Shown in pieces: positions 1-64,000 of a DNA stretch of 64,000 nt. The first letter of the stretch is position 1. Each line of letters begins with the position of its first letter. The stretch is from positions 1,242,501-1,306,500 of the forward strand of contig NZ_JAQNDK010000005.1 of assembly GCF_028368935.1 (NCBI RefSeq), written 5' to 3'. Source of the stretch: Sorangium aterium (lineage in GTDB: Bacteria > Myxococcota_A > Polyangia > Polyangiales > Polyangiaceae). The translations under genes and the position numbers were made by a program. The notes under the pieces were generated by a model that did not search any database, was not told the DNA's origin, and saw nothing but the letters and a program-made list of their open reading frames with translations.

Positions 1-66
1 CCTGGGACGTTCTGTCTCCGGCGCGCTGTGCACGCCGGCGACAGAACGCCGATCGGGCTCAGACGT

Positions 67-219
67 CAGCCCTCGCCACGCCGCCCGGCGAGCACCCTCG
101 CCGGGAGCTTACGGTTCGTCAGGACGGCTTCGTTGGGAGCAGGCTCAGATCAGCCCTCGCCACGCTGCCCGACGGCCATTTTCGCCGGGGGCCTACGGTT
201 CGTCAGGACGGCTTCGTTG
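67..219. repeat. 84-bp imperfect direct repeat
   Basis: Two copies of a roughly 69-bp block start at 67 and 151 (period 84 bp). Both begin CAGCCCTCGCCACGC and both end with a near-identical segment containing ACGGTTCGTCAGGACGGC (about 110-134 and 194-218). They lie beyond the 3' end of the minus-strand membrane protein gene at the left edge of the window, so the array may continue outside it. I see no gene in 1-253. Confidence 0.75.
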
Positions 220-253
220 CGGCGGCGTCGGGATGTATGTGCCGCGAGGGCCG

Positions 254-1081
254 TCAGTGCGGGCGCTCGGTGGCTCGCCTCGGGCCGTAGCTGCGCAGGA
301 GGATGAGGCCCGCGAGGACGGACAGGGCGGCGATCTGGAGAGCGAACGGGATCTTTTGCACCCATTCCTCCTCGTCGATCCCGATCGTGGCCAGGAAGAG
401 GCCGAGCAGGCCGCCCATGGCTTCGCCGGCGCGGCTCACGGATGTCGCTGGGCCGCTGGCGACCGCCTCGTGGGAGAGCGCGTGCAAGAGGAGGCCCGCC
501 ACCGCGGAGAGCAACCAGGGCTCGATCGCCTCGAAGTGCTCCACGTCGACAAGCCGCGTCGCGAAGGCGCCAACCACCGTGGCGAGCGCAATGCCCGCGA
601 GCGCAGCGCTCATGGCGCGCTTGCCGCCTGCATCGGCTCTCACCTCGAGGACCTGAATGGCCACCACCATGGCGAGCGGCACCGTGTGCGCAGCGATCAC
701 GAGCACGACAGGGAGCGAGAGCTGTCCAACGCGTGAGAGCGACGCCACTGCCGCGCCCTCGCCGAACTGGTGCGCGAGCACCGCGGCATACCCCATCGCG
801 AGCGCCGTCGTCGGCGTCTGGTGACCCCCAGCGTCCCCGAGCACGAGGCGCTCCAGCACCGCCGGCGCGAGGAAGCCAGCCACCGCGGCGAACAACGCGA
901 GCCAGCCGATCTCGCCGATCGCCTCCGGGAGCAGATGAAGCAGCGCGATCGACGCCGCACCGACGAGGGCGAACGTCCGCAACGCAGACATCGCGCCCTC
1001 ACTCCGGTGACGGAACACCGCCGCAATGCCGCCCAGCACGACGGCCAACGCGAGGAGCGAGACGCCGAACGCCAGCGACAC
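254..1081 (-). CDS. ZIP-like multispanning membrane protein
   Basis: 275-residue, strongly hydrophobic protein with about seven or eight predicted membrane segments separated by short polar loops. Two histidine-containing membrane motifs resemble the metal-site helices of ZIP-family divalent-cation transporters: HLLPE at residues 49-53 and HQFGEG at 104-109. His132 and HALSHE at 200-205 add to these. In ZIP proteins such His/Glu residues line the Zn/Fe/Mn path in the cytoplasmic membrane. The match is by motif only and the usual HNxPEG signature is not exact, so it could be a relative with another function. The gene stands alone, reading away from the GH63-type gene 63 bp upstream of it on the same strand. 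Confidence 0.5.
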   Translation of the reverse strand: MSLAFGVSLLALAVVLGGIAAVFRHRSEGAMSALRTFALVGAASIALLHLLPEAIGEIGWLALFAAVAGFLAPAVLERLVLGDAGGHQTPTTALAMGYAAVLAHQFGEGAAVASLSRVGQLSLPVVLVIAAHTVPLAMVVAIQVLEVRADAGGKRAMSAALAGIALATVVGAFATRLVDVEHFEAIEPWLLSAVAGLLLHALSHEAVASGPATSVSRAGEAMGGLLGLFLATIGIDEEEWVQKIPFALQIAALSVLAGLILLRSYGPRRATERPH

Positions 1082-1144
1082 AGGCGCCCTCCTAGCACGG
1101 ATCCGGCTCGAACCGGTGATGAGCCGAACGCTCTGTGGGGTGCG

Positions 1145-3817
1145 CTACGAACGTGGGGGGGTGTGCCGTTCCGTGCGTAGGATCAGGTCGCCCACGAGGG
1201 CAGTCCAGCCGGTCTGGTGTGAGGCACCGAGCCCAGCGCCGGTGTCGCCGTGGAAGTACTCGAAGAAGAACAGGCGATCTCGGAATCGAGGATCACGCTG
1301 GAAGAGGGGGTGCTCGCCGTAGACAGGGCGGCGCCCCTCGCGGTCACGCTCGAAGATCGCGATCAGCCGGCGCGCGATCTCGTGCGCTCCGTCGCGGAGC
1401 GTGCGAGGGCCGTGGCCGCCGAGCGACGGGATCGTGAGCACGTCCCCGAAGCCGTGGTCGAGCCGGAGGAGCGAGCGGTAGAGCAAATAGCCGAGCGGGA
1501 ACCAGATCGGGCCGCGCCAGTTGGAGTTGCCGCCCTTCATGCGCGTGATCGACTCGCCCGGCTCGTAGTCGACCTTGTACTGCGCATCGCAGGGCTCGAG
1601 CCCGAGCGAGACGGGCGCGGCCGCGTGCTCCTTGGAGAGCGAGCGCGGGCCGAACGGCGAGAGGAACTTGTCCTCGTCGAACAGGTGCGCGAGCACCCGC
1701 TCGAGGCGCCCCGGCGGCATGGCGGAGAGCACCTGGCGGCCGTCTGGACGTACGGTGATCGCCTCGGCCAGGGCGGGGTTTCTGCCGAGGAACCACTCGG
1801 TCCGGCGCCGGAAGTTCGCGAGCTTGCCGTAGATCTCCGGTGTGATGACGTGCACCGCGCAGAGCGGGATGAGGCCGACGGCCGATCGGATCTTGACGTG
1901 CCGCGGCTTCCCTCCGGCAAAGAGGATGTCGAAGTAGAAGCCGTCCTCCTCGGACCAGAGCGGCAGCCGGCCGTCCGCCGTGTGGTGGAGCGCGTGCGCG
2001 ATCCGCAGGAAGTGCTCGAAGAACTTGCTGGCGAGATCCTCGTACGCGGAGTTGTCGAGCGCGAGCTCCAGCGCGATGCGCATGAGGTCGAGGCAGTACA
2101 TCGCCATCCACGCCGTGGCGTCCGCCTGCTCCAGGCGCATCCCAGGGGCGAGCCGCTCGCTGCGATCGAAGAGCGAGATGTTGTCGAGGCCGAGGAACCC
2201 GCCCTCGAAGACGTTGTGCCCCTCGGCGTCGCGCTTGTTGACCCACCAGGCGAAGTTGATGAGGAGCTTGTGGAACACCCGCTCCAGGAACACCCGATCG
2301 CCCTCGCCCCGCTGCTTCCGCTCGATCTTGTAGATCTGGTAGGTCGCCCAGGCATGCACGGGGGGGTTCAGATCCGAGAACTCCCACTCGTAGGCAGGCA
2401 GCTGCCCGTTCGGGTGCTGGTACCACTCCTTGACCATCATCTTCAGCTGGGCCTTCGCGAGATCGATGTCGAGCGAGGCCAGCGCGACCGCGTGGAAGGC
2501 GAGATCCCAGGCCGCGAACCAGGGGTACTCCCACGCGTCGGGCATCGAGAGGACATCGGCGACGGAGACGTGCCGCCAGTGGGCGTTTCGGCCGCTCAAC
2601 CGCTCGGGCGGCGGCGCGTACGCGTCGCCGCGGAGCCAGGTGTCGACGTCGTAGTGGTAGAACTGCATCGTCCAGAACAGCCCCGCCGCTGCCTGACGCT
2701 GGATCGCGCGGCGATCGTCGGACAGGGCAGGGCCCTGGACGGCGAGATAGTACTCGTCCGCTTCCCTGCGCCGCGCTTCGAGGAGCTCGTCCGCGCCGTC
2801 GAAGGGGCACTCCACCGGCTCGGGCGCGAGCCGGAGCAGGATCCGCCGGCTCTCGCCGGCCGGCACCTCGAGGCGATGCCAGCTCGCCGCCTTCGTGCCG
2901 CGGCGCTCGGCGTTCACCCGCGCCTCGTCGCCGTGGACGACCCGGTGATGGAACGCGTCCTTGACGTACGGTGTCCGCGAAGGGGCGCCATAGAGCCGCT
3001 CGCGGTTCGTCTCGTTGTTGGTGAAGAGCAGCTCCGGGCTGCCCTCGATGTACAGGTGATGCGCGCCGTGCTCGGGGTGCGCCGCGCGCAGCATCACATG
3101 GCCGGGGTCGGTCTCCATGGCCCGGATCTCCGGGACCGGACCCGGAGGCTCGCTCCAGGACCACGTGTTGCGGAACCAGAGGTGCGGGAGCACGTGGATC
3201 GGCGCGGCCTCCGGGCCGCGGTTCACCACGGTGATGACCATCAGGATGTCGCTCGGGCTCCGCTTCGCGTACTCGACGAAGACGTCGAAGTAACGATCCC
3301 CGTCGAAGGCGCCGAGATCGGGGAGATCGACCTCACCCTCCGAGAGGCCGCGGTCGCGCGCGGCGGCGACGAGCGCCTCGTAGGGGAACGGCCGCTGCGG
3401 GTACCGGTAGAGGTAACGCAGGTAGCTGGAGGTCGGCGTCGCGTCTTCGTAGTAGTAGATCTCCTTGACGTCCTCGCCGTGGTTGCCCTCCGGCCCGGTC
3501 AGGCCGAAGGCCCGCTCCTTCAGGATCGGATCCCGCTCGTTCCAGACGGCGACGGCGAGACACAAGATCTGGTGTCGGTCGCAGATGCCGCCGAGCCCGT
3601 CCTCGTTCCAGCGATAGGCGCGGCTCCGGGCATGGTCGTGAGGGAAGTGCGCCCACGCGTCCCCGTTCGCGCTGTAGTCCTCGCGCACCGTCCCCCAGGC
3701 CCGCTCGGAGAGGTAGGGGCCCCAGTGCTTCCAGCGCAGGAGGCGCTCGCGCTCTTCCTCGAGGCGGCGGTGCTCAGCGGTCGGCGCAGCGCGGACGGTC
3801 CTCGTCATGCGCGCCAC
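1145..3817 (-). CDS. GH63-type glucosidase (MGH1-like glycoside hydrolase)
   Basis: 890-residue protein of the bacterial branch related to mannosyl-oligosaccharide glucosidase (GH63, (alpha/alpha)6 barrel). The N-terminal block from about residue 30 carries the family hallmarks WGTVREDYSANGDAW and RWNEDGLGGICD. The barrel carries EYPWFAAWDLAFH (about 430-445), GGNSNWRGPIWFP (about 770), and near the C-terminus the segment containing FEYFHGDTG and HQTGWTAL. By analogy with GH63 enzymes the Asp of AAWD and the late Glu of FEYFHGD would be acid and base catalysts (inference). No signal peptide, so probably cytoplasmic and acting on glucans, glucosylglycerate-like compounds or oligosaccharides. 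The exact substrate cannot be read from sequence. Length is normal for this subgroup. Confidence 0.85.
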   Translation of the reverse strand: MARMTRTVRAAPTAEHRRLEEERERLLRWKHWGPYLSERAWGTVREDYSANGDAWAHFPHDHARSRAYRWNEDGLGGICDRHQILCLAVAVWNERDPILKERAFGLTGPEGNHGEDVKEIYYYEDATPTSSYLRYLYRYPQRPFPYEALVAAARDRGLSEGEVDLPDLGAFDGDRYFDVFVEYAKRSPSDILMVITVVNRGPEAAPIHVLPHLWFRNTWSWSEPPGPVPEIRAMETDPGHVMLRAAHPEHGAHHLYIEGSPELLFTNNETNRERLYGAPSRTPYVKDAFHHRVVHGDEARVNAERRGTKAASWHRLEVPAGESRRILLRLAPEPVECPFDGADELLEARRREADEYYLAVQGPALSDDRRAIQRQAAAGLFWTMQFYHYDVDTWLRGDAYAPPPERLSGRNAHWRHVSVADVLSMPDAWEYPWFAAWDLAFHAVALASLDIDLAKAQLKMMVKEWYQHPNGQLPAYEWEFSDLNPPVHAWATYQIYKIERKQRGEGDRVFLERVFHKLLINFAWWVNKRDAEGHNVFEGGFLGLDNISLFDRSERLAPGMRLEQADATAWMAMYCLDLMRIALELALDNSAYEDLASKFFEHFLRIAHALHHTADGRLPLWSEEDGFYFDILFAGGKPRHVKIRSAVGLIPLCAVHVITPEIYGKLANFRRRTEWFLGRNPALAEAITVRPDGRQVLSAMPPGRLERVLAHLFDEDKFLSPFGPRSLSKEHAAAPVSLGLEPCDAQYKVDYEPGESITRMKGGNSNWRGPIWFPLGYLLYRSLLRLDHGFGDVLTIPSLGGHGPRTLRDGAHEIARRLIAIFERDREGRRPVYGEHPLFQRDPRFRDRLFFFEYFHGDTGAGLGASHQTGWTALVGDLILRTERHTPPRS

Positions 3818-3895
3818 GCTAGGCGACGAAGGCCGAGGCGTCGAGCCCGCGGCCGGCGCGCGGTGAGCTGGAGCGCTGGAGCGCTGGAGCGGGCG

Positions 3896-4423
3896 CTACT
3901 CGGTGCGCTTGATGATGTGGAAGCCGAACGGCGTCTCGACGATCTCGCTCACCTCGCCGATCTTCAACGCGAAGGCGGCGTCGGAGAAGCCCTTCACCAT
4001 CATGCCGCGCTCGAACACCCCGAGATCCCCGCCGCGCTCGGCGGCGCCCGGCTCGTCGCTGTACTCCGCGACCACCTCCTCGAAGCTCGCCCCGCCGCGG
4101 ATCTTGAGGAGCGCCTCCTGCGCGCGCGCGTGCGCCTCGGCGCGCGTACGGCGGAGGCCCTCGGGCTTGCTCTTCGAGCCCTCGTGCATGACGAGGAGAT
4201 GCCGCGCGCCGATCTGCTTGGGCTGACTCGCGATCACGGCGCGCTCCCGCTCGATCGCGGCGTCCTCCTCGGCTGCCCGGATCGGCGCGGAGACCGCGAG
4301 GCCGCCGCCGACCCAGGAGGGCGAGGTGGCGAGCGTCCCGCAGGCGGTCGCGCAGAGGAGCGCGAGGGGAGAGCACGCCGAGAGCGCGTGGACCAGCACG
4401 GCGCGGAGAGGAGGGCTACGCAT
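3896..4423 (-). CDS. Parvulin-type peptidyl-prolyl isomerase, probable lipoprotein
   Basis: 175 residues from the ATG at 4423, chosen because it directly precedes a signal peptide. A longer reading would overlap the upstream gene and add Arg-rich non-coding-like sequence. The hydrophobic leader ends in LLCATACG, a plausible but weak lipobox. The C-terminal 100 residues are a rotamase (parvulin) domain: ARHLLVMH at its start, then ASFEEVVAEYSD, a GGDLGVFERGMMVKGF block, and the terminal PFGFHIIKRTE. Such proteins catalyse cis/trans isomerisation of X-Pro bonds during folding of exported proteins (compare PrsA, SurA). It lies downstream of the two cell-wall lipoprotein genes on the same strand, 59 bp from the nearer one. 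Confidence 0.85.
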   Translation of the reverse strand: MRSPPLRAVLVHALSACSPLALLCATACGTLATSPSWVGGGLAVSAPIRAAEEDAAIERERAVIASQPKQIGARHLLVMHEGSKSKPEGLRRTRAEAHARAQEALLKIRGGASFEEVVAEYSDEPGAAERGGDLGVFERGMMVKGFSDAAFALKIGEVSEIVETPFGFHIIKRTE

Positions 4424-4482
4424 CGGCGCGGAGACTGCCGCGGGAGGGGTGCGCCCGCAACCCTCGCGTCCGCGCGCGTCGC

Positions 4483-5862
4483 TCAGCGGAGCACCATCAC
4501 CGGGACGAAGGCCCACCCGCCGGCGGCCACGCTCACCCGGGCGCGCCGCGACTCGCCGCGGACGCCGACGACCACGTCGTGCGTGCCCGCGCGGACGCGG
4601 GTCCGCGCGATCGCGATGCGCGCGGGGAGCGTCGACCATCCGCGCGTGTCCGGCGTGTCGAGCGCGGTCAGCGTCGCGCTCGTCAGCAGGCCGACGAGCA
4701 GGCCCAGCGGCCCGGAGTCCTCCGCAGCAGCCTCGGTGGCGCCCTGCGCGGCCTCGCCGGCCGCGATGCGGGCGAGGGTCCTCGTGATGGCCGACAGGAT
4801 GACGGTCCCCTCGTTCTTCTTCCAGGCCGCGCGCACCTGCGCCTCGACGTCGAGCGCCTGCTCCATCGGCTGCGAGCGCCCATCCAGCTTCAGCGTCGGA
4901 ATCGAATAGCCGCCCTTGCCGCGCGCGAGCGTCGGGTAGTTGACCCAGGTCACGAGCCCCTTCGCCGCGAGCTCGCTCGCCCGCGCGCGATCCGTCGGGC
5001 TGAGGTCGTTGGCGACGAGCGTGAGCGCGAGGCCGATCGGGAGGCGCTGCGGCACCTTCTGCGGGACGCGCCCGAACCCGACGACGACGATGAGCTCGGC
5101 CTCGCCGGTCTCGTCGAGGGGCGGCGGCGGGGCCTCACCCTCGATCAACGCGGCGATGCGGGGCGATCTCGGCTCGCCGCGCGTGAGCGCGCGGAGCGGG
5201 CGGCGGAGCGACGGATACGACCCGTGGCGGAGGGCGTCGTCGTAGTGGAGGAGCGCCTCGTCAGTCTGGCTGCTCTTCTCGAAGGCGAGGCCGGCGAGGT
5301 AGCTGCCGAGGCCGAGGAGCGCCGTCTCGCCCTCGTGATCGCGCAGGTATCTCTGCATGACCGCGAGGCGGCGAGCCTCGACCCTGGCCCCGCTGAGGTC
5401 GCGCTGGGCCAGGTAGTTCATCATGTTGATCGTGTTGATGAGCAGCTTCTCGTAGGCGGGCGCCTTGTACGGGCCCACGTCGTCCGAGAAGAGGTATTTG
5501 CCGAGATCGTGGGCGGCCCCGCGGGACATGTCGAGCAGGTCGATCGACTTGTCCGCGGCGCCGAGATCGCGCGCGGACAGCCGGTAGCTGTCCATGCTGA
5601 GGAGGATGTTGCCGCGGTCGAGCAGGAGGAGCGCGTTGTCGCCCCGGAGCGCCGGGAGCTGGGCCGCGGTCTCGACCTCGAGCTGCTCGTTCAGCGCGGC
5701 CACCGCCTCGGCGGGAGCGCCGCGATCGAGCGCCTGGAGCGCGGTGCGCACGCGATCTTCATGTCCGCCGCAGGCGGCCTGCCAGAGGCCGAGGAGCAGC
5801 GCGAGAGGAGCCAGGGCCGCACGCTTGCGCCCCGCGAGGCCCGCGTGCCGCCGGCGCATCAC
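4483..5862 (-). CDS. COG3014-type TPR-like lipoprotein partner of LpoB
   Basis: 459 residues. The N-terminal hydrophobic segment ends at Cys31 (GLWQAAC), which I read as a lipoprotein signal although Gln at -3 is atypical. Residues about 35-260 are helical with TPR-like spacing (NALLLLDRGNILLSMDSY, TALLGLGSYLAGLAFEKS). The C-terminal half is beta-rich, with ELIVVVGFGRVPQKVPQRLP followed by a conserved-looking block. The gene starts inside the stop of the LpoB-like gene (4-nt overlap, 5859-5862), so translation is probably coupled. COG3014 lipoproteins are known next to CsgG/LpoB-like lipoproteins in many Gram-negatives, but their biochemical role is not established. Likely site is the periplasmic face of the outer membrane. 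Confidence 0.7.
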   Translation of the reverse strand: MMRRRHAGLAGRKRAALAPLALLLGLWQAACGGHEDRVRTALQALDRGAPAEAVAALNEQLEVETAAQLPALRGDNALLLLDRGNILLSMDSYRLSARDLGAADKSIDLLDMSRGAAHDLGKYLFSDDVGPYKAPAYEKLLINTINMMNYLAQRDLSGARVEARRLAVMQRYLRDHEGETALLGLGSYLAGLAFEKSSQTDEALLHYDDALRHGSYPSLRRPLRALTRGEPRSPRIAALIEGEAPPPPLDETGEAELIVVVGFGRVPQKVPQRLPIGLALTLVANDLSPTDRARASELAAKGLVTWVNYPTLARGKGGYSIPTLKLDGRSQPMEQALDVEAQVRAAWKKNEGTVILSAITRTLARIAAGEAAQGATEAAAEDSGPLGLLVGLLTSATLTALDTPDTRGWSTLPARIAIARTRVRAGTHDVVVGVRGESRRARVSVAAGGWAFVPVMVLR

Positions 5863-6479
5863 TCCTGGATGAGCGCCTTGGTGAAGGCCGCCCTGTTCTG
5901 CCAGGCCACCGCGCTCGTGGCGACCTCGATGAGCTGCATGAACATGAAGTACTGGACGCGGCGCTCGTCCTCGGTGCGCTCATCGGCGGTGAAGACCTTG
6001 CCGGTGAGGTAGTACTTCGCGCCGAGCTGGCGGTTGTACTCGGCGATGTGGCTCGGATCGAACCCGCCGCCGTGCTGCTTCTCGACCTCCGCGACCATCT
6101 GCTGCTGGCGCTCGACGCTGACCACGGTGACGAGGCTCGCCTGAGCCAGGTACGTCTCGACATCGGAGAGGAGCGCCTGAAGCTGGCTGTCGATGTGCTC
6201 GCTCGTCTGGTTCGACAGCGGATAGATGGCGAGCGTGGGCCGCGAGCCGTCGTGCGCCCACGCCTTGGCCACCGGAGAGGCCATCAGCGACGTCAGGTTC
6301 TCGTGGAGGAGCTGCTCGATGTCGCGCCTGTCGATCCCCGTGCTCATCGCCGCGTCGTCGAGCCCCTCGACCTGATTGCCGCGCACGTAGGTGGGGCCGC
6401 AGCCGATGGAAAGCGCGGCGAGCGTGAGCGCCGCGAGCAGCGCGGCCGGACGGATGATGGGCGAAATGGGCATGGACAC
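5859..6479 (-). CDS. LpoB-like penicillin-binding protein activator lipoprotein
   Basis: 206 residues. The signal segment ends in LSIGCG, putting the probable lipidated Cys at residue 27. The body matches the LpoB/CsgG-related fold: DIEQLLHENLTSLMASP, RPTLAIYPLSNQTSEHIDSQ, a helix with ALLSDVETYLAQASLVTVV, and the late segment GAKYYLTGKVFTADE. In enterobacteria LpoB reaches from the outer membrane to stimulate the PBP1b peptidoglycan synthase. Here that role is inferred from family membership and from overlap with the COG3014 gene. The length is close to E. coli LpoB and the proline-rich linker typical of that protein is missing, so the reach across the periplasm may differ. Confidence 0.75.
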   Translation of the reverse strand: MSMPISPIIRPAALLAALTLAALSIGCGPTYVRGNQVEGLDDAAMSTGIDRRDIEQLLHENLTSLMASPVAKAWAHDGSRPTLAIYPLSNQTSEHIDSQLQALLSDVETYLAQASLVTVVSVERQQQMVAEVEKQHGGGFDPSHIAEYNRQLGAKYYLTGKVFTADERTEDERRVQYFMFMQLIEVATSAVAWQNRAAFTKALIQE

Positions 6480-6534
6480 TCCGCAGGGCAGGACGCCCGC
6501 ATCCTAGCAGGCGAGGTGTGCGCTGGAGCTTCGA

Positions 6535-7656
6535 TCAGGCGGAAATCGTGCTCTGCGACGCCGCGCGCGCGCCGCGTGCACGCCGCGCGCGGCATGTCAG
6601 CAGCGCCGACGTCCTGGCTCGCCTCAGCGCGAGCAGCGCGAGCAGCGCGAGCAGCGCGCGCGCCGCTGGGGCCCCGCTGTCGTCGCCGACGACGGGGCCG
6701 TACGCGCACGAGAGCCAGCGCTCGTCGAGCGGCCGGCGCGAGGGCAAGCGCTCCGCGGAGTCCGACGCCGTCGCCCACCAGGGCGGGTCGTAGTCGCCGA
6801 CGTCAGCGGCGCGCCTCGCCTCGGTGACGATCCAGTCGCGATGGGCGATCAGCCCACCATAGATGGGGTCGGCGCAGCCGGCTGGCCCGCGCGACGTCAC
6901 GCCGATGATCCGCCCCGCCACGTCGAGCGCTGGTCCGCCCGAGTCGCCGCTGCAGATGCCGTTCTCGCCGCGCCACTCGCCTCCTGTGACGCGCTCCTGC
7001 GTTCCACACCCGTACCCCACGCACTCGACGTGGAGCCCATCGCGGCGCCTGCGGACGCCGCCGCCGCGCGATCTGCCCTCCGTGTCGCCGAAGCCCACCG
7101 CCGAGTAGACCTCGCTCTCCTCGGGCGGCCGCTCAAGGCGAGGCGCGAGCGGCGTGACCTCGCTGCCGCCGAGCGGGGAAGACAGCACGACGAGCGCGAT
7201 GTCGCGCCCGCAGACGGCGTTGCCGTCGGGCGGGCTGAGCAGCGCGCGCGCGCCGATCCACGGCGTGTCCGCAGCCCACAGGGCCCCGCCGAGCGTGGCG
7301 TAGACCTGCGAGGCATCGACCGGCTCACCGAACGTCGCCGTCTTGCAGGCAATGAGCTTGGGAGCCTCCGCGATGCAGTGCTGCGCGGTGAGCACCAGGT
7401 TGGGCGCGATCACGGTGCTCGAGCAGGTCCGCGCGACGCGCCCTCGGCGATCGGTGATGAGGAGCCCGGCGATCGCGCGATCTCCAGCGTCTGGATAACC
7501 TCCCTTGATCTCCAGCGCGGCCTCGGCCGCGTCCTCCTCGTGCAGGTCAGCTTCGTCCGCGTCTCCAGCGCAGCCCGCCAGCGCGGCGGCGAGGAGGCAT
7601 CCAGCTCGGGTACGCCATGCGGTGCTGTTCCGGCACACGGCCAGCCGCCATTGCAC
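6535..7656 (-). CDS. Secreted trypsin-like serine protease with C-terminal hydrophobic tail
   Basis: Chymotrypsin-fold protease, 373 residues from a GTG at 7656. The start is uncertain (another GTG at 7638; the frame is open to 7824). The leader contains LLAAALAGCAG, a good lipobox, followed by an acidic linker and the mature-type sequence EIKGGYPDAGDRAI. Catalytic triad: His in LTAQHC, Asp in CGRDIALVVL, Ser in CSGDSGGPAL. Paired cysteines suggest disulfides. The C-terminus has a Cys, then a short hydrophobic run (GAPAARALLALLALLAL) and an Arg-rich tail. That resembles the MYXO-CTERM/GlyGly-CTERM style of surface sorting signal, without an exact motif. Probably an extracytoplasmic endopeptidase of unknown target. 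Confidence 0.85.
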   Translation of the reverse strand: MQWRLAVCRNSTAWRTRAGCLLAAALAGCAGDADEADLHEEDAAEAALEIKGGYPDAGDRAIAGLLITDRRGRVARTCSSTVIAPNLVLTAQHCIAEAPKLIACKTATFGEPVDASQVYATLGGALWAADTPWIGARALLSPPDGNAVCGRDIALVVLSSPLGGSEVTPLAPRLERPPEESEVYSAVGFGDTEGRSRGGGVRRRRDGLHVECVGYGCGTQERVTGGEWRGENGICSGDSGGPALDVAGRIIGVTSRGPAGCADPIYGGLIAHRDWIVTEARRAADVGDYDPPWWATASDSAERLPSRRPLDERWLSCAYGPVVGDDSGAPAARALLALLALLALRRARTSALLTCRARRARGARAASQSTISA

Positions 7657-7968
7657 GGCACCTGCCAGCCTGGGCTGTGCACCGCCGCGCTCCCCGAGGG
7701 AGGAGAGGGTTGCTTCCGAGGAGGCTCGACCGCCGGCGGAGCCACGCCGCTGCGCTGTGGTGCGGGATGCGGTCAGCGCGCCGGTCGGGCTCATGTACAG
7801 CCGAGCGCCCGACCCTGTCGTCAACCGAGCGCAAGGCTTCGGTGAGGAGGCGGCGCGGGCGCGCGGCCTCGCGCTCCGGGAACACCTCCCTCGCGCTGGT
7901 GTCGCGCGCGTCCGTTCGCGACGTCGCGGCGCTGCGAGCGCTCGCCCTCTCCCGGCGGCGCCCGAGCG

Positions 7969-10533
<2,565 letters not shown>

Positions 10534-11092
10534 AGCACTGCGCTGCCGCGGTCGACAGCCGCCCCGCGGCGGCAGAAGCCTGCGCCCCGGCGGGAGCGGC
10601 ATGCCCGTCCGCGGCGCGCCGCGGCCATGTCGAGAGTTCCCGAGAAGCGTGGACAGCGCCTCGGTCCGAGCTCTGCCGTCGGAGACGCCCGCGCCCGAGA
10701 GGGCCGACCGCGCGCTCCGCCGCGCGCTCCGGAGCCACCCGCGCGCTCCGGAGCCACCCGCGCGCCGGAGCGGCGTGCGTGCCCCTGCGCGCCGCTGGCG
10801 CTGGCGGAGGAGCGCGCGCCTCGTGAGCGCCTCGGCGGCGGGACGAGCTCGCTCTTCACCGAGCCGACCGGAGGCGCGCACCCCTGGCGTCGCTGTCCTG
10901 CGTCCGCGACGGGCGGTGTCGTCCCGTGAGGCGCGCGTGGCGTCAGCGCTGACGAGCGGCAGCGCCTCGCGGGGACGGGGCGACGCGTCAGAAGAATGGC
11001 CGCACGCCGAGACTTGGGGGTAGATTGAGAGCGCTGTTCCGCTTCAGTGTGAGGCGGAGGGGTCGCGTGGGCGGTCCCTCCGAGGCGCGCGG
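10534..11092. other. Intergenic region between leuS and the 11093 gene
   Basis: About 560 bp of very GC-rich sequence between two diverging genes. I recognise no gene. It contains a perfect 19-bp tandem duplication of CGCGCTCCGGAGCCACCCG at 10723-10741 and 10742-10760. The segment closest to 11093 is less GC-biased (TTGGGGGTAGATTGAGAG at about 11013-11030) and is the likely promoter region of the plus-strand gene. Confidence 0.5.
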
Positions 11093-12442
11093 ATGACCGA
11101 CAAACACGTTCCATGGGGAGCCCCCGAGAGTGAGAGGACGGCGCAGCCAGGCCGGCCGCTCCCGTCGGCGCACGGCTCGGGGAGCCCTTTCCGGCCGCTG
11201 CCCGTGCCGCCGCTGATGGCGCCCGGCGCCCTGCGCCCGCTCGCCGCGCAGTACGCGCTGAGCCCTCATCTACAGCAACAGAGCCCGCCCGCGTTCTCGA
11301 GGCCGATGCCGTCGGCGCCCGCGTATTCGGGGCCGGCATTGTCGGCGCCCGCGTTCTCGGGGCCAGCTCCCGCCGGGTACACCCAGCCGCCCACCGCGAG
11401 CGTCTCGGCGCGCGGAGGGACCCTTCCGCCCGGGCTCGTCTCGCAGCAGGACGTGCTCTCGGCCAGCGGCGTCTTTTCTCCGAACGCGCTCCCGTTCATC
11501 TCGGCGCCGCCGCAGTCGGATCCGGCGCCTCCGAGCCAGCCGGCCTTCCAGCCGGCGCCGATCACGGACCGGATGGGCGCGAGCGGGGCGCAGCCGCCTG
11601 CGCCGGCAGCGCCGCCCGGGTTCGCGAGCCCTGGCTTCGGTGCCGCCGCGCCCGCCGCGCCAGAGGCCGCACGCGCGCCGATGCCCTCGCCGCACGCCGG
11701 CCAGCCGCCTGCGCCGGCAGCGCCGCCCGGGTTCGCGGGCCCTGGCTTCGGTGCCGCCGCGCCCGCTACGCCGGAGGCCGCGCGCACGCCGCTGCCCTCG
11801 CTGCACGCGGGGATGTCGGCTCAGGGCGGGCCGCCATCGACCGCTGCGCCAGCGTCGGCGATGAGCGCAGCTCCCGCCGCGGCGGCGCACGGCGCGCCCC
11901 AGGGGGCCGGCGGGTGGGACGGCGCGGCGGCGCACGGCGCGGCGGCGCACGGCGCGCCCCAGGGGGCCGGCGGGTGGGACGGCGCGGCGGCGCACGGCGC
12001 GCCGCCGGCGGCAGGCGGGTGGGACGGCGCGGCCATGCCGCCGGCCGAGAGCCCGTGGGCCACCACGTCGGCGCGCCTCGAGATGCCGGCGCTCCCGTCG
12101 ACCTTCGTGCAGGAGCGCCCGGAACCGCAGAAGCCACCCGCCGCCGTCACGCCGCGGCGGCGGGAGGGGGGCAGGACGCTCATCATCGTGCTCAGCGTGA
12201 TCCTGGCGGTGGCCTTGCTGGCGCTCGTCGGGATCACGCTGTGGCAGAGCATGCGCGGCGGCGGACCGATCGCGATCGACTACAAGGAGCCGCCGCCCAC
12301 GGCCACCGAGGCGTCGCCAGGGCCCACCGTGAGCGTGACAGCGGCCCCCAGCGCGCCCGCCGCGCCCCGCCCGGCCGCGCGCCCGCGGCCGAAGGGCGAC
12401 GACATCTACGACGAGGTCGACAAGGAAAAGACCCGGCGCTGA
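11093..12442 (+). CDS. Pro/Ala-rich single-pass membrane protein with tandem repeats
   Basis: 449 residues and no recognised catalytic domain. Residues 1-360 are low complexity, rich in Pro, Ala and Gly, with two tandem repeat families. One is a 37-residue unit with PPAPAAPPGF (111-bp repeat, 11591-11812). The other is a 20-residue unit with HGAPQGAGGWDGA (perfect 60-bp repeat, 11881-12000). One membrane helix (about 362-384, LIIVLSVILAVALLALVGI) follows RRREGGRT, which predicts an N-in orientation. About 65 residues then lie outside, Pro-rich and ending in the charged tail GDDIYDEVDKEKTRR. Myxobacterial envelope and kinase-associated proteins often have such cytoplasmic linkers. I cannot assign a function. 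murF starts 83 bp downstream on the same strand. Confidence 0.7.
   Translation: MTDKHVPWGAPESERTAQPGRPLPSAHGSGSPFRPLPVPPLMAPGALRPLAAQYALSPHLQQQSPPAFSRPMPSAPAYSGPALSAPAFSGPAPAGYTQPPTASVSARGGTLPPGLVSQQDVLSASGVFSPNALPFISAPPQSDPAPPSQPAFQPAPITDRMGASGAQPPAPAAPPGFASPGFGAAAPAAPEAARAPMPSPHAGQPPAPAAPPGFAGPGFGAAAPATPEAARTPLPSLHAGMSAQGGPPSTAAPASAMSAAPAAAAHGAPQGAGGWDGAAAHGAAAHGAPQGAGGWDGAAAHGAPPAAGGWDGAAMPPAESPWATTSARLEMPALPSTFVQERPEPQKPPAAVTPRRREGGRTLIIVLSVILAVALLALVGITLWQSMRGGGPIAIDYKEPPPTATEASPGPTVSVTAAPSAPAAPRPAARPRPKGDDIYDEVDKEKTRR
11591..12000 (+). repeat. In-frame tandem repeats (111 bp x2, 60 bp x2)
   Basis: Within the 11093 gene. A 111-bp imperfect tandem duplication (37 codons) occupies 11591-11701 and 11702-about 11812. 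A perfect 60-bp tandem duplication occupies 11881-11940 and 11941-12000, with a degenerate third copy following. Both periods are multiples of three, so the frame is kept. The perfect identity of the 60-bp pair suggests recent expansion. Confidence 0.95.
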
Positions 12443-12525
12443 GGCGGCGCGACGCCGCACAGACGGGGCGCGCCGCAGGCGATTCGTTGGCCCCGCGCCC
12501 TGTTCCGTGCTGGTGATCGCCCGCG

Positions 12526-13998
12526 ATGGCGACGCCGATCCCGCACAACCTTGCCCCCTTCTCCCTCGACGAGCTGGCGCGCGCGACCGGCGGGCGCGTG
12601 CTGAGGAGCGGGCCGGACGCGCGGGGCATCTCGACCGACAGCCGGACGATCGCGCCCGGAGCGGCGTTCGTCGCGCTCACCGGCGAGAGCTTCGATGGCC
12701 ACAGGTTCCTCGACGCTGCCGCGCAGCGCGGGGCGGCCGCGTTCATCGTCTCCCGCGAGGTGGCCCTGCCGCCCGGAGGAGGCGCGGTGCTCGTGGACGA
12801 CGGCCTCGCGGCGCTCGGGGCGCTGGCCAGAGCGCACCGCGAGCGATGGCGGAGCGGCGCCCACGCCGACGGGCCGCGGGCGATCGTCGCGATCGGCGGC
12901 TCGGCCGGCAAGACGACGACGACGCGGACCATCGCGGCGCTGCTCGCGGGGGTGGGCCGCGGCGAGGTGCACGCGACGGCGGGCAACCTGAACAACGCCA
13001 TCGGGCTGCCGATGACGCTGCTCGGGCTCGAGGGCCGCCATCGCTTCGCGGTCGTCGAGATCGGCACGAACCAGCGCGGCGAGGTCGCGGCCCTCGCGCG
13101 GATCGCGGGGCCGGACCTCGCCGTGCTGACGTCCATCGGCGTCGAGCACACCGAGGGGCTCGGCACGCTGGAAGACGTCGCCGCCGAGGAAGGGGATCTG
13201 CTGGCCGCCTTGCCGGCCGAGGGCGTGGCCCTCGGCAACGGCGACGACGCGAAGGTGGTCGAGCAGCTCGAGCGCGCCGGCGCCGCGCGGCGGATCACCT
13301 ACGGCTTCGGGGAGCGCGCGCGAATCCGGATCGCGGGGAGGCGGCCGGTCGGGGTGCGCGGCACCTCGGTGAGGATCGAGCGGGGAGGCGAGGCGCTGGA
13401 GCTCGTCGTCCCGCTGCTCGGCGAGGCGGGGGCGCTGGCGGCGGCTGCGGCCGTCGCCGTCGTGGAAGAGGCGGTCGGCGAGCCGCTCTCGACCGAGCGG
13501 GCGACCCGCGCCGCCGCAGGGCTCGCGCCGCCAGGGGACGGGCGGCTGTCCGTCCGCGAGCTGCGGGACGGGACCGTCGTCATCGACGACACCTACAACG
13601 CCAACCCGCTATCGATGCGATCGTCCCTCAGGACGGCCGTCGAGGTGGCCGAGGCGCTCGGGAAGCGGCTGGTCCTGCTGCTCGGCGAGATGCGCGAGCT
13701 CGGCGCGCTCGCGGCGGCGGAGCACGACGCGCTCGGCGAGCAGGTCGGCGCCGTCCGCCCCGCCGCGCTGATCGCCGTCGGTGGCGAGGCGGCGCGGATC
13801 GCGCGCGCCGCCGAGGCTGCCGGCGTGCGGGCGTGGTTCGCTGGCGACGCGGACGCCGCCGCGGCCCGAGCGCAGGAGATCGTCGAGCGCGGGGATCTGG
13901 TGCTCGTGAAGGGCTCGCGCGGGATCAGGATGGAGCGGATCGTGGAAGCCCTCGTCGCCAGCGCCGGGCGCGGCGACGGCTCATCACCCTCGCTGTGA
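12526..13998 (+). CDS. murF: UDP-N-acetylmuramoyl-tripeptide--D-alanyl-D-alanine ligase
   Basis: 490 residues. Mur ligase that uses ATP to add D-Ala-D-Ala to UDP-MurNAc-tripeptide, the last cytoplasmic step of peptidoglycan precursor synthesis. N-terminal uridine-binding domain with GISTDSRTIAPGAAFVAL (about 34-51). ATP-binding loop GGSAGKTTTT at 124-133 (usual GSxGKTT). The central domain carries ATAGNLNNAIGLP and VEIGTNQRGE, the HTEGLG segment, and the C-terminal domain has IDDTYNANPLSM and the late KGSRGIRMERIV. All expected motifs are present and length is normal. Unlike in many bacteria it is not within a mur/fts cluster here; its neighbour peptide deformylase converges on it. Confidence 0.96.
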   Translation: MATPIPHNLAPFSLDELARATGGRVLRSGPDARGISTDSRTIAPGAAFVALTGESFDGHRFLDAAAQRGAAAFIVSREVALPPGGGAVLVDDGLAALGALARAHRERWRSGAHADGPRAIVAIGGSAGKTTTTRTIAALLAGVGRGEVHATAGNLNNAIGLPMTLLGLEGRHRFAVVEIGTNQRGEVAALARIAGPDLAVLTSIGVEHTEGLGTLEDVAAEEGDLLAALPAEGVALGNGDDAKVVEQLERAGAARRITYGFGERARIRIAGRRPVGVRGTSVRIERGGEALELVVPLLGEAGALAAAAAVAVVEEAVGEPLSTERATRAAAGLAPPGDGRLSVRELRDGTVVIDDTYNANPLSMRSSLRTAVEVAEALGKRLVLLLGEMRELGALAAAEHDALGEQVGAVRPAALIAVGGEAARIARAAEAAGVRAWFAGDADAAAARAQEIVERGDLVLVKGSRGIRMERIVEALVASAGRGDGSSPSL

Positions 13999-14049
13999 GC
14001 GCGCGTCCGCCGGTCGAGCGCGCTCGCCTCCCGGCGCGCCGGACCGCGG

Positions 14050-14661
14050 TCACGCGTCGAGCGCGGCCCGCGCCTCGGCGACGGACAGGCTGAGCAGGAG
14101 CTTCGCCTCCTCGTTGCTGCAGAAGGAGCGCGTGACCATGCGATCGACGTACAGCGTGCCGCGGAGGTGATCGACCTCGTGCTGGAGGATCCGCGCGGGC
14201 CAGCCCGTCGCTTCCCACCGGACCTCCTTGCCGTCCTCGTCCACGCCGCTCACCTCGACCGACAGATCTCGCTCGACCAGCGCCATGTAACCCGGGACGC
14301 TCAGGCAGCCCTCGAAGAACGTCGCCCGCCCCGCGCCTGCCGCGTCCGGGAGCGACGGCGCGAGGACCCTCAGCGTCGGGTTGATGACGACCCTGAGCGG
14401 GAAGGGCACGCGGCCGCGCTCGGCGCGCTGGCCCGGCGTGAGGCGGGCCATGAGCTCTTCGCTGTCTTCGAGCACGATCACCTGCTGGCCGACGCCGATC
14501 TGCGGCGCCGCCAGCCCCACGCCGGGCGCCTTGCGCATGACGGAGACCATCGTCGACACGAGGTGCTTGAGCCGCTTCGTCCCGATCTCTTCGGGCGGGA
14601 CGGGCGCGGCGGGCTTCCGCAGGACGGCTCTGCCTGCGAGGACGATCGGGGGGAGCTCCAT
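14050..14661 (-). CDS. def: Peptide deformylase
   Basis: 203 residues from the ATG at 14661; the frame is open upstream but the family starts at this point. It removes the N-formyl group from nascent proteins at the ribosome exit, using Fe2+ or another divalent metal. All three family motifs are intact: GVGLAAPQ (47-54), EGCLSVPG (117-124, metal ligand Cys119), and HEVDH (161-165, metal ligands His161 and His165, catalytic Glu162). It converges with murF, 51 bp away, and its 5' end lies back-to-back with the RND exporter gene, with about 130 bp between starts for both promoters. Confidence 0.97.
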   Translation of the reverse strand: MELPPIVLAGRAVLRKPAAPVPPEEIGTKRLKHLVSTMVSVMRKAPGVGLAAPQIGVGQQVIVLEDSEELMARLTPGQRAERGRVPFPLRVVINPTLRVLAPSLPDAAGAGRATFFEGCLSVPGYMALVERDLSVEVSGVDEDGKEVRWEATGWPARILQHEVDHLRGTLYVDRMVTRSFCSNEEAKLLLSLSVAEARAALDA

Positions 14662-14792
14662 GCTGCCGGGATGAATCGGCGCCCTCGCGAGCGCAAGCGT
14701 TGTGAGCTCGAGAGCATGGTCCGTGTGTGAGGCCTCGCGGCGAGGCGAGCGTGAGGGTAGAGGAGCGGCGCCGGGCTCGGCTCCGGGTTTCC

Positions 14793-17252
14793 ATGGCAGC
14801 ACCCCCTTCGCCTCCTTCGGCTCGCGCGGACGCCCGCCGCCGGCCGCTCCGCCTCGTCGTCGTCGTCGCCCTCGCGGCGCTGACGCTCGCCGCCTTCGCC
14901 GCCGTGACGCTGCGGCTACAGCTCGAGCCGAACGTCGCCTCGCTCCTGCCGGAGCGCGGGGACGCCGCGGCGCTGCGCCGGTACGTGCGCGGGTTCGGGG
15001 GCGGCGACCTCGGCGTCGTGATGGTCAAGGGCGACGACCCCGACGAGAACGCGGCCGTGGCCGCGGAGATCGCGCGGGCCCTCGCGGCGCGCCCGACCGT
15101 GCAGCGCGCCGCCGATCGGATCGACGTCTCGCGCTCGCTCGATCCGTGGGTCGCGTTCCGGCACGCGGACGCGCGCGTGCGAGAGCGCCTCGCCGCCGCG
15201 CTCTCGCCCGAGGGGATGCGGGAGCGCCTCGCCGAGACGCGCGCCATGCTGCTCGCGCCGGGCGGCGGCGCCGCGGCCGAGACGATCGCGGCCGACCCGC
15301 TGCGCCTCTCGCAGCTCGTCTTCGAGTCCGCGGACATCGGATCCGGGGTGCGCACGCAGGCGGACGGCGCCTTCGCTTCGGACGACGGCAAGGTGCACCT
15401 CGTCTTGGTGCAGCCGGCGGGGCAGGCGCTCCGCGGCGCCGACGCGCGGGCGTTCGTCGCGGACGCGAACGCCGTCCTCGGTCCTGTGCGCGCGGCGCAC
15501 CCGGGGCTCACGCTCGGGCTCACCGGCGGGCACGCCATCGCCGCGGCGACCGAGGCGATGCTCACGCGCGATCTCGCGATCTCGGGGTCGCTCTCGATGC
15601 TGCTCGCCTCCGTCGTCTTCGCGCTGCTCTTCCGCCGCCTGCGCGCCCTGGCCGCGGTGATGCCGCCGCTCGTGCTCGGGACCCTCTGGACCGCGGGGCT
15701 CGCCACGGCGCTCCCGGGCGGGCTCAGCGCGATCGCCGTCGCCTTCATGTCGGTGGTCGTCGGCGTCGGCGTCGACACCGGCGTCCACGTCTACGCCGCG
15801 CTGCTCGAGGCGCGGCGCGAGGGCCTCGATCCCGAGGCGGCCGGGCGCGCAGCGAGGGCGCGGACCTCCCGCGCCGTGCTCATCGCCGCCGTCACGGCGG
15901 GGGCGGCGTTCGGGGCCCTCGCGCTGTCGGACATCAACGCGCTCCGGCAGCTCGGGCTCCTGTGCGCCGCGGGCGAGGTCCTGACGGCGATCGCCATCGT
16001 GCTCGTGACGCCGGCCGTGGGCGCGTGGCTCGAGCGGGGGACCCCGCCGATCGAGGCGCCGGCGCGCTGGCCCGACTTCCTCTACCGGCTCACCCGTACC
16101 CGGGGCCGCGCGCTCGCGCTCGCGGGGCTCGCGGCGCTCCCCATCGCGGCCGTCGCCCTCGGCGCCTCTCCGCCGCTCGCGGAGGCCATCGTCGCGATCC
16201 GGCCAGCCGAGCTCGAGCCGCTCAAGGTACAGCAGGAGATCTTCGAGGCGTTCGGCGGACGGCGGGGGCAGTGGGTGGTGCTCGTCGCGGACGGCGACCA
16301 GGAGCGCGCCCGCGCGCGGGGCGACCGGATCGCGGAGCGCCTCGCCTCGATGAAGGACGACGTGGAGGCCGTCGACGCGCTCACCGCGCTCGCCCCCGCC
16401 GCCCCGACGCAGGCCGAGCGCTTCGCCGCGCGCGACGCGCTCGATCTGCCTGGCAAGGCCGACGAGCTCGAGCGCGCGCTCCGCGACACGGGCTTCGCGC
16501 CCGAGCGCTTCTCGTCGGTGCTCGACGGGATGCGCGCGCCGCCCCGGCAGGAGGTGGCGCTCTCCGATCTCGAGCGCGGCCCCGCGTCGATCCTGCTCTC
16601 GCGCTACCTCGGGGCGGACGGGGGAGAGGCGCTCGTCGCGCTGTACGTGAGGCCCCGCGAGACCGGCTCGGTCGAGCGGATCGAGCGCGCGCTCCGCGAG
16701 GAGGACCCGCGCGCCATGCTCACCGGCTACAGCCGGCTCGAGGCGTCGCTGCGCGAGACGCTCGCGCACGACATGCCGCGGATCGCGCTCGTCGCGGGCG
16801 CGCTCGTGCTGCTGGCGCTCTCGGCTTCCCTCCGCAGCGCGCGCGACATCGCGCTGGCCGCGATCGTCGTCGCCTCGGAGATCTCCCTCGTCCTCCTGTT
16901 GATCCGGGTGCTCGGCATCCCCCTGCACGCGTACGACGCGCTCGTCATCCCGGTGCTGCTCGGGATCACGGTGGACGAGGGGATGTTCCTGCTCCACCGC
17001 GCCCGCGAGATCGAGGCGGCGGGCGGCGGCGACGCCGTGATCCGCGAGATGCTGCGCCGCGAGGGGCCGGCGATCGCCGCCACGGCGCTGACCACGGCTG
17101 CGGGCTTCTCCGCGCTCGCGTTCTGCGGCTTCGACGGCCTCCGCGACCTGGGCCGGGTCGGCGCGCTGGGCAGCGCGGTCGGCCTCGTGGTCGCGCTCCT
17201 CGTGGTGCCGGCGGGGCTGCGGCTCTGGCCCCGGGCCCACGGACGCGCGTAA
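14793..17252 (+). CDS. RND/MMPL-family exporter
   Basis: 819 residues from the ATG at 14793 (the frame is open 66 nt earlier, but that stretch lacks coding character). Duplicated RND topology: one N-terminal helix (about 15-40), a large periplasmic loop, then a bundle of five helices, repeated once. Conserved features are LSMLLASVVFALLFRRLRAL, the VVVGVGVDTGVHVYA segment of the first half and the equivalent VLLGITVDEGMFLLHRARE of the second half. Each has the acidic residue expected in the proton-relay helix. It resembles the hopanoid/lipid exporter branch (HpnN, MMPL) more than AcrB. Likely role is moving a lipid or hydrophobic compound out of the inner membrane. It is first gene of a three-gene unit with 1-nt spacing and a 4-nt overlap. 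Confidence 0.88.
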   Translation: MAAPPSPPSARADARRRPLRLVVVVALAALTLAAFAAVTLRLQLEPNVASLLPERGDAAALRRYVRGFGGGDLGVVMVKGDDPDENAAVAAEIARALAARPTVQRAADRIDVSRSLDPWVAFRHADARVRERLAAALSPEGMRERLAETRAMLLAPGGGAAAETIAADPLRLSQLVFESADIGSGVRTQADGAFASDDGKVHLVLVQPAGQALRGADARAFVADANAVLGPVRAAHPGLTLGLTGGHAIAAATEAMLTRDLAISGSLSMLLASVVFALLFRRLRALAAVMPPLVLGTLWTAGLATALPGGLSAIAVAFMSVVVGVGVDTGVHVYAALLEARREGLDPEAAGRAARARTSRAVLIAAVTAGAAFGALALSDINALRQLGLLCAAGEVLTAIAIVLVTPAVGAWLERGTPPIEAPARWPDFLYRLTRTRGRALALAGLAALPIAAVALGASPPLAEAIVAIRPAELEPLKVQQEIFEAFGGRRGQWVVLVADGDQERARARGDRIAERLASMKDDVEAVDALTALAPAAPTQAERFAARDALDLPGKADELERALRDTGFAPERFSSVLDGMRAPPRQEVALSDLERGPASILLSRYLGADGGEALVALYVRPRETGSVERIERALREEDPRAMLTGYSRLEASLRETLAHDMPRIALVAGALVLLALSASLRSARDIALAAIVVASEISLVLLLIRVLGIPLHAYDALVIPVLLGITVDEGMFLLHRAREIEAAGGGDAVIREMLRREGPAIAATALTTAAGFSALAFCGFDGLRDLGRVGALGSAVGLVVALLVVPAGLRLWPRAHGRA

Positions 17253-17253
17253 C

Positions 17254-18645
17254 ATGTCGCCGTTGTCGCCCCGGGGCCTCCTCCTTGTCGCTCTCCTCGC
17301 GCTCGCGCGTCCCGCTGCCGCGCAGCCGTCTCCTCCGCCCGCTGCGCCGGCGCCGAGGCCGCCGCGCTCGGCCGTGGCGCGCGCCGTCGACGCGCTCGTG
17401 CGCTCGCTCGACGCCGTGGACGGCCGCGCGCTCGTGGCCGCCGCGCCGCTGGTCTCCGACGCGCCGGCACCGCGCGGCGCCCAGCTCGTGGCCACGCTCG
17501 CCGCCCAGGTCGCCGGCAAGCTCGGCGCCGGCGTGCGCGCGCAGAAGGATCCGATCCCGCTGCCGCTCGCGCGCGAGGCGGCGCGCGACGACGCGGCGCT
17601 CGTCCACCTCGTCGTCGAGATCGCGGCGGGAAAGCTGCGCGTCACCGCGGACGTGTACCCGGTGCCGCGCACCGTCTGGGCGCGCATCCGCGATCCGGAG
17701 CCGGGGCCGATCGCCCACGCCTACGCCGAGGCGCCCCTCGACGCGGAGATCCGCAGCTTCCTCGCGCCGATCCCGCTCGTCGCCGCCAGGGTCGACCGCG
17801 CGAAGAACTTCGAGGGCGACGTGGTCGCGCTCGCGTGCGGCGATCTCGACGCCGACGGGGCGCTCGAGCTCCTGAGCGTGAGCCGCCGGCGCGTGACGAC
17901 GCTCCGCCTCCGCGGCGGCCGGGTCGTGCCGCTCGCGTCGCGCCCGTGGCCGGACGTGGTCGCCGTGCACCCGGCGCCGCTCCGCGAGCCGCTCGCGTTC
18001 GCCACGCTCGTCGAGCGCGCGAGGGACGGCGAGCTCCTGCCTCCGTTCGCCGACATCGGGCTCACCGATCGCGCGCGCAGCGTCCGCTTCGACGGCGAGC
18101 TGAAGGCGCTCGCCGAACTCCCGGGGCTGGCGATCCCGGACGCGGGCGGCTCGGCCTGCACGACGACGTGGGGGCCGCTCCTCACGGGCCCGCTCGGGCC
18201 GTGCGCCCCAGCCGATCCCCCGCCGGCGACCGCGGCGCTCTCCGGCCGGTACGACGCGCTCGCGTCGGCGCAGCTCCTGTCCGCGCAGGGCGAACCCTTC
18301 GCGGTCTGGGCGACGCGCGAGCGCGGCGCGGTCGAGCTCCGGGACAGCGCGGGCCGTCGCAAGGTCGTGGGCAGCGCCGGGGCGCAGCTCGCGATCGGCG
18401 ATCTCGATCAGGATGGAGAGCCCGAGCTGCTCGCCAGCCTCGACGTGCTCGATCCGCTCGAGGACGCCGTCGTGGTCTGGTCGTGGCGGCGCCGGGAAGG
18501 CAGCCCGGCCCGCGCGGCGCCCGAGGAGATCCTGCGCTTGCCGGCGCCGGCGGGCGTGCGCGCCCTCGCGGTCTGTCCGCCCGACGGGGCCGGGCGCGCC
18601 CCCTTCGCCGTCGCGACGGCGGACGAGATCTGGGTGGTGCGGTGA
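17254..18645 (+). CDS. Secreted VCBS/FG-GAP-like protein of the exporter operon
   Basis: 463 residues starting one nucleotide after the exporter stop. An N-terminal signal peptide (LLLVALLALARPAAAQP, cleavage probably after residue 23) is followed by a Pro/Ala linker. Residues about 60-175 form a domain I do not recognise. Two Ca-binding-type loops follow, DLDADGALELL at 197-207 and DLDQDGEPELL at about 383-393, each inside FG-GAP/VCBS-like beta strands. This suggests an incomplete beta-propeller in the periplasm or outside. Only two clear repeats are seen where full propellers have seven, so the remaining blades are divergent or absent. Tight coupling to the RND gene and the binding-protein gene suggests one extracytoplasmic process, unknown. 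Confidence 0.65.
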   Translation: MSPLSPRGLLLVALLALARPAAAQPSPPPAAPAPRPPRSAVARAVDALVRSLDAVDGRALVAAAPLVSDAPAPRGAQLVATLAAQVAGKLGAGVRAQKDPIPLPLAREAARDDAALVHLVVEIAAGKLRVTADVYPVPRTVWARIRDPEPGPIAHAYAEAPLDAEIRSFLAPIPLVAARVDRAKNFEGDVVALACGDLDADGALELLSVSRRRVTTLRLRGGRVVPLASRPWPDVVAVHPAPLREPLAFATLVERARDGELLPPFADIGLTDRARSVRFDGELKALAELPGLAIPDAGGSACTTTWGPLLTGPLGPCAPADPPPATAALSGRYDALASAQLLSAQGEPFAVWATRERGAVELRDSAGRRKVVGSAGAQLAIGDLDQDGEPELLASLDVLDPLEDAVVVWSWRRREGSPARAAPEEILRLPAPAGVRALAVCPPDGAGRAPFAVATADEIWVVR

Positions 18646-20003
18646 GCCGATCGCTCCCGCGCCGCGCCTTCCTCGGCGGCGCCGGCGCGCTGCTCGGCGC
18701 GGCCGTCCTTCCGGAGGGCGCGCGTGCGATGGGGCGCACCCCGCTTGGCGGCCGCCTCTCGATGCACCTCCCGTGGCCGACGAGCTCGCTCGATCCACAC
18801 GACCTGAGCGATCCCGCCGCGGCGCTGTTCGCGCCGGCGATCGCCGACAGCCTCTACGGGCTCGACGCGTCCGGGAACCCGTACCCGACGCTCGCGTCCG
18901 CGCTGCCGTCGCGCGAAGGGGACGGCGCGGTCGTGCGCCTGCGCGAGGGGTTGCGCACCGCGCGCCTGCTCAAGCTCGACGGCCGCGACGTCGTGAGCTC
19001 CGTCGAGCGCGCCCGCGCTCGCGGCGCCGCCGCGGCGCTCGCCGACATCCCGAGGCCCGAGCGGCACCCGAGGGATCCGCTCGCCGCGGTGTTCCCGCGC
19101 GCGGATCCCGCCCGCGTCGCCCGCGCGCTCGCGTCGCCGATGGTCGCGCTCCTGCCGCGCGCCTTCGACCCCGCGGCGCCGGATGGCACCGGCGCGTTCC
19201 GGGCCGACGTCGGCCCGGGGCAGATCACGCTGACGCGCAACGACGTCGCCGCGCGCGGCGCTGCCTTCCTCGACGCGATCGAGGTGATCCGCTCCGAGGA
19301 CCTGACGACCTCGCTGCGCGCGTTCGAGACCGAGCGCGACGACCTCGGCTGGCTCGGCGCTGGCCTCCACACGAACCGCCGCGGCGCCGTCCGCTTCGAT
19401 CTGGGCGTCGCCGGGTGGATCGTGCTCACGACGGGCCCCGACGCCGGGCTCTTCGGTCAGCCTGGCGTCGCGCAGCGGCTGGTCGACGCGCTGCCGCCCG
19501 AGCGCCTGGCGCACCTCGGCCTCGTCGGCCTCCCGAGGGCGCACGGCGATCCCGCGTGGGGAGGGCCCCCGGCGCCGCTGCTCGTGGACGAGTCTGCCGC
19601 TCACCTCGTCGAGGTCGCCGAGGCGGTCGCGCCGATCCTCTCGCGGCCCGGGCACGAGGTCACCGCGGAGCCGGTGGCGCGGGCGGAGCTCGGGCGCCGC
19701 CGCGCCCGCGGGAAGGCGACGCTCGCGATCGAGCTGGTGCGCCCGCTCGGTCCGGGGCCCCTCGGCGCGCTGCTCGCCCTCGCGACCGCCGACGATCGCA
19801 GCCGCGCCCTCGATCTTGCCCGTCACCCGCCCCGCCTCGCGCCCGGCGCCGCCCCGCGCTCGCTCACCGCGACGCTGCGCCTCGGCGTGATCGCCGAGGT
19901 CCGGATCGCGGGCGGCGTGCTGCCGGACATCGCGCTCGCGCGCGCCGCCGGCGGAGAGGGCTGGGATCTCGGCGCCACCTTCCGCCGCCCTGCGAGGCGC
20001 TGA
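18642..20003 (+). CDS. Tat-exported family-5 extracellular solute-binding protein
   Basis: 453 residues. The GTG start at 18642 overlaps the preceding stop by four bases (GTGA), implying coupled translation. The N-terminus SRSLPRRAFLGGAGALLGAAV is a clear twin-arginine signal, so the protein is exported folded. The mature part matches the SBP_bac_5 family (DppA/OppA/NikA type): PWPTSSLDPHDLSDPAAALFAP, SLYGLDASGNPYPTLA, VRLREGLRTA, and GTGAFRADVGPGQITLTRND. At 453 residues it is a little short for the family (about 500-550). No ABC permease or ATPase accompanies it; its partners are an RND exporter and a VCBS-like protein. It may therefore hand ligand to the RND protein rather than to an ABC importer (inference). 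Confidence 0.75.
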   Translation: MSRSLPRRAFLGGAGALLGAAVLPEGARAMGRTPLGGRLSMHLPWPTSSLDPHDLSDPAAALFAPAIADSLYGLDASGNPYPTLASALPSREGDGAVVRLREGLRTARLLKLDGRDVVSSVERARARGAAAALADIPRPERHPRDPLAAVFPRADPARVARALASPMVALLPRAFDPAAPDGTGAFRADVGPGQITLTRNDVAARGAAFLDAIEVIRSEDLTTSLRAFETERDDLGWLGAGLHTNRRGAVRFDLGVAGWIVLTTGPDAGLFGQPGVAQRLVDALPPERLAHLGLVGLPRAHGDPAWGGPPAPLLVDESAAHLVEVAEAVAPILSRPGHEVTAEPVARAELGRRRARGKATLAIELVRPLGPGPLGALLALATADDRSRALDLARHPPRLAPGAAPRSLTATLRLGVIAEVRIAGGVLPDIALARAAGGEGWDLGATFRRPARR

Positions 20004-20339
20004 TGTGTGCCTACCCGCGTGGAAGCGAGCGCGACCGCGCGGCAGCTGTTCGGGACGTCCGGGGGAGCCTCGCGGCGATGGGGGCCGCTTGGAGCGCTTG
20101 CGCGGTGGGGACATTTGGTTACTATCGGCTGGTCACGAACGTCACTGGCACTCGACACGACGCTTCTCTTCTCGGGGATCGCGGATTGATCGCGGACTGG
20201 ACGACGCAACGTGTGGCGCATCGGGGGCTCCTCCCCAGCGCCGCCCCCCCTCGATCCCCCACGGCTCCATCGGGGCGGCAGGGCACTGTTCGGCACCGAA
20301 GCTGACGCATCTCGCAGAGCCGTGAAGTGAATCAGTGTC
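20004..20339 (+). other. Long leader/intergenic region before the RRM gene
   Basis: 336 bp with no gene I can support. It holds a candidate sigma-70 promoter (20098-20125). If used, this gives a transcribed leader of roughly 200 nt before the RRM start at 20340. No clear Shine-Dalgarno sequence precedes that ATG. The leader contains GC-rich segments able to pair (GGGGCTCCTCCCC around 20224-20236). Confidence 0.4.
20098..20125 (+). promoter_or_regulatory. Candidate sigma-70 promoter for the RRM gene
   Basis: TTGCGC at 20098-20103, a 16-bp spacer and TACTAT at 20120-20125, in one of the few AT-containing patches of this interval. The position predicts transcription starting about 205 nt before the RRM start codon. 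Confidence 0.4.
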
Positions 20340-20762
20340 ATGGGTACTCGCCTCTACGTTGGTAATCTCCCCTTCTCCGCCACCAAGGCCTCCGTGCAGG
20401 CCGCGTTCGCTCAGAGCGGCGAGGTGACGGATGTGCACATCGTGACCGACCGCGAGAGTGGCCAGTCACGCGGCTTCGGGTTCGTCACGATGGGCACGCC
20501 TGAGCAGGCCCAGCAGGCGATCGAGAACATGAACGGCGCCATGATGGACGGCCGTCCGCTTCGCGTGAACGAGGCGGAGGAGCGGGTCCAGCGTGGTGGC
20601 GGTGGTGGCGGCGGCGGTTACGGCAGCGGTGGCGGCGGCGGCTACGGCGGCGGCGGCGGCGGTGGTGGCCGCGGCGGTCGTGGCGGTGGCGGCGGCGGTT
20701 ACGGCGGCGGCGGTGGTGGCGGCCGCGGTGGTCGCGGCGGCCGCGGCGGCGATCGGTACTGA
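20340..20762 (+). CDS. Glycine-rich RRM RNA-binding protein
   Basis: 140 residues. One N-terminal RNA-recognition motif (2-80) with RNP2 LYVGNL (5-10) and RNP1 RGFGFVTM (44-51), both with the aromatic residues that stack on RNA. The C-terminal 55 residues are almost only Gly with Tyr and Arg (GGGGYGGG and GGRGGRGG runs), like plant and cyanobacterial glycine-rich RNA-binding proteins. In bacteria such proteins are common in cyanobacteria and myxobacteria, and several respond to cold. They are thought to act as RNA chaperones and may phase-separate through the Gly/Arg tail. Monocistronic: candidate promoter at 20098 and hairpin terminator at 20788. Confidence 0.93.
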   Translation: MGTRLYVGNLPFSATKASVQAAFAQSGEVTDVHIVTDRESGQSRGFGFVTMGTPEQAQQAIENMNGAMMDGRPLRVNEAEERVQRGGGGGGGGYGSGGGGGYGGGGGGGGRGGRGGGGGGYGGGGGGGRGGRGGRGGDRY

Positions 20763-20787
20763 GCCGAGATAGGCCGACGTTTCAGCG

Positions 20788-20813
20788 GCGGCGCCTCTCC
20801 CCAGAGGCGCCGC
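20788..20813 (+). terminator. Intrinsic terminator after the RRM gene
   Basis: Perfect 11-bp stem GCGGCGCCTCT / AGAGGCGCCGC with a CCCC loop, 25 bp after the stop. It is followed by TGTTCTCGTTT. It could also serve nhaA, which converges from the other strand. Confidence 0.75.
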
Positions 20814-20877
20814 TGTTCTCGTTTGTACGCTGCCCCTTTGCGGCGACCGCCGCCTCGCGCTCCGAGGTCCCGGTCGC

Positions 20878-22284
20878 TCAGTACTCCGTCGATGCCTCCG
20901 CCTCATCGGCCGTCGCGGCGATCTGGCCTGCCTGCGCGGGGCGGAGCACGAGCTTGCCGACGGCCATCGCGACCAGGGCCGAGAACAGCGACCCGAGCAG
21001 GACGGCGAGCTTCGCGACCCCGAGCCTTTGCCCCGTTCCGAACGCGAGCCCCGCGACGAAGATCGCCATCGTGAAGCCGATGCCCGCGACGCAGCCGACG
21101 ACGAGCACGCCTCGCCAGAGGACGCCGCGCGGGAGGGCGGCGAGGCCGAGCTTCACCGACAGGAAGCACGCGACCATGATCCCGAGCGGCTTGCCCATCG
21201 TCAGGCCGAGGACGACCCCGAGCAGCAGCCGCGTCGAGCCCGCCGCGCCGAGGTGCACGTCGCCGAGGCTCACGCCCGCGTTGGCGAACGCGAAGAGCGG
21301 CATGATCCCGTAGGCGACCCACGGATGCAGCGCGGCCTCCAGGCTCACGACGGGCGGCAGCGCCTCGCGCCGCGCCTGCGCGAGCTGCGCGAGCGGCCCG
21401 GTGAGCTCGCGCGCGTCATGCCCGCCGGTCGCGCGCTCCTGGAAGTCCTGCAGCGCCCTGCGGGCCTCGGCGAGGAAGCCCTCCTCGCCGAACCAGGGAT
21501 GCACCGGCGTGAGCAGGCCGAGCAGGACCCCCGCGATCGTGGGGTGCACGCCGGCGCTCAGCAGGCCGGCCCAGGTAACGACGCCGGGCGCGACGTAGAC
21601 CGCCGGCGAGCGGACGCCGAAGCGCTGAAGCGCGAGCACGCCCGCGATGCCCAGGGCCACGAGCCCGAACCCCGCGACCGAGATGCTCGACGAATAGAAG
21701 ACGGCGATGACGAGGATCGCGCCGATGTCATCGATGATCGCGAGCGCGAGGAGCAGCACGCGCAGCGCAGCCGGGACGCGGTTGCCGAGCAGCGCCAGCG
21801 CGCCGACCGCGAACGCGATGTCCGTCGCCATCGGCACGCCCCACCCGCTGCGCTCCGGCGGGCTCGGGTTCAGCGCGAGGTAGATGAGCGCCGGGAAGAG
21901 CATGCCCCCGAGCGCGGCCGCGACGGGCAGCACCGCCCGCTTCAGGACGGAGAGCTCGCCCTGATGGATCTCGCGCCGGATCTCGAGCCCGACGACGAAG
22001 AAGAAGATCGCCATCAGCCCGTCGTTGATCCAGAAATGGAGATCGTGCTCGACGAGGTAGGAGCCGAGGCCGAGCCTCATCGGCGTGCGCCAGAGGCGCT
22101 CGTACGAAGCAGCCCAGGGAGAGTTCGCCCACGCGAGGGCCACCGCGGTGGCGATGATCAGGACGATGCCGCTCGCCGCCTGGACGTGGAGGAACCGCTC
22201 GAGGGGCTGGAAGATCCAGAGCGCCAGGCGGCGCGCGGGCAGCCAGGTTCCGGGCGGCGCGTTGCGGAGGTCCGAGGTGGCCAT
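20878..22284 (-). CDS. nhaA: Na+/H+ antiporter NhaA
   Basis: 468 residues from the ATG at 22284; an extra 54 codons are open upstream but precede the family start. Inner-membrane antiporter exporting Na+ or Li+ for H+. Family features: about 12 membrane helices, [13 protein letters not shown] after helix 2, [13 protein letters not shown] with Asp155 (E. coli Asp133), and [11 protein letters not shown] with the paired Asp185/Asp186 (E. coli Asp163/Asp164) that bind the ion. The later [25 protein letters not shown] and [18 protein letters not shown] segments are also typical. It is longer than E. coli NhaA (388) mainly through a loop near [12 protein letters not shown] and short terminal extensions. 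Confidence 0.96.
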
Positions 22285-22439
22285 CCCGCGCGTACGGTAG
22301 GGCGCCCCACGGTGATCGAGAAGCGGCAATGAAGGCTGCTCCGCGCTTCCAGAGCGCGGAGCTTGCTCCTTTGCCTGGCGGGCGTCAGAGAGCGGCACGC
22401 TGCCCGCCCCTCGCGCTCGGGGCGGGCCGCTCACAGCCG

Positions 22440-23792
22440 ATGCCACCTCCCATCCCTTCAGAGCACAGGCCGTCGCCGCGGGCGATCTCGCTTTACTACT
22501 TCGGCATCTTCGCCGTCCTCGGCGTGTACCTGCCGCTGTTCCCGAGCTGGCTGGAGGCGCGCGGGATCCGCGGTCTCGCGATGGGGGCGATCGCGGCGAC
22601 GCTCCCAGCGATGGGCCTCGTCGCGCCGCCGGTGTTCGGCTTGATCGCCGACGCGCTCGGCGTGCGGGTGTGGCTGCTCAGGGCAGCCTGCGCCGGCGCC
22701 TTCGTCGTGTTCGCGCTGCTCGCGCTGTCGTCGGCGCTCGGCGTGTCGCTCGGCTTCGGCGGCCTCTTCGTCGCGGCGCTCGCGTTCGCGTTCTTTCGAT
22801 CGCCGATGTTCATGATGGCCGACGTCGTCGCGGTGGAGGCGTCGGCGAGCTCCGGCATCGCCTACGGCAGGCTCAGGCTCTGGGGCTCGATCAGCTTCGC
22901 GCTGATGGCGATCGCCAGCGGAGCCCTCGTCGATCCGGCGCGGCCGGCCGCGTTTCCCAGCACGATCGCTGCCTCCCTGCTGATCGCGTTCGCCATCTCG
23001 TGGGCCCTTCCGGCGCGCGGCGAGGCGCCCTTCCGCCGGTCCGCGCTGCGCGACGGAGCGGCCGACGCCGCCGGCGCTGCGCGCTCTCCGGCCGCCGAAG
23101 GCGAAGGCGCTGCCGGCGCTGCGCGCTCTCCGGCCGCCGAAGGCTCCGTGCGGCAGCGCGCCCGTGCCCTCCTCCAGAGCCACGATTTCCGCCTGTTCCT
23201 CGCGGCGTCGTTCCTGGCTCAGAGCGCCACCTCTTCGTACGATCTCTGTTACACGCTGCACCTGCGCGACATCGGTTTCCCCGAGTCGCTCGTGGGGGTC
23301 GCGTGGGCCGTCGGCGTCGCCGGCGAGATCGCGCTCATGGCGTTCTCCGGCCCCCTGCTCAAGCGGTTCGCTCCGCCCACGGTGCTCGCGTTCGCCTTCG
23401 CGGGCGCCTCGCTCCGCTGGGCGCTGCTCTCGTATGTGCGCTTCTGGCCCGCCCTGCTGGCCATCCAGCCGCTCCACGCGGTCTCGTTCGGCATGATGTG
23501 GGTCGCGTCGCTCGCCTACACGCGGGATCGCTCCCCGCCTCAGATCCTCGCCACGGCGCAGGGGCTCTTTACTGCCAGCGCTGGCGCTGGATCCGTCGTC
23601 GGGATGCTCGTCTGGGGGGAGCTCTACAAGCACGGGGGCGGCACCCTCACTTTTGGGGTCGCCTCGATCACGGCGTTGATAGCGTTCGTCCTGGCTGTGA
23701 CCTTCGCGCGATCAACGCGCCCAACGCGACCGACGCGGCGTTCACCGTCAGGGGGCTCGATTTTCTCTGTCAGCTCCCGGTGCCAGGAGTAA
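22440..23792 (+). CDS. MFS transporter of the HcaT/LacY-like family
   Basis: 450 residues from the ATG at 22440 (the frame is open to 22329). Twelve predicted helices in two halves. The first begins [22 protein letters not shown], the signature of the phenylpropionate-permease (HcaT) and nucleoside/LacY-like group. [15 protein letters not shown] and [16 protein letters not shown] are further family segments. The central cytoplasmic loop contains a duplicated 12-residue unit [12 protein letters not shown], from a 33-bp direct repeat at 23070-23102 and 23112-23144. The substrate cannot be inferred; aromatic acids and sugars are known substrates in the group. It is 58 bp upstream of glmS and could share a transcript. 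Confidence 0.82.
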
Positions 23793-23850
23793 CGTTCCAT
23801 TTTCCGCCGCACGCGTAGGCGCGCGCGGGCACTACCTGAACGAGGCGAGC

Positions 23851-25686
<1,836 letters not shown>

Positions 25687-25850
25687 CGAGCAACGCCGGT
25701 CTCGCGGCGGGGCATCCCCGCCGCGGCGAGCGGCCTCCTGTGCGACGCGCGCAGCGCTCCTCTGCAGGGCGCGCCCTCTTTCTTCAGCGCGGGCTTCAGC
25801 GCCGGCGCTCCCGCGCCGCGCCTGCGCGGGGCCGCGGTTATGCTGCGCGC

Positions 25851-27611
25851 ATGCGCATCCCCGGCAGGACGGAGCGGCGGGTCGTCGCGGCCATCCTCGT
25901 GACCGCCCTGATCCCGCTCGTCGCCAGCATCGTGGTCGCCAGGACGGTGATCGCGCGGGTGTCGGCGACGGCGTTCCAGCCGGAGTTCGGCGTCCACCTG
26001 GACAGGGCGCTCGGCGTGTACGCCGAGCTGGCCGCCGCCATCAAGCAGGGCATGCGCTCCGAGGCCGACGCGATCGTCGCGGCGGACCCGCTGCGCGAGA
26101 GCGCCTTCAGGGGCGACGCGCAGCGCCTCGATGGCGAGCTCACGCGCATCATCGCGGCTCACCCCGCGCTGGTCTCGCTCCGCGTCGAGCGCTGCGGCGG
26201 CGATCTCGTCGGAGCGCGCGAGCGCGGCCGCCCGGTGGATCCGGCGCACGAGAAGACGCTCACGGTCCGGAAGGCCATCGCGCGCGCGCCCGGCCACGCC
26301 GCGGAGCCCGGCGATCCCGCGCCCGACGACGGCGGCTGCGACGGCGACGAGCGGACCCTCGTCGCGACGTTCGCCGCGCCGAGCGCGCGCTTCGACGAGC
26401 TCGACGCGGCGCAGGCGTTCGCGCAGGCGTACCACGCCCTCGAGCGGGAGCACCGGAAGGAGTACCTCGACGAGAGCTACGGCGACGCCTTCGCCGCCCT
26501 GCTCGGCGCGACGATCCTCCTCGCGATCCTCGCGGGCGTGCTCGTGGCGCGCCCCGTGGTCGACCGCATCGCGCGGCTCGCCGCGGCGACCCGGCCCGTC
26601 GCGGAGGGCGACCTCTCGGTGCGCGTGGGGCTGCAGGGCGACGACGAGGTCGCCGATCTCGGCCGCGCCTTCGATCGCATGCTCGAGGAGCTCGAGGGCA
26701 GCCGCGCGCGGATCGAGTTCCTCAAGCGCATGGGCGAGTGGCAGAAGATGGCCCGGCACCTCGCGCACGAGATCAAGAACCCGCTGACCCCGATCCAGCT
26801 CGCCGTCGAGGAGTGCCACCGCCGCTATGCGGGCAGCGATCCGAGGTACCAGCGATTGCTCCAGACGACGCTGGAGGTCGTCGAGGAGGAGGTCGGCACC
26901 CTGCGCCGCCTCGTCGGCGAGTTCTCCAATTTCGCGCGGCTCCCGCGGGCAGAGCTCGAACCCTCGGATCTCGCGGAGTTCCTGCGCGAGCAGGGCGAGC
27001 GCTTCGCCGCGGTCGAGGAGGCGGGGCGCGAGCACGCCTCGGACGAGGTGCTGCTCGGGCGCGTCGATCTCGAGTTCGACGTGCCGGATGTCCTGATGCC
27101 GGCCGCGCTCGATCGCGAGATGCTCCGGCGCGCCCTCGGCAACATCGTGCGCAACGCGGCGCAGGCGCTGCGCGACGCGCAGCGGGCGATGCCCGGCGGA
27201 GCAGCCCGAGAGCGCCCGGGCGCCGGTGCGTGGGGCAGGGTTCGCGTCTCGGCGCGGAGCGAGGGGCAGAGCTACCTCATCGCGATCGACGACGACGGCC
27301 CGGGCATCGATCCCGCCGTGCGGGACTCGGTGTTCGATCCGTACGTCACGACGAGGTACGACGGCACGGGGCTCGGCCTGAGCATCGTGAAGAAGATCGT
27401 GGTCGATCACGGCGGCACCATCGACGTGCTCGAGTCCCCGCTCGGAGGCGCGCGTTTCATCATCCGGCTCCCGCGCGCAGGCACGCCGGCGGCGCGCGCC
27501 GCGCTCGGGGCCGCGGCCTTCTCCGAAGGCGATCGCGCGCCTGCGTCCGAGGGCGCCGCGCCGGCGCGGCCAGCCGCTCGCGGCGGGCAGGCGCCGCGCG
27601 GGGCGGGGTAG
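25851..27611 (+). CDS. NtrY-like sensor histidine kinase
   Basis: 586 residues from the ATG at 25851, immediately before the membrane anchor VVAAILVTALIPLVASIVV. A sensor segment of about 200 residues and a second membrane helix (AALLGATILLAILAGVLVA) precede a HAMP domain (PVVDRIARLAAATRPVAEGD). The phosphorylated His is His306 in HLAHEIKNPLTPIQ, the NtrY-type H-box, and the catalytic domain has GNIVRNAAQAL (N box), DDDGPGIDP (G1) and GTGLGLSIVKKIV (G2). After the ATPase domain there is an Ala-rich tail of about 45 residues. No response regulator lies nearby, so this is an orphan kinase. Family members usually signal to NtrC-type sigma-54 activators. Confidence 0.9.
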   Translation: MRIPGRTERRVVAAILVTALIPLVASIVVARTVIARVSATAFQPEFGVHLDRALGVYAELAAAIKQGMRSEADAIVAADPLRESAFRGDAQRLDGELTRIIAAHPALVSLRVERCGGDLVGARERGRPVDPAHEKTLTVRKAIARAPGHAAEPGDPAPDDGGCDGDERTLVATFAAPSARFDELDAAQAFAQAYHALEREHRKEYLDESYGDAFAALLGATILLAILAGVLVARPVVDRIARLAAATRPVAEGDLSVRVGLQGDDEVADLGRAFDRMLEELEGSRARIEFLKRMGEWQKMARHLAHEIKNPLTPIQLAVEECHRRYAGSDPRYQRLLQTTLEVVEEEVGTLRRLVGEFSNFARLPRAELEPSDLAEFLREQGERFAAVEEAGREHASDEVLLGRVDLEFDVPDVLMPAALDREMLRRALGNIVRNAAQALRDAQRAMPGGAARERPGAGAWGRVRVSARSEGQSYLIAIDDDGPGIDPAVRDSVFDPYVTTRYDGTGLGLSIVKKIVVDHGGTIDVLESPLGGARFIIRLPRAGTPAARAALGAAAFSEGDRAPASEGAAPARPAARGGQAPRGAG

Positions 27612-27804
27612 GGCCGCGCCCGTCGGTGCGCTGCGCGGCGGATCCTGCAGCGCCTGAGAGCCGCACGCTGGACGACGATCTCCTGCCCCGGGAGCGCGCG
27701 CCGGGCTGCTGGCGAGGGGGCCTCGGAGCTGAAAGCGCACCTCGGACCGGTCGGTTGTCAGGAGATGCTTGACCAGCCGGCCCCGCTTTGCCATGTTCGC
27801 CGGC

Positions 27805-27891
27805 GGAGAGGTGACCGAGAGGCCGAAGGTGCCTGATTCGAAATCAGGTGTACCCGCAAGGGTACCGCGGGTTCGAATCCCGCTCTCTCCG
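27805..27891 (+). tRNA. tRNA-Ser (CGA)
   Basis: 87-nt class II tRNA. The 7-bp acceptor GGAGAGG pairs with TCTCTCC and the discriminator is G. Anticodon stem CCTGA/TCAGG with loop TTCGAAA gives anticodon CGA (reads UCG). A long variable arm (TACCCGCAAGGGTA) and T-arm GCGGGTTCGAATCCCGC are present. CCA is not encoded. Confidence 0.95.
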
Positions 27892-27996
27892 CTACGCTTG
27901 GCTGCTTGCCCCCGTTGAAACAGGTGGGCTCTGACCGCCCGCTCTCTCGCGAGCGGCGCCGGTCGGGCAGAAGCGGGGCGCGTTGAAGTTGTATCG

Positions 27997-28637
<641 letters not shown>

Positions 28638-29087
28638 ATGAATCCTCAGCCCAAGTCCTTTTCCGCCAAGCCTGCGGAGGCCCGCAACGAGCGTACGTGG
28701 TGGGTGATCGACGCGGAAGGCAAGCCCCTCGGCCGCCTTGCCAGCCGCATCGCCACGGTGCTCCGCGGCAAGAACAAGCCCACGTTCACGCCGCACGTCG
28801 ACACCGGCGACTTCGTGATCGTCGTGAACGCCAAGAAGATCCTTCTGACGGGCCGCAAGCTCCAGCAGAAGAACTACGTGCGGCACAGCGGCGAGCCGGG
28901 CGGCTTCCGCTCCGAGTCGTACGGTCACCTGCTCGAGCGCAAGCCGGAGCTCCCCATCCAGAAGGCCGTGAAGGGCATGCTCCCGAAGAACGTGCTCGGG
29001 CGCGAGCTCCTCACCAAGCTCAAGGTCTACGCCGGTCCCGATCACCCCCACGCGGCGCAGAAGCCGCAGCCCCTTAGCTACAGCTGA
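28638..29087 (+). CDS. rplM: 50S ribosomal protein L13
   Basis: 149 residues from the ATG at 28638, preceded by GGAG. L13 is an early-assembly protein of the large subunit. Family features: [48 protein letters not shown], and the C-terminal [16 protein letters not shown] and [11 protein letters not shown]. It is first gene of the conserved rplM-rpsI operon, separated from rpsI by 8 bp. Confidence 0.98.
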
Positions 29088-29095
29088 GCAAAGCC

Positions 29096-29488
29096 ATGAC
29101 GGAAACGAGAACGTACGCCACTGGTAAGCGTAAGACCGCCGTTGCGCGGGTCTTCCTCTCGCCGGGCACCGGCAACATCAAGGTGAACCAGAGGCCCGCT
29201 GACGATTACTTCGTCCGCGAGACCTCGCGCATGGTGATGCGTCAATCGCTCGAGTTGCTCGAGCTGCTCGATCAGTTCGACGTGAACGCGACCGTGGTCG
29301 GCGGCGGCCACAGCGCGCAGGCCGAGGCGATGCGGCACGGCATCGCGCGCGCCCTCTGCGAGCTCGATCCGGAGCGCAGGTCGTCGCTCAAGCGCGCGGG
29401 CTTCCTCACGCGCGACGCGCGCAAGAAGGAGCGCAAGAAGTACGGCCAGCCCGGCGCCCGCAAGCGCTTCCAGTACTCGAAGCGTTAA
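29096..29488 (+). CDS. rpsI: 30S ribosomal protein S9
   Basis: 130 residues. S9 sits in the head of the small subunit, with its C-terminal tail reaching the P-site tRNA. Family features: [15 protein letters not shown] near the start, [19 protein letters not shown], and the basic tail [23 protein letters not shown]-type ending in the invariant Lys-Arg. It is second gene of the rplM operon and is followed by a strong hairpin. Confidence 0.98.
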
Positions 29489-29535
29489 CAGGCCTGGGCC
29501 GCCGCCCATCGAGGCGGATGCCATGGCAAGGACAT

Positions 29536-29569
29536 CGAGGACGCGAGGGTTCACCCCTCCGCGTCCTCG
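29536..29569 (+). terminator. Intrinsic terminator of the rplM-rpsI operon
   Basis: 10-bp perfect stem CGAGGACGCG / CGCGTCCTCG, extended inward by an imperfect AGGG/CCCT pairing, 48 bp after rpsI. It is followed by GTGCGTTTTGT with a run of four T. Confidence 0.8.
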
Positions 29570-29708
29570 GTGCGTTTTGTCTGTCGGATGCCGCGAAGGC
29601 GCCGACGATGGGACGGCTGGTCCCTCGGCATCTCTCTCATCGAGCGGACCTCTCGGCCCGCTCGGTGTTCTCTGGTCTCATCGAGCGGACCTCTCGGCCC
29701 GCTCGGCG

Positions 29709-31796
29709 TCACATCGCTTCCGGCGGGCTCTTGAGATCGGCGCCTTCGATGAGCTCGCCCTCGTCGTCCCCGGCGCCTTCCGGCGGCCGCGCTTCTTGCT
29801 CGGTCGGTCCGCTCGGCCCGACATCCGGTGCCGCGGCGGCCGCCGGCTCGCTGCTGGTGGCCGCGGGCGGCGGCGAGGGAGGCTCTGCCGCTTCGGGCTT
29901 CACCGGTTCGGGCGGCGGCTCGGGCAGCGGAATGGCGTCGAGCCGCTTGTCGAGCGCTTCCTTCGTCGCGGCGAACGCCGCGCGATCGACGCCGGGCATC
30001 ACGCGCTCTCCGTCGAGCTGGAGCGACTCGGCATCGAAGTACTTGCCGTCCCTCTTCGCGCTGAAGTGAAGGTGAGGGCCCGTCGAGCGGCCCGTCGACC
30101 CGACGTAGCCGACGAGCTGGTGGGTACCCACCTTCATGCCGGCCTTGATGCCGGGGGCATACCTCGACAGGTGCGCATAGCCGGTGGTGACCCCGTTCGC
30201 GTGCGCCACCGTGACGAGGTTGCCGCTCGGACCCGCCGGACCGACCCAGTCGACCATGCCGCGATACGCCGAGTACACCGGCGTTCCCATCGGTGCGCCG
30301 AAGTCCGTCCCGTTGTGGGGCATCCTCTTCTTCAGCACCGGGTGCATTCGCTGCGGGTTGAACTTCGACGTCACGGGGGCGCCCGGGACCGGCGCGCGCC
30401 AGCCGCCGGCGTGCGGCTGCCGGCCGCGCTCATCGAACGTGCCGCGAGCCTCCTGCCCCTTGAAATCGTAGATGCGCACCGGCTTCTCCGCGGGATCCGG
30501 GGGCCGGTACTCGAGCGCGATGACCTTCTTGTACCGGGAGAACATCCCGAGCGCCGTCTCCTCGATGGCGATCAGCCGGACCGTGCCCCCCTCCTCGAAG
30601 CTCTCCGTCGAGAGGCGCCCGTTCAGCGCGTCGTCGATCACGTCGAGCACGCCGGGCTCCAGGCCCCCTGCCCGGATCGCGTTGGCGAGATCCTTTCCCA
30701 CGTAGAAGGAGGCGACGACCTCCTCCTCGGCGATCTTCATGTCGAGCGCGGCGCCCGCGAGCCGCCCGGCCGCGTCGTCCCTCGCCTGGTAGATCTCGCT
30801 CGCCGAGACCTCGTACTCGAAGGCGCGGACGCGGCGCGTGGAGCGATCCATCGCGACCGTGAACCGGTCCTTGCGGCCGCACTTGTCGAACTTCCGCAGC
30901 CCGTCGAAGGCCTTCATGATCCGGTAGATCTGCGCCTTCGGTACGCCCTTCTCGTCGAGGGCCGCGATGAACGACCTGCGGTCCATCACGTCGCTCACCA
31001 GGAGCACGGAAGGATCCTTCCCGAGCTCGGAGATCCGCCACGGGCCGGGCAACGGCGTGCGCTGCTTGGTCTTCACCTCGGACATGGAGGAAGGCTTGGC
31101 GGCCTCATCCGTACCTGCTGCCGAGGTCGCCGGGCTCGCCGCGACCAGCGCGCGCTCGTCGCGCACCGGGACGCCCTGGATCAGCAGCGCGATGAGCGAG
31201 GTGAGCGTCGCGAGGCCGAAAATACCGCCGAAGACCGCGGTCATGCGCGGCGACAGGTGCGGTCCTGGAGGGGGCCGGCCGAGGCCGGGTGGGAGCCGCG
31301 GGCCGTCCGTCGAACCGGGGCCAGTGTGGGGTCCGCCGTCCATGAGCGACGGCGTCCGCAGGGGCTGCACGCGCGGATCGCTGCCGCGCGACCAGGGCGC
31401 CGATGAGCGCCCGCGAGAAGAAGGAGGAGGGAGCTGCGGCCACGTCGATGCCGCGCGCGCGCGCGGATCGTTGCCGCGCGACCAGGGAGCGGCCGGCGCG
31501 CCCTCGCCCCGCCGGCTGCCCCCCTGCAGCGGAGCGGTCAGCGGCGGCGTGGCTGGTCTGCCCGGGAGGTCGAGCGCGTCGTCCGCGACGTCCTCGGCCG
31601 CGCCGATGCGCACGATCTCCGCGCGCGGCGCGTCCTGCGGGACGGCGGCGCCGGGCTCCGCGCGCGGCGCGTCCTGCGGGACAGCGGCGGCGGGCTCCGC
31701 CGCGCTGCCGGTCTTTCCGCTCCGCTCCCTGGCGCGGTCCTCGGCGTCCGGCGCTCCGGAGGCCTCGAGCGGGTTCTGGGGTACTGCACTCGGCAC
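29709..31796 (-). CDS. M23-family peptidoglycan endopeptidase with long Pro-rich N-terminus
   Basis: I take a GTG at 31796 as start (695 residues). The stretch 31343-31796 has the same codon bias as the rest of the frame and leaves a normal 117-bp gap to the divergent TPR gene. A conservative start is the ATG at 31343 (544 residues). The N-terminal 180 residues are Pro/Ala/Arg-rich, with a duplicated GAAVPQDAPRAE-like unit. One membrane helix follows (GGIFGLATLTSLIALLIQGV), then an OapA/SH3-like region (FTVAMDRSTRRVRAFEYEV). The LytM/M23 metallopeptidase domain has HNGTDFGAPMGTPVYS (zinc His/Asp) and GPHLHFS (catalytic and zinc His). The C-terminal tail is Pro/Ala-rich. Likely an inner-membrane-anchored periplasmic cell-wall hydrolase. 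Confidence 0.85.
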   Translation of the reverse strand: MPSAVPQNPLEASGAPDAEDRARERSGKTGSAAEPAAAVPQDAPRAEPGAAVPQDAPRAEIVRIGAAEDVADDALDLPGRPATPPLTAPLQGGSRRGEGAPAAPWSRGNDPRARAASTWPQLPPPSSRGRSSAPWSRGSDPRVQPLRTPSLMDGGPHTGPGSTDGPRLPPGLGRPPPGPHLSPRMTAVFGGIFGLATLTSLIALLIQGVPVRDERALVAASPATSAAGTDEAAKPSSMSEVKTKQRTPLPGPWRISELGKDPSVLLVSDVMDRRSFIAALDEKGVPKAQIYRIMKAFDGLRKFDKCGRKDRFTVAMDRSTRRVRAFEYEVSASEIYQARDDAAGRLAGAALDMKIAEEEVVASFYVGKDLANAIRAGGLEPGVLDVIDDALNGRLSTESFEEGGTVRLIAIEETALGMFSRYKKVIALEYRPPDPAEKPVRIYDFKGQEARGTFDERGRQPHAGGWRAPVPGAPVTSKFNPQRMHPVLKKRMPHNGTDFGAPMGTPVYSAYRGMVDWVGPAGPSGNLVTVAHANGVTTGYAHLSRYAPGIKAGMKVGTHQLVGYVGSTGRSTGPHLHFSAKRDGKYFDAESLQLDGERVMPGVDRAAFAATKEALDKRLDAIPLPEPPPEPVKPEAAEPPSPPPAATSSEPAAAAAPDVGPSGPTEQEARPPEGAGDDEGELIEGADLKSPPEAM

Positions 31797-31913
31797 GCCG
31801 ACGTGCGTACCAAGGCATCGACGGGGTTGCAACCGCGCGGCTCCCTCGCCGACGCAAGGGTTGCGCGGAAGGCGGATCCCATTGTACGCCGGTCGCGTAA
31901 GCTGACGGGCCTG

Positions 31914-32786
31914 ATGGACGACCGGCTGAAGCAACTTCTGGTTCTCGGCAGGGAGCACTACGAGCGGCGCGAGTACGATCTCGCCGAGCACGCCCTGCGA
32001 CAGATCATCGAGAAGACCGACCGCTTCGCGGACGTCTACAACATGCTCGGTGTCATTCTCCACGAACGCGGTGATTTCCTCGCGGCCGAGGCCCACTTCG
32101 AGCGCGCGGTGCAGCTCAACGAGCACTACACGGAAGCGCTGCTGAACCTCGCCGTCACCTACAACGACCTCGGCAAATACGAGGCCGCGCGGCAGGTCTA
32201 CTCTCGCATCCGCCGCGGCGAGGGGGAAGGCGGCATCCTCGACCCGTTCGCGCGCGGCAAGATCGCCAACATGCACGCCGATCTCGCGCAGGCCTATGCC
32301 GACGTCGGTTGCGCGCAGGAAGCGATCGCCGAGCTCACGCGGGCCGTGGCGCTGTGTCCGACGTTCGTGGATCTTCAGCTGCGCCTCGGGACGATGTACC
32401 GCGACGCCGGGAATCTGGAGCTCGCTCGCGAGCATTACGCCGCCGCGCGCGACGCGAACCCGAAGTACGCACCAGCGCGCGTGCTGCTCGGGGTCGCGCT
32501 GCTCTCCCTCGGCGCGCCCGATCAGGCGAGCGCCGAGTGGCGCGAGGCGCTCGCGATCGATCCCGACAACAGGACGGCGAAGATGTACCTCCGCACGCTG
32601 GAGGCGCAGCGGAGCGGGCGCACTGCGGCCGCTGAGTCAGGCGATCCGGCGCCGGCCGCCGCGGCGGGTGGCACGTGGGACGCGCTCGACGAGGCGACAC
32701 CCACGACCGTGAGCGACATCCTCTCCAAGACGACGGCCGATGCAGCGGGTGAGACGGATCGTGCTGCACGGGAAGGCAAACCCTGA
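31914..32786 (+). CDS. TPR-repeat protein
   Basis: 290 residues from the ATG at 31914. At least five tetratricopeptide repeats span residues about 5-225, with the Trp/Gly/Ala/Pro spacing visible in ADVYNMLGVILHERGDFLAA, TEALLNLAVTYNDLGKYEAA and APARVLLGVALLSLGAPDQA. The last 60 residues are Ala/Asp-rich and disordered. No signal peptide, so a cytoplasmic scaffold is likely. It diverges from the M23 peptidase gene (117 bp apart) and is followed after three bases by the DUF2062-methyltransferase gene, forming a two-gene operon. The partner is unknown. Confidence 0.85.
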   Translation: MDDRLKQLLVLGREHYERREYDLAEHALRQIIEKTDRFADVYNMLGVILHERGDFLAAEAHFERAVQLNEHYTEALLNLAVTYNDLGKYEAARQVYSRIRRGEGEGGILDPFARGKIANMHADLAQAYADVGCAQEAIAELTRAVALCPTFVDLQLRLGTMYRDAGNLELAREHYAAARDANPKYAPARVLLGVALLSLGAPDQASAEWREALAIDPDNRTAKMYLRTLEAQRSGRTAAAESGDPAPAAAAGGTWDALDEATPTTVSDILSKTTADAAGETDRAAREGKP

Positions 32787-32789
32787 ACG

Positions 32790-34037
32790 TTGGCGAAATA
32801 CTCTCTCCTCCGAGAGGAGGCGCGCCGCGCGTGGCGTGAGCTCCGTGGCAGCGAGCTCTCCGCCGGCCGGACCGCCGTGGCGGTGGCGATCGGCCTGTTC
32901 ATCGGATCGCAGCCGATCTTCGGCTGCCACACGCCGCTCGTGCTCCTCCTCTGTCTGTGGTTCCGCCTGGATGCAGCGATTGCCTGGGTCGCTGCGAACA
33001 TCTCCAACCCCTTGTTCGCGCCAGCGCTGCTCACGGCCGAGGTCCAGGTCGGCGCGTACCTCCGCACGGGTCGCTGGCTGCGCCTCTACGAAAAGATGAG
33101 CTGGGCGCAAGCGCTTTCGGACTTCCCCGAGTACATGTTCCTCGGCGCCCCGGTGGTCGGGCTCGCGCTCGCGGCGCTCGGCGGCGGCCTGATCTTCGTC
33201 CTCGTCACGCTGAAGCGGCGCCGAGCTCCCCTGCAGCAGAGCAGCAGGATGGAGCCGTATCGGCTCCCCGGGGATGCACCGCCGTGGGTTCACGCGGTCG
33301 AGCGCGTCGCCGGGAGGTACAGCCCGCCTGAGGGCGCCACGCCGGCGCAGCGTACCCGCTTTCACTATGTCCGCTTCAAGCTGCTCGGCGACCCCATCGC
33401 CCGGTTGATTGCCGACATCGCTGGCGACCGCCCCGGCGCGCTCGGGGAGGTCCTCGATATCGGGACCGGGGCTGGCCAGCTGCCGATTCTCCTGCTCGAG
33501 CTGGGGAGGGCCGAGCGCGCGCGTGGGTTCGACTGGGACCGAGCCAAGATAGAGGACGCCCGGCGCGCGGCCGGCGGGGGCTCCGGCGCACCTCTCCCGC
33601 GCTCGTCCGAGTCGCCCGGCGCGCAGCGCGCGGCCCACGCCGCCCCTCCGCTGGACGCCGAGTTCTGGTGCGCCGATGCGCGCGAGGCCGAGCTCGGAAC
33701 TGCAGACACCGTGCTGCTCATCGACCTGCTCCACTACTTCCGCGTGGAAGAGCAGGACGCGATCGTGCGGCGGGCGGCGGCCGCGGTTCGTCCGGGCGGG
33801 CGCCTGCTCGTCCGCGAGGCGGACACCGAGCGCGGCTTGAGGAGCTCGATCACGCTCCTTGAGGAGCGCGTTTTCACCGCGCTTCGATTCAACCGGGGCG
33901 AGCGTGTGCGCTTCCGTCCTGCCCGAGAGATCGCGGCGCTCCTCGAGCAGCTCGGCTTCTCCTGCGAGACGATGCCCGCCTGGGGGAAAACGCCCTTCTC
34001 GAATGTCCTCATCGTCGGGAGCCGAGCCCAGCGCTGA
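32790..34037 (+). CDS. DUF2062 membrane domain fused to a SAM methyltransferase
   Basis: 415 residues beginning with TTG at 32790, three bases after the TPR gene; no in-frame ATG or GTG is better placed. Residues 1-145 are DUF2062: amphipathic start, AVAIGLFIGSQPIFGCHTPLVL, then AWVAANISNPLFAPALLTAEVQVGAYL and another helix pair. After a linker (about 146-185) comes a class I methyltransferase with motif I VLDIGTGAGQLP (about 221-232), motif II around ARGFDWD, an acidic VLLIDLLHYF motif IV, and the VRPGGRLLVRE post-motif. DUF2062 proteins are usually stand-alone. The fusion places a soluble methyltransferase on the membrane. Substrate unknown; lipid or quinone-like molecules are possible (inference). 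Confidence 0.8.
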   Translation: MAKYSLLREEARRAWRELRGSELSAGRTAVAVAIGLFIGSQPIFGCHTPLVLLLCLWFRLDAAIAWVAANISNPLFAPALLTAEVQVGAYLRTGRWLRLYEKMSWAQALSDFPEYMFLGAPVVGLALAALGGGLIFVLVTLKRRRAPLQQSSRMEPYRLPGDAPPWVHAVERVAGRYSPPEGATPAQRTRFHYVRFKLLGDPIARLIADIAGDRPGALGEVLDIGTGAGQLPILLLELGRAERARGFDWDRAKIEDARRAAGGGSGAPLPRSSESPGAQRAAHAAPPLDAEFWCADAREAELGTADTVLLIDLLHYFRVEEQDAIVRRAAAAVRPGGRLLVREADTERGLRSSITLLEERVFTALRFNRGERVRFRPAREIAALLEQLGFSCETMPAWGKTPFSNVLIVGSRAQR

Positions 34038-35278
34038 GCCCGAGTCGCCCTCCCCGCGAGCTCTCACCCTCCCACCGCCCGCGCCGCGCCCTCAGCGTCA
34101 GCGGCCGTTACCGGGTGTCTGATCCGGCGCGCGGCCTCTTCTGAGCGCATCGCCCAGTGGCTCGATCACCGCGGATGGTCAGAACCTGTCCGGTATGTTG
34201 ACGCGTTGGTCTCGAGGCTCCTTTCGGTACACGAGCCGAGCTATCCGGTGGAGCGACCCCCCTCATGGCACAGGCCATGCTTATCCCACGGGCCTGGCGG
34301 CGGAGCCCCGCTGTCCATGTTTCTTCCTGATCGCTAGAGGTCGACAGGCCTCCAGGGCACCGCCTTGCCAGGCGTCGGGCTCGCCCACATTGCAAGCTGG
34401 CAATATCCGCCTGGGGCGTCCTTTCCAGGTGTCCGTGGAGGTGCGTTGAGCTCCGGGCCGGCCGGGTCCAGTGTCGCTCCGAGGGCGCCGCGCGATCGTC
34501 GAGAAGGCGCCGGATGGGCGGAGCGGGTCAGGCGTTCACAGCAACAACGCCTGCGCGCAGCGCCGATCGTGCTCTTCCACGTCGGCAGTCCTTGCCGCCC
34601 TGACGACCCCACGGAACGAGCTCCGCCCGGCGGGGGTCCGGACCGGGATGACCGGACTCCCGCGCCGCATCGCCGCGTCGCGCCGGTGCCTCTCGCTTTC
34701 GCTTCCTTGGAGCTCCGCCCCGCTTCACGCCCCAGCGTCCGTTTCGAGGCCGCGTCATCGCTACGTGACAGGAGGTCCGACGGGATCGCTGATGCGCGAA
34801 ACTAGATGTGGTGGTCCATCGATGATGCCCCACGATATGTTGGGGTCTCAGGGGTGATGGCGTGATGGTCTCTCCCGATCCGCCGTTCTCAAGAGCAGGG
34901 GCGTGGCGGCTCGGTAACCCAGCGTCCTGGGCACCAGAGCGGACATGTGCTTACAGACGCGATCGGGGAGAGGCGCAGCCTGCGTCGAGTCACCAGGCGG
35001 ATCCGCTCAGCAGCGGTCGGGCGGCAGCTGACGGGCCTTGCGCGCGGATTTCTCCGTCGTCCTACGAGGAGACGACATGACTTGGAGGGACTTCCTGAGG
35101 GGCATCCAGCAGCGTGTATGGCTGCGGAGCTTGCTCCGCCCCGATGTGCGACGTCTCCGCGCCTGCCGGAACGGCTCCTGGCTCGCCGCGATTTCCCCTG
35201 CTGGGCTTGGGGGAAGGCGGGAGGTCGACCTCGGTCGGTTTGGCCGGACCCTTCTTCTGGAGAGCGTCGAGGCTGGCT
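34038..35278. other. Gene-poor interval
   Basis: About 1.24 kb without a gene I can support. Open frames here lack the strong third-position GC bias of neighbouring genes and match no family I recognise. Composition is more even, with AT patches such as TTGACG at 34198-34203 and ATGATGCCCCACGATATG around 34822-34839. A 74-codon frame from the ATG at 35077 (MTWRDFLRGIQQRV) overlaps the end of the AT-hook gene and is probably spurious. The stretch may be decayed sequence or contain an RNA I cannot identify. Confidence 0.5.
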
Positions 35279-35731
35279 TCAGCGGGAAAAGTACTTGGTA
35301 GCCCGCTTCTCTCCTTTCGACGTGATCTTCTTCTCGACGAGCAGCTTCCGAATCGGGAGGGTCAGCTCCTTCGTGGTCGTGCCCAGATCCTTGGCGATCT
35401 GCTCGACGCCCTGGCCGCTGTTGCTCCGGATGTGCTCCAGGACCTTCTGCGTCATCGCGGCGAGCTCTTCCTTCGAGCGCTTCTCGCCCTTCTTGCGGGT
35501 AGGCTTCGCAGCGCGAGCGGGGCGACCGACCGCCTTCTTGACCTCCGCAGGCTGCTGAGGAGCGGCCTTGGCCCGACCCACCTTGCGCGGCGCGGCGGCC
35601 GCAGCGACCGGCTGGCCCTCGCCTCGCAGGGCGTTGGCGACAGCCTCGAGAGCCGCTTTGCGGACAAGTCCGCTCAGCTGAGAGACGAATGCATCAACGT
35701 GGCTTTTGATCTCGGTTTCGACGTTGTTCAT
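35279..35731 (-). CDS. AT-hook / winged-helix DNA-binding protein
   Basis: 150 residues from the ATG at 35731. The N-terminal 45 residues are helical (VETEIKSHVDAFVSQLSGLV). The middle is basic and low complexity, with an AT-hook-like core KKAVGRPARAAKP and a Lys/Arg run (TRKKGEKRSKEE). The C-terminal 60 residues form a winged helix-turn-helix: VLEHIRSNSGQGVEQIAKDLG, then TTTKELTLPIRKLLVEKKI and the wing GEKRATKYF. Myxobacteria carry several histone-like small proteins combining AT-hooks with other modules. A chromatin-type or regulatory role is inferred. The sequence upstream of the start is unusually AT-rich (35740-35805) and is a likely promoter. It stands alone in a gene-poor segment. Confidence 0.8.
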   Translation of the reverse strand: MNNVETEIKSHVDAFVSQLSGLVRKAALEAVANALRGEGQPVAAAAAPRKVGRAKAAPQQPAEVKKAVGRPARAAKPTRKKGEKRSKEELAAMTQKVLEHIRSNSGQGVEQIAKDLGTTTKELTLPIRKLLVEKKITSKGEKRATKYFSR

Positions 35732-36476
35732 TGGATCTCGCGTCCCATGAATAGCTAGAGTTGTCAACTGCTGAACAGCACCTTGCTTGAAAATAATTCG
35801 AGAGGTGTCCCCTCAACGTGCGTCAAGAACCCGCGCTCGCCACCTCCCCGTCGGGTCATGGGGTGCTGGGGGCGACCGGTCGAGCCGGACTCCAGCACCT
35901 CGTCTCCCCGGCGATGTCGCGCCGCGAAGCCAGGCACCGCCCCAACCCAAGAGGGTGCGATGGACAGCGCCGTGCTCCGCTCTGCACCGCGCTGCGGATT
36001 TGGATGCCGCGGCGCGCGTGCCGTGGGCAGCCCCGTAACCGAGGGGAGCCAGCGACATTCCCATGAAGATCTGCTTTCCTGTGCTCCGGACACACGCGCC
36101 CCACCGCGCAGCGGCCGAAGCGGGCGCCTGACCGAGGGACCGTGGAGGAGCCCGACCCCCCGGGTGGAGCACCCGCGATGAGGAAAGGTGTCATGGCCGA
36201 GGTCGCCGTTCCAGCCGATCGCCGGTGAGCTGGAACGGCAGCCTTTCACTTCTGCACTCCACCCTGCTCCCGCGGCGTAACCGTATGCCCGAGCTCTCGT
36301 CTCCCGACCGAGCCGCTCTCCGGGATCGACCGCAACGTGTCGGCCGTCGAGACGCCCTCCGGCGGTGTCGACGTCATGAGGGCTACCCCACCCACCTGCC
36401 AGGACATCCCCCTGGCTGATCGGCGCGGCGGCCCGACGCGGTTGCTCCCACCCACGCGGTTGCTCCCACCCACGTT
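35732..36476. other. Intergenic region with AT-rich promoter patch
   Basis: 745 bp between the AT-hook gene and the amidohydrolase remnant. The part next to 35731 is AT-rich, and TTGACA occurs there on the minus strand at 35758-35763. The rest has open frames on both strands but no coding bias or known domain. Near its right end, an 18-bp unit ACGCGGTTGCTCCCACCC is tandemly duplicated (about 36434-36469). Confidence 0.45.
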
Positions 36477-37470
36477 GCAGCCCCCAGGCCATGTCGCCTC
36501 CGGTCTGGCTGCGTCTTTTTGCGGCTGTGCTGGAGCTGCCCAGCCTCCGGCCGAGTCTCCCAAACCGCTCGCCGTGCCCGAGCTCCGACGGCCGCCCCGG
36601 CAAGCCGGAAGTCGCCCTGCGGGAGGCCACGAGGCCGCCGCTCCTGCTCAGCCGCTCATCCTGATTCAGGGGGTGACACTCGTGCTGCGCACCAGGGTGA
36701 CGCTCGCCCGCGGCTCGCTCCCGTGCGAGGGGGCAAAGCTCACCGTCGCCGCCGAGGGCGACATCGATCCCCCGAGCGGGGCGGTGGTGATGGACGCTGG
36801 TGGACAGTTCGTCACTCCTCGGCAGCTCGACGCGCACTCCACCTCGGGGGCCGCCCGACACCAGGCGCAGCGGCGCACCTGGACGGCAGCGAACGGGAAC
36901 CAGACACGGGGCCGGTGGCGCCGCAGGCTCAGTTCGCCGATGCCTTCTGGCCCCAGGACCCGGGTATCGAACGGGCAGTCGCTGGTGGTGTTACGACCAT
37001 ACAAGTCCTTTCGGGTTCAGGCAACCTGATTAGAGGGTGCGAGGCAACGATGGAGCTCCGACCGGGCATCAGCCGTCCCATCGGCCCTCCGAGCTTCCTC
37101 CGAGCTTCCTCCCTGATTCCTCCCAGATGCTTCCCAGACGCTCGCCACCGTGGCGCCCGGCGGGCTGAAAGTGGCTTGCGGGGAGAGCCCGAAGCGCAGC
37201 TACGGCGGGGACAAGCGGGCACCGATGGCCGGTACGGGCAACCTCGCTCTCCAGCGGGCGACCTCTCTCAAGACCAGGAAGCTCCAGACGGACTGGGCGC
37301 GATGGAGCGACCGGGAGTCGCGCCGGATTGCGACCGAGGCGAAGATGCCGCGGTCCGCCAGGCCACGAAGGAGGAGCGCTCGACACCGAGACCTCCTCCC
37401 GCGGAGATCCTGCCGTCGGACCTACTGGCTGCTCGAGGGCGTGTCTCGCGTCGACCCGGGCGCGGCGGGC
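36477..37470 (+). pseudogene. Frameshifted, truncated amidohydrolase (imidazolonepropionase-like)
   Basis: Pieces of one metal-dependent amidohydrolase of the secreted type lie in order but in different frames. Piece 1 (36477-36840) has a signal/lipoprotein-like ASGLAASFCGCAG, then LILIQGVTLV, a GDIDPPSGAVVMDAGGQFVTP block, and LDAHS. Piece 2 (36838-37076, shifted frame) has HLGGRPTPG, PVAPQAQFADAFWPQDPGIE, AVAGGVTTIQVLSGSGNL and ELRPGIS. Piece 3 (about 37148-37320) has GGLKVACGESPKRSYGG and GNLALQRATSLKTRKLQ. Decayed sequence like a DPAVETLLAALEG segment continues to about 37460. The first shift falls inside the metal-binding His-x-His motif. The C-terminal catalytic half is missing, replaced by the repeat array, so no active enzyme can be made. 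Confidence 0.85.
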
Positions 37471-37580
37471 CATCACCGCAGTCGCTCGCGCTGCCTCCTA
37501 CACGGGCGGTCGTGCGACGCGCGACGGCACACCGTGATCGGGTGGCCTCGCGAGCGCCGCACGTCACCACGCGGTGCGCG

Positions 37581-37806
37581 CGGCTCACGTGATCAGGCCG
37601 CGGCGCGCGCTGCGCGGCTCACGTGATCAGGCCGCGGCGCGCGCTGCGCGGCTCACGTGATCAGGGCGCCCCGCGCGCTGCGCGGCTCTCGTGATCAGGG
37701 CGCTCGCGCGCGGCTCACATGATCAGGGCGCCCGCGCGCGCCGCGCGGCTCACGTGATCAGCCCGCCCGCGTGCGCTGCGTGATGACGCGCGGCTCACAT
37801 GATCAG
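37581..37806. repeat. Seven-copy GC-rich repeat array with TGATCA cores
   Basis: Seven copies of a 16-bp core CGGCTCACGTGATCAG separated by GC-rich spacers of CG/GCGC alternation. Cores start at 37581, 37615, 37649, 37683, 37711, 37746 and 37791 (periods 34, 34, 34, 28, 35, 45). TGATCA is invariant in all seven. The preceding CACG varies to CTCG (copy 4) and CACA (copies 5 and 7). In intact copies TCACGTGA and TGATCA are overlapping palindromes. It lies directly after the amidohydrolase remnant and upstream of uvrC. Confidence 0.93.
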
Positions 37807-38143
37807 CGCGCCCGCGTGTGCGCCGATGGCAACGTGGTGCGCGCGGGACTCTCGCCTCGCCGCGCGGCGGCCATCGCCCGCAGTCTGGCCTGCGTGTCCG
37901 TGTCGCCTTCGCTTCGGCTCGAACATGGCCTCGCGAACGTCGCGGTCGGGTCGGGCGACCCGCTCGACATCTCGACCTGGGCGTTCTGCCCCGTCGCTCC
38001 CGGCGAGCGGCGCCGCGTCACATGACGGCGCTTTTCTAGATGTAAAGGAGAACCGGCACGGGCCGCGTCGGCCGCTCTCCACGGGAGGAGCCGTGATCGC
38101 GGCGCTTGCTGCCGGCGCGCGCGACTTCTAGATCGTTCCGGCC
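37807..38143 (+). other. Region between repeat array and uvrC
   Basis: 337 bp. An open frame runs through it (about 37771-38025) with some coding-like bias but no recognisable domain, and I do not call it a gene. The segment CTTTTCTAGATGTAAAGGAG at about 38031-38050 is the only AT-rich patch and could include promoter or ribosome-site elements for a transcript into uvrC. Confidence 0.4.
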
Positions 38144-40399
38144 GTGGTCAACCCGAGCGCCAAGCAGGATCCCGAAGCCCTCCTCGCCGCCAAGCTCGCG
38201 TCGCTCCCGACGACGCCGGGCTGCTATCTGTTCATCGACAAGGCCGGCGCCGTCGTCTACGTCGGCAAGGCGAAGAGCCTGCGCTCGCGCGTCCGCAGCT
38301 ACTTTCAGGAGAGCGGAAGCGACGCCAGGTACTTCATCCCGATACTCCGGAAGATCGTGGCCGATCTGGAGACGGTGGTCACCGCCACCGAGAAGGAAGC
38401 GGCCGTACTCGAGAACGAGCTCGTCAAGCAGCACAAGCCGCGGTTCAACGTCAAGCTGCGTGACGACAAGGACTTCCTTTGCCTCAAGCTCGACACGCAG
38501 AAGGCGTGGCCGATGCTCGAGACGGTCCGCCGTCCCGCCCCGGACAAGGCGCGCTATTTCGGGCCCTACCACTCGGCGACGAGCGCGCGGCGGACGCTCC
38601 ACCTGGTCAACAAGCACTTCCAGCTCCGCACCTGCTCCGATACCGAGATGGCGTCGCGCCGGCGCCCCTGCCTGCAGTACCAGATCAAGCGTTGCCTCGC
38701 GCCCTGCGTGATGGATGTCGACCGGGAGCTCTATACGGAGATGGTCCGCTCGGTCGCGCTCTTCCTCGAAGGGCGCCACGACGAGCTCACGGGCGAGCTC
38801 ACCACGCGAATGCGGGACGCGTCGCGGGAGCTCGAGTTCGAGCGCGCCGCCATCTACCGCGATCAGCTCCGGGCGGTCGAGGCGGTGCGCGAGGCCCAGC
38901 GCGTCGTCTACGTGAAGGACGTCGATCAAGACGTGGTGGGCATCTACCGCGAGGGGACGCTCGTGGAGGTCGAGGTGATCTTGGTGCGGAGGGGGCGCGT
39001 CGCAGACACGCTGTCCTTCTCGCTCCGCAACATGGAGCTGCCGGACGACGAGGTGCTCGGCGGCTTCCTGAACGAGTACTATGGCGTCGCGTCCACCACG
39101 ATCCCCGATGAGGTCCTCGTGCCGGTGTTGCCAGACGGCGCGGAGGGCGTTGCGGAGTGGCTCGGCGATCGGCGCGGCCGCAAGGTGGCGCTCTTCGTGC
39201 CTCAGCGCGGGCCCCGCGTCGATCTGCTCAAGATGGCGAGCGAGAACGCAGCTCACGCGTTCCGGGAGAAGCAACGGAGCTCGGACGATCTCGAGGCCCG
39301 GCTCGAGGAGCTCAGGGAGCGCCTTCGTCTCCCGACGCTCCCGCGTCGCATCGAGTGCTGCGACATCTCGCATCTCGGCGGCGGCGACACGGTGGGATCG
39401 ATCGTGGCGCTCCTCGATGGTCAGCCGGACAAGAAGCGCTACCGCAGCTTCAACGTGAAGAGCGTGGCCGACGGCGACGACTACGCCGCGATGTACGAGG
39501 TGCTCTCACGGCGCTTCCGCCGCGGAAAGGCCGCCCGGCAGGCGAGCCCCGCGTCCACCGCAGAGAGCGAGGCCGCCCTCGGCGCCGAAGGCGCGCCCGA
39601 GAGCGACGTGATGGAGGGCGTCGCCGAGAGCGACATGATGGAAGGCGTCGCCGAGAGCGACATGATGGAGAGCGATCCGGCGGAGAGCGACGCGCTCGAG
39701 AGCGATGCGATGGAGGGCGACGTCGCTGAGGAGGACATCGGCTTGGCAACAGCGAGCGACGCTACGCCGCAGACGGAAGGGACGCAGGTGTCCGCTGCCG
39801 CGGAGCGGGAGAGCGCCGGCTCGGGGGGTGATGTGTCGAGGAGCGCCGAGGCCGGCGGAGGCGAGTGGGATCTTCCAGATCTGTTCGTCGTCGATGGTGG
39901 GCGCGGCCAGCTCCAGGTAGCGCTGTCGGCGGCGCGCGATCTCGGCCTGCACGGCCTCCCGATCGTCGGCCTGGCGAAGGAGCGGGAGACGCAGACCGGA
40001 GAGAAGCTCGTCGACCGCGTCTACCTGCCTGGCCAGAAGAACGGTATCCCGCTCCGATCGACGAGCTCCGCCCTCTTCTTCCTGGCGCGCGCGCGCGACG
40101 AGGCGCACCGCTTCGCAAACCACGCACGCAAGCGGCTAGGCAAGGCGCGGCGCCTCCGGTCCGCGATCGAGGACATCCCAGGGCTTGGCAGCGCGGTGAG
40201 GACGGCGCTCCTCCGGGAGCTCGGTTCCATGGAAGGAGTGCGCCGCGCGACGGACGCTCAGATCCTGGCGGTGACAGGGGTCACCAAGCGACACCTGTCC
40301 GCGCTGCGCAAGGTCATCCCGTCTCCCGAGTCCTCACAGCCCGACGCGCCGGCCGAGGACACCGGCGATCTCTCCAAGGCTCGCGGGCTCACGCGCTGA
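38144..40399 (+). CDS. uvrC: Excinuclease ABC subunit C with acidic insertion
   Basis: 751 residues from GTG at 38144 (typical UvrC is about 600-650). It cuts DNA on both sides of a lesion within UvrABC nucleotide-excision repair. N-terminal GIY-YIG nuclease (GCYLFIDKAGAVVYVGKAK), a Cys-containing block ending CLAPCVMDVDRELY, a UVR motif (RELEFERAAIYRDQLRAV), an RNase H-like nuclease half with ECCDISHLGGGDTVGS and DLFVVDGGRGQL, and two C-terminal helix-hairpin-helix motifs (IEDIPGLGSAVRTALL, ILAVTGVTKRHLSAL). Odd feature: about 110 extra residues at 465-573 split the RNase H-like domain between EVLSRRFRRG and LPDLFVVDGG. They are acidic, repetitive (ESDMMEGVA) and probably disordered. Confidence 0.95.
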   Translation: MVNPSAKQDPEALLAAKLASLPTTPGCYLFIDKAGAVVYVGKAKSLRSRVRSYFQESGSDARYFIPILRKIVADLETVVTATEKEAAVLENELVKQHKPRFNVKLRDDKDFLCLKLDTQKAWPMLETVRRPAPDKARYFGPYHSATSARRTLHLVNKHFQLRTCSDTEMASRRRPCLQYQIKRCLAPCVMDVDRELYTEMVRSVALFLEGRHDELTGELTTRMRDASRELEFERAAIYRDQLRAVEAVREAQRVVYVKDVDQDVVGIYREGTLVEVEVILVRRGRVADTLSFSLRNMELPDDEVLGGFLNEYYGVASTTIPDEVLVPVLPDGAEGVAEWLGDRRGRKVALFVPQRGPRVDLLKMASENAAHAFREKQRSSDDLEARLEELRERLRLPTLPRRIECCDISHLGGGDTVGSIVALLDGQPDKKRYRSFNVKSVADGDDYAAMYEVLSRRFRRGKAARQASPASTAESEAALGAEGAPESDVMEGVAESDMMEGVAESDMMESDPAESDALESDAMEGDVAEEDIGLATASDATPQTEGTQVSAAAERESAGSGGDVSRSAEAGGGEWDLPDLFVVDGGRGQLQVALSAARDLGLHGLPIVGLAKERETQTGEKLVDRVYLPGQKNGIPLRSTSSALFFLARARDEAHRFANHARKRLGKARRLRSAIEDIPGLGSAVRTALLRELGSMEGVRRATDAQILAVTGVTKRHLSALRKVIPSPESSQPDAPAEDTGDLSKARGLTR
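39599..39726 (+). repeat. In-frame acidic repeats inside uvrC
   Basis: Nine-codon units encoding ESD(V/M)MEGVA start at 39599, 39626 and 39653. They decay into five-codon ESDxx units up to about 39726. The period is a multiple of three, so the frame is kept. The repeats encode part of the extra acidic insertion in the RNase H-like half of UvrC. Confidence 0.9.
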
Positions 40400-40672
40400 G
40401 CGCGACCGGGGCCGCGCCGCGATGGATCGGTGAAAGATCACGCTGCGACCCGAACGGCGTTCCGGGTTGAGCGCCAAGGCGTTCTCTGCGACGATCCGAA
40501 CACCAGGCGCCCGGCCGCAATCCGGGCGCACGCGGTCATTTTTCGATCAAGAGCACCACCTGGCACACCGAGCGCTTCTTGCGGACCCGACGTAGTGGGC
40601 GGGCCGCGGCGGGCCGCGCTCGGCGAGCTCGATTCCCGGCGGGCACTGCCTCGCTCCGGGGTTACGCGGCAC

Positions 40673-42019
40673 GTGAGCACCATGGGAGAAGTACGCGCTG
40701 GCCACACGCTCGGTCGCTATGAGCTCCTCGTCCCCATCGCGCTCGGGGGCATGGCCTCGGTGTGGGCCGCTCGAACGGGCGGCCAGCTCCCCAGGATCGT
40801 CGCCGTCAAGCTGCTGCGCGCCGAGCTGAGCGACGATCCCGACTTCGAGGCGATGTTCCTCGACGAGGCCACCCTGGTCTCGCAGATCCATCACCCGAAC
40901 GTCGCGGAGACCATCGATGTGGGCGAGGAGGACGGCGTTCTCTACCAGGTGATGGAGCTCATCGACGGCGAGCCGCTCAACCTGGTTCTCCGCGAGAGCA
41001 AGGCGCGCGGCGGCCTGCCGCTCCCCTTCGCGCTCCGCATCGTGGCCGAGGCGGCCCTCGGCCTGCACGCCGCGCACGAGCTGCGCGGCCGCGACGGCAA
41101 GCCCGTCGGCCTCGTCCACCGCGACGTCTCGCCGCAAAACATCCTGGTCGGATACGACGGGTCGGTGAAGATCCTCGACTTCGGCGTCGCCAAGGCCGCC
41201 TCGAACCTGCAGCGAACCCAGGTCGGCCAGGTGAAGGGCAAGTACGCGTACATGTCGCCGGAGCAGGCCGGCAGCGAGCCCATCGATCGCCGCACCGACG
41301 TGTTCACGCTCGGGATCGTCTTCTATCAGCTCGTGACCGGCAGGCACCCCTTCCACGCCGAGAACGATCCCGCGACGGTGCGCCGCATCTGCGACAAGGC
41401 GGCAGCCGAGCCGCCGCAGACCCTCGTCCCGTCGCTCCCGGAGGACGTCGGGCGCATCATCATGAGGATGCTCGCGAAGCCGAGGGAGGAGCGCTTCGCC
41501 TCGATGGCCGAGCTGCGCCGCTCCATCGAGCAGCTGTCGCCCGCGACGCCGATCGCCACCTCGGATGAGCTCGCCGCGCTGATGCAGCAGATGCTCGGCC
41601 CGCGCGGCGAGCGGCGGCGCGCCGCGATCCAGGAGGCCATGCAGATCGCGCGCGAGCGCGCGATCGACCCCGACTATCCGCAGTCACAGCAGAGCTCGCC
41701 GCACGCCGCCGCCCAGCCCGGGCGCTCGAGCGCTGAGCGCGGCGCCGCCGCGCCGCAGGGCGCTCCGCCGGCGCCGCCGACGTCCGAGGAGGGCCATGCG
41801 CGGCGCTGGCTCGTCCCTGCGACGGTCGGCCTCGTGGTCCTCGTGGTGCTCGCGGGCGCGCTCCTGCTGCGCTCCTCGCCGCATGGCGGCCCGCCGCGCC
41901 AACGGGGCTCTCTGCTCGTGCCCAGGGCGGGCTCGATCGAGGATCCGCTCCTCAGGGCCGCGCGCGCCGCATCCAAGGCGCCCCGCGGCGGCGCCGACGC
42001 GACGCGCGCCGCACCGTAG
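40673..42019 (+). CDS. Hanks-type Ser/Thr protein kinase with C-terminal membrane anchor
   Basis: 448 residues from GTG at 40673 (ATG three codons later at 40682 is equally good). Residues 10-285 are a complete kinase domain: glycine loop IALGGMASVWAA (a single conserved Gly pair, as common in myxobacterial kinases), VAVKLL with the ATP-binding Lys, catalytic loop HRDVSPQNILV (Asp and Asn), DFGVAK for Mg2+, and an activation segment ending MSPEQ. A helix-rich linker of about 100 residues is followed by a Pro/Ala region and a single membrane helix (VPATVGLVVLVVLAGALLL), then a 45-residue basic tail, probably periplasmic. No PASTA or sensor domain is present. The VanW-like gene follows 77 bp downstream. 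Confidence 0.93.
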   Translation: MSTMGEVRAGHTLGRYELLVPIALGGMASVWAARTGGQLPRIVAVKLLRAELSDDPDFEAMFLDEATLVSQIHHPNVAETIDVGEEDGVLYQVMELIDGEPLNLVLRESKARGGLPLPFALRIVAEAALGLHAAHELRGRDGKPVGLVHRDVSPQNILVGYDGSVKILDFGVAKAASNLQRTQVGQVKGKYAYMSPEQAGSEPIDRRTDVFTLGIVFYQLVTGRHPFHAENDPATVRRICDKAAAEPPQTLVPSLPEDVGRIIMRMLAKPREERFASMAELRRSIEQLSPATPIATSDELAALMQQMLGPRGERRRAAIQEAMQIARERAIDPDYPQSQQSSPHAAAQPGRSSAERGAAAPQGAPPAPPTSEEGHARRWLVPATVGLVVLVVLAGALLLRSSPHGGPPRQRGSLLVPRAGSIEDPLLRAARAASKAPRGGADATRAAP

Positions 42020-42055
42020 CGGCGCACCTCGTCCGCGTTCCTGGCCCGCGTTCGC

Positions 42056-42084
42056 TTGACGGTTCGGGCAACGCTTTTCAAGAT
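42056..42084 (+). promoter_or_regulatory. Candidate sigma-70 promoter for the VanW-family gene
   Basis: TTGACG at 42056-42061, a 17-bp spacer and CAAGAT at 42079-42084, ending 12 bp before the ATG at 42097. If real, the transcript would have a very short leader. The -10 is weak. Confidence 0.35.
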
Positions 42085-42096
42085 GGCCGCCCTCGC

Positions 42097-43866
42097 ATGG
42101 ATCTTCGCCGCTCGCCGGAGCTCTGGCGGTTCGCCGCGCTGGTGGCGATCTTCGTCACGAGCGGCCTGGTCATCACCTACCTCGTGCTGCCGCCCCCGCC
42201 GGACGACGGCCCGAAGCCCCCGCCGGTCCTCCGCGTGGCGCAGGTGCCCGTGCCGACGGGCGGCGACGTGGTGGCGAACGCGCTCGACCTCGTGCGCCGC
42301 TACGCGACCGGGGAGATCCGGATCGTGCTCCCCGACGGCTCCGCGCGCGCGCTCCGCCGCAACGATCTCGGCGTCGAGATCAACCGGGTCCGCCTCGCCG
42401 AGTTCGTGCGCGAGGCGCTCCGCCCCGAGAGCGCGCTCCGCCGCGCGCACGAGCGGGCCGGCGATGGCGACAAGCGCGACGAGGACGCGCCGCTCGACAT
42501 CCCGATCCCGCTCCTCCTCGACTCCGAGCGGGCGATCAGCAAGCTGCTCGACCTGAAGGTCGAGCTCGACGCCCCCGCGGTCGACGCGTATGTCGACCTC
42601 GAGGCGAGGCAGCTCAAACCCGAGAAGATCGGGTACCGGCTGGACGTCTACGGCACGCTCGCGCGCATCGACGCCGCTCTCCGGGCGGGCGAGGACACCG
42701 CGCTGGCCAGCGTCGAGACGATCCCGCCGAAGCTCGTCGCCGAGCAGCTCGGCAACGTCAAGTTCGATCAGGTGCTCGGCTACTTCGAGACGCGCTACGC
42801 GACCGGAGGGAGATCCAAGGAGAGGACGTACAACCTCAGGCTCGCCGCGTCCAAGCTCGACGGCGTGGTCGTCATGCCGGGCGAGATCTTCGACTTCAAC
42901 GAGACGGTCGGCCCGCGCGACGAGGCGCACGGGTACCGCGTCGCTCCGGTCATCGCCCAGGGAGAGCTCGTCGACGGGCTCGGCGGCGGGACCTGCCAGA
43001 TCTCGGGCACGCTCCACGGCGCCGCGTTCTTCGCGGGGCTCGAGATCGTCGAGCGCTACCCGCACTCCCGCCCGAGCTACTACATCAAGCTCGGCCTCGA
43101 CGCGACCGTCGTCTACCCGACGATCAACTATCGCTTCAGGAACCCGTTCGACTTCCCGATCGTGCTCCACGAGACGGTGGCCGGCGGCGTCGTGCGCGCC
43201 GAGATCCTCGGGCCCTCGCGCAAGCTCACGGTCACGTACTTCCGTCGCATCGACGAGGTCATCCCGTTCGAGGAGCTGGAGCGCCCGACGCCGAAGCTGC
43301 CCGAAGGGATACGGGCGCTCGCTCAGCGCGGCATCCCCGGCTTCAGGACGACGAGCTCGCGGGTCGTCCGCGACGGCGCCTATGCGGTGCGGGAGAAGTG
43401 GAGCGACAGCTACCCGCCGACCGCGCAGATCATCCATGTCGGGAGCGGCCCGCGCGACCCGGAGGCCAAGACGGCCGACGACAATCACCCCGAGTACGTC
43501 GCGGACGAGTACCTCGTCGTCACGCAGGGGCCGGACGTCCGCACGCCGGGCGTGACCGGCCCCGAGCCGGGCGGCGGCACCGTCGAGAGCCGCGAGCCCG
43601 GGCTCACGGGCGAGCGCGGCTGGACCGAGCGCGCGGGGTTCGGCACGTTCCGCGCGAAGGGGGCGGAGCGCGCCGAAGGGGAAAGCGGCCGCGCGCGCGG
43701 CGAGGACGCGCCGCCCGCCGAGGGGATCGCCGTCATGCAGGCCCCGGGCGCGGCCGCGCCAGAAGGCCGTGGCCAGCGGGACCCCGCGGGGGACGAGGCG
43801 AAGGGCGGCAAGGGCAAGAAGCGACGCCAGAACCAGAAGAAGACGACGACGAGCGACGGCGGCTGA
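42097..43866 (+). CDS. VanW-family protein, membrane-anchored
   Basis: 589 residues. The N-terminal anchor (LWRFAALVAIFVTSGLVITYLVL) directs the rest to the periplasm. Residues about 60-225 form a domain like the putative peptidoglycan-binding module that commonly precedes VanW. Residues about 230-370 are the VanW domain: YFETRYATGGRSKERTYN, LAASKLDGVVVMPGEIFDFN, GELVDGLGGGTCQISGTLHG, and VERYPHSRPSYY. A G5-like or beta region and a Pro/Glu/Lys-rich disordered tail follow (from about 480). VanW is named from vancomycin-resistance clusters, but the enzymatic role of the domain is not established. A cell-wall role is likely. The gene end carries a 34-bp duplication overlapping its stop codon. 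Confidence 0.82.
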   Translation: MDLRRSPELWRFAALVAIFVTSGLVITYLVLPPPPDDGPKPPPVLRVAQVPVPTGGDVVANALDLVRRYATGEIRIVLPDGSARALRRNDLGVEINRVRLAEFVREALRPESALRRAHERAGDGDKRDEDAPLDIPIPLLLDSERAISKLLDLKVELDAPAVDAYVDLEARQLKPEKIGYRLDVYGTLARIDAALRAGEDTALASVETIPPKLVAEQLGNVKFDQVLGYFETRYATGGRSKERTYNLRLAASKLDGVVVMPGEIFDFNETVGPRDEAHGYRVAPVIAQGELVDGLGGGTCQISGTLHGAAFFAGLEIVERYPHSRPSYYIKLGLDATVVYPTINYRFRNPFDFPIVLHETVAGGVVRAEILGPSRKLTVTYFRRIDEVIPFEELERPTPKLPEGIRALAQRGIPGFRTTSSRVVRDGAYAVREKWSDSYPPTAQIIHVGSGPRDPEAKTADDNHPEYVADEYLVVTQGPDVRTPGVTGPEPGGGTVESREPGLTGERGWTERAGFGTFRAKGAERAEGESGRARGEDAPPAEGIAVMQAPGAAAPEGRGQRDPAGDEAKGGKGKKRRQNQKKTTTSDGG

Positions 43867-43922
43867 GCGGGTGGCGTCGAACGAGAGTGACGGCGGCTGA
43901 GCGGACGGTGTCGAACGAGAGC
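43855..43922 (+). repeat. 34-bp tandem duplication at the VanW-gene stop
   Basis: Two copies, 43855-43888 and 43889-43922, each beginning GACGGCGGCTGAGCGG and ending TCGAACGAGAG, with a partial third copy (ACGGCGGCT) after them. The first copy contains the stop codon of the VanW-family gene, so its last codons are duplicated downstream as non-coding sequence. Confidence 0.92.
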
Positions 43923-43939
43923 TACGGCGGCTGTTCGGC

Positions 43940-44013
43940 GGCGCTCGCTGAAGGCCGCGCTGGCCTCGGCGGGCTCCGCTCGTCCTCTGCCGTCGCGGCC
44001 TTCAGCGAGCGCC
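43940..44013. terminator. Long inverted repeat between converging genes
   Basis: Perfect 19-bp arms, GGCGCTCGCTGAAGGCCGC at 43940-43958 and its reverse complement at 43995-44013, enclose a 36-bp GC-rich loop. The right arm includes the stop codon and last codons of trpS. It lies between two converging genes, so a bidirectional transcription terminator is the simplest reading, though no T-run follows either arm. Confidence 0.6.
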
Positions 44014-45030
44014 GACCGCCCGGCGTACCTCGTGGAGCGTCGGGCTCGCGAGCGCCCGCGCGCGCTGGGCGCCTTCCAGGAGCAGGGCGTCGACGCGGGC
44101 CGGGTTGGCCATGAGGTCGGCGTAGCGGCGCCGCGGCTCCTCGAGCGCGCGGTTCAGCACGTCGAACACGGCCTCTTTCGCCTCGCCCCAGCCGATGCCG
44201 CTCTGGTAGCGGCCGCGGAGCGCCTCCGCCTCTTCGGGCGTGGCGAACTCCCGGTAGAGGTGGAAGAGCGGCGAGGTGTTCGGATCCTTCGGCTCGCTCG
44301 GGGGCGACGAGTCCGTCTTGTACTTGAAGATCGTCTTGCGCAGCTTCTCCGGCGGCAGGAAGAGCGCGATGGTGTTGTCGTAGCTCTTGCTCATCTTGCG
44401 GCCGTCGAGGCCCGGGATCACCGCCGTTTCGGCGCTGATGCGCGCCTCGGGCAGGACGAGGGTCGGGCCGTAGATCGCGTTGAACCGCTGCGCGATATCG
44501 CGGGCGATCTCGATGTGCTGGACCTGGTCCTTGCCCACCGGCACGACATTCGTCTTGAACAGGAGGATGTCGGCCGCCATCAGCACCGGATAGCCATAGA
44601 GGCCCATGTTGATCCCGGCGTCGAGGTCGTCGCTGTCCTCGACGCCCGCGGCGCCCGACGCTCCGGCCCGCGACTCCATGTTCTTGGCGACAGCGGCCTT
44701 GTAGGCGTGGGCCCGGTTCATGAGCCCCTTCGCCGTGAAGCAGGAGAGGATCCAGCTCAGCTCGAAGATCTCCGGAACGTCGGATTGCCTGTAGAAGATG
44801 ACCTTCTCGGGATCGAGGCCGAGCGCGAGCCATGTCGCGGCGACCTCGTGGACCAGGCTCTGGAGCTTCTGCGCGTCGTGGATCGCGTTGAGCGCGTGAA
44901 AGTCGGCGACGAAGTAGAGCGCGTTCGACGCGGTCCCTGCGAGCGCGAGCGCCGGCTTGATCGCCCCTACGAAGTTGCCGAGGTGCGGCGTTCCGGTGGG
45001 CTTGATGCCGGTGAGGACGGTGCTTGCCAT
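44002..45030 (-). CDS. trpS: Tryptophanyl-tRNA synthetase
   Basis: 342 residues, normal for the bacterial TrpRS class. Class I synthetase charging tRNA-Trp. ATP-binding PTGTPHLGNFVGA corresponds to the HIGH region (about 11-23). The tryptophan pocket is represented by SWILSCFTAKGLMNRAHAYK and GLYGYPVLMAADILLF, followed by VGKDQVQHIEIARDIAQRFN. The KMSKS loop is intact as GRKMSKSYDN. A short insertion MESRAGASGAAGVEDSDDLDAG lies between the pocket segments, and is variable in the family. It diverges from coaBC with about 290 bp between their starts. Confidence 0.97.
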   Translation of the reverse strand: MASTVLTGIKPTGTPHLGNFVGAIKPALALAGTASNALYFVADFHALNAIHDAQKLQSLVHEVAATWLALGLDPEKVIFYRQSDVPEIFELSWILSCFTAKGLMNRAHAYKAAVAKNMESRAGASGAAGVEDSDDLDAGINMGLYGYPVLMAADILLFKTNVVPVGKDQVQHIEIARDIAQRFNAIYGPTLVLPEARISAETAVIPGLDGRKMSKSYDNTIALFLPPEKLRKTIFKYKTDSSPPSEPKDPNTSPLFHLYREFATPEEAEALRGRYQSGIGWGEAKEAVFDVLNRALEEPRRRYADLMANPARVDALLLEGAQRARALASPTLHEVRRAVGAR

Positions 45031-45318
45031 CGTTGTCGTGTTCCTCTGAGAGAGCTCATCCCATTACGCGCTCCGCGCGAGTGATGCCACTGCCGCGCCC
45101 CAAAAAATCTGCCGGGTTTCTGGCTGTCGGCGCGCATCGGCGCGCGAACGTGCGCCGACGTGCGCCGGCACGAGCGCTCTGCCCGCAGCGCAGCGCGGCC
45201 CTGGAGCGTCTCCGCCCGCGGCGCCGCGCGTACCGTGTCGTGTACCGTGTACGATCGGCGATTTTCGTGCCACGGTGGACGCCGGACCGACCCCCCGACC
45301 CACGCTGGCACCTGCGCC

Positions 45319-46659
45319 ATGTCCGGCCAAACGCCGTCATCTCCCGCACCTCGCCCCGAGGCCTCCGCCCCACCGCCCGCTGGCCGAGCCCCTGCCGACG
45401 CGCGGCCGACCGTCGCGCTCGCCGTCTCGGGCAGCATCGCGGCGTACAAGGCCGCCGAGGTGGCCCGGCTCTTGATCCAGGGCGGCGCGCGCGTGCTCCC
45501 GATCATGACGCGCGCGGCGCAGCAGTTCCTCGGGCCCATGACGCTGAGCGGGCTTTGCGGCGAGCCGGTGCGCGACACCATGTGGGATCCCGGCTTCGCG
45601 GGCGAGCTGCACGTCGCGCTCGCCGCGGAGGCCGATCTGGTGCTGCTCGCGCCCGCGACCGCCGACGTGATCGCTCGCCTCGCCGCGGGGCGCGCCGACG
45701 ACCTCGTGACGGCGCTCGCCCTGTGCGCGCGGGGGCCGGTGCTCGCCGCGCCGGCGATGCACCCCCGCATGTGGGCTCACCCCGCGACGGCGCGGAACGT
45801 CGCCACGCTCGAGGCCGACGGGCGCGTGGAGCTCGTCGGCCCGGTCTTCGGCGAGGTCGCCTCGGGCGAGCGCGGCCTCGGGCGCATGGCCGAGCCGGCG
45901 GCGATCGCGGCCGCGGCGTTCTCGCGGCTCGCCCCGCGCGACCTCGCGGGGCTCCGGGTCGTCGTCACGGCGGGCCCGACGCTCGAGGACCTCGATCCCG
46001 TGCGCTTCCTCGGCAACCGGTCGACCGGCAAGATGGGCTTCGCCGTGGCGGAGCGGGCTGCGGCGCGGGGCGCGCAGGTCACGCTCATCGCCGGCCCCGT
46101 GTCGCTCTCGACGCCGCCGGGCGCGCGCCGGGTCGACGTGCGCGGCGCGCTCTCGATGCGCGGGGCGCTCTGGCAGGCGCTCGGCGAGGACCTGCGCGGC
46201 GCCGACGCGCTCATCATGACGGCCGCCGTGTCCGACTACCGCCCGGCCGAGCAGCACGCGACCAAGCTGAAGCGGACGCCCGACCTCGCGTCGCTCTCGC
46301 TCGTGCCGAACCCTGACTTGCTCGCGGAGATCGGCGCGGCGCGCGGGGGCCTCGTCGGCGCTGAGGGCGCCGACGGAGCGCGCTCGCCGGTGCTCGTCGG
46401 GTTCGCGGTCGAGACCGCCACGGACGAGGGGGTGATCGCCTATGCGCGGCACAAGCTCGCGAGCAAGCGCGTCGACATGATCGTCGCCAACCACGCGGCG
46501 GACTCGTTCGGCCGGGACGACAACCGCGCCACGCTCGTGACCCGCGACGCCGCCGACGCGCTCGGCGTATTGCCCAAGCCGGTGCTCGCGGACCGCATCC
46601 TCGATCGGGTCTTGCAATTGTGTTGGCCGGGTCGGACGAGTCAGGCGAGCGCGCGATGA
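45319..46659 (+). CDS. coaBC: Bifunctional phosphopantothenoylcysteine decarboxylase / phosphopantothenate--cysteine ligase
   Basis: 446 residues from the ATG at 45319. Two consecutive steps of coenzyme A synthesis. The flavoprotein CoaC half (about 35-215) has VSGSIAAYKAAEVARLL, GELHVALAAEADLVLLAPATAD (active His) and APAMHPRMW. The CoaB half has VVTAGPTLEDLDPVRFLGNRSTGKMG, MTAAVSDYRP and VGFAVETA, then KLASKRVDMIVAN. Two classic E. coli residues differ: the Asn of PxMNxxMW is His, and the Cys of the substrate flap is Ser (EVASGERGLGRM). Actinobacterial enzymes show similar replacements, so activity is still expected. The next gene overlaps it by 4 nt. Confidence 0.94.
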   Translation: MSGQTPSSPAPRPEASAPPPAGRAPADARPTVALAVSGSIAAYKAAEVARLLIQGGARVLPIMTRAAQQFLGPMTLSGLCGEPVRDTMWDPGFAGELHVALAAEADLVLLAPATADVIARLAAGRADDLVTALALCARGPVLAAPAMHPRMWAHPATARNVATLEADGRVELVGPVFGEVASGERGLGRMAEPAAIAAAAFSRLAPRDLAGLRVVVTAGPTLEDLDPVRFLGNRSTGKMGFAVAERAAARGAQVTLIAGPVSLSTPPGARRVDVRGALSMRGALWQALGEDLRGADALIMTAAVSDYRPAEQHATKLKRTPDLASLSLVPNPDLLAEIGAARGGLVGAEGADGARSPVLVGFAVETATDEGVIAYARHKLASKRVDMIVANHAADSFGRDDNRATLVTRDAADALGVLPKPVLADRILDRVLQLCWPGRTSQASAR

Positions 46660-47459
46660 TCCCGGGCGAAGACCGCGCCGCGGCTCCTTCCGCCGCGGCT
46701 CCTCCGGCTGCCTCTGGCTCGGCCGCCGCGGCCTCGTCGCGCGATCGGCGGGCGATCGATCCGCGCGAGCCGCCGCGCTCGTCGCGCCGCGAGGCCGCGC
46801 TCATCGCCGCGTCCGTCACCGGCGGCGTCGCGCTCGCCGTCTCGTTCGCGTTCGATCCCGATCGCGCGGGCACGCCTACCATGCTCGCGGCGCTCGGCGC
46901 GCTCTACGCCGTCCTCACGGCGATCACCGTGATGTGGCTCCGCCGGCGCGGCGAGCTCCGCGCCGCGCTCCGCCCCCTGTCGGGCGATCTCGCGCGCGGC
47001 GCCCTTGTCGCGGCGGGGCTCTACGGGCTCGCCATGGCGGTGCAGCTGCTGCTCGCCCCGCGGGGCTCGCCGCGCGAGGCGTGGGTCCTTCGCCTGTACC
47101 TCCAGCTCGGCGACCCCTCGGCCGACGCGCGCGTGTTCGCCGGCGCGCTCGTCTTCGTCATCGCCGCGCTGGAGGAGATCGTCTGGCGCGGGCTCGTCCT
47201 GCGCGCCCTGGAGGGGCCGCTCGACCAGGTCGCTGCGTGGCTGCTGTCGAGCGCGCTGTTCGCCGCCGCGCACGCCCCCACGCTCTTCCTGCTCGGCGAT
47301 CCGGTGGCCGGGCCGAACCCGCTGCTCGTCGCGGCGGGCTTCGGCTGCTCGATCGTGTGGGGTCGCATGGTGCACCGGACCGGGCGCCTGGCTCCGGCCG
47401 TCTTCGCCCATGCGTTCTTCTCGTGGGCGATCGTGAGCTTCCCCATCTGGCGCCCGTGA
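46656..47459 (+). CDS. CPBP-family intramembrane metalloprotease-like protein
   Basis: 267 residues. The ATG at 46656 overlaps the coaBC stop (ATGA), so the two are probably translationally coupled. After a polar Ala-rich start of about 45 residues there are roughly six membrane helices. The CPBP/Abi (CAAX protease) motifs are present: EEIVWRGLVLRAL (the Glu-Glu pair and Arg), FAAAHAPTLFLL (His), and FAHAFFSW (His). These residues form the presumed metal site of this glutamic/metallo-protease superfamily. Substrates in bacteria range from bacteriocin precursors to unknown proteins. The link to CoA synthesis is only positional. Confidence 0.85.
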   Translation: MIPGEDRAAAPSAAAPPAASGSAAAASSRDRRAIDPREPPRSSRREAALIAASVTGGVALAVSFAFDPDRAGTPTMLAALGALYAVLTAITVMWLRRRGELRAALRPLSGDLARGALVAAGLYGLAMAVQLLLAPRGSPREAWVLRLYLQLGDPSADARVFAGALVFVIAALEEIVWRGLVLRALEGPLDQVAAWLLSSALFAAAHAPTLFLLGDPVAGPNPLLVAAGFGCSIVWGRMVHRTGRLAPAVFAHAFFSWAIVSFPIWRP

Positions 47460-47481
47460 CGGGCGCGCGCCCGGGCCGGGA

Positions 47482-48231
47482 TCAGCCCTCGAGCTTCGCG
47501 AGCTCCTCTTCGGGCACGTCGAAGTCGGCGTAGACGTTCTGCACGTCGTCGTGGTCGTCGAGCGAGTCGACGAGGTTCAGGCAGACCTCGGCGTCGCGGC
47601 CCGCGACCTCTTTCTTGTTCTTGGGGACGTAGCCCGCGGAGTTCGACTTCACCGCGATCTTCGCGTCCTCGAGGGCCTTCACGACGGTGTCCATCACGTC
47701 GACGCTGGAGAGCACCTGCCACTCCTCTCCCTGGTCGCTGTAGTCGTCGGCGCCGGCGCCCACGGCGGTGTCCATGAGCTGATCCTCCGTCGCCGCGTCC
47801 TTCGCGAGGAGGATGATCCCCTTCCTCTCGAAGGCCCACTGCGCGGAGCCGCCGGCGCCGAGCTGCCCGTTGTTCTTCTCGAAGATCTTCCGGATCTCGG
47901 CGACGGTGCGGTTCCGGTTGTCGGTCATCGCCTCGCAGAGGAACAGCGTCCCGCCGGGCCCTGTGCCTTCGTAGAGGATCTCCTCGTAGTTCGCGCCCTC
48001 GATCTCGCCGGTGCCGCGCTGGATTGCGCGCTTGATCGTGTCGGCGGGCATCGCCTGGCCCTTGGCGTCGTTGATCGCCTTGCGGAGCCGCGGGTTGCCG
48101 TTCGGGTCTCCGCCGCCCATGCGCGAGGCGACGGTGATCTCCTTGATCAGCTTCGTGAAGAGCTTGCCGCGCTTCGCGTCGAGCGCGCCCTTCTTGCGCT
48201 TGATGGTGGCCCACTTCGAATGGCCGCTCAT
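47482..48231 (-). CDS. YebC/PmpR-family translation or transcription regulator
   Basis: 249 residues, full length. Family features from the first residue: MSGHSKWATIKRKKGALDAKRGKLFTKLIK-type start, GGGDPNGNPRLRKAI, AKGQAMPADTIKRAIQRGTGE, YEGTGPGGTLFLCEAMTDN, RNRTVAEIRKIFEKNNGQLG, and the acidic C-terminal VNLVDSLDDHDDVQNVYADF-type block. YebC proteins were described as transcription regulators (PmpR); some members act on ribosomes stalled at proline runs. Either role is possible here, and proline-rich proteins are abundant in this window. It converges with the CPBP gene. Confidence 0.95.
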   Translation of the reverse strand: MSGHSKWATIKRKKGALDAKRGKLFTKLIKEITVASRMGGGDPNGNPRLRKAINDAKGQAMPADTIKRAIQRGTGEIEGANYEEILYEGTGPGGTLFLCEAMTDNRNRTVAEIRKIFEKNNGQLGAGGSAQWAFERKGIILLAKDAATEDQLMDTAVGAGADDYSDQGEEWQVLSSVDVMDTVVKALEDAKIAVKSNSAGYVPKNKKEVAGRDAEVCLNLVDSLDDHDDVQNVYADFDVPEEELAKLEG

Positions 48232-48337
48232 GCCTGTCTGCTCCGTGATGACGGGGCGCTCGCTCGCGGCGCGCGCCCAGGGGGAAGGTTCGGCGCAAGA
48301 TGGAGCACCGATCGGTTCGGGCGTAGAAACCGTCAGG

Positions 48338-48386
48338 GCGCCGGGAGCGCCAAGAGATTGTCGAGCTCTCTTGGCGCTCTCGGCGC
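48338..48386 (-). terminator. 19-bp stem hairpin downstream of amtB
   Basis: Arms GCGCCGGGAGCGCCAAGAG (48338-48356) and CTCTTGGCGCTCTCGGCGC (48368-48386) pair over 19 positions with one mismatch and an 11-bp loop. On the minus strand the stem is followed after a few bases by GGTTTC, a weak T-tract. Confidence 0.65.
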
Positions 48387-48448
48387 CTTTCGGTTCGAAC
48401 CGTCTGTCGCTCTAGCGGTGCGCTCCGGGGGAGGCAACAACGACGGCA

Positions 48449-48497
48449 CCCCCGGCCGCGTATCCCTCCTCACCGGGAGGACGAGCGCGGCCGGGGG
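48449..48497 (-). terminator. Second hairpin directly after amtB
   Basis: Arms CCCCCGGCCGCG (48449-48460) and CGCGGCCGGGGG (48486-48497) form a perfect 12-bp stem, with an inner CCTCC/GGAGG pairing in the loop. It lies 41 bp past the amtB stop. Confidence 0.6.
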
Positions 48498-48537
48498 CCC
48501 TTGTCGACCTGGGTCTGTGGCTGCCCCCTCTGTGTCG

Positions 48538-49752
<1,215 letters not shown>

Positions 49753-49895
49753 GGCTCGGGCGTAACGTGCCCGATGTTTCAACGAGGTTTCGTGGTCGCG
49801 GCAGGACGCATTTGACAGGAAGTCGGGAAATTTCTAATGCCCGATCTGGCGGCGCCGGACACCGAATCCGATCGTTTCGTGATGTCACATACACA

Positions 49896-50342
49896 TCAGG
49901 CCGGTTGTGGTCCTCGTATGGACAGGACCGGGACCTTTGCCGATCTCACCACCCGCTGCGCAACGCTGCCGAGCAGCGCCCGCGCGACGGCGCCGCGCGC
50001 GTGTGTCCCGATCACGATCATGTCGGCGCCGATCTCGTCCGCGAGGCGGGAGATCTCTTCGTCGGGGACGCCGGCGCGCAGCACGCCCGAGATCTCGACG
50101 CCGGGCGTGGCGCGCCGGCGCTCGAGCACTTGATCGAGGCTCCGCTGCGCCGCATCGGCGATGCGCGCGGCGTCCTCGGCCGAGGGGATCAGGGACGAGC
50201 CTTCCGGGAAGCTGTACACGGGCACGCTGTACACGTGCGCCACGACGATCTTCGCGGACAGCTTGCGGGCGAGCTCGATCGCCGTGTCGAGGGCGATCTC
50301 GGAGGTCGCGTTGAAGTCATGGGCCAGGAGGAGGGTCTTCAT
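49896..50342 (-). CDS. Universal stress protein (UspA family)
   Basis: 148 residues, a single Usp domain. It starts with KTLLLAHDFNATSEIALDTAIELA and ends with the ATP-binding signature GTHARGAVARALLGSVAQRVV (G-2x-G-9x-G-S/T pattern), so it is likely the ATP-binding type. Usp proteins accumulate in starvation and stress in the cytoplasm; their molecular action is not fixed. Its first 26 nt overlap the end of the DUF2079 gene upstream, so the two genes are probably co-transcribed and translation may be coupled. Confidence 0.93.
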   Translation of the reverse strand: MKTLLLAHDFNATSEIALDTAIELARKLSAKIVVAHVYSVPVYSFPEGSSLIPSAEDAARIADAAQRSLDQVLERRRATPGVEISGVLRAGVPDEEISRLADEIGADMIVIGTHARGAVARALLGSVAQRVVRSAKVPVLSIRGPQPA

Positions 50343-52506
50343 CTTGCTCCGCGGTGCTGGAGGGCGCAGGCGGCGCGCCGCCGTCCTTTCGGTCCGGCTT
50401 TCGTAGCTCCGGGGGCGGGTCTCCGGTAGGGGGCTCGTCGGAGGCCGCCGGGGCCGGCGGCTGCGCCTTCGACGGCGGTTTCACCCGCTTGAACAGCGCC
50501 ATCTTCTTCAGCCGGCTGAGCTCCTCGAGCTCGCCGCGCTTCACCGCCGCGTTGTGGCGCTCCAGGTCCTTGCCCTTGAGCTCCCCCTCGTCGAGCAGCA
50601 CGTACTGGACGGCCGCGGCGCGGTCGCCCGGATAGAAATAGGCCTCCTTCCGGTTCGACACGTGCGGTCCCATCTTGCTCGTCGCGCCGACCACGGCGTC
50701 GCGGGGGATCGCGTCCGCCTGCTGGCGGACCCAGGCGTAGGTCGCCTCCTGGTCGGGCGTGAGCTTGCGCGCCACGCGGGAGAAGCCGCCCTTGAACGAC
50801 GCGTTCTCGACGAGCCCGCCGAACTTCCACGACATCAGCGCGCTCGCCACGAGCATGGCGGCGAGCAGCGCGCGCGAGAGGCGCCGCCCGTCGAGCCCGG
50901 GGTACGCCGACGCGGAGCCCTCCACCCGCTTGAGGGCGATCGGCGTCAGCGCGAACGCGATGGGGAAGAGGATCGACGAGTACTGGAAGGCGATCGAGAA
51001 CACCGCGTCGCGCGAGGCGAGCAGGCAGAACATGAGCCCGTAGGCGAGCATCCAGCGCCCGGGCTTCGCGAGGAAGGGCAGGAAGCAGAGGGGGACGAAG
51101 AGCTGGAGCAGGAAGATGATCTTCGGCTCCTCCGTCAGGAGCTTGAGCGCGAAGATGGGGTTCGTGAGGAGGGAGACGAGCAGGCCGCTGAGCCCGCTCC
51201 GGTTCGGTATGAGCTCCTCGTAGTAGTAAGCGTACGAATAAGCGTCCTTGCCGGACATGATGATGCCCGGCGACGTCATGAAGAACAGCTTCACGATGAC
51301 GAAGTAGACGAGGCTCATCGCGATGGTCACCCAGCCGAGGCGGGTCCTGCCCGGGCGCCGGTCGAGGATCGCGTAGAGCCCGACGAAGCACATCAGCAGG
51401 GGGACGTCCTCCCGGCAGAGCAGCAGCACGGCGAACGTGAACCAGTACAGCCTGTTCCTGCCGGTCTCGTAGGCGTAGAGCAGCCAGACGACGAGCGGCG
51501 AGATCAGCGCGAGCGAGTGGAACTCGTACATGTTCGCGCCGTGCAGGGCCGGGTAGATGGCCCACACCGCGGCGAGGAGGAGCGCCTTGCCGCGGTGAGC
51601 GAGCTTGTCGCGCGCGAGCAGGTAGACGGGGACGACGCCGGCGCCGAGCCACACGGACTGGAAGATGAGGAGGAACTCCGCCCTCGGATAGATGAGGTAG
51701 AGCGGCGAGAGCAGGACGAGGAGCGGGTCGAAGTGCGCGGACCCGTGGTAGCCGGCCCTGAGCCAGGAGCAGCCGAGCGGCCTCCCGTGGACCGACTGGT
51801 AGAAGATGTTGTCGTAGTACCCGAGATCGGGCGTCCGGGTGTGCAGCGCGTGGTGGTTGGTGATCGCGAGCCGGGAGAAGAAGAGGGCGTAGCCCGCCCA
51901 CATCGCGAGCAGGGCGACCGGCGCGAGCCACCGCGCGGCCATGGCGAGAGCGCGGCCGTCACGAGCGCGCGGCCCTTGCGAGGGCGCGCCGTCGAGCTCG
52001 GACGCGTCATCGAACCTGGGCGAGAGCCGCTCGCCGCGGCCCCAGGCGTAGGCGCCCGCGCCCGTGGCCACGGCGGCGAGGACGGCGAAGAAGATCGCGG
52101 TCTTCGGGCTGTCCTTCTCGATGTTGGGGAGCTTGAGCGCGGCGATGAACGGGAACGCGAGCAGGGGGACCAGGGCGCGGTTGACGCGGCCCACGGTGCG
52201 CATGAAGTCCCACGACCGGGTGCGGGCCCGCCGCGCCAGCATCACGAGGAAGTAGGCGAGCCCGACCCCCACGATGGCGGCGGCGACGCCGCCGGCCATC
52301 CAGCGGCGCTCGACCTCGGTCAGCTTGTTCGTGTCGAGCTGCGCGAGCCGGCTCGGGTGGGTGAAGACCCAGGCCGTCACGGCGATGCTCATGCCGTAGA
52401 GGATCGGCCACGGCGCCAGGGTCAAGGCGGCACGCGCGAGCCGCTCGAGGGCGCCGTCGACCTTGGCGAGCGCGCTGTTCAGCCTGGTGCGGTGGTTGTC
52501 TAGCAT
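50317..52506 (-). CDS. DUF2079 polytopic membrane protein
   Basis: 728 residues from the ATG at 52506. About a dozen membrane helices between residues 30 and 560. The DUF2079 region is recognisable from TPDLGYYDNIFYQSVHGRPLG, HFDPLLVLLSPLYLIYP, LHGANMYEFHSLAL and FAVLLLCREDVPLLM. The acidic and His residues sit in an early periplasmic loop, as in GT-C type glycosyltransferases, to which this family is thought to be related. A soluble domain follows (SRVARKLTPDQEATYAWV, VGATSKMGPHVSNRKEAYFYP), then a Pro-rich acidic tail. Likely role: sugar transfer from a lipid carrier at the cell surface (inference from fold). Nearby GT2, flippase-like and epimerase genes fit that. Confidence 0.8.
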   Translation of the reverse strand: MLDNHRTRLNSALAKVDGALERLARAALTLAPWPILYGMSIAVTAWVFTHPSRLAQLDTNKLTEVERRWMAGGVAAAIVGVGLAYFLVMLARRARTRSWDFMRTVGRVNRALVPLLAFPFIAALKLPNIEKDSPKTAIFFAVLAAVATGAGAYAWGRGERLSPRFDDASELDGAPSQGPRARDGRALAMAARWLAPVALLAMWAGYALFFSRLAITNHHALHTRTPDLGYYDNIFYQSVHGRPLGCSWLRAGYHGSAHFDPLLVLLSPLYLIYPRAEFLLIFQSVWLGAGVVPVYLLARDKLAHRGKALLLAAVWAIYPALHGANMYEFHSLALISPLVVWLLYAYETGRNRLYWFTFAVLLLCREDVPLLMCFVGLYAILDRRPGRTRLGWVTIAMSLVYFVIVKLFFMTSPGIIMSGKDAYSYAYYYEELIPNRSGLSGLLVSLLTNPIFALKLLTEEPKIIFLLQLFVPLCFLPFLAKPGRWMLAYGLMFCLLASRDAVFSIAFQYSSILFPIAFALTPIALKRVEGSASAYPGLDGRRLSRALLAAMLVASALMSWKFGGLVENASFKGGFSRVARKLTPDQEATYAWVRQQADAIPRDAVVGATSKMGPHVSNRKEAYFYPGDRAAAVQYVLLDEGELKGKDLERHNAAVKRGELEELSRLKKMALFKRVKPPSKAQPPAPAASDEPPTGDPPPELRKPDRKDGGAPPAPSSTAEQDEDPPPGP

Positions 52507-52643
52507 GGGTGAGGCGGGTCCTCGGCTACTTGACTCCACCCCCCGCTGTCAAGGAACGGCAGGAACCTCGCGGAAGGACGCGGAACGGCGCGAGGACGCA
52601 GGAAGGGCAGGGCGCCGCGCGCGGCCCGCGGTAGAATGGCCGC

Positions 52644-53282
52644 ATGTCGCACTACCGAGATCCTCTCGATGCGGCTCGCGCGCGCATCGAAACCCTCGAA
52701 GCCAAGCTGAAGGAGCGGGACGCGGCGCTCGCCGCCCGGGACGCGGAGATCGCGGAGATCCGCGCGGAGGTGGAGCGGTTGCGCGACGGATCCAGCGATG
52801 ATGGGCCGCTCGACGGGCCGCTCGGCCGGGGCGGCGGGCAGCGGGCCCTGCTGGTGGCGCTCGCGGTGTGCAGCTTCGCCACCGCGACGGGCTATGCGAT
52901 GGTGCGCCCCTCCCACTGCCTGCAGCGCGGCGGGGCGTACCCTGCCTCTGCCGAGGTGTTGCCGCGCTCCCACGACGGGTACGACACCTGGTCCAGCCCG
53001 GTCGACGGGGCGCGCGTCCGGGTCGGCAAGGCCGCGGGCGCGGCGCTCGAGCACGGCCGTGTCCGGGCGAAGCGCTGCTGGCAGCCGGACGGGCCGAGCG
53101 GGGTGGGGAGCGTGACCGTGACCTTCGCGCCGAGCGGCGGAGCCCACGTGGAGCTGGACGGCGCGCCCTTCGCCGGCACCGAGATCGGCGCGTGCATCAT
53201 CGACGCGTTCCGAGCCGCGGCCGCGCGGGTGCCGGCCTTCGAGGGGGACGCTCTTCAGCTCACGACTCCGATCTCGCTCTGA
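52644..53282 (+). CDS. Coiled-coil single-pass membrane protein with TonB-like C-terminal domain
   Basis: 212 residues. Residues 7-50 form a coiled coil (ARARIETLEAKLKERDAALA). One membrane helix lies at about 70-88 (ALLVALAVCSFATATGYAMV). The periplasmic part ends in a module like the C-terminal domain of myxobacterial gliding and surface proteins (AgmX/PglI style): SGVGSVTVTFAPSGGAHVELDG, FAGTEIGACIIDAFRAAAARVPAFEG. That pattern is TonB-like in shape and is commonly attached to varied cytoplasmic modules. Function unknown. It diverges from the DUF2079 gene, 137 bp apart. Confidence 0.7.
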   Translation: MSHYRDPLDAARARIETLEAKLKERDAALAARDAEIAEIRAEVERLRDGSSDDGPLDGPLGRGGGQRALLVALAVCSFATATGYAMVRPSHCLQRGGAYPASAEVLPRSHDGYDTWSSPVDGARVRVGKAAGAALEHGRVRAKRCWQPDGPSGVGSVTVTFAPSGGAHVELDGAPFAGTEIGACIIDAFRAAAARVPAFEGDALQLTTPISL

Positions 53283-53360
53283 GCGCTTCGAAGGAGCTCG
53301 TCGCTCGATCGCCCTCCTCCTCCTCACGGGCCTGTGGTGGTGAGGGACGAGCCCGGGGGA

Positions 53361-54344
53361 CTAGCCGAATCGGGGGGTGGAGGAGGCTGGCGAGGTGGGT
53401 GGGGGAGCCAGCTGCCAGCTCACGAAGCCGATGGCGATGAGGATGAGGTACATGGCGGCGAAGACCAGGAGGCCGAAGCTGACGCCATGCTCGGCGGTGA
53501 AGCCGAGGGCAGGGAATATGAGGGAGAAGAAGAACTCACGGACACCTGCGCCAGCGACCGAGATCGGTAAGAGGCCGAGCAGGCTCGCGATGGAGAGCAA
53601 GCAGGTGACGTCGAAGAACGAGAGCGATATGCCGAGCGCACGCGCGATCAGGTAGCCCTGCACGAAGTTGACGACGAACGTCGCGACGGTGACCGGCAGC
53701 GTGAAGAGGAGCCCGCGCCCGACATGAGCGCGCAGCGCGACGAGGAAGCGGCTCGCCGCACCGGGCTCCGCGTTCTCCGATGGATCCTTCGCGATCTTGC
53801 GCGACAAGGCGAGGAGCAGGCGCTCGGCCAGCCCGGGGATGAGCAGCACGAGGGGCGCCAGGACCGTGAGCGCGATTCCACCCCACGTCACCCAGGCAAG
53901 GCGGCCGACGATCACGGCGCTGTAATGGGCGACGCCGACGGCGACGAACGCGGCGAGCACGTACAGATCACACAGCCTGTCCATCACGATGGTGGCCAGC
54001 CCCTCCGCGTACGGCACGCCGAGGTCGTGGCGCAGGTAGCGGATCCTGAGCAGATCGCCGACCCGCCCAGGGGTCAGCATGCCGACGTAGAGCGACGTCG
54101 CGTAGGCGCTCCACGCACGCCGAAGCGGATAAACGATGCCCCGGGCACGCAGCAGCGCTTCCCAGCGGACCACCTTGAGGTGGATGTTGACGAGGTTCAG
54201 CGCCGCCGCGAGCGCGAGCGGGCCAGCCGAGGCCGACACGACCGCGCCGAGCACCGCGTCCCGGTCGTCCATGCGAACGACCACGAGCACGAGCAAGAGC
54301 GGGCCAATCAGGCGGATGAGGGCGCGCAGGGCGGTGCGGTGCAT
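53361..54344 (-). CDS. Flippase-like / LPG-synthase transmembrane-region protein
   Basis: 327 residues with eight or so membrane helices. Family features of the lysylphosphatidylglycerol-synthase membrane region (UPF0104, flippase-like): LNLVNIHLKVVRWEALL, SLYVGMLTPGRVGDLLRIRYL, GLATIVMDRLCDLYVLA, and LLGLLPISVAGAGVREFFF. Stand-alone versions without the soluble lysyl-transferase domain, as here, are thought to flip lipid or lipid-linked sugar across the inner membrane. It follows the GT2 gene on the same strand, 114 bp apart. This is a typical pairing in which the transferase makes a polyprenyl-linked sugar. Confidence 0.85.
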   Translation of the reverse strand: MHRTALRALIRLIGPLLLVLVVVRMDDRDAVLGAVVSASAGPLALAAALNLVNIHLKVVRWEALLRARGIVYPLRRAWSAYATSLYVGMLTPGRVGDLLRIRYLRHDLGVPYAEGLATIVMDRLCDLYVLAAFVAVGVAHYSAVIVGRLAWVTWGGIALTVLAPLVLLIPGLAERLLLALSRKIAKDPSENAEPGAASRFLVALRAHVGRGLLFTLPVTVATFVVNFVQGYLIARALGISLSFFDVTCLLSIASLLGLLPISVAGAGVREFFFSLIFPALGFTAEHGVSFGLLVFAAMYLILIAIGFVSWQLAPPPTSPASSTPRFG

Positions 54345-54458
54345 GACGGCGAAGACCCCGGCCGCGCGCTCAGCGCAGCGCCGCGGAGCAGCGGGCCTGG
54401 AGAGAGGAGATGCCCCCGGAAGCAGGGACCAGGGACCGATCGAGATCAGGCTCGGCGA

Positions 54459-55520
54459 TCACTCGAGCTCCTCGCGCACGGGCGGATCGTCTGCCAGGTG
54501 GCGCTGCTGCATCTGGAAGGTGAGGAACTCGCCGATGAAACCCATCGAGAAGAACTGGATGCCGAGGAGGATCATCAGCACGCCGAGGAGGAGCAGCGGC
54601 CGGTCGCCGATCTTGTGACCGAGCAGCCAGAGGAACGTCAAATACGCGTTGATGGTCACCCCGGTCGCCGCGAAGACCAGGCCGATGAGGCCGAAGAGGT
54701 GCATCGGTTTCTTCGAGTAACGCGTCAGGAACATGACGCTGAGCAGGTCGAAGAAGCCGCGCAGGATGCGCTCCAGTCCGTAGCGCGAGGCGCCGTACTT
54801 GCGGGCGTGGTGGCGCACCGGGATCTCCGTGACGCGGAAGCCTTGCCAGGCGGCGAGCGCCGGGATGTACCGGAAGAGATCTCCGTAGATCGGGATGGTG
54901 CGCAGCACCTCGCAACGGTAGGCCTTGAAGCCACAGTTCATGTCGTGGAGCTTCACGCCCGTGACCGCGCGGACGGTCCCGTTGAAGATCCGGGACAGGA
55001 CGAGGCGATTGGCGGGGTCGAGCCGGTTGACCTTCCAGCCCACCACGACGTCGAGGCCCTCCTCGACCTTGGCGATGAAGCTCGGCAGATCGGCCGGGTC
55101 ATCCTGGAGATCGGCATCCATCGTGACGACCACTGTGCCCCTCGCCTTGCGGAACCCGGCCGTGAGCGCCGTCGCCTTGCCGAAGTTCTTCCGCAGCCGG
55201 ATCCCCTTCACGAGCGGGTTCTCCGCGCGGATCCTGGAGATGACGCCCCAGCTGTCGTCCGTGCTGCCGTCGTCCACGAAGATGATCTCGTAGGAGAAGC
55301 GCCCTTTCAACGCCTGATCCACCCGCTGCGCGAGCTCCGTCAGGCTCTCCGCCTCGTTCAGCCCCGGCACGACCACCGAGACGTGCGGCGCCGCCGAGGC
55401 GGCCGGCGCGATGGAAGGCGCCATGAGGCTCGGGCGAGGATCGAAGGCGGAGAGCCCGAACGTGGCGCGGTCCTCCGGAGCCTCGTGAGGGGCAGGTGTG
55501 GGGGGCTGGTCCACAATCAC
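54459..55520 (-). CDS. GT2 glycosyltransferase, polyprenyl-phosphate type
   Basis: 353 residues; the ATG at 55520 is used, but the one at 55424 would remove a disordered 32-residue extension. GT-A domain: VSVVVPGLNEAESLTELAQRV, EIIFVDDGSTDDSW, LRKNFGKATALTAGF, and the metal-binding DADLQDDPADLP. FNGTVRAVTGVKLHDMNCGFKAY and KYGASRYGLERILRGFFDL are signatures of the DPM1/GtrB/ArnC group. Two C-terminal membrane helices follow (HLFGLIGLVFAATGV, LLLLGVLMILLGIQFF). Such enzymes move a sugar from a nucleotide donor to polyprenyl phosphate. Likely works with the flippase-like protein downstream. Confidence 0.93.
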   Translation of the reverse strand: MIVDQPPTPAPHEAPEDRATFGLSAFDPRPSLMAPSIAPAASAAPHVSVVVPGLNEAESLTELAQRVDQALKGRFSYEIIFVDDGSTDDSWGVISRIRAENPLVKGIRLRKNFGKATALTAGFRKARGTVVVTMDADLQDDPADLPSFIAKVEEGLDVVVGWKVNRLDPANRLVLSRIFNGTVRAVTGVKLHDMNCGFKAYRCEVLRTIPIYGDLFRYIPALAAWQGFRVTEIPVRHHARKYGASRYGLERILRGFFDLLSVMFLTRYSKKPMHLFGLIGLVFAATGVTINAYLTFLWLLGHKIGDRPLLLLGVLMILLGIQFFSMGFIGEFLTFQMQQRHLADDPPVREELE

Positions 55521-55721
55521 GGCGGCGGAGGATAGCAGAACGTCGCGAGAAGGCGCGGTTCCGTCCGAGGAAGGCGCTGCGAGCGCGACGGCGACAAGGG
55601 CAGGACGTGCTGCCGGTTACCGGGAGGGGGAGAGGGACGCGCTGCCGGGTGCTGGCGGGGGGAGAGGAAGCGTTGCGGGCGCCGGCAGGGGGCAAGGCGC
55701 GCCTCCAGGTGTCGGACGCGC

Positions 55722-56540
55722 TCAGGCGGGGGTGCTCTCCGGCCTGCCGACCCGTTGCCGCGGTGGTTCCGCCGTGGCCGTGGCGTCGTCCTTCTCGTCG
55801 GCCGTGAGGGCGCGCGGCGGGCTCCGCTCGAGCAGCGCGAGGAACGGCGCGTGGAGCGCCTCGAGGAGCTCGCGCTGCTTGCCGCTCGGCGTGTGCGTGA
55901 GCAGCCAGCTGATCTCGTCGTGGATGGCGTTGAACGCCGACGTACACGCGGTCATCGCCTCGCGGATGCGCTTCGAGCGCGCGATCGCGCGCGTCTGGCC
56001 GGAGCTCCGGCCGAGCCCCCTGGCGAGCGCGGTGGTCGCCTCCTCGATGCGCTTCAGGTACGCGCCGGCGCCGACCTTCTTCACGTCGGCGGAGCGCGGC
56101 GCCTTGCTCGCGATGGCGACCTGGTGCCCGCCGAAGTCGACCTCGGCGTCGTACCCGTACTGGGTCTGCTCGGTGCCAGCCCCCGCGAGCAGCGCGCCGC
56201 GCAGCCGGATCGCCGCGTCGCGATGCGCCGGATCCCTGCCCTCGGCCGCCGACGCCAGGAACAGGTGCAGCGCTCGCTGGGCAGCGTCCCACTCCGCGTC
56301 GAGCTCGGCGAGCGCCGCGGCCGACGCCACCCCGAGCGCCTCGTCGAGCGCCGCGATGCTCCAGAGCGCGCGCACCTTCCAGACCACCGGCCTCGGCGCC
56401 TCGAAGAGCGACGCCGTCGGGACGCGGCTCGGGACATCGTACCTGGCGATCGAGACGCCCTTCCACGCGCCGAGCTCGAGATCCCGCGCGAACGCGCTGA
56501 ACGCCTTGTCCGTGACGAAGCTGTATCCGTGGCCTGCCAT
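55722..56540 (-). CDS. Conserved-looking hypothetical protein
   Basis: 272 residues, no signal peptide or membrane segment. I do not recognise the family. The sequence is helical, beginning GYSFVTDKAFSAFARDLELG, with an Ala/Leu/Glu-rich middle (AAALAELDAEWDAAQRALHLFLASAA). A segment with acidic and Gly residues follows (TEQTQYGYDAEVDFGGHQVA), then a basic stretch (ARSKRIREAMTACTSAFNAI) and a disordered Pro/Glu tail. Codon bias is that of a real gene and the start ATG at 56540 is clean. It lies upstream of the GT2 gene on the same strand, 201 bp apart, with no sign of a shared operon. Confidence 0.7.
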   Translation of the reverse strand: MAGHGYSFVTDKAFSAFARDLELGAWKGVSIARYDVPSRVPTASLFEAPRPVVWKVRALWSIAALDEALGVASAAALAELDAEWDAAQRALHLFLASAAEGRDPAHRDAAIRLRGALLAGAGTEQTQYGYDAEVDFGGHQVAIASKAPRSADVKKVGAGAYLKRIEEATTALARGLGRSSGQTRAIARSKRIREAMTACTSAFNAIHDEISWLLTHTPSGKQRELLEALHAPFLALLERSPPRALTADEKDDATATAEPPRQRVGRPESTPA

Positions 56541-56830
56541 CGCTCTCTCTCCGCTCCTCCCCAGAAACCGGACATTTTAGCGAGGCGCGCGCTCTCTGCC
56601 GCAAGCGCTTTCCTCCAGGGGCCCGGTCGGGACCGTGCTCAGCGCGCGCCGGGCGAGCGGGGCGCCGAGGTACGCCCCGTGCAGGCGCACACGCGCCGGA
56701 GGAGCTGCTCCGGGGGCGGAGGCTGCTCGCTCGCGGCGTTCGACGCGCGGAGCGGCCAGGCGACCGCCGCGACACGAGCGCTCTGGGGCGACCCGAGTGT
56801 GGTAATCGAGCCGGGTGGGGAGCCGACGGC

Positions 56831-57610
56831 GTGACGGCGTGCCGGTGGGACGTGGAGGCGGGTGACGTGGCGGGCGAACACAGCGGCGCGCCGCGCGGCG
56901 GGCACCCGGACGATGCGCGGCTGTTCGGCCCTGATGCCGTCCGGACGTTGCGCGTGGCCTTCGAGGAAGTGACGTGGCTCCTCGGCCGCGGCTATCCGCT
57001 GCGCACCGCGATCCGGACCGCCGGCGACCACCACCAGCTGGCCGCACGCCAGCGCCTCGCGCTGCAGCGAGCCGCTTGCTCGGACGCGCAGCGGGCGTCG
57101 CGCCTCGCGCGCTGCGCGCCGTCCTCGTCGCTCCAGGGCGCGGAGGCGAACATCGACGGCTTCAACCTGATCATCACCCTGGAGGTGGCGCTCGCGGGCG
57201 GGCTGCTCGTGCGCGGGCCGGAGGGGGCGCTCCGCGATCTCGCGGGGCTGCGCGGCAGCTACGCGCCGATCGCGGAGACCGACACCGCCATCGATCGCAT
57301 CGGCGACGCGCTGTCCGGCGCCGGCGCGGCGCGCGCGCGCTTTCTGCTCGACGCAGCCGTCCCCAGCTCCGGGCGGCTGCGCGCGCGGATCCTGGAGCGG
57401 CTCGGCGGCGCGCCCGTCTCGATCGAGGCGACGCTCGTTCCCGATCCCGACCGCCTCCTCGCGGGGGCGGCGGGCGTGATCTCGTCCGACAGCGTCGTCC
57501 TCGATCGCTGCGTGCGCTGGGTCAACCTCGCGGACGAGATCGTGGGCGCGCGCGTGCCGGCGGCGCGCGTGGTCGAGCTCCTCCCTCGCGGAGGCGCTGC
57601 GGGCGCGTGA
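56831..57610 (+). CDS. DUF434 domain protein
   Basis: 259 residues from GTG at 56831. The N-terminal part (about 35-95) matches DUF434: FGPDAVRTLRVAFEEVTWLLGRGYPLRTA and VGDHHQLAARQRLALQRAACS-like segments. The following domain, typical partner of DUF434 in archaea and bacteria, has SLQGAEANIDGFNLIITLEVALAGG and FLLDAAVPSSGRLRARI, with acidic residues and DSVVLDRCVRWVNLADEIV at the end. The Asp/Asn-rich block (IDGFNLIITLE) suggests a nuclease or phosphoesterase-like site, but no activity is known to me. It converges with the epimerase gene 16 bp away. Confidence 0.85.
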   Translation: MTACRWDVEAGDVAGEHSGAPRGGHPDDARLFGPDAVRTLRVAFEEVTWLLGRGYPLRTAIRTAGDHHQLAARQRLALQRAACSDAQRASRLARCAPSSSLQGAEANIDGFNLIITLEVALAGGLLVRGPEGALRDLAGLRGSYAPIAETDTAIDRIGDALSGAGAARARFLLDAAVPSSGRLRARILERLGGAPVSIEATLVPDPDRLLAGAAGVISSDSVVLDRCVRWVNLADEIVGARVPAARVVELLPRGGAAGA

Positions 57611-57626
57611 GGGCGCGGAGCGCCCG

Positions 57627-58586
57627 TCACCGGCAGAGCCCGAGCCGCCTCGTCTGCCAGGCGACCTGCGCCGCGAGCCCCTCGCGCAGGGGCACCCGGG
57701 GCACGTACCGGAGCGCCGCCTGCGCCGCCGCGGTGTCCGCCCAGGTGCGCCGGACGTCGCCGGGCTGAGGCTCTCCCCGCTCGACGCGTACGGGTCCTGC
57801 GAGCTCTTCCAGCAGCCTGAGCGCGTCGTTGAGGCTCACCCGCGAGCCGCCGCCGATGTTGAACACGCCGACCGCGCCGCCCTCCATGGCGTCGACGTTG
57901 GCCTGCACCGCGTCGCTCACGTACGTGAAATCGCGCATCTGCTCGCCGTCGCCGTACACGCGGACCGGCTCGCCCTTCAGCACGGCGGCGATGAACCGGT
58001 GAAACGCCATGTCGGGGCGCTGCCTGGGGCCGTACACCGTGAAGTACCGGAGGGAGATCGTGGGCAGGCCGAAGTTGCGCCGGTAGAGCTCGCAGAGCTG
58101 CTCGGCGGCGAGCTTCGTGACCCCGTAGGGCGAGTGCGGTGCGGTCCGGCTGGATTCGTGCATGGGCACATCCCCCGTGTCGCCGGAGGGGTCGCCGTAG
58201 ACGGAGGAGGACGAGGCATAGACGAGCTTGCGCACCTGGCCGTGCGCCCTGGTCGCCTCCAGCAGCCGCTGCGTCGCGAGCACGTTGTCGCGCAGGTAGA
58301 CCTCGAAGCTCTGTCCCCAGCTCGGGCGCACACCCGCCTGCGCCGCCTGGTGGAAGACGATCTCGCGGTCCGAGAGCAGCGGGCGGAGATCGTCTGTCGC
58401 GAGGTCGGCCGTCGAGAGCGCGAAGCGCGGTTCGCCGCGCAGCCGTGCCAGGTTCCCCTCCTTGAGCTCGCGGGCGTAGTAGTCGGTGAAGCGGTCCACG
58501 CCCAGCACCTCGTGCCCGAGCTCGATCAACCGCTCCGCCAGGTGGGAGCCGATGAATCCGGCCACCCCCGTCACCAGACAACGCAT
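57627..58586 (-). CDS. NAD-dependent sugar-nucleotide epimerase/dehydratase
   Basis: 319 residues from the ATG at 58586 (the frame is open upstream, but only Arg-rich sequence). Extended short-chain dehydrogenase. NAD loop VTGVAGFIGSHLAERL at the N-terminus, HQAAQAGVRPSW, active-site Ser in YASSSSVYGD, and the catalytic YGVTKLAAEQL (Tyr-xxx-Lys). Substrate-side motifs LRYFTVYGPRQRPDMA and VYGDGEQMRDFTYVSD are typical of UDP-galacturonate/UDP-glucuronate 4-epimerases and related enzymes. Probable role: providing a sugar donor for surface polysaccharide. The exact substrate is not fixed by motifs. Confidence 0.9.
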   Translation of the reverse strand: MRCLVTGVAGFIGSHLAERLIELGHEVLGVDRFTDYYARELKEGNLARLRGEPRFALSTADLATDDLRPLLSDREIVFHQAAQAGVRPSWGQSFEVYLRDNVLATQRLLEATRAHGQVRKLVYASSSSVYGDPSGDTGDVPMHESSRTAPHSPYGVTKLAAEQLCELYRRNFGLPTISLRYFTVYGPRQRPDMAFHRFIAAVLKGEPVRVYGDGEQMRDFTYVSDAVQANVDAMEGGAVGVFNIGGGSRVSLNDALRLLEELAGPVRVERGEPQPGDVRRTWADTAAAQAALRYVPRVPLREGLAAQVAWQTRRLGLCR

Positions 58587-59194
58587 CCGCCTCCCGTCCT
58601 GGTCTTGTTGCCGCGTCGCGGCCTCGCGTCCTCGTCTCGCCGCGGCGCGGCCTCCGGTCCCGGGCCTGCCGCGTCGCGGCGCGGCGCGGCGCGGCGATGC
58701 TAGCACTTCGTGCCGTTCGTCGAGTGGGCAGCAGCCGGCTGCGAAGCCCGCCACGCCGCTGAGCTCGCCCCGGGGTTTGGGGACCGACCGGCGTGGACCG
58801 ACCGAGGTTGAGGACCGACCCGGGTTGAGGACCGACCGAGGTTGAGACCGACCCGGGTTGAGGACCCGGACCGACCCAGGTTGAGGATCGACCCGGAGTT
58901 GGGGGCCGCGTGGACCGACCGAGGTTGAGGACCGACCGGAGGATCGACCGACGTGGACCGACCCGGGTTGAGGACCGACCGAGGTTGAGGATCGACCCAG
59001 GGTCGAGGCCGCATGAGCCGATCGAGGTTGGGGTCAGCGCATACCCACCCTCTTCTTGCAAATACGCCCACCTTTCCGATGTGTATTTCTGAATCTGGTT
59101 GCGCCTACCCGCCCGGCGGGCGACGCTGGTGCGCGCTCGGGCCCCTCACTTTTTCTGTCCGAGGCGCGCTCGAGACGGGTCGGAAGGCTAGCTG
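58587..59194. other. Upstream region of cysA carrying a 17-bp repeat array
   Basis: 608 bp without a gene between the epimerase and cysA starts. The first 180 bp are very GC-rich (CGCGGCGCGG runs around 58670-58695). Then comes the repeat array (58772-59034). The last 160 bp is mixed in composition, with TTGCAA at 59056-59061 and TGTATTTCT at 59082-59090 that could form a promoter for cysA. Confidence 0.55.
58772..59034. repeat. Degenerate 17-bp tandem repeat array (about 12 copies)
   Basis: Unit GAGGTTGAGGACCGACC and variants (CGGGTTGAGGACCGACC, CAGGTTGAGGATCGACC) repeated roughly a dozen times, with occasional insertions such as GCGTGGACCGACC. The period of 17 is not a multiple of three and there is no plausible gene, so this is a non-coding array. 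It sits directly before the cysA leader. Confidence 0.93.
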
Positions 59195-60271
59195 TTGCTT
59201 ATGGGAATTGTTGTCGAGCAGCTCACGAAGCGGTTCGGTCCAAACAAGGTGGTCGATGACGTCTCGTTCGAGATCGAGAGCGGCGCGCTGGTCGCGCTCC
59301 TCGGTCCGAGCGGAGGTGGCAAGAGCACCGTCCTGCGCATCATCGCCGGGCTCGAGAGCCCCGACTCCGGCGAGGTCATCCTGAACGGCAAGAAGGCGAC
59401 GACCACCCGCGTCCAGGATCGGAACATCGGCTTCGTCTTCCAGAACTACGCGCTGTTCAGGCACATGAGCGTGCGTGACAACATCGGCTTCGGCCTCTCC
59501 ATCCGGAAGCGGCCACGGAAGGAGATCGCGACCACCGTCGACGAGCTCCTCAGCCTCGTGCAGCTCGACGGGCTCGGCGGCAGGTTCCCGCACGAGCTCT
59601 CCGGCGGCCAGCGGCAGCGCGTCGCGCTGGCGCGTGCGCTCGCGCCAGGCTCGTCGCTGCTCCTGCTCGACGAGCCGTTCGGGGCGCTCGACGCCAAGGT
59701 CCGCCTCGAGCTGCGCGAGTGGATCCGGAGGCTCCACAAGGAGAGAGGGATCACGAGCGTCTTCGTGACCCACGACCAGGAAGAGGCGATGGACCTCGCC
59801 GATCGGGTCATCGTGCTGCACAAGGGGCGGGTCGAGCAGATCGGCACCCCGGAGGAGATCTACGACCGGCCGTCGACCGAGTTCGTCGCGAGCTTCGTCG
59901 GATCGATCAACGTGCTCAAGGGGGAGGTGCGCGACGGCCAGGCGGCGCTCGGGACCCTCGCGGTGCACGCTCCCCCCGGGACCGGCGACGGCGCGAGCGT
60001 GCGCGCCTTCGTACGTCCGCATGACATCGAGGTACACACCCGGATCGACTCCTCGAAGACGCCCGCCGCCGACGATGCCAGCGTCGCGCGCGTCGAGCGG
60101 CTGTCGCGGGTCGGGTGGATGGTCAAGGCAGAGCTCCGCCTCTCCGATGGCCAGCCGCTCTCCGTGGAGCTGACCAAGGATCGCGTCGCCGAGCTCGGCC
60201 TGTCCGAGGGGGACAGGGTGCTGGTAAATCTCCGAGACGCCAAGATCTTCGTGCAAGATTACTCCATCTAA
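59195..60271 (+). CDS. cysA: CysA-type sulfate/molybdate ABC transporter ATPase
   Basis: 358 residues. TTG at 59195 is preferred because GGAAGG lies 7 nt before it; the ATG at 59201 is the alternative. ATPase of a CysA/PotA-like importer: Walker A LLGPSGGGKST, Q-loop VFQNYALF, signature LSGGQRQRVALARAL, Walker B LLLLDEPFGALD, and H-loop FVTHDQEEAM. The C-terminal regulatory part (about 240-358) contains RPHDIEV and the TOBE-like beta region, as in CysA. It powers sulfate or thiosulfate import. No permease (CysT/CysW) or binding-protein gene adjoins it. The next gene is cysteine synthase, supporting a sulfur role. A 17-bp repeat array precedes it. Confidence 0.85.
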   Translation: MLMGIVVEQLTKRFGPNKVVDDVSFEIESGALVALLGPSGGGKSTVLRIIAGLESPDSGEVILNGKKATTTRVQDRNIGFVFQNYALFRHMSVRDNIGFGLSIRKRPRKEIATTVDELLSLVQLDGLGGRFPHELSGGQRQRVALARALAPGSSLLLLDEPFGALDAKVRLELREWIRRLHKERGITSVFVTHDQEEAMDLADRVIVLHKGRVEQIGTPEEIYDRPSTEFVASFVGSINVLKGEVRDGQAALGTLAVHAPPGTGDGASVRAFVRPHDIEVHTRIDSSKTPAADDASVARVERLSRVGWMVKAELRLSDGQPLSVELTKDRVAELGLSEGDRVLVNLRDAKIFVQDYSI

Positions 60272-60326
60272 CTAGCCCGCTGGCCGGCGCTCCCGTCTGG
60301 TCAACGGCCATCACGGGAGGCGGCAC

Positions 60327-61283
60327 GTGGCTTCAATCTTCGACGACATCGCGGCGACGATCGGGCGCACCCCGCTCGTCCGCCTGAGCTCTGCGGGAAA
60401 GGGTCTGCGCGCCGAGCTGATCGGCAAGGTCGAGAGCCGGAACCCTGGCGGCAGCGTCAAGGATCGCATCGGCCTCGCGATGGTCGAGGACGCCGAGCGG
60501 CAGGGCAAGCTGAAGAGCGGCAGCGTCCTCGTCGAGCCGACGAGCGGCAACACGGGCCTCGCGCTGGCGATGATCGCCGCGGCCAAGGGCTACCGGCTGA
60601 TCCTCACGATGCCGGAGTCGATGAGCCCGGAGCGGATCGCGCTGCTCCGGGCGTTCGGGGTCGATGTGCTGCTGACGCCCGGGTCGCTCATGGTGCAGGC
60701 CGTCGCGCGGGCGCGCCAGATCGTGGAAGAGACGCCCGGCGCGGTGATGCTCCAGCAGTTCGAGAACCCGGCGAACCCCGCCGCGCACCGCGTGACGACC
60801 GCGCGCGAGATCTGGGAGGACACGGACGGGACGGTCGACGTCGTGGTCGCCGGCGTGGGGACCGGCGGGACGATCACCGGCGTGGGCGAGGTGCTCAAGC
60901 AGAAGAAGCCGGGCGTGAAGATGATCGCGGTCGAGCCCAGGAACGCGGCCGTGCTGAGCGGCGGCCGCGTGGGCGCGCACCTGATCCAGGGCATCGGCGC
61001 GGGCTTCGTCCCGAAGATCCTCCGGCGCGAGCTCATCGACGAGGTGGTGCCCGTGTCCGAGGACGAGTCCTTCGACGCCGCGCGCCGGCTCGCCAAGACC
61101 GAGGGCATCCTCGTCGGCATCTCCGGCGGCGCGGCGATGGCGGCGGCGCTGTCGATCGCGGCGCGCGACGAGATGCAGGGGAAGAGGATCGTGGTGATCC
61201 TTCCCGACGGCGGGGAGCGGTACGTCACCTCGCCGCTCTTCAAGGAGCTCGTCGGCTGCGCTCGCGCGGCCGCGCCCCGCTGA
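60327..61283 (+). CDS. cysK: Cysteine synthase A (O-acetylserine sulfhydrylase)
   Basis: 318 residues from GTG at 60327, preceded by GGGAGG six bases upstream. PLP enzyme making cysteine from O-acetylserine and sulfide. Features: TIGRTPLVRL near the start, NPGGSVKDRIG with the PLP-binding Lys, the EPTSGNTGLALAM substrate loop, LQQFENPANPAAH, the phosphate-binding GVGTGGTITG, and SGGAAMAAAL. All residues of the family are present. It lies 55 bp after the cysA-type gene, probably in one transcript. It converges with the coiled-coil gene (12 bp apart). Confidence 0.96.
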   Translation: MASIFDDIAATIGRTPLVRLSSAGKGLRAELIGKVESRNPGGSVKDRIGLAMVEDAERQGKLKSGSVLVEPTSGNTGLALAMIAAAKGYRLILTMPESMSPERIALLRAFGVDVLLTPGSLMVQAVARARQIVEETPGAVMLQQFENPANPAAHRVTTAREIWEDTDGTVDVVVAGVGTGGTITGVGEVLKQKKPGVKMIAVEPRNAAVLSGGRVGAHLIQGIGAGFVPKILRRELIDEVVPVSEDESFDAARRLAKTEGILVGISGGAAMAAALSIAARDEMQGKRIVVILPDGGERYVTSPLFKELVGCARAAAPR

Positions 61284-61295
61284 ACCGCCAGGGAA

Positions 61296-62048
61296 CTAGG
61301 GAAGGCAGCCGCACATCGGGTCGCCTTCCCGGCAGAAGCACTCCGCCTTCCTGGGCGCCTGCGGCGCCGCCGGCCTCGCGGCCTTGACCTGGAGGGCCTC
61401 CCGGTCGCGCTTCGCCGCGAGGAGCTTGCGCTCGAGCTCCGCCTTCTCGGCCTGGCTCCGCACCGTCTGGTACGCGAGCGTGAGCTCGTCGATCTTCCTC
61501 TCGCTCGCCGCGAGGTCGCTCTGGAGCGTCGCGAGCCGCTGCTCGTGAGCGGCGCGCGTGGCCGTCTGCTCGGCCAGCGTCTGCTCCGCCTCCGGCTTGA
61601 TCTTGCCGAAGAAGACGCCGAGCGTCGCGGCGAGCACGACGACGAAGAGCGCGCTCCCCCCCGTGACGAGCTGCTTGAGCCGCCGCTTCTGGGCGTCTCC
61701 CGCGAGGGCGGCGAGCCTGCGCTCGTGCTCCTGCTGCTTCGCCATCGCCTCGATGCGCGCGCGCTGCTCGGCCTCGATGCGGGCCTTCTCGACGGCCGCG
61801 ACCCGGATCCCCTCGAGCCGCGCGGCCTCCTCGCGCGCCTGCTCCTCCTCGCGGCGGGTCCGCTCCTCTTCGGCCCGGATGCGCGCCGCCTCCTCCGCCC
61901 GAGCGCGCCGCTCGAGGGCGCGCCGCGCCTCTTGCTCTGCGAGCGCGCGCTGCCGCACGGCCTCCTCCTCCTCGCGCAGCCGCTGCTTCTCGAGGCTCAT
62001 GAGCTGCTTGAGCGAGAACAGAACAGAGCTCTCCTGGATCTCGGCCAT
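61296..62048 (-). CDS. Coiled-coil membrane protein
   Basis: 250 residues from the ATG at 62048. Residues about 25-125 are an almost pure Glu/Arg/Ala coiled coil (LREEEEAVRQRALAEQEARRA). A membrane helix follows at about 135-155 (LVTGGSALFVVVLAATLGVFF), then a second coiled coil (EQRLATLQSDLAASERKIDELTLAY) and a Pro-rich end. The C-terminus has a small Cys cluster, ECFCREGDPMCGCLP, that could bind metal or form disulfides. The arrangement suggests a scaffold with coiled coils on both sides of the membrane. Not a known family to me. Confidence 0.75.
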   Translation of the reverse strand: MAEIQESSVLFSLKQLMSLEKQRLREEEEAVRQRALAEQEARRALERRARAEEAARIRAEEERTRREEEQAREEAARLEGIRVAAVEKARIEAEQRARIEAMAKQQEHERRLAALAGDAQKRRLKQLVTGGSALFVVVLAATLGVFFGKIKPEAEQTLAEQTATRAAHEQRLATLQSDLAASERKIDELTLAYQTVRSQAEKAELERKLLAAKRDREALQVKAARPAAPQAPRKAECFCREGDPMCGCLP

Positions 62049-62289
62049 GACGGATCGACCTCCTTGCCCGCGCCGGGGTGCGGAGCGCACGGCGCACGCC
62101 GACGAGCGCGGCTCCAGCGGATGAACTCCGCCTGTCCGGCCTCGCTCTCGCGCGCGGTGCGCTCTCGGTTCTCCAGTTGGACCGAGCGACGAGATGGAAG
62201 CTTGGATGGCCGAGGAGCCGATCAGGACGGGCGCAGGGGAAGCGCCGCGAGGAGTGTGGGAGAAGGAGGGGGCGCCGCGAGCGGCGCGA

Positions 62290-62841
62290 TCACTCGATGC
62301 GGACGGCGACGAGGACCTTCATCCATACCCCTTCGGGCGGGATCGTCTTCGTCAGATCGACCTTGCCTTCCCAGTCGACGTGTACGGTGTAATCGCCGCT
62401 CTCGTCGTTCTTGTAGAAGAAGGGCCGGATGTCGTCGTTATAGACCCGATCGAGCGGGACGATGCGCTCCCCGGTGGGCATCGGCGCCTTCTTGGCGACG
62501 ACGGTCGACTTGCCGTCGACGACGGCCGAGGCGGAGACGCTCTTGATGAAGGTGAGGTCGGGGACGTTGTTGTCGCGCGCTTCCAGCCGGATGTACATGA
62601 GCTCGGCCCTGTCGACCGAGTTCGGGTCCTCCGAGACGGAGAGCTCGCTCCATCCGGAGAAGACCGACTGCGAGGTGGGCTTGACGAGGAACTTGGTCTC
62701 CACCTCATGCTCGCCGACGACCGAGGCGCAGGCGCTCGCGCCGAGGGACAGCGCCATGGTGAGCGCCGCGCCGGTGCGCGCGGAGAGGCAGAGCGAGGCG
62801 AGCCCACGGCGGCAGGTCAACATAAGCATCCTCATTCGCAA
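62290..62841 (-). CDS. Probable lipoprotein of unknown function
   Basis: 183 residues. Several in-frame ATGs occur at the start (62841, 62835, 62829). The hydrophobic leader ends GASACASVVG, a probable lipobox (ASAC). The mature protein is beta-rich: VETKFLVKPTSQSVFSGW, ELMYIRLEARDNNVPDLTF, IVPLDRVYNDDIRPFFYK and GDYTVHVDWEGKVDLT. This looks like a single beta-sandwich at the outer membrane. Family not recognised. Its start is back-to-back with the MoxR gene (71 bp between starts). Confidence 0.75.
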   Translation of the reverse strand: MRMRMLMLTCRRGLASLCLSARTGAALTMALSLGASACASVVGEHEVETKFLVKPTSQSVFSGWSELSVSEDPNSVDRAELMYIRLEARDNNVPDLTFIKSVSASAVVDGKSTVVAKKAPMPTGERIVPLDRVYNDDIRPFFYKNDESGDYTVHVDWEGKVDLTKTIPPEGVWMKVLVAVRIE

Positions 62842-62912
62842 GACATAGCATGGCGAGGTCCGATCGACGCGCGGGGCGCGGCCGGCTATCGTCGTCGGCC
62901 GAGGGCGACCAG

Positions 62913-63977
62913 ATGGCGGCGGAATCAGGCGCGGGTATTGACGGCGGGCAGGGTACGGCCCCCGCCTCCTTCGAGGCGAGGCTCGATCTCGCCCAGCGGA
63001 CGAGCGCGCGGCTGCGAGAGGCGATCGGGCAGGCCGTGGTCGGGCAGGACGACGTCATCGAGCAGACGCTCTGGGGGATCCTCGCGGGAGGGCACGTCCT
63101 CCTCGAGGGGGCGCCCGGGCTGGGCAAGACGCTCCTCGTCAGGACCATCGCCGGCTGCCTGGATCTCGCGTTCTCGCGCATCCAGTTCACCCCGGATCTC
63201 ATGCCGAGCGACGTGACCGGCACGAACGTGCTCGTCGCGGCGGCGGACGGCTCGCGCCACTTCTCGCTGCACAAGGGGCCGATCTTCGGGCAGGTGATCC
63301 TGGCCGACGAGATCAACCGGGCGACGCCGAAGACGCAGAGCGCGCTGCTCGAGGCCATGCAGGAGCACGCGTGCACCATCGCGGGCACGCGGTACGCGAT
63401 GGAGGAGCCGTTCTTCGTGCTGGCCACCGAGAACCCGATCGAGATGGAAGGGACTTACCCCCTGCCGGAGGCGCAGCTCGATCGGTTCCTGCTCAAGGTG
63501 CTCGTGCCGAGCCCGACCGAGGACGAGATGACCGAGATCCTCGCCCGGACCACGGGCCACGATCGCGGGCCGCCGCCGCGGGTGCTCACCCGCGACGACG
63601 TGCTCTCGCTGCGATCGCTCTGCCGCGACATCGCGGTCGCCGAGCCCGTCATGCGGTACGCGTCGCGGCTCACGCGGGCGAGCGATCCGGCGGCCGAGGG
63701 GGCGCCCGAGATCGTGCGGAGGTCGCTCCGGTTCGGCGCCGGCGTGCGCGGCGCGCAGTCGCTGGTGCTGGCCGCGAAGGCCGTGGCGCTCCTCCAGGGA
63801 AGGGCGCACGTCGCCTTCGCCGACGTGCAGCGGGTCGCGAAGCCGGTGCTCCGCCACCGGATGATCCGGTCCTTCGAGGGCGAGGCGGAGGGGATCACGA
63901 CAGATCAGGTGATCGCGGCGCTCCTCTCCGCGATAGAGGCGCGCCCCGAGCCCGTGGCGCAGGCGATCCGGCGATGA
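62913..63977 (+). CDS. MoxR-family AAA+ ATPase
   Basis: 354 residues from the ATG at 62913 (an in-frame ATG lies at 62850). AAA+ chaperone-like ATPase: Walker A EGAPGLGKTLLVRTI, the family block FSRIQFTPDLMPSDVTGT, Walker B VILADEINRATPKTQSALLEAMQE, sensor 1 VLATENPIEMEGTYPLPEAQLDRF, and the arginine-finger and lid region ending VLRHRMIRSFEGEAEG. MoxR proteins usually sit upstream of a DUF58 protein and von Willebrand A-domain proteins and help mature complexes. Here the next gene starts in the stop codon (ATGA), consistent with that layout though it runs off the window. Confidence 0.95.
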   Translation: MAAESGAGIDGGQGTAPASFEARLDLAQRTSARLREAIGQAVVGQDDVIEQTLWGILAGGHVLLEGAPGLGKTLLVRTIAGCLDLAFSRIQFTPDLMPSDVTGTNVLVAAADGSRHFSLHKGPIFGQVILADEINRATPKTQSALLEAMQEHACTIAGTRYAMEEPFFVLATENPIEMEGTYPLPEAQLDRFLLKVLVPSPTEDEMTEILARTTGHDRGPPPRVLTRDDVLSLRSLCRDIAVAEPVMRYASRLTRASDPAAEGAPEIVRRSLRFGAGVRGAQSLVLAAKAVALLQGRAHVAFADVQRVAKPVLRHRMIRSFEGEAEGITTDQVIAALLSAIEARPEPVAQAIRR

Positions 63978-64000
63978 GGCGCGTGGATGAGCCGCGGGGG
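63974..64000 (+). CDS. Start of the next gene (truncated by window end)
   Basis: ATG at 63974 overlaps the MoxR stop by 4 nt. Nine codons are visible (MRRVDEPRG). By the common gene order after MoxR it may be a DUF58 protein, but the sequence here cannot show this. Confidence 0.35.

Follow-up and report, generated by a model that had tools for sequence, protein, structure and literature searches.

One of the closest described counterparts of the locus studied here is BstABC of Methylococcus capsulatus, a sterol transporter known to combine an RND protein with a binding protein (PMC10942540), and the idea of a three-part transporter therefore has a precedent. In both cases the genes encode an RND/MMPL protein together with two periplasmic proteins, one of them a binding protein. 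BstB, however, is of the PhnD type (PF12974) and BstC is TPR-like, whereas the proteins here are family-5-like and FG-GAP; in addition, the BstA model failed on our exporter (121 against 1400 bits), no sterol genes were recognised beside the trio, and the linkage is not deeply conserved. The RND transporters HpnN and HAE3 share with our exporter the two MMPL domains, and HAE3 (TIGR00921) is its top NCBIfam match, but the protein here falls under every curated cut-off.

Two further systems concern the binding protein. In AioX–AioS, a periplasmic binding protein is reported to signal to a histidine kinase (PMC5908839), and the ancestral operon described below likewise has a binding protein and a sensor histidine kinase without a permease. 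AioX is of the PhnD type and senses arsenic oxyanions, while the protein here resembles family 5 and comes with an FG-GAP partner and a PBP1A gene; moreover, the kinase gene no longer adjoins the pair in Sorangium. The murein-tripeptide binding protein MppA belongs to family 5 and is concerned with cell-wall peptides (PMC6022919), but its similarity is distant, since the profile of our family reaches MppA (3o9p) at 5.4e-05 and the match is limited to profile positions 39-122.

The three-gene locus in Sorangium aterium

The window, the whole stretch of 64,000 nucleotides that was analysed, comes from a 13.5 Mb genome of the soil bacterium Sorangium aterium. Open reading frames place three genes on its plus strand in the order RND/MMPL, FG-GAP and binding protein, among the following features.

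14050-14661, minus strand: def (peptide deformylase), divergent from the RND gene
14662-14792, no strand: divergent intergenic region between def and the RND gene, 131 nt, probable promoter region (ORF layout)
14793-17252, plus strand: RND/MMPL inner-membrane exporter, 819 aa, two MMPL domains (Pfam MMPL and NCBIfam matches)
17254-18645, plus strand: secreted FG-GAP (beta-propeller type) protein, 463 aa, two DxDxDG calcium-loop motifs (FG-GAP_3 in aligned members, motif positions, spacing)
18642-20003, plus strand: divergent family-5 solute-binding-protein homologue, 453 aa, twin-arginine signal SLPRRAFLGG (GTGA overlap, PF00496 in relatives, PDB profile matches)
25851-27611, plus strand: sensor histidine kinase gene downstream of glmS, not orthologous to the kinase that adjoins the pair in other genomes

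The TAA stop codon of the RND gene ends at 17252 and the FG-GAP gene starts with ATG at 17254, leaving 1 nt between them, while GTGA at 18642-18645 is the overlap of the FG-GAP and binding-protein genes. The close spacing said to tie the three genes together is thus exact, and as far as the sequence can tell the trio is likely co-expressed in Sorangium. Because the promoter scan gave no sigma-70-type match, the promoter in the 131-nt gap is placed there by gene layout and is a probable one; the terminator scan was likewise empty. The trio is followed after 336 nt by a gene for an RNA-binding protein of the RRM type whose tail is long and rich in glycine (20340-20762), which is kept in Sorangium. 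The housekeeping neighbours are leuS, murF, def, nhaA and glmS, with names assigned from sequence.

Pfam MMPL (PF03176) matched the first protein in two stretches at 4.1e-32 (111.9 bits, cut-off 20.5), which places it in the RND superfamily and agrees with its initial designation as an MMPL-type exporter. In the NCBIfam ranking HAE3 came first (162 bits, cut-off 352), followed by BstA (NF045600; 121.5 bits, cut-off 1400) and HpnN (TIGR03480; 116.6 bits, cut-off 751.85), so that the protein qualified as neither a BstA sterol transporter nor a hopanoid transporter. The second protein, which had been described as a VCBS-like secreted protein with calcium-loop repeats, reads as having a Sec-type signal and carries DxDxDG loops at residues 197 and 383 that are kept in most relatives. 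Secretion and loops were therefore retained from that description, and VCBS gave way to FG-GAP because 37 of the 38 aligned members of the family match FG-GAP_3; the repeats of the window protein itself score slightly under the Pfam cut-off (24.4 against 26.9 bits). AlphaFold2 models of this protein and of the binding protein, built from an input alignment of five near-identical rows, each had a mean pLDDT of 32, too low for the models to be of use in judging a two-lobed fold with a ligand cleft.

For the third protein, a twin-arginine motif (PRRAFL in the window protein) was present in 29 of 42 aligned members, and by this motif it would be a Tat-type export substrate. Its assignment to family 5 is of another kind. 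No match of PF00496 (SBP_bac_5) to the window protein was obtained, either singly (E up to 1) or in the whole-genome scan, yet 26 of the 42 aligned relatives carry the domain (best 1.5e-33), and a profile of the family matched binding proteins of the AapF/NikA type in the PDB at 8.6e-19 and weaker. What had been called a family-5 binding protein with a twin-arginine signal thus keeps its signal and its family-level homology, without a PF00496 match of its own. The PF00496 score falls from 112.9 bits in locus L102 to 63.5 bits in L118 and to no match in the window protein, which has thus diverged from ordinary binding proteins. In the alignment, most members from Polyangiaceae are 42-92% identical to it, and the named relatives S. 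cellulosum So0157-2, So ce26 and So ceGT47 reach 89-92%; very few positions are invariant (P52, P89, L163, E229), and a segment of L102-L104 is missing from the window protein. The family as defined leaves out L107, L114, L115 and L116, which matched the query weakly. A Pfam VirionAssem_T7 match was rejected, as it scored 21.1 bits against a cut-off of 25 and occurred in only 2 of the 42 members.

The statement that no ABC importer is encoded here was borne out: no BPD_transp_1 permease gene lies within the window, and on its contig such matches are about 180 kb or more away on either side, the nearest on the lower side being about 490 kb off (C5:764697) and none being listed above position 1306500. 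Nor was a permease recognised beside the binding-protein orthologues in the loci read; L107, L115 and L116 do have adjoining permease genes, but the genes flanked by these encode longer generic binding proteins (568-591 aa). Separately, the window's genome holds three clear family-5 binding proteins, in frames of about 626-645 aa (G000:C2:177190, C5:970644 and C3:935971), with no BPD_transp_1 match close in coordinates, and further orphan binding proteins may therefore exist.

Linkage of the exporter gene to the pair across genomes

All five Sorangium genomes with long enough contigs have the trio in this order, as does one genome of another genus (G075). The spacing between RND and FG-GAP genes was 10-13 nt in the two other Sorangium genomes that were measured, although gene calls in genomes other than that of the window came from a simple codon-usage caller and small spacings and some starts may err (in the window, the caller set the FG-GAP start past the ATG at 17254). 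Across 108 Polyangiaceae genomes, counted singly regardless of kinship, 81 had the binding protein and 56 the RND orthologue, with both in 47; the binding protein occurred in 34 genomes where no RND orthologue was found, and the reverse in 9. Where both were present, they were adjacent in 6 genomes and less than 10 kb apart on the same strand in 12 more (18 of 47), and 86 kb to 2 Mb apart in 4. The remaining 25 are draft assemblies with the two genes on separate contigs, so that no distance can be measured, and this restricts the linkage counts.

We placed these loci on a maximum-likelihood tree of 50 binding proteins, built with a quick method in which long branches were flagged as possibly falsely joined. 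RND linkage was confined to a single clade of 14 rows (SH-aLRT 94), in 12 of which the RND gene lay on the same strand less than 10 kb from the binding-protein gene; outside it no such linkage was seen, the two genes being on different contigs or 86-103 kb apart. Where the RND gene was near the pair but not adjacent, the genes in between differed and looked unrelated, such as ThiD (L141, L066), a ClpP-like gene (L077) and two antisense genes (L121). A conserved protein of about 253 aa (cluster c36), with no Pfam or NCBIfam match, is encoded between the RND and FG-GAP genes in L065, L068 and L069 of genus g44. Outside the clade, RND orthologues are often located between a CorC-like gene and mfd. 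A conserved CorC-like–RND–Mfd block was seen in L122-L124, L128-L131 and L138, often with lytic transglycosylase and DNA methylase genes upstream.

The neighbourhood check thus found conserved co-occurrence of the three families in Sorangium (5 of 5) and in most rows of one clade, but not outside that clade. Within the clade a genuine functional tie is conceivable, since 12 of the 14 rows keep the linkage. The proposal of the earlier note that the trio is a three-part envelope transport system is unsupported as a conserved unit, given linkage in 18 of 47 genomes, the binding protein without an RND orthologue in 34, and different older partners of the pair.

An operon with PBP1A and a histidine kinase

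In Polyangiaceae and in several other families, nearly all loci read have the FG-GAP and binding-protein genes side by side, often overlapping by 4 nt. In deeper lineages this pair is preceded by a gene for a class A penicillin-binding protein (TIGR02074, 562 bits, cut-off 508.75) and followed by one for a HAMP-HisKA-HATPase kinase. The full order PBP1A–FG-GAP–binding protein–kinase, with genes overlapping or nearly abutting, was found in L098, L100, L102-L104, L108, L112 and L118, and every junction was a 4-nt overlap in L100, L108 and L118. A TrmH-type gene precedes the four in L192-L195 and is missing in L199, and L198, from one genome of the same phylum outside class Polyangia, has FG-GAP, binding protein and kinase. 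The order is not universal, because no FG-GAP gene was detected between PBP1A and binding protein in L097, L101 and L110 of family f5, where those two genes are adjacent. The gene order, overlaps and protein families of the pair are direct observations.

An adjoining sensor kinase gene is present in many loci outside Sorangium, while in the genome of the window the kinase orthologue is found at C2:908951-910669 (45% identity over the full length). The kinase at 25851-27611 was a candidate for the lost partner but was discarded, since its 37% identity covers the kinase core only and the match on C2 is better and full-length. Two PBP1A genes also lie on contig C2, away from the pair, one of them still behind a Ser/Thr kinase gene of the type seen in other genomes.

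PBP1A linkage occurred in every basal lineage of the binding-protein tree. Read from this tree, the PBP1A operon would be ancestral, broken up in part of Polyangiaceae, with RND linkage gained once. Because the pair travels with PBP1A and a sensor kinase in most deep-branching relatives, the pump probably came to lie beside it recently rather than forming a three-part transporter with it. The operon, optionally headed by TrmH and spread over several families of class Polyangia, is apparently undescribed: a search that mostly covered literature outside subscription journals found no papers on FG-GAP with a PBP in myxobacteria or on a binding protein with a class A PBP. It is a more interesting result than the three-part transporter.

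Possible roles of the pair

We propose that the FG-GAP protein and the binding-protein homologue form a functional unit, both being exported, translationally coupled and probably active together in the periplasm. Ancestrally the pair would have sat in the middle of the PBP1A–FG-GAP–binding protein–histidine kinase operon. Most likely, the binding protein would capture a ligand in the periplasm, perhaps a fragment of the cell wall; with the propeller as its scaffold, it may then report to the sensor kinase, adjust the PBP1A synthase, or do both, in the manner of AioX–AioS. As no permease was recognised beside the orthologues, we take it to be a sensor or accessory protein and not an importer subunit. 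We infer the complex, its ligand, the signalling and the link to wall synthesis; the single pointer to peptidoglycan is the PBP1A neighbour. In the Polyangiaceae subclade that includes Sorangium, the operon would have broken up and the pair landed behind the gene of the RND/MMPL exporter; in Sorangium this gene and the pair are probably co-transcribed, yet the pair would not depend on the exporter. We give about an even chance to this account of a periplasmic sensing or accessory module, ancestrally placed with PBP1A and a histidine kinase and secondarily behind an RND gene.

Other readings start from the same loci. The pair could belong to a BstABC-like lipid transport system, in which the RND protein lifts a lipid from the inner membrane, the binding protein ferries it across the periplasm and the FG-GAP protein replaces BstC. 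The tight packing of the trio in Sorangium, the resemblance of the exporter to BstA, HpnN and HAE3, the linkage still seen in 12 of the 14 rows of a single clade and the precedent in M. capsulatus would all fit, but the exporter scores 121 bits against the BstA cut-off of 1400, BstB is PhnD-type and not family 5 (PMC10942540), 34 family genomes with the binding protein yielded no RND orthologue, linkage is limited to that clade, and the pair would ancestrally have been partnered by PBP1A and a kinase. Such a transporter is very unlikely on this evidence.

It is highly improbable, too, that the protein is an orphan serving an ABC importer encoded elsewhere. Family-5 homology and the 41 BPD_transp_1 matches in the host genome could be cited for it, and permeases can be shared among binding proteins, as MppA, which has no dedicated permease genes of its own, does with Opp. 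Against this stand the orthologues read, none with a recognised permease beside it, the longer generic proteins of the permease-flanked loci L107, L115 and L116, and a divergence too great for PF00496 detection. The protein might also have given up ligand binding and now support the structure or stability of the FG-GAP protein, which the near-constant pairing, the loss of the segment present in L102-L104 and the scarcity of invariant positions would favour; the 42-92% identity kept in most Polyangiaceae members suggests instead a retained specific surface, and we regard this reading as unlikely.

For the ancestral unit, the evidence favours a binding protein of the kinase-signalling kind, and the pair in Sorangium may now serve the exporter. 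Since kinase and PBP1A are both distant in Sorangium, the ancestral role may be lost or changed there. A broader claim is put forward tentatively and with some doubt: that Polyangia have a previously undescribed operon for envelope signalling, whose divergent family-5 binding protein and FG-GAP propeller connect a class A PBP with a sensor kinase, the pair having been re-deployed to an RND exporter in the Sorangium clade.

These results show how misleading close gene packing in a single genome can be, as a 1-nt spacing suggested a transport complex and wider sampling pointed to other partners. To our knowledge, how large-genome myxobacteria sense the state of their wall is poorly known. Should the ancestral operon function in the proposed way, these bacteria would have a sensor that is based on a binding protein and linked to peptidoglycan synthesis.
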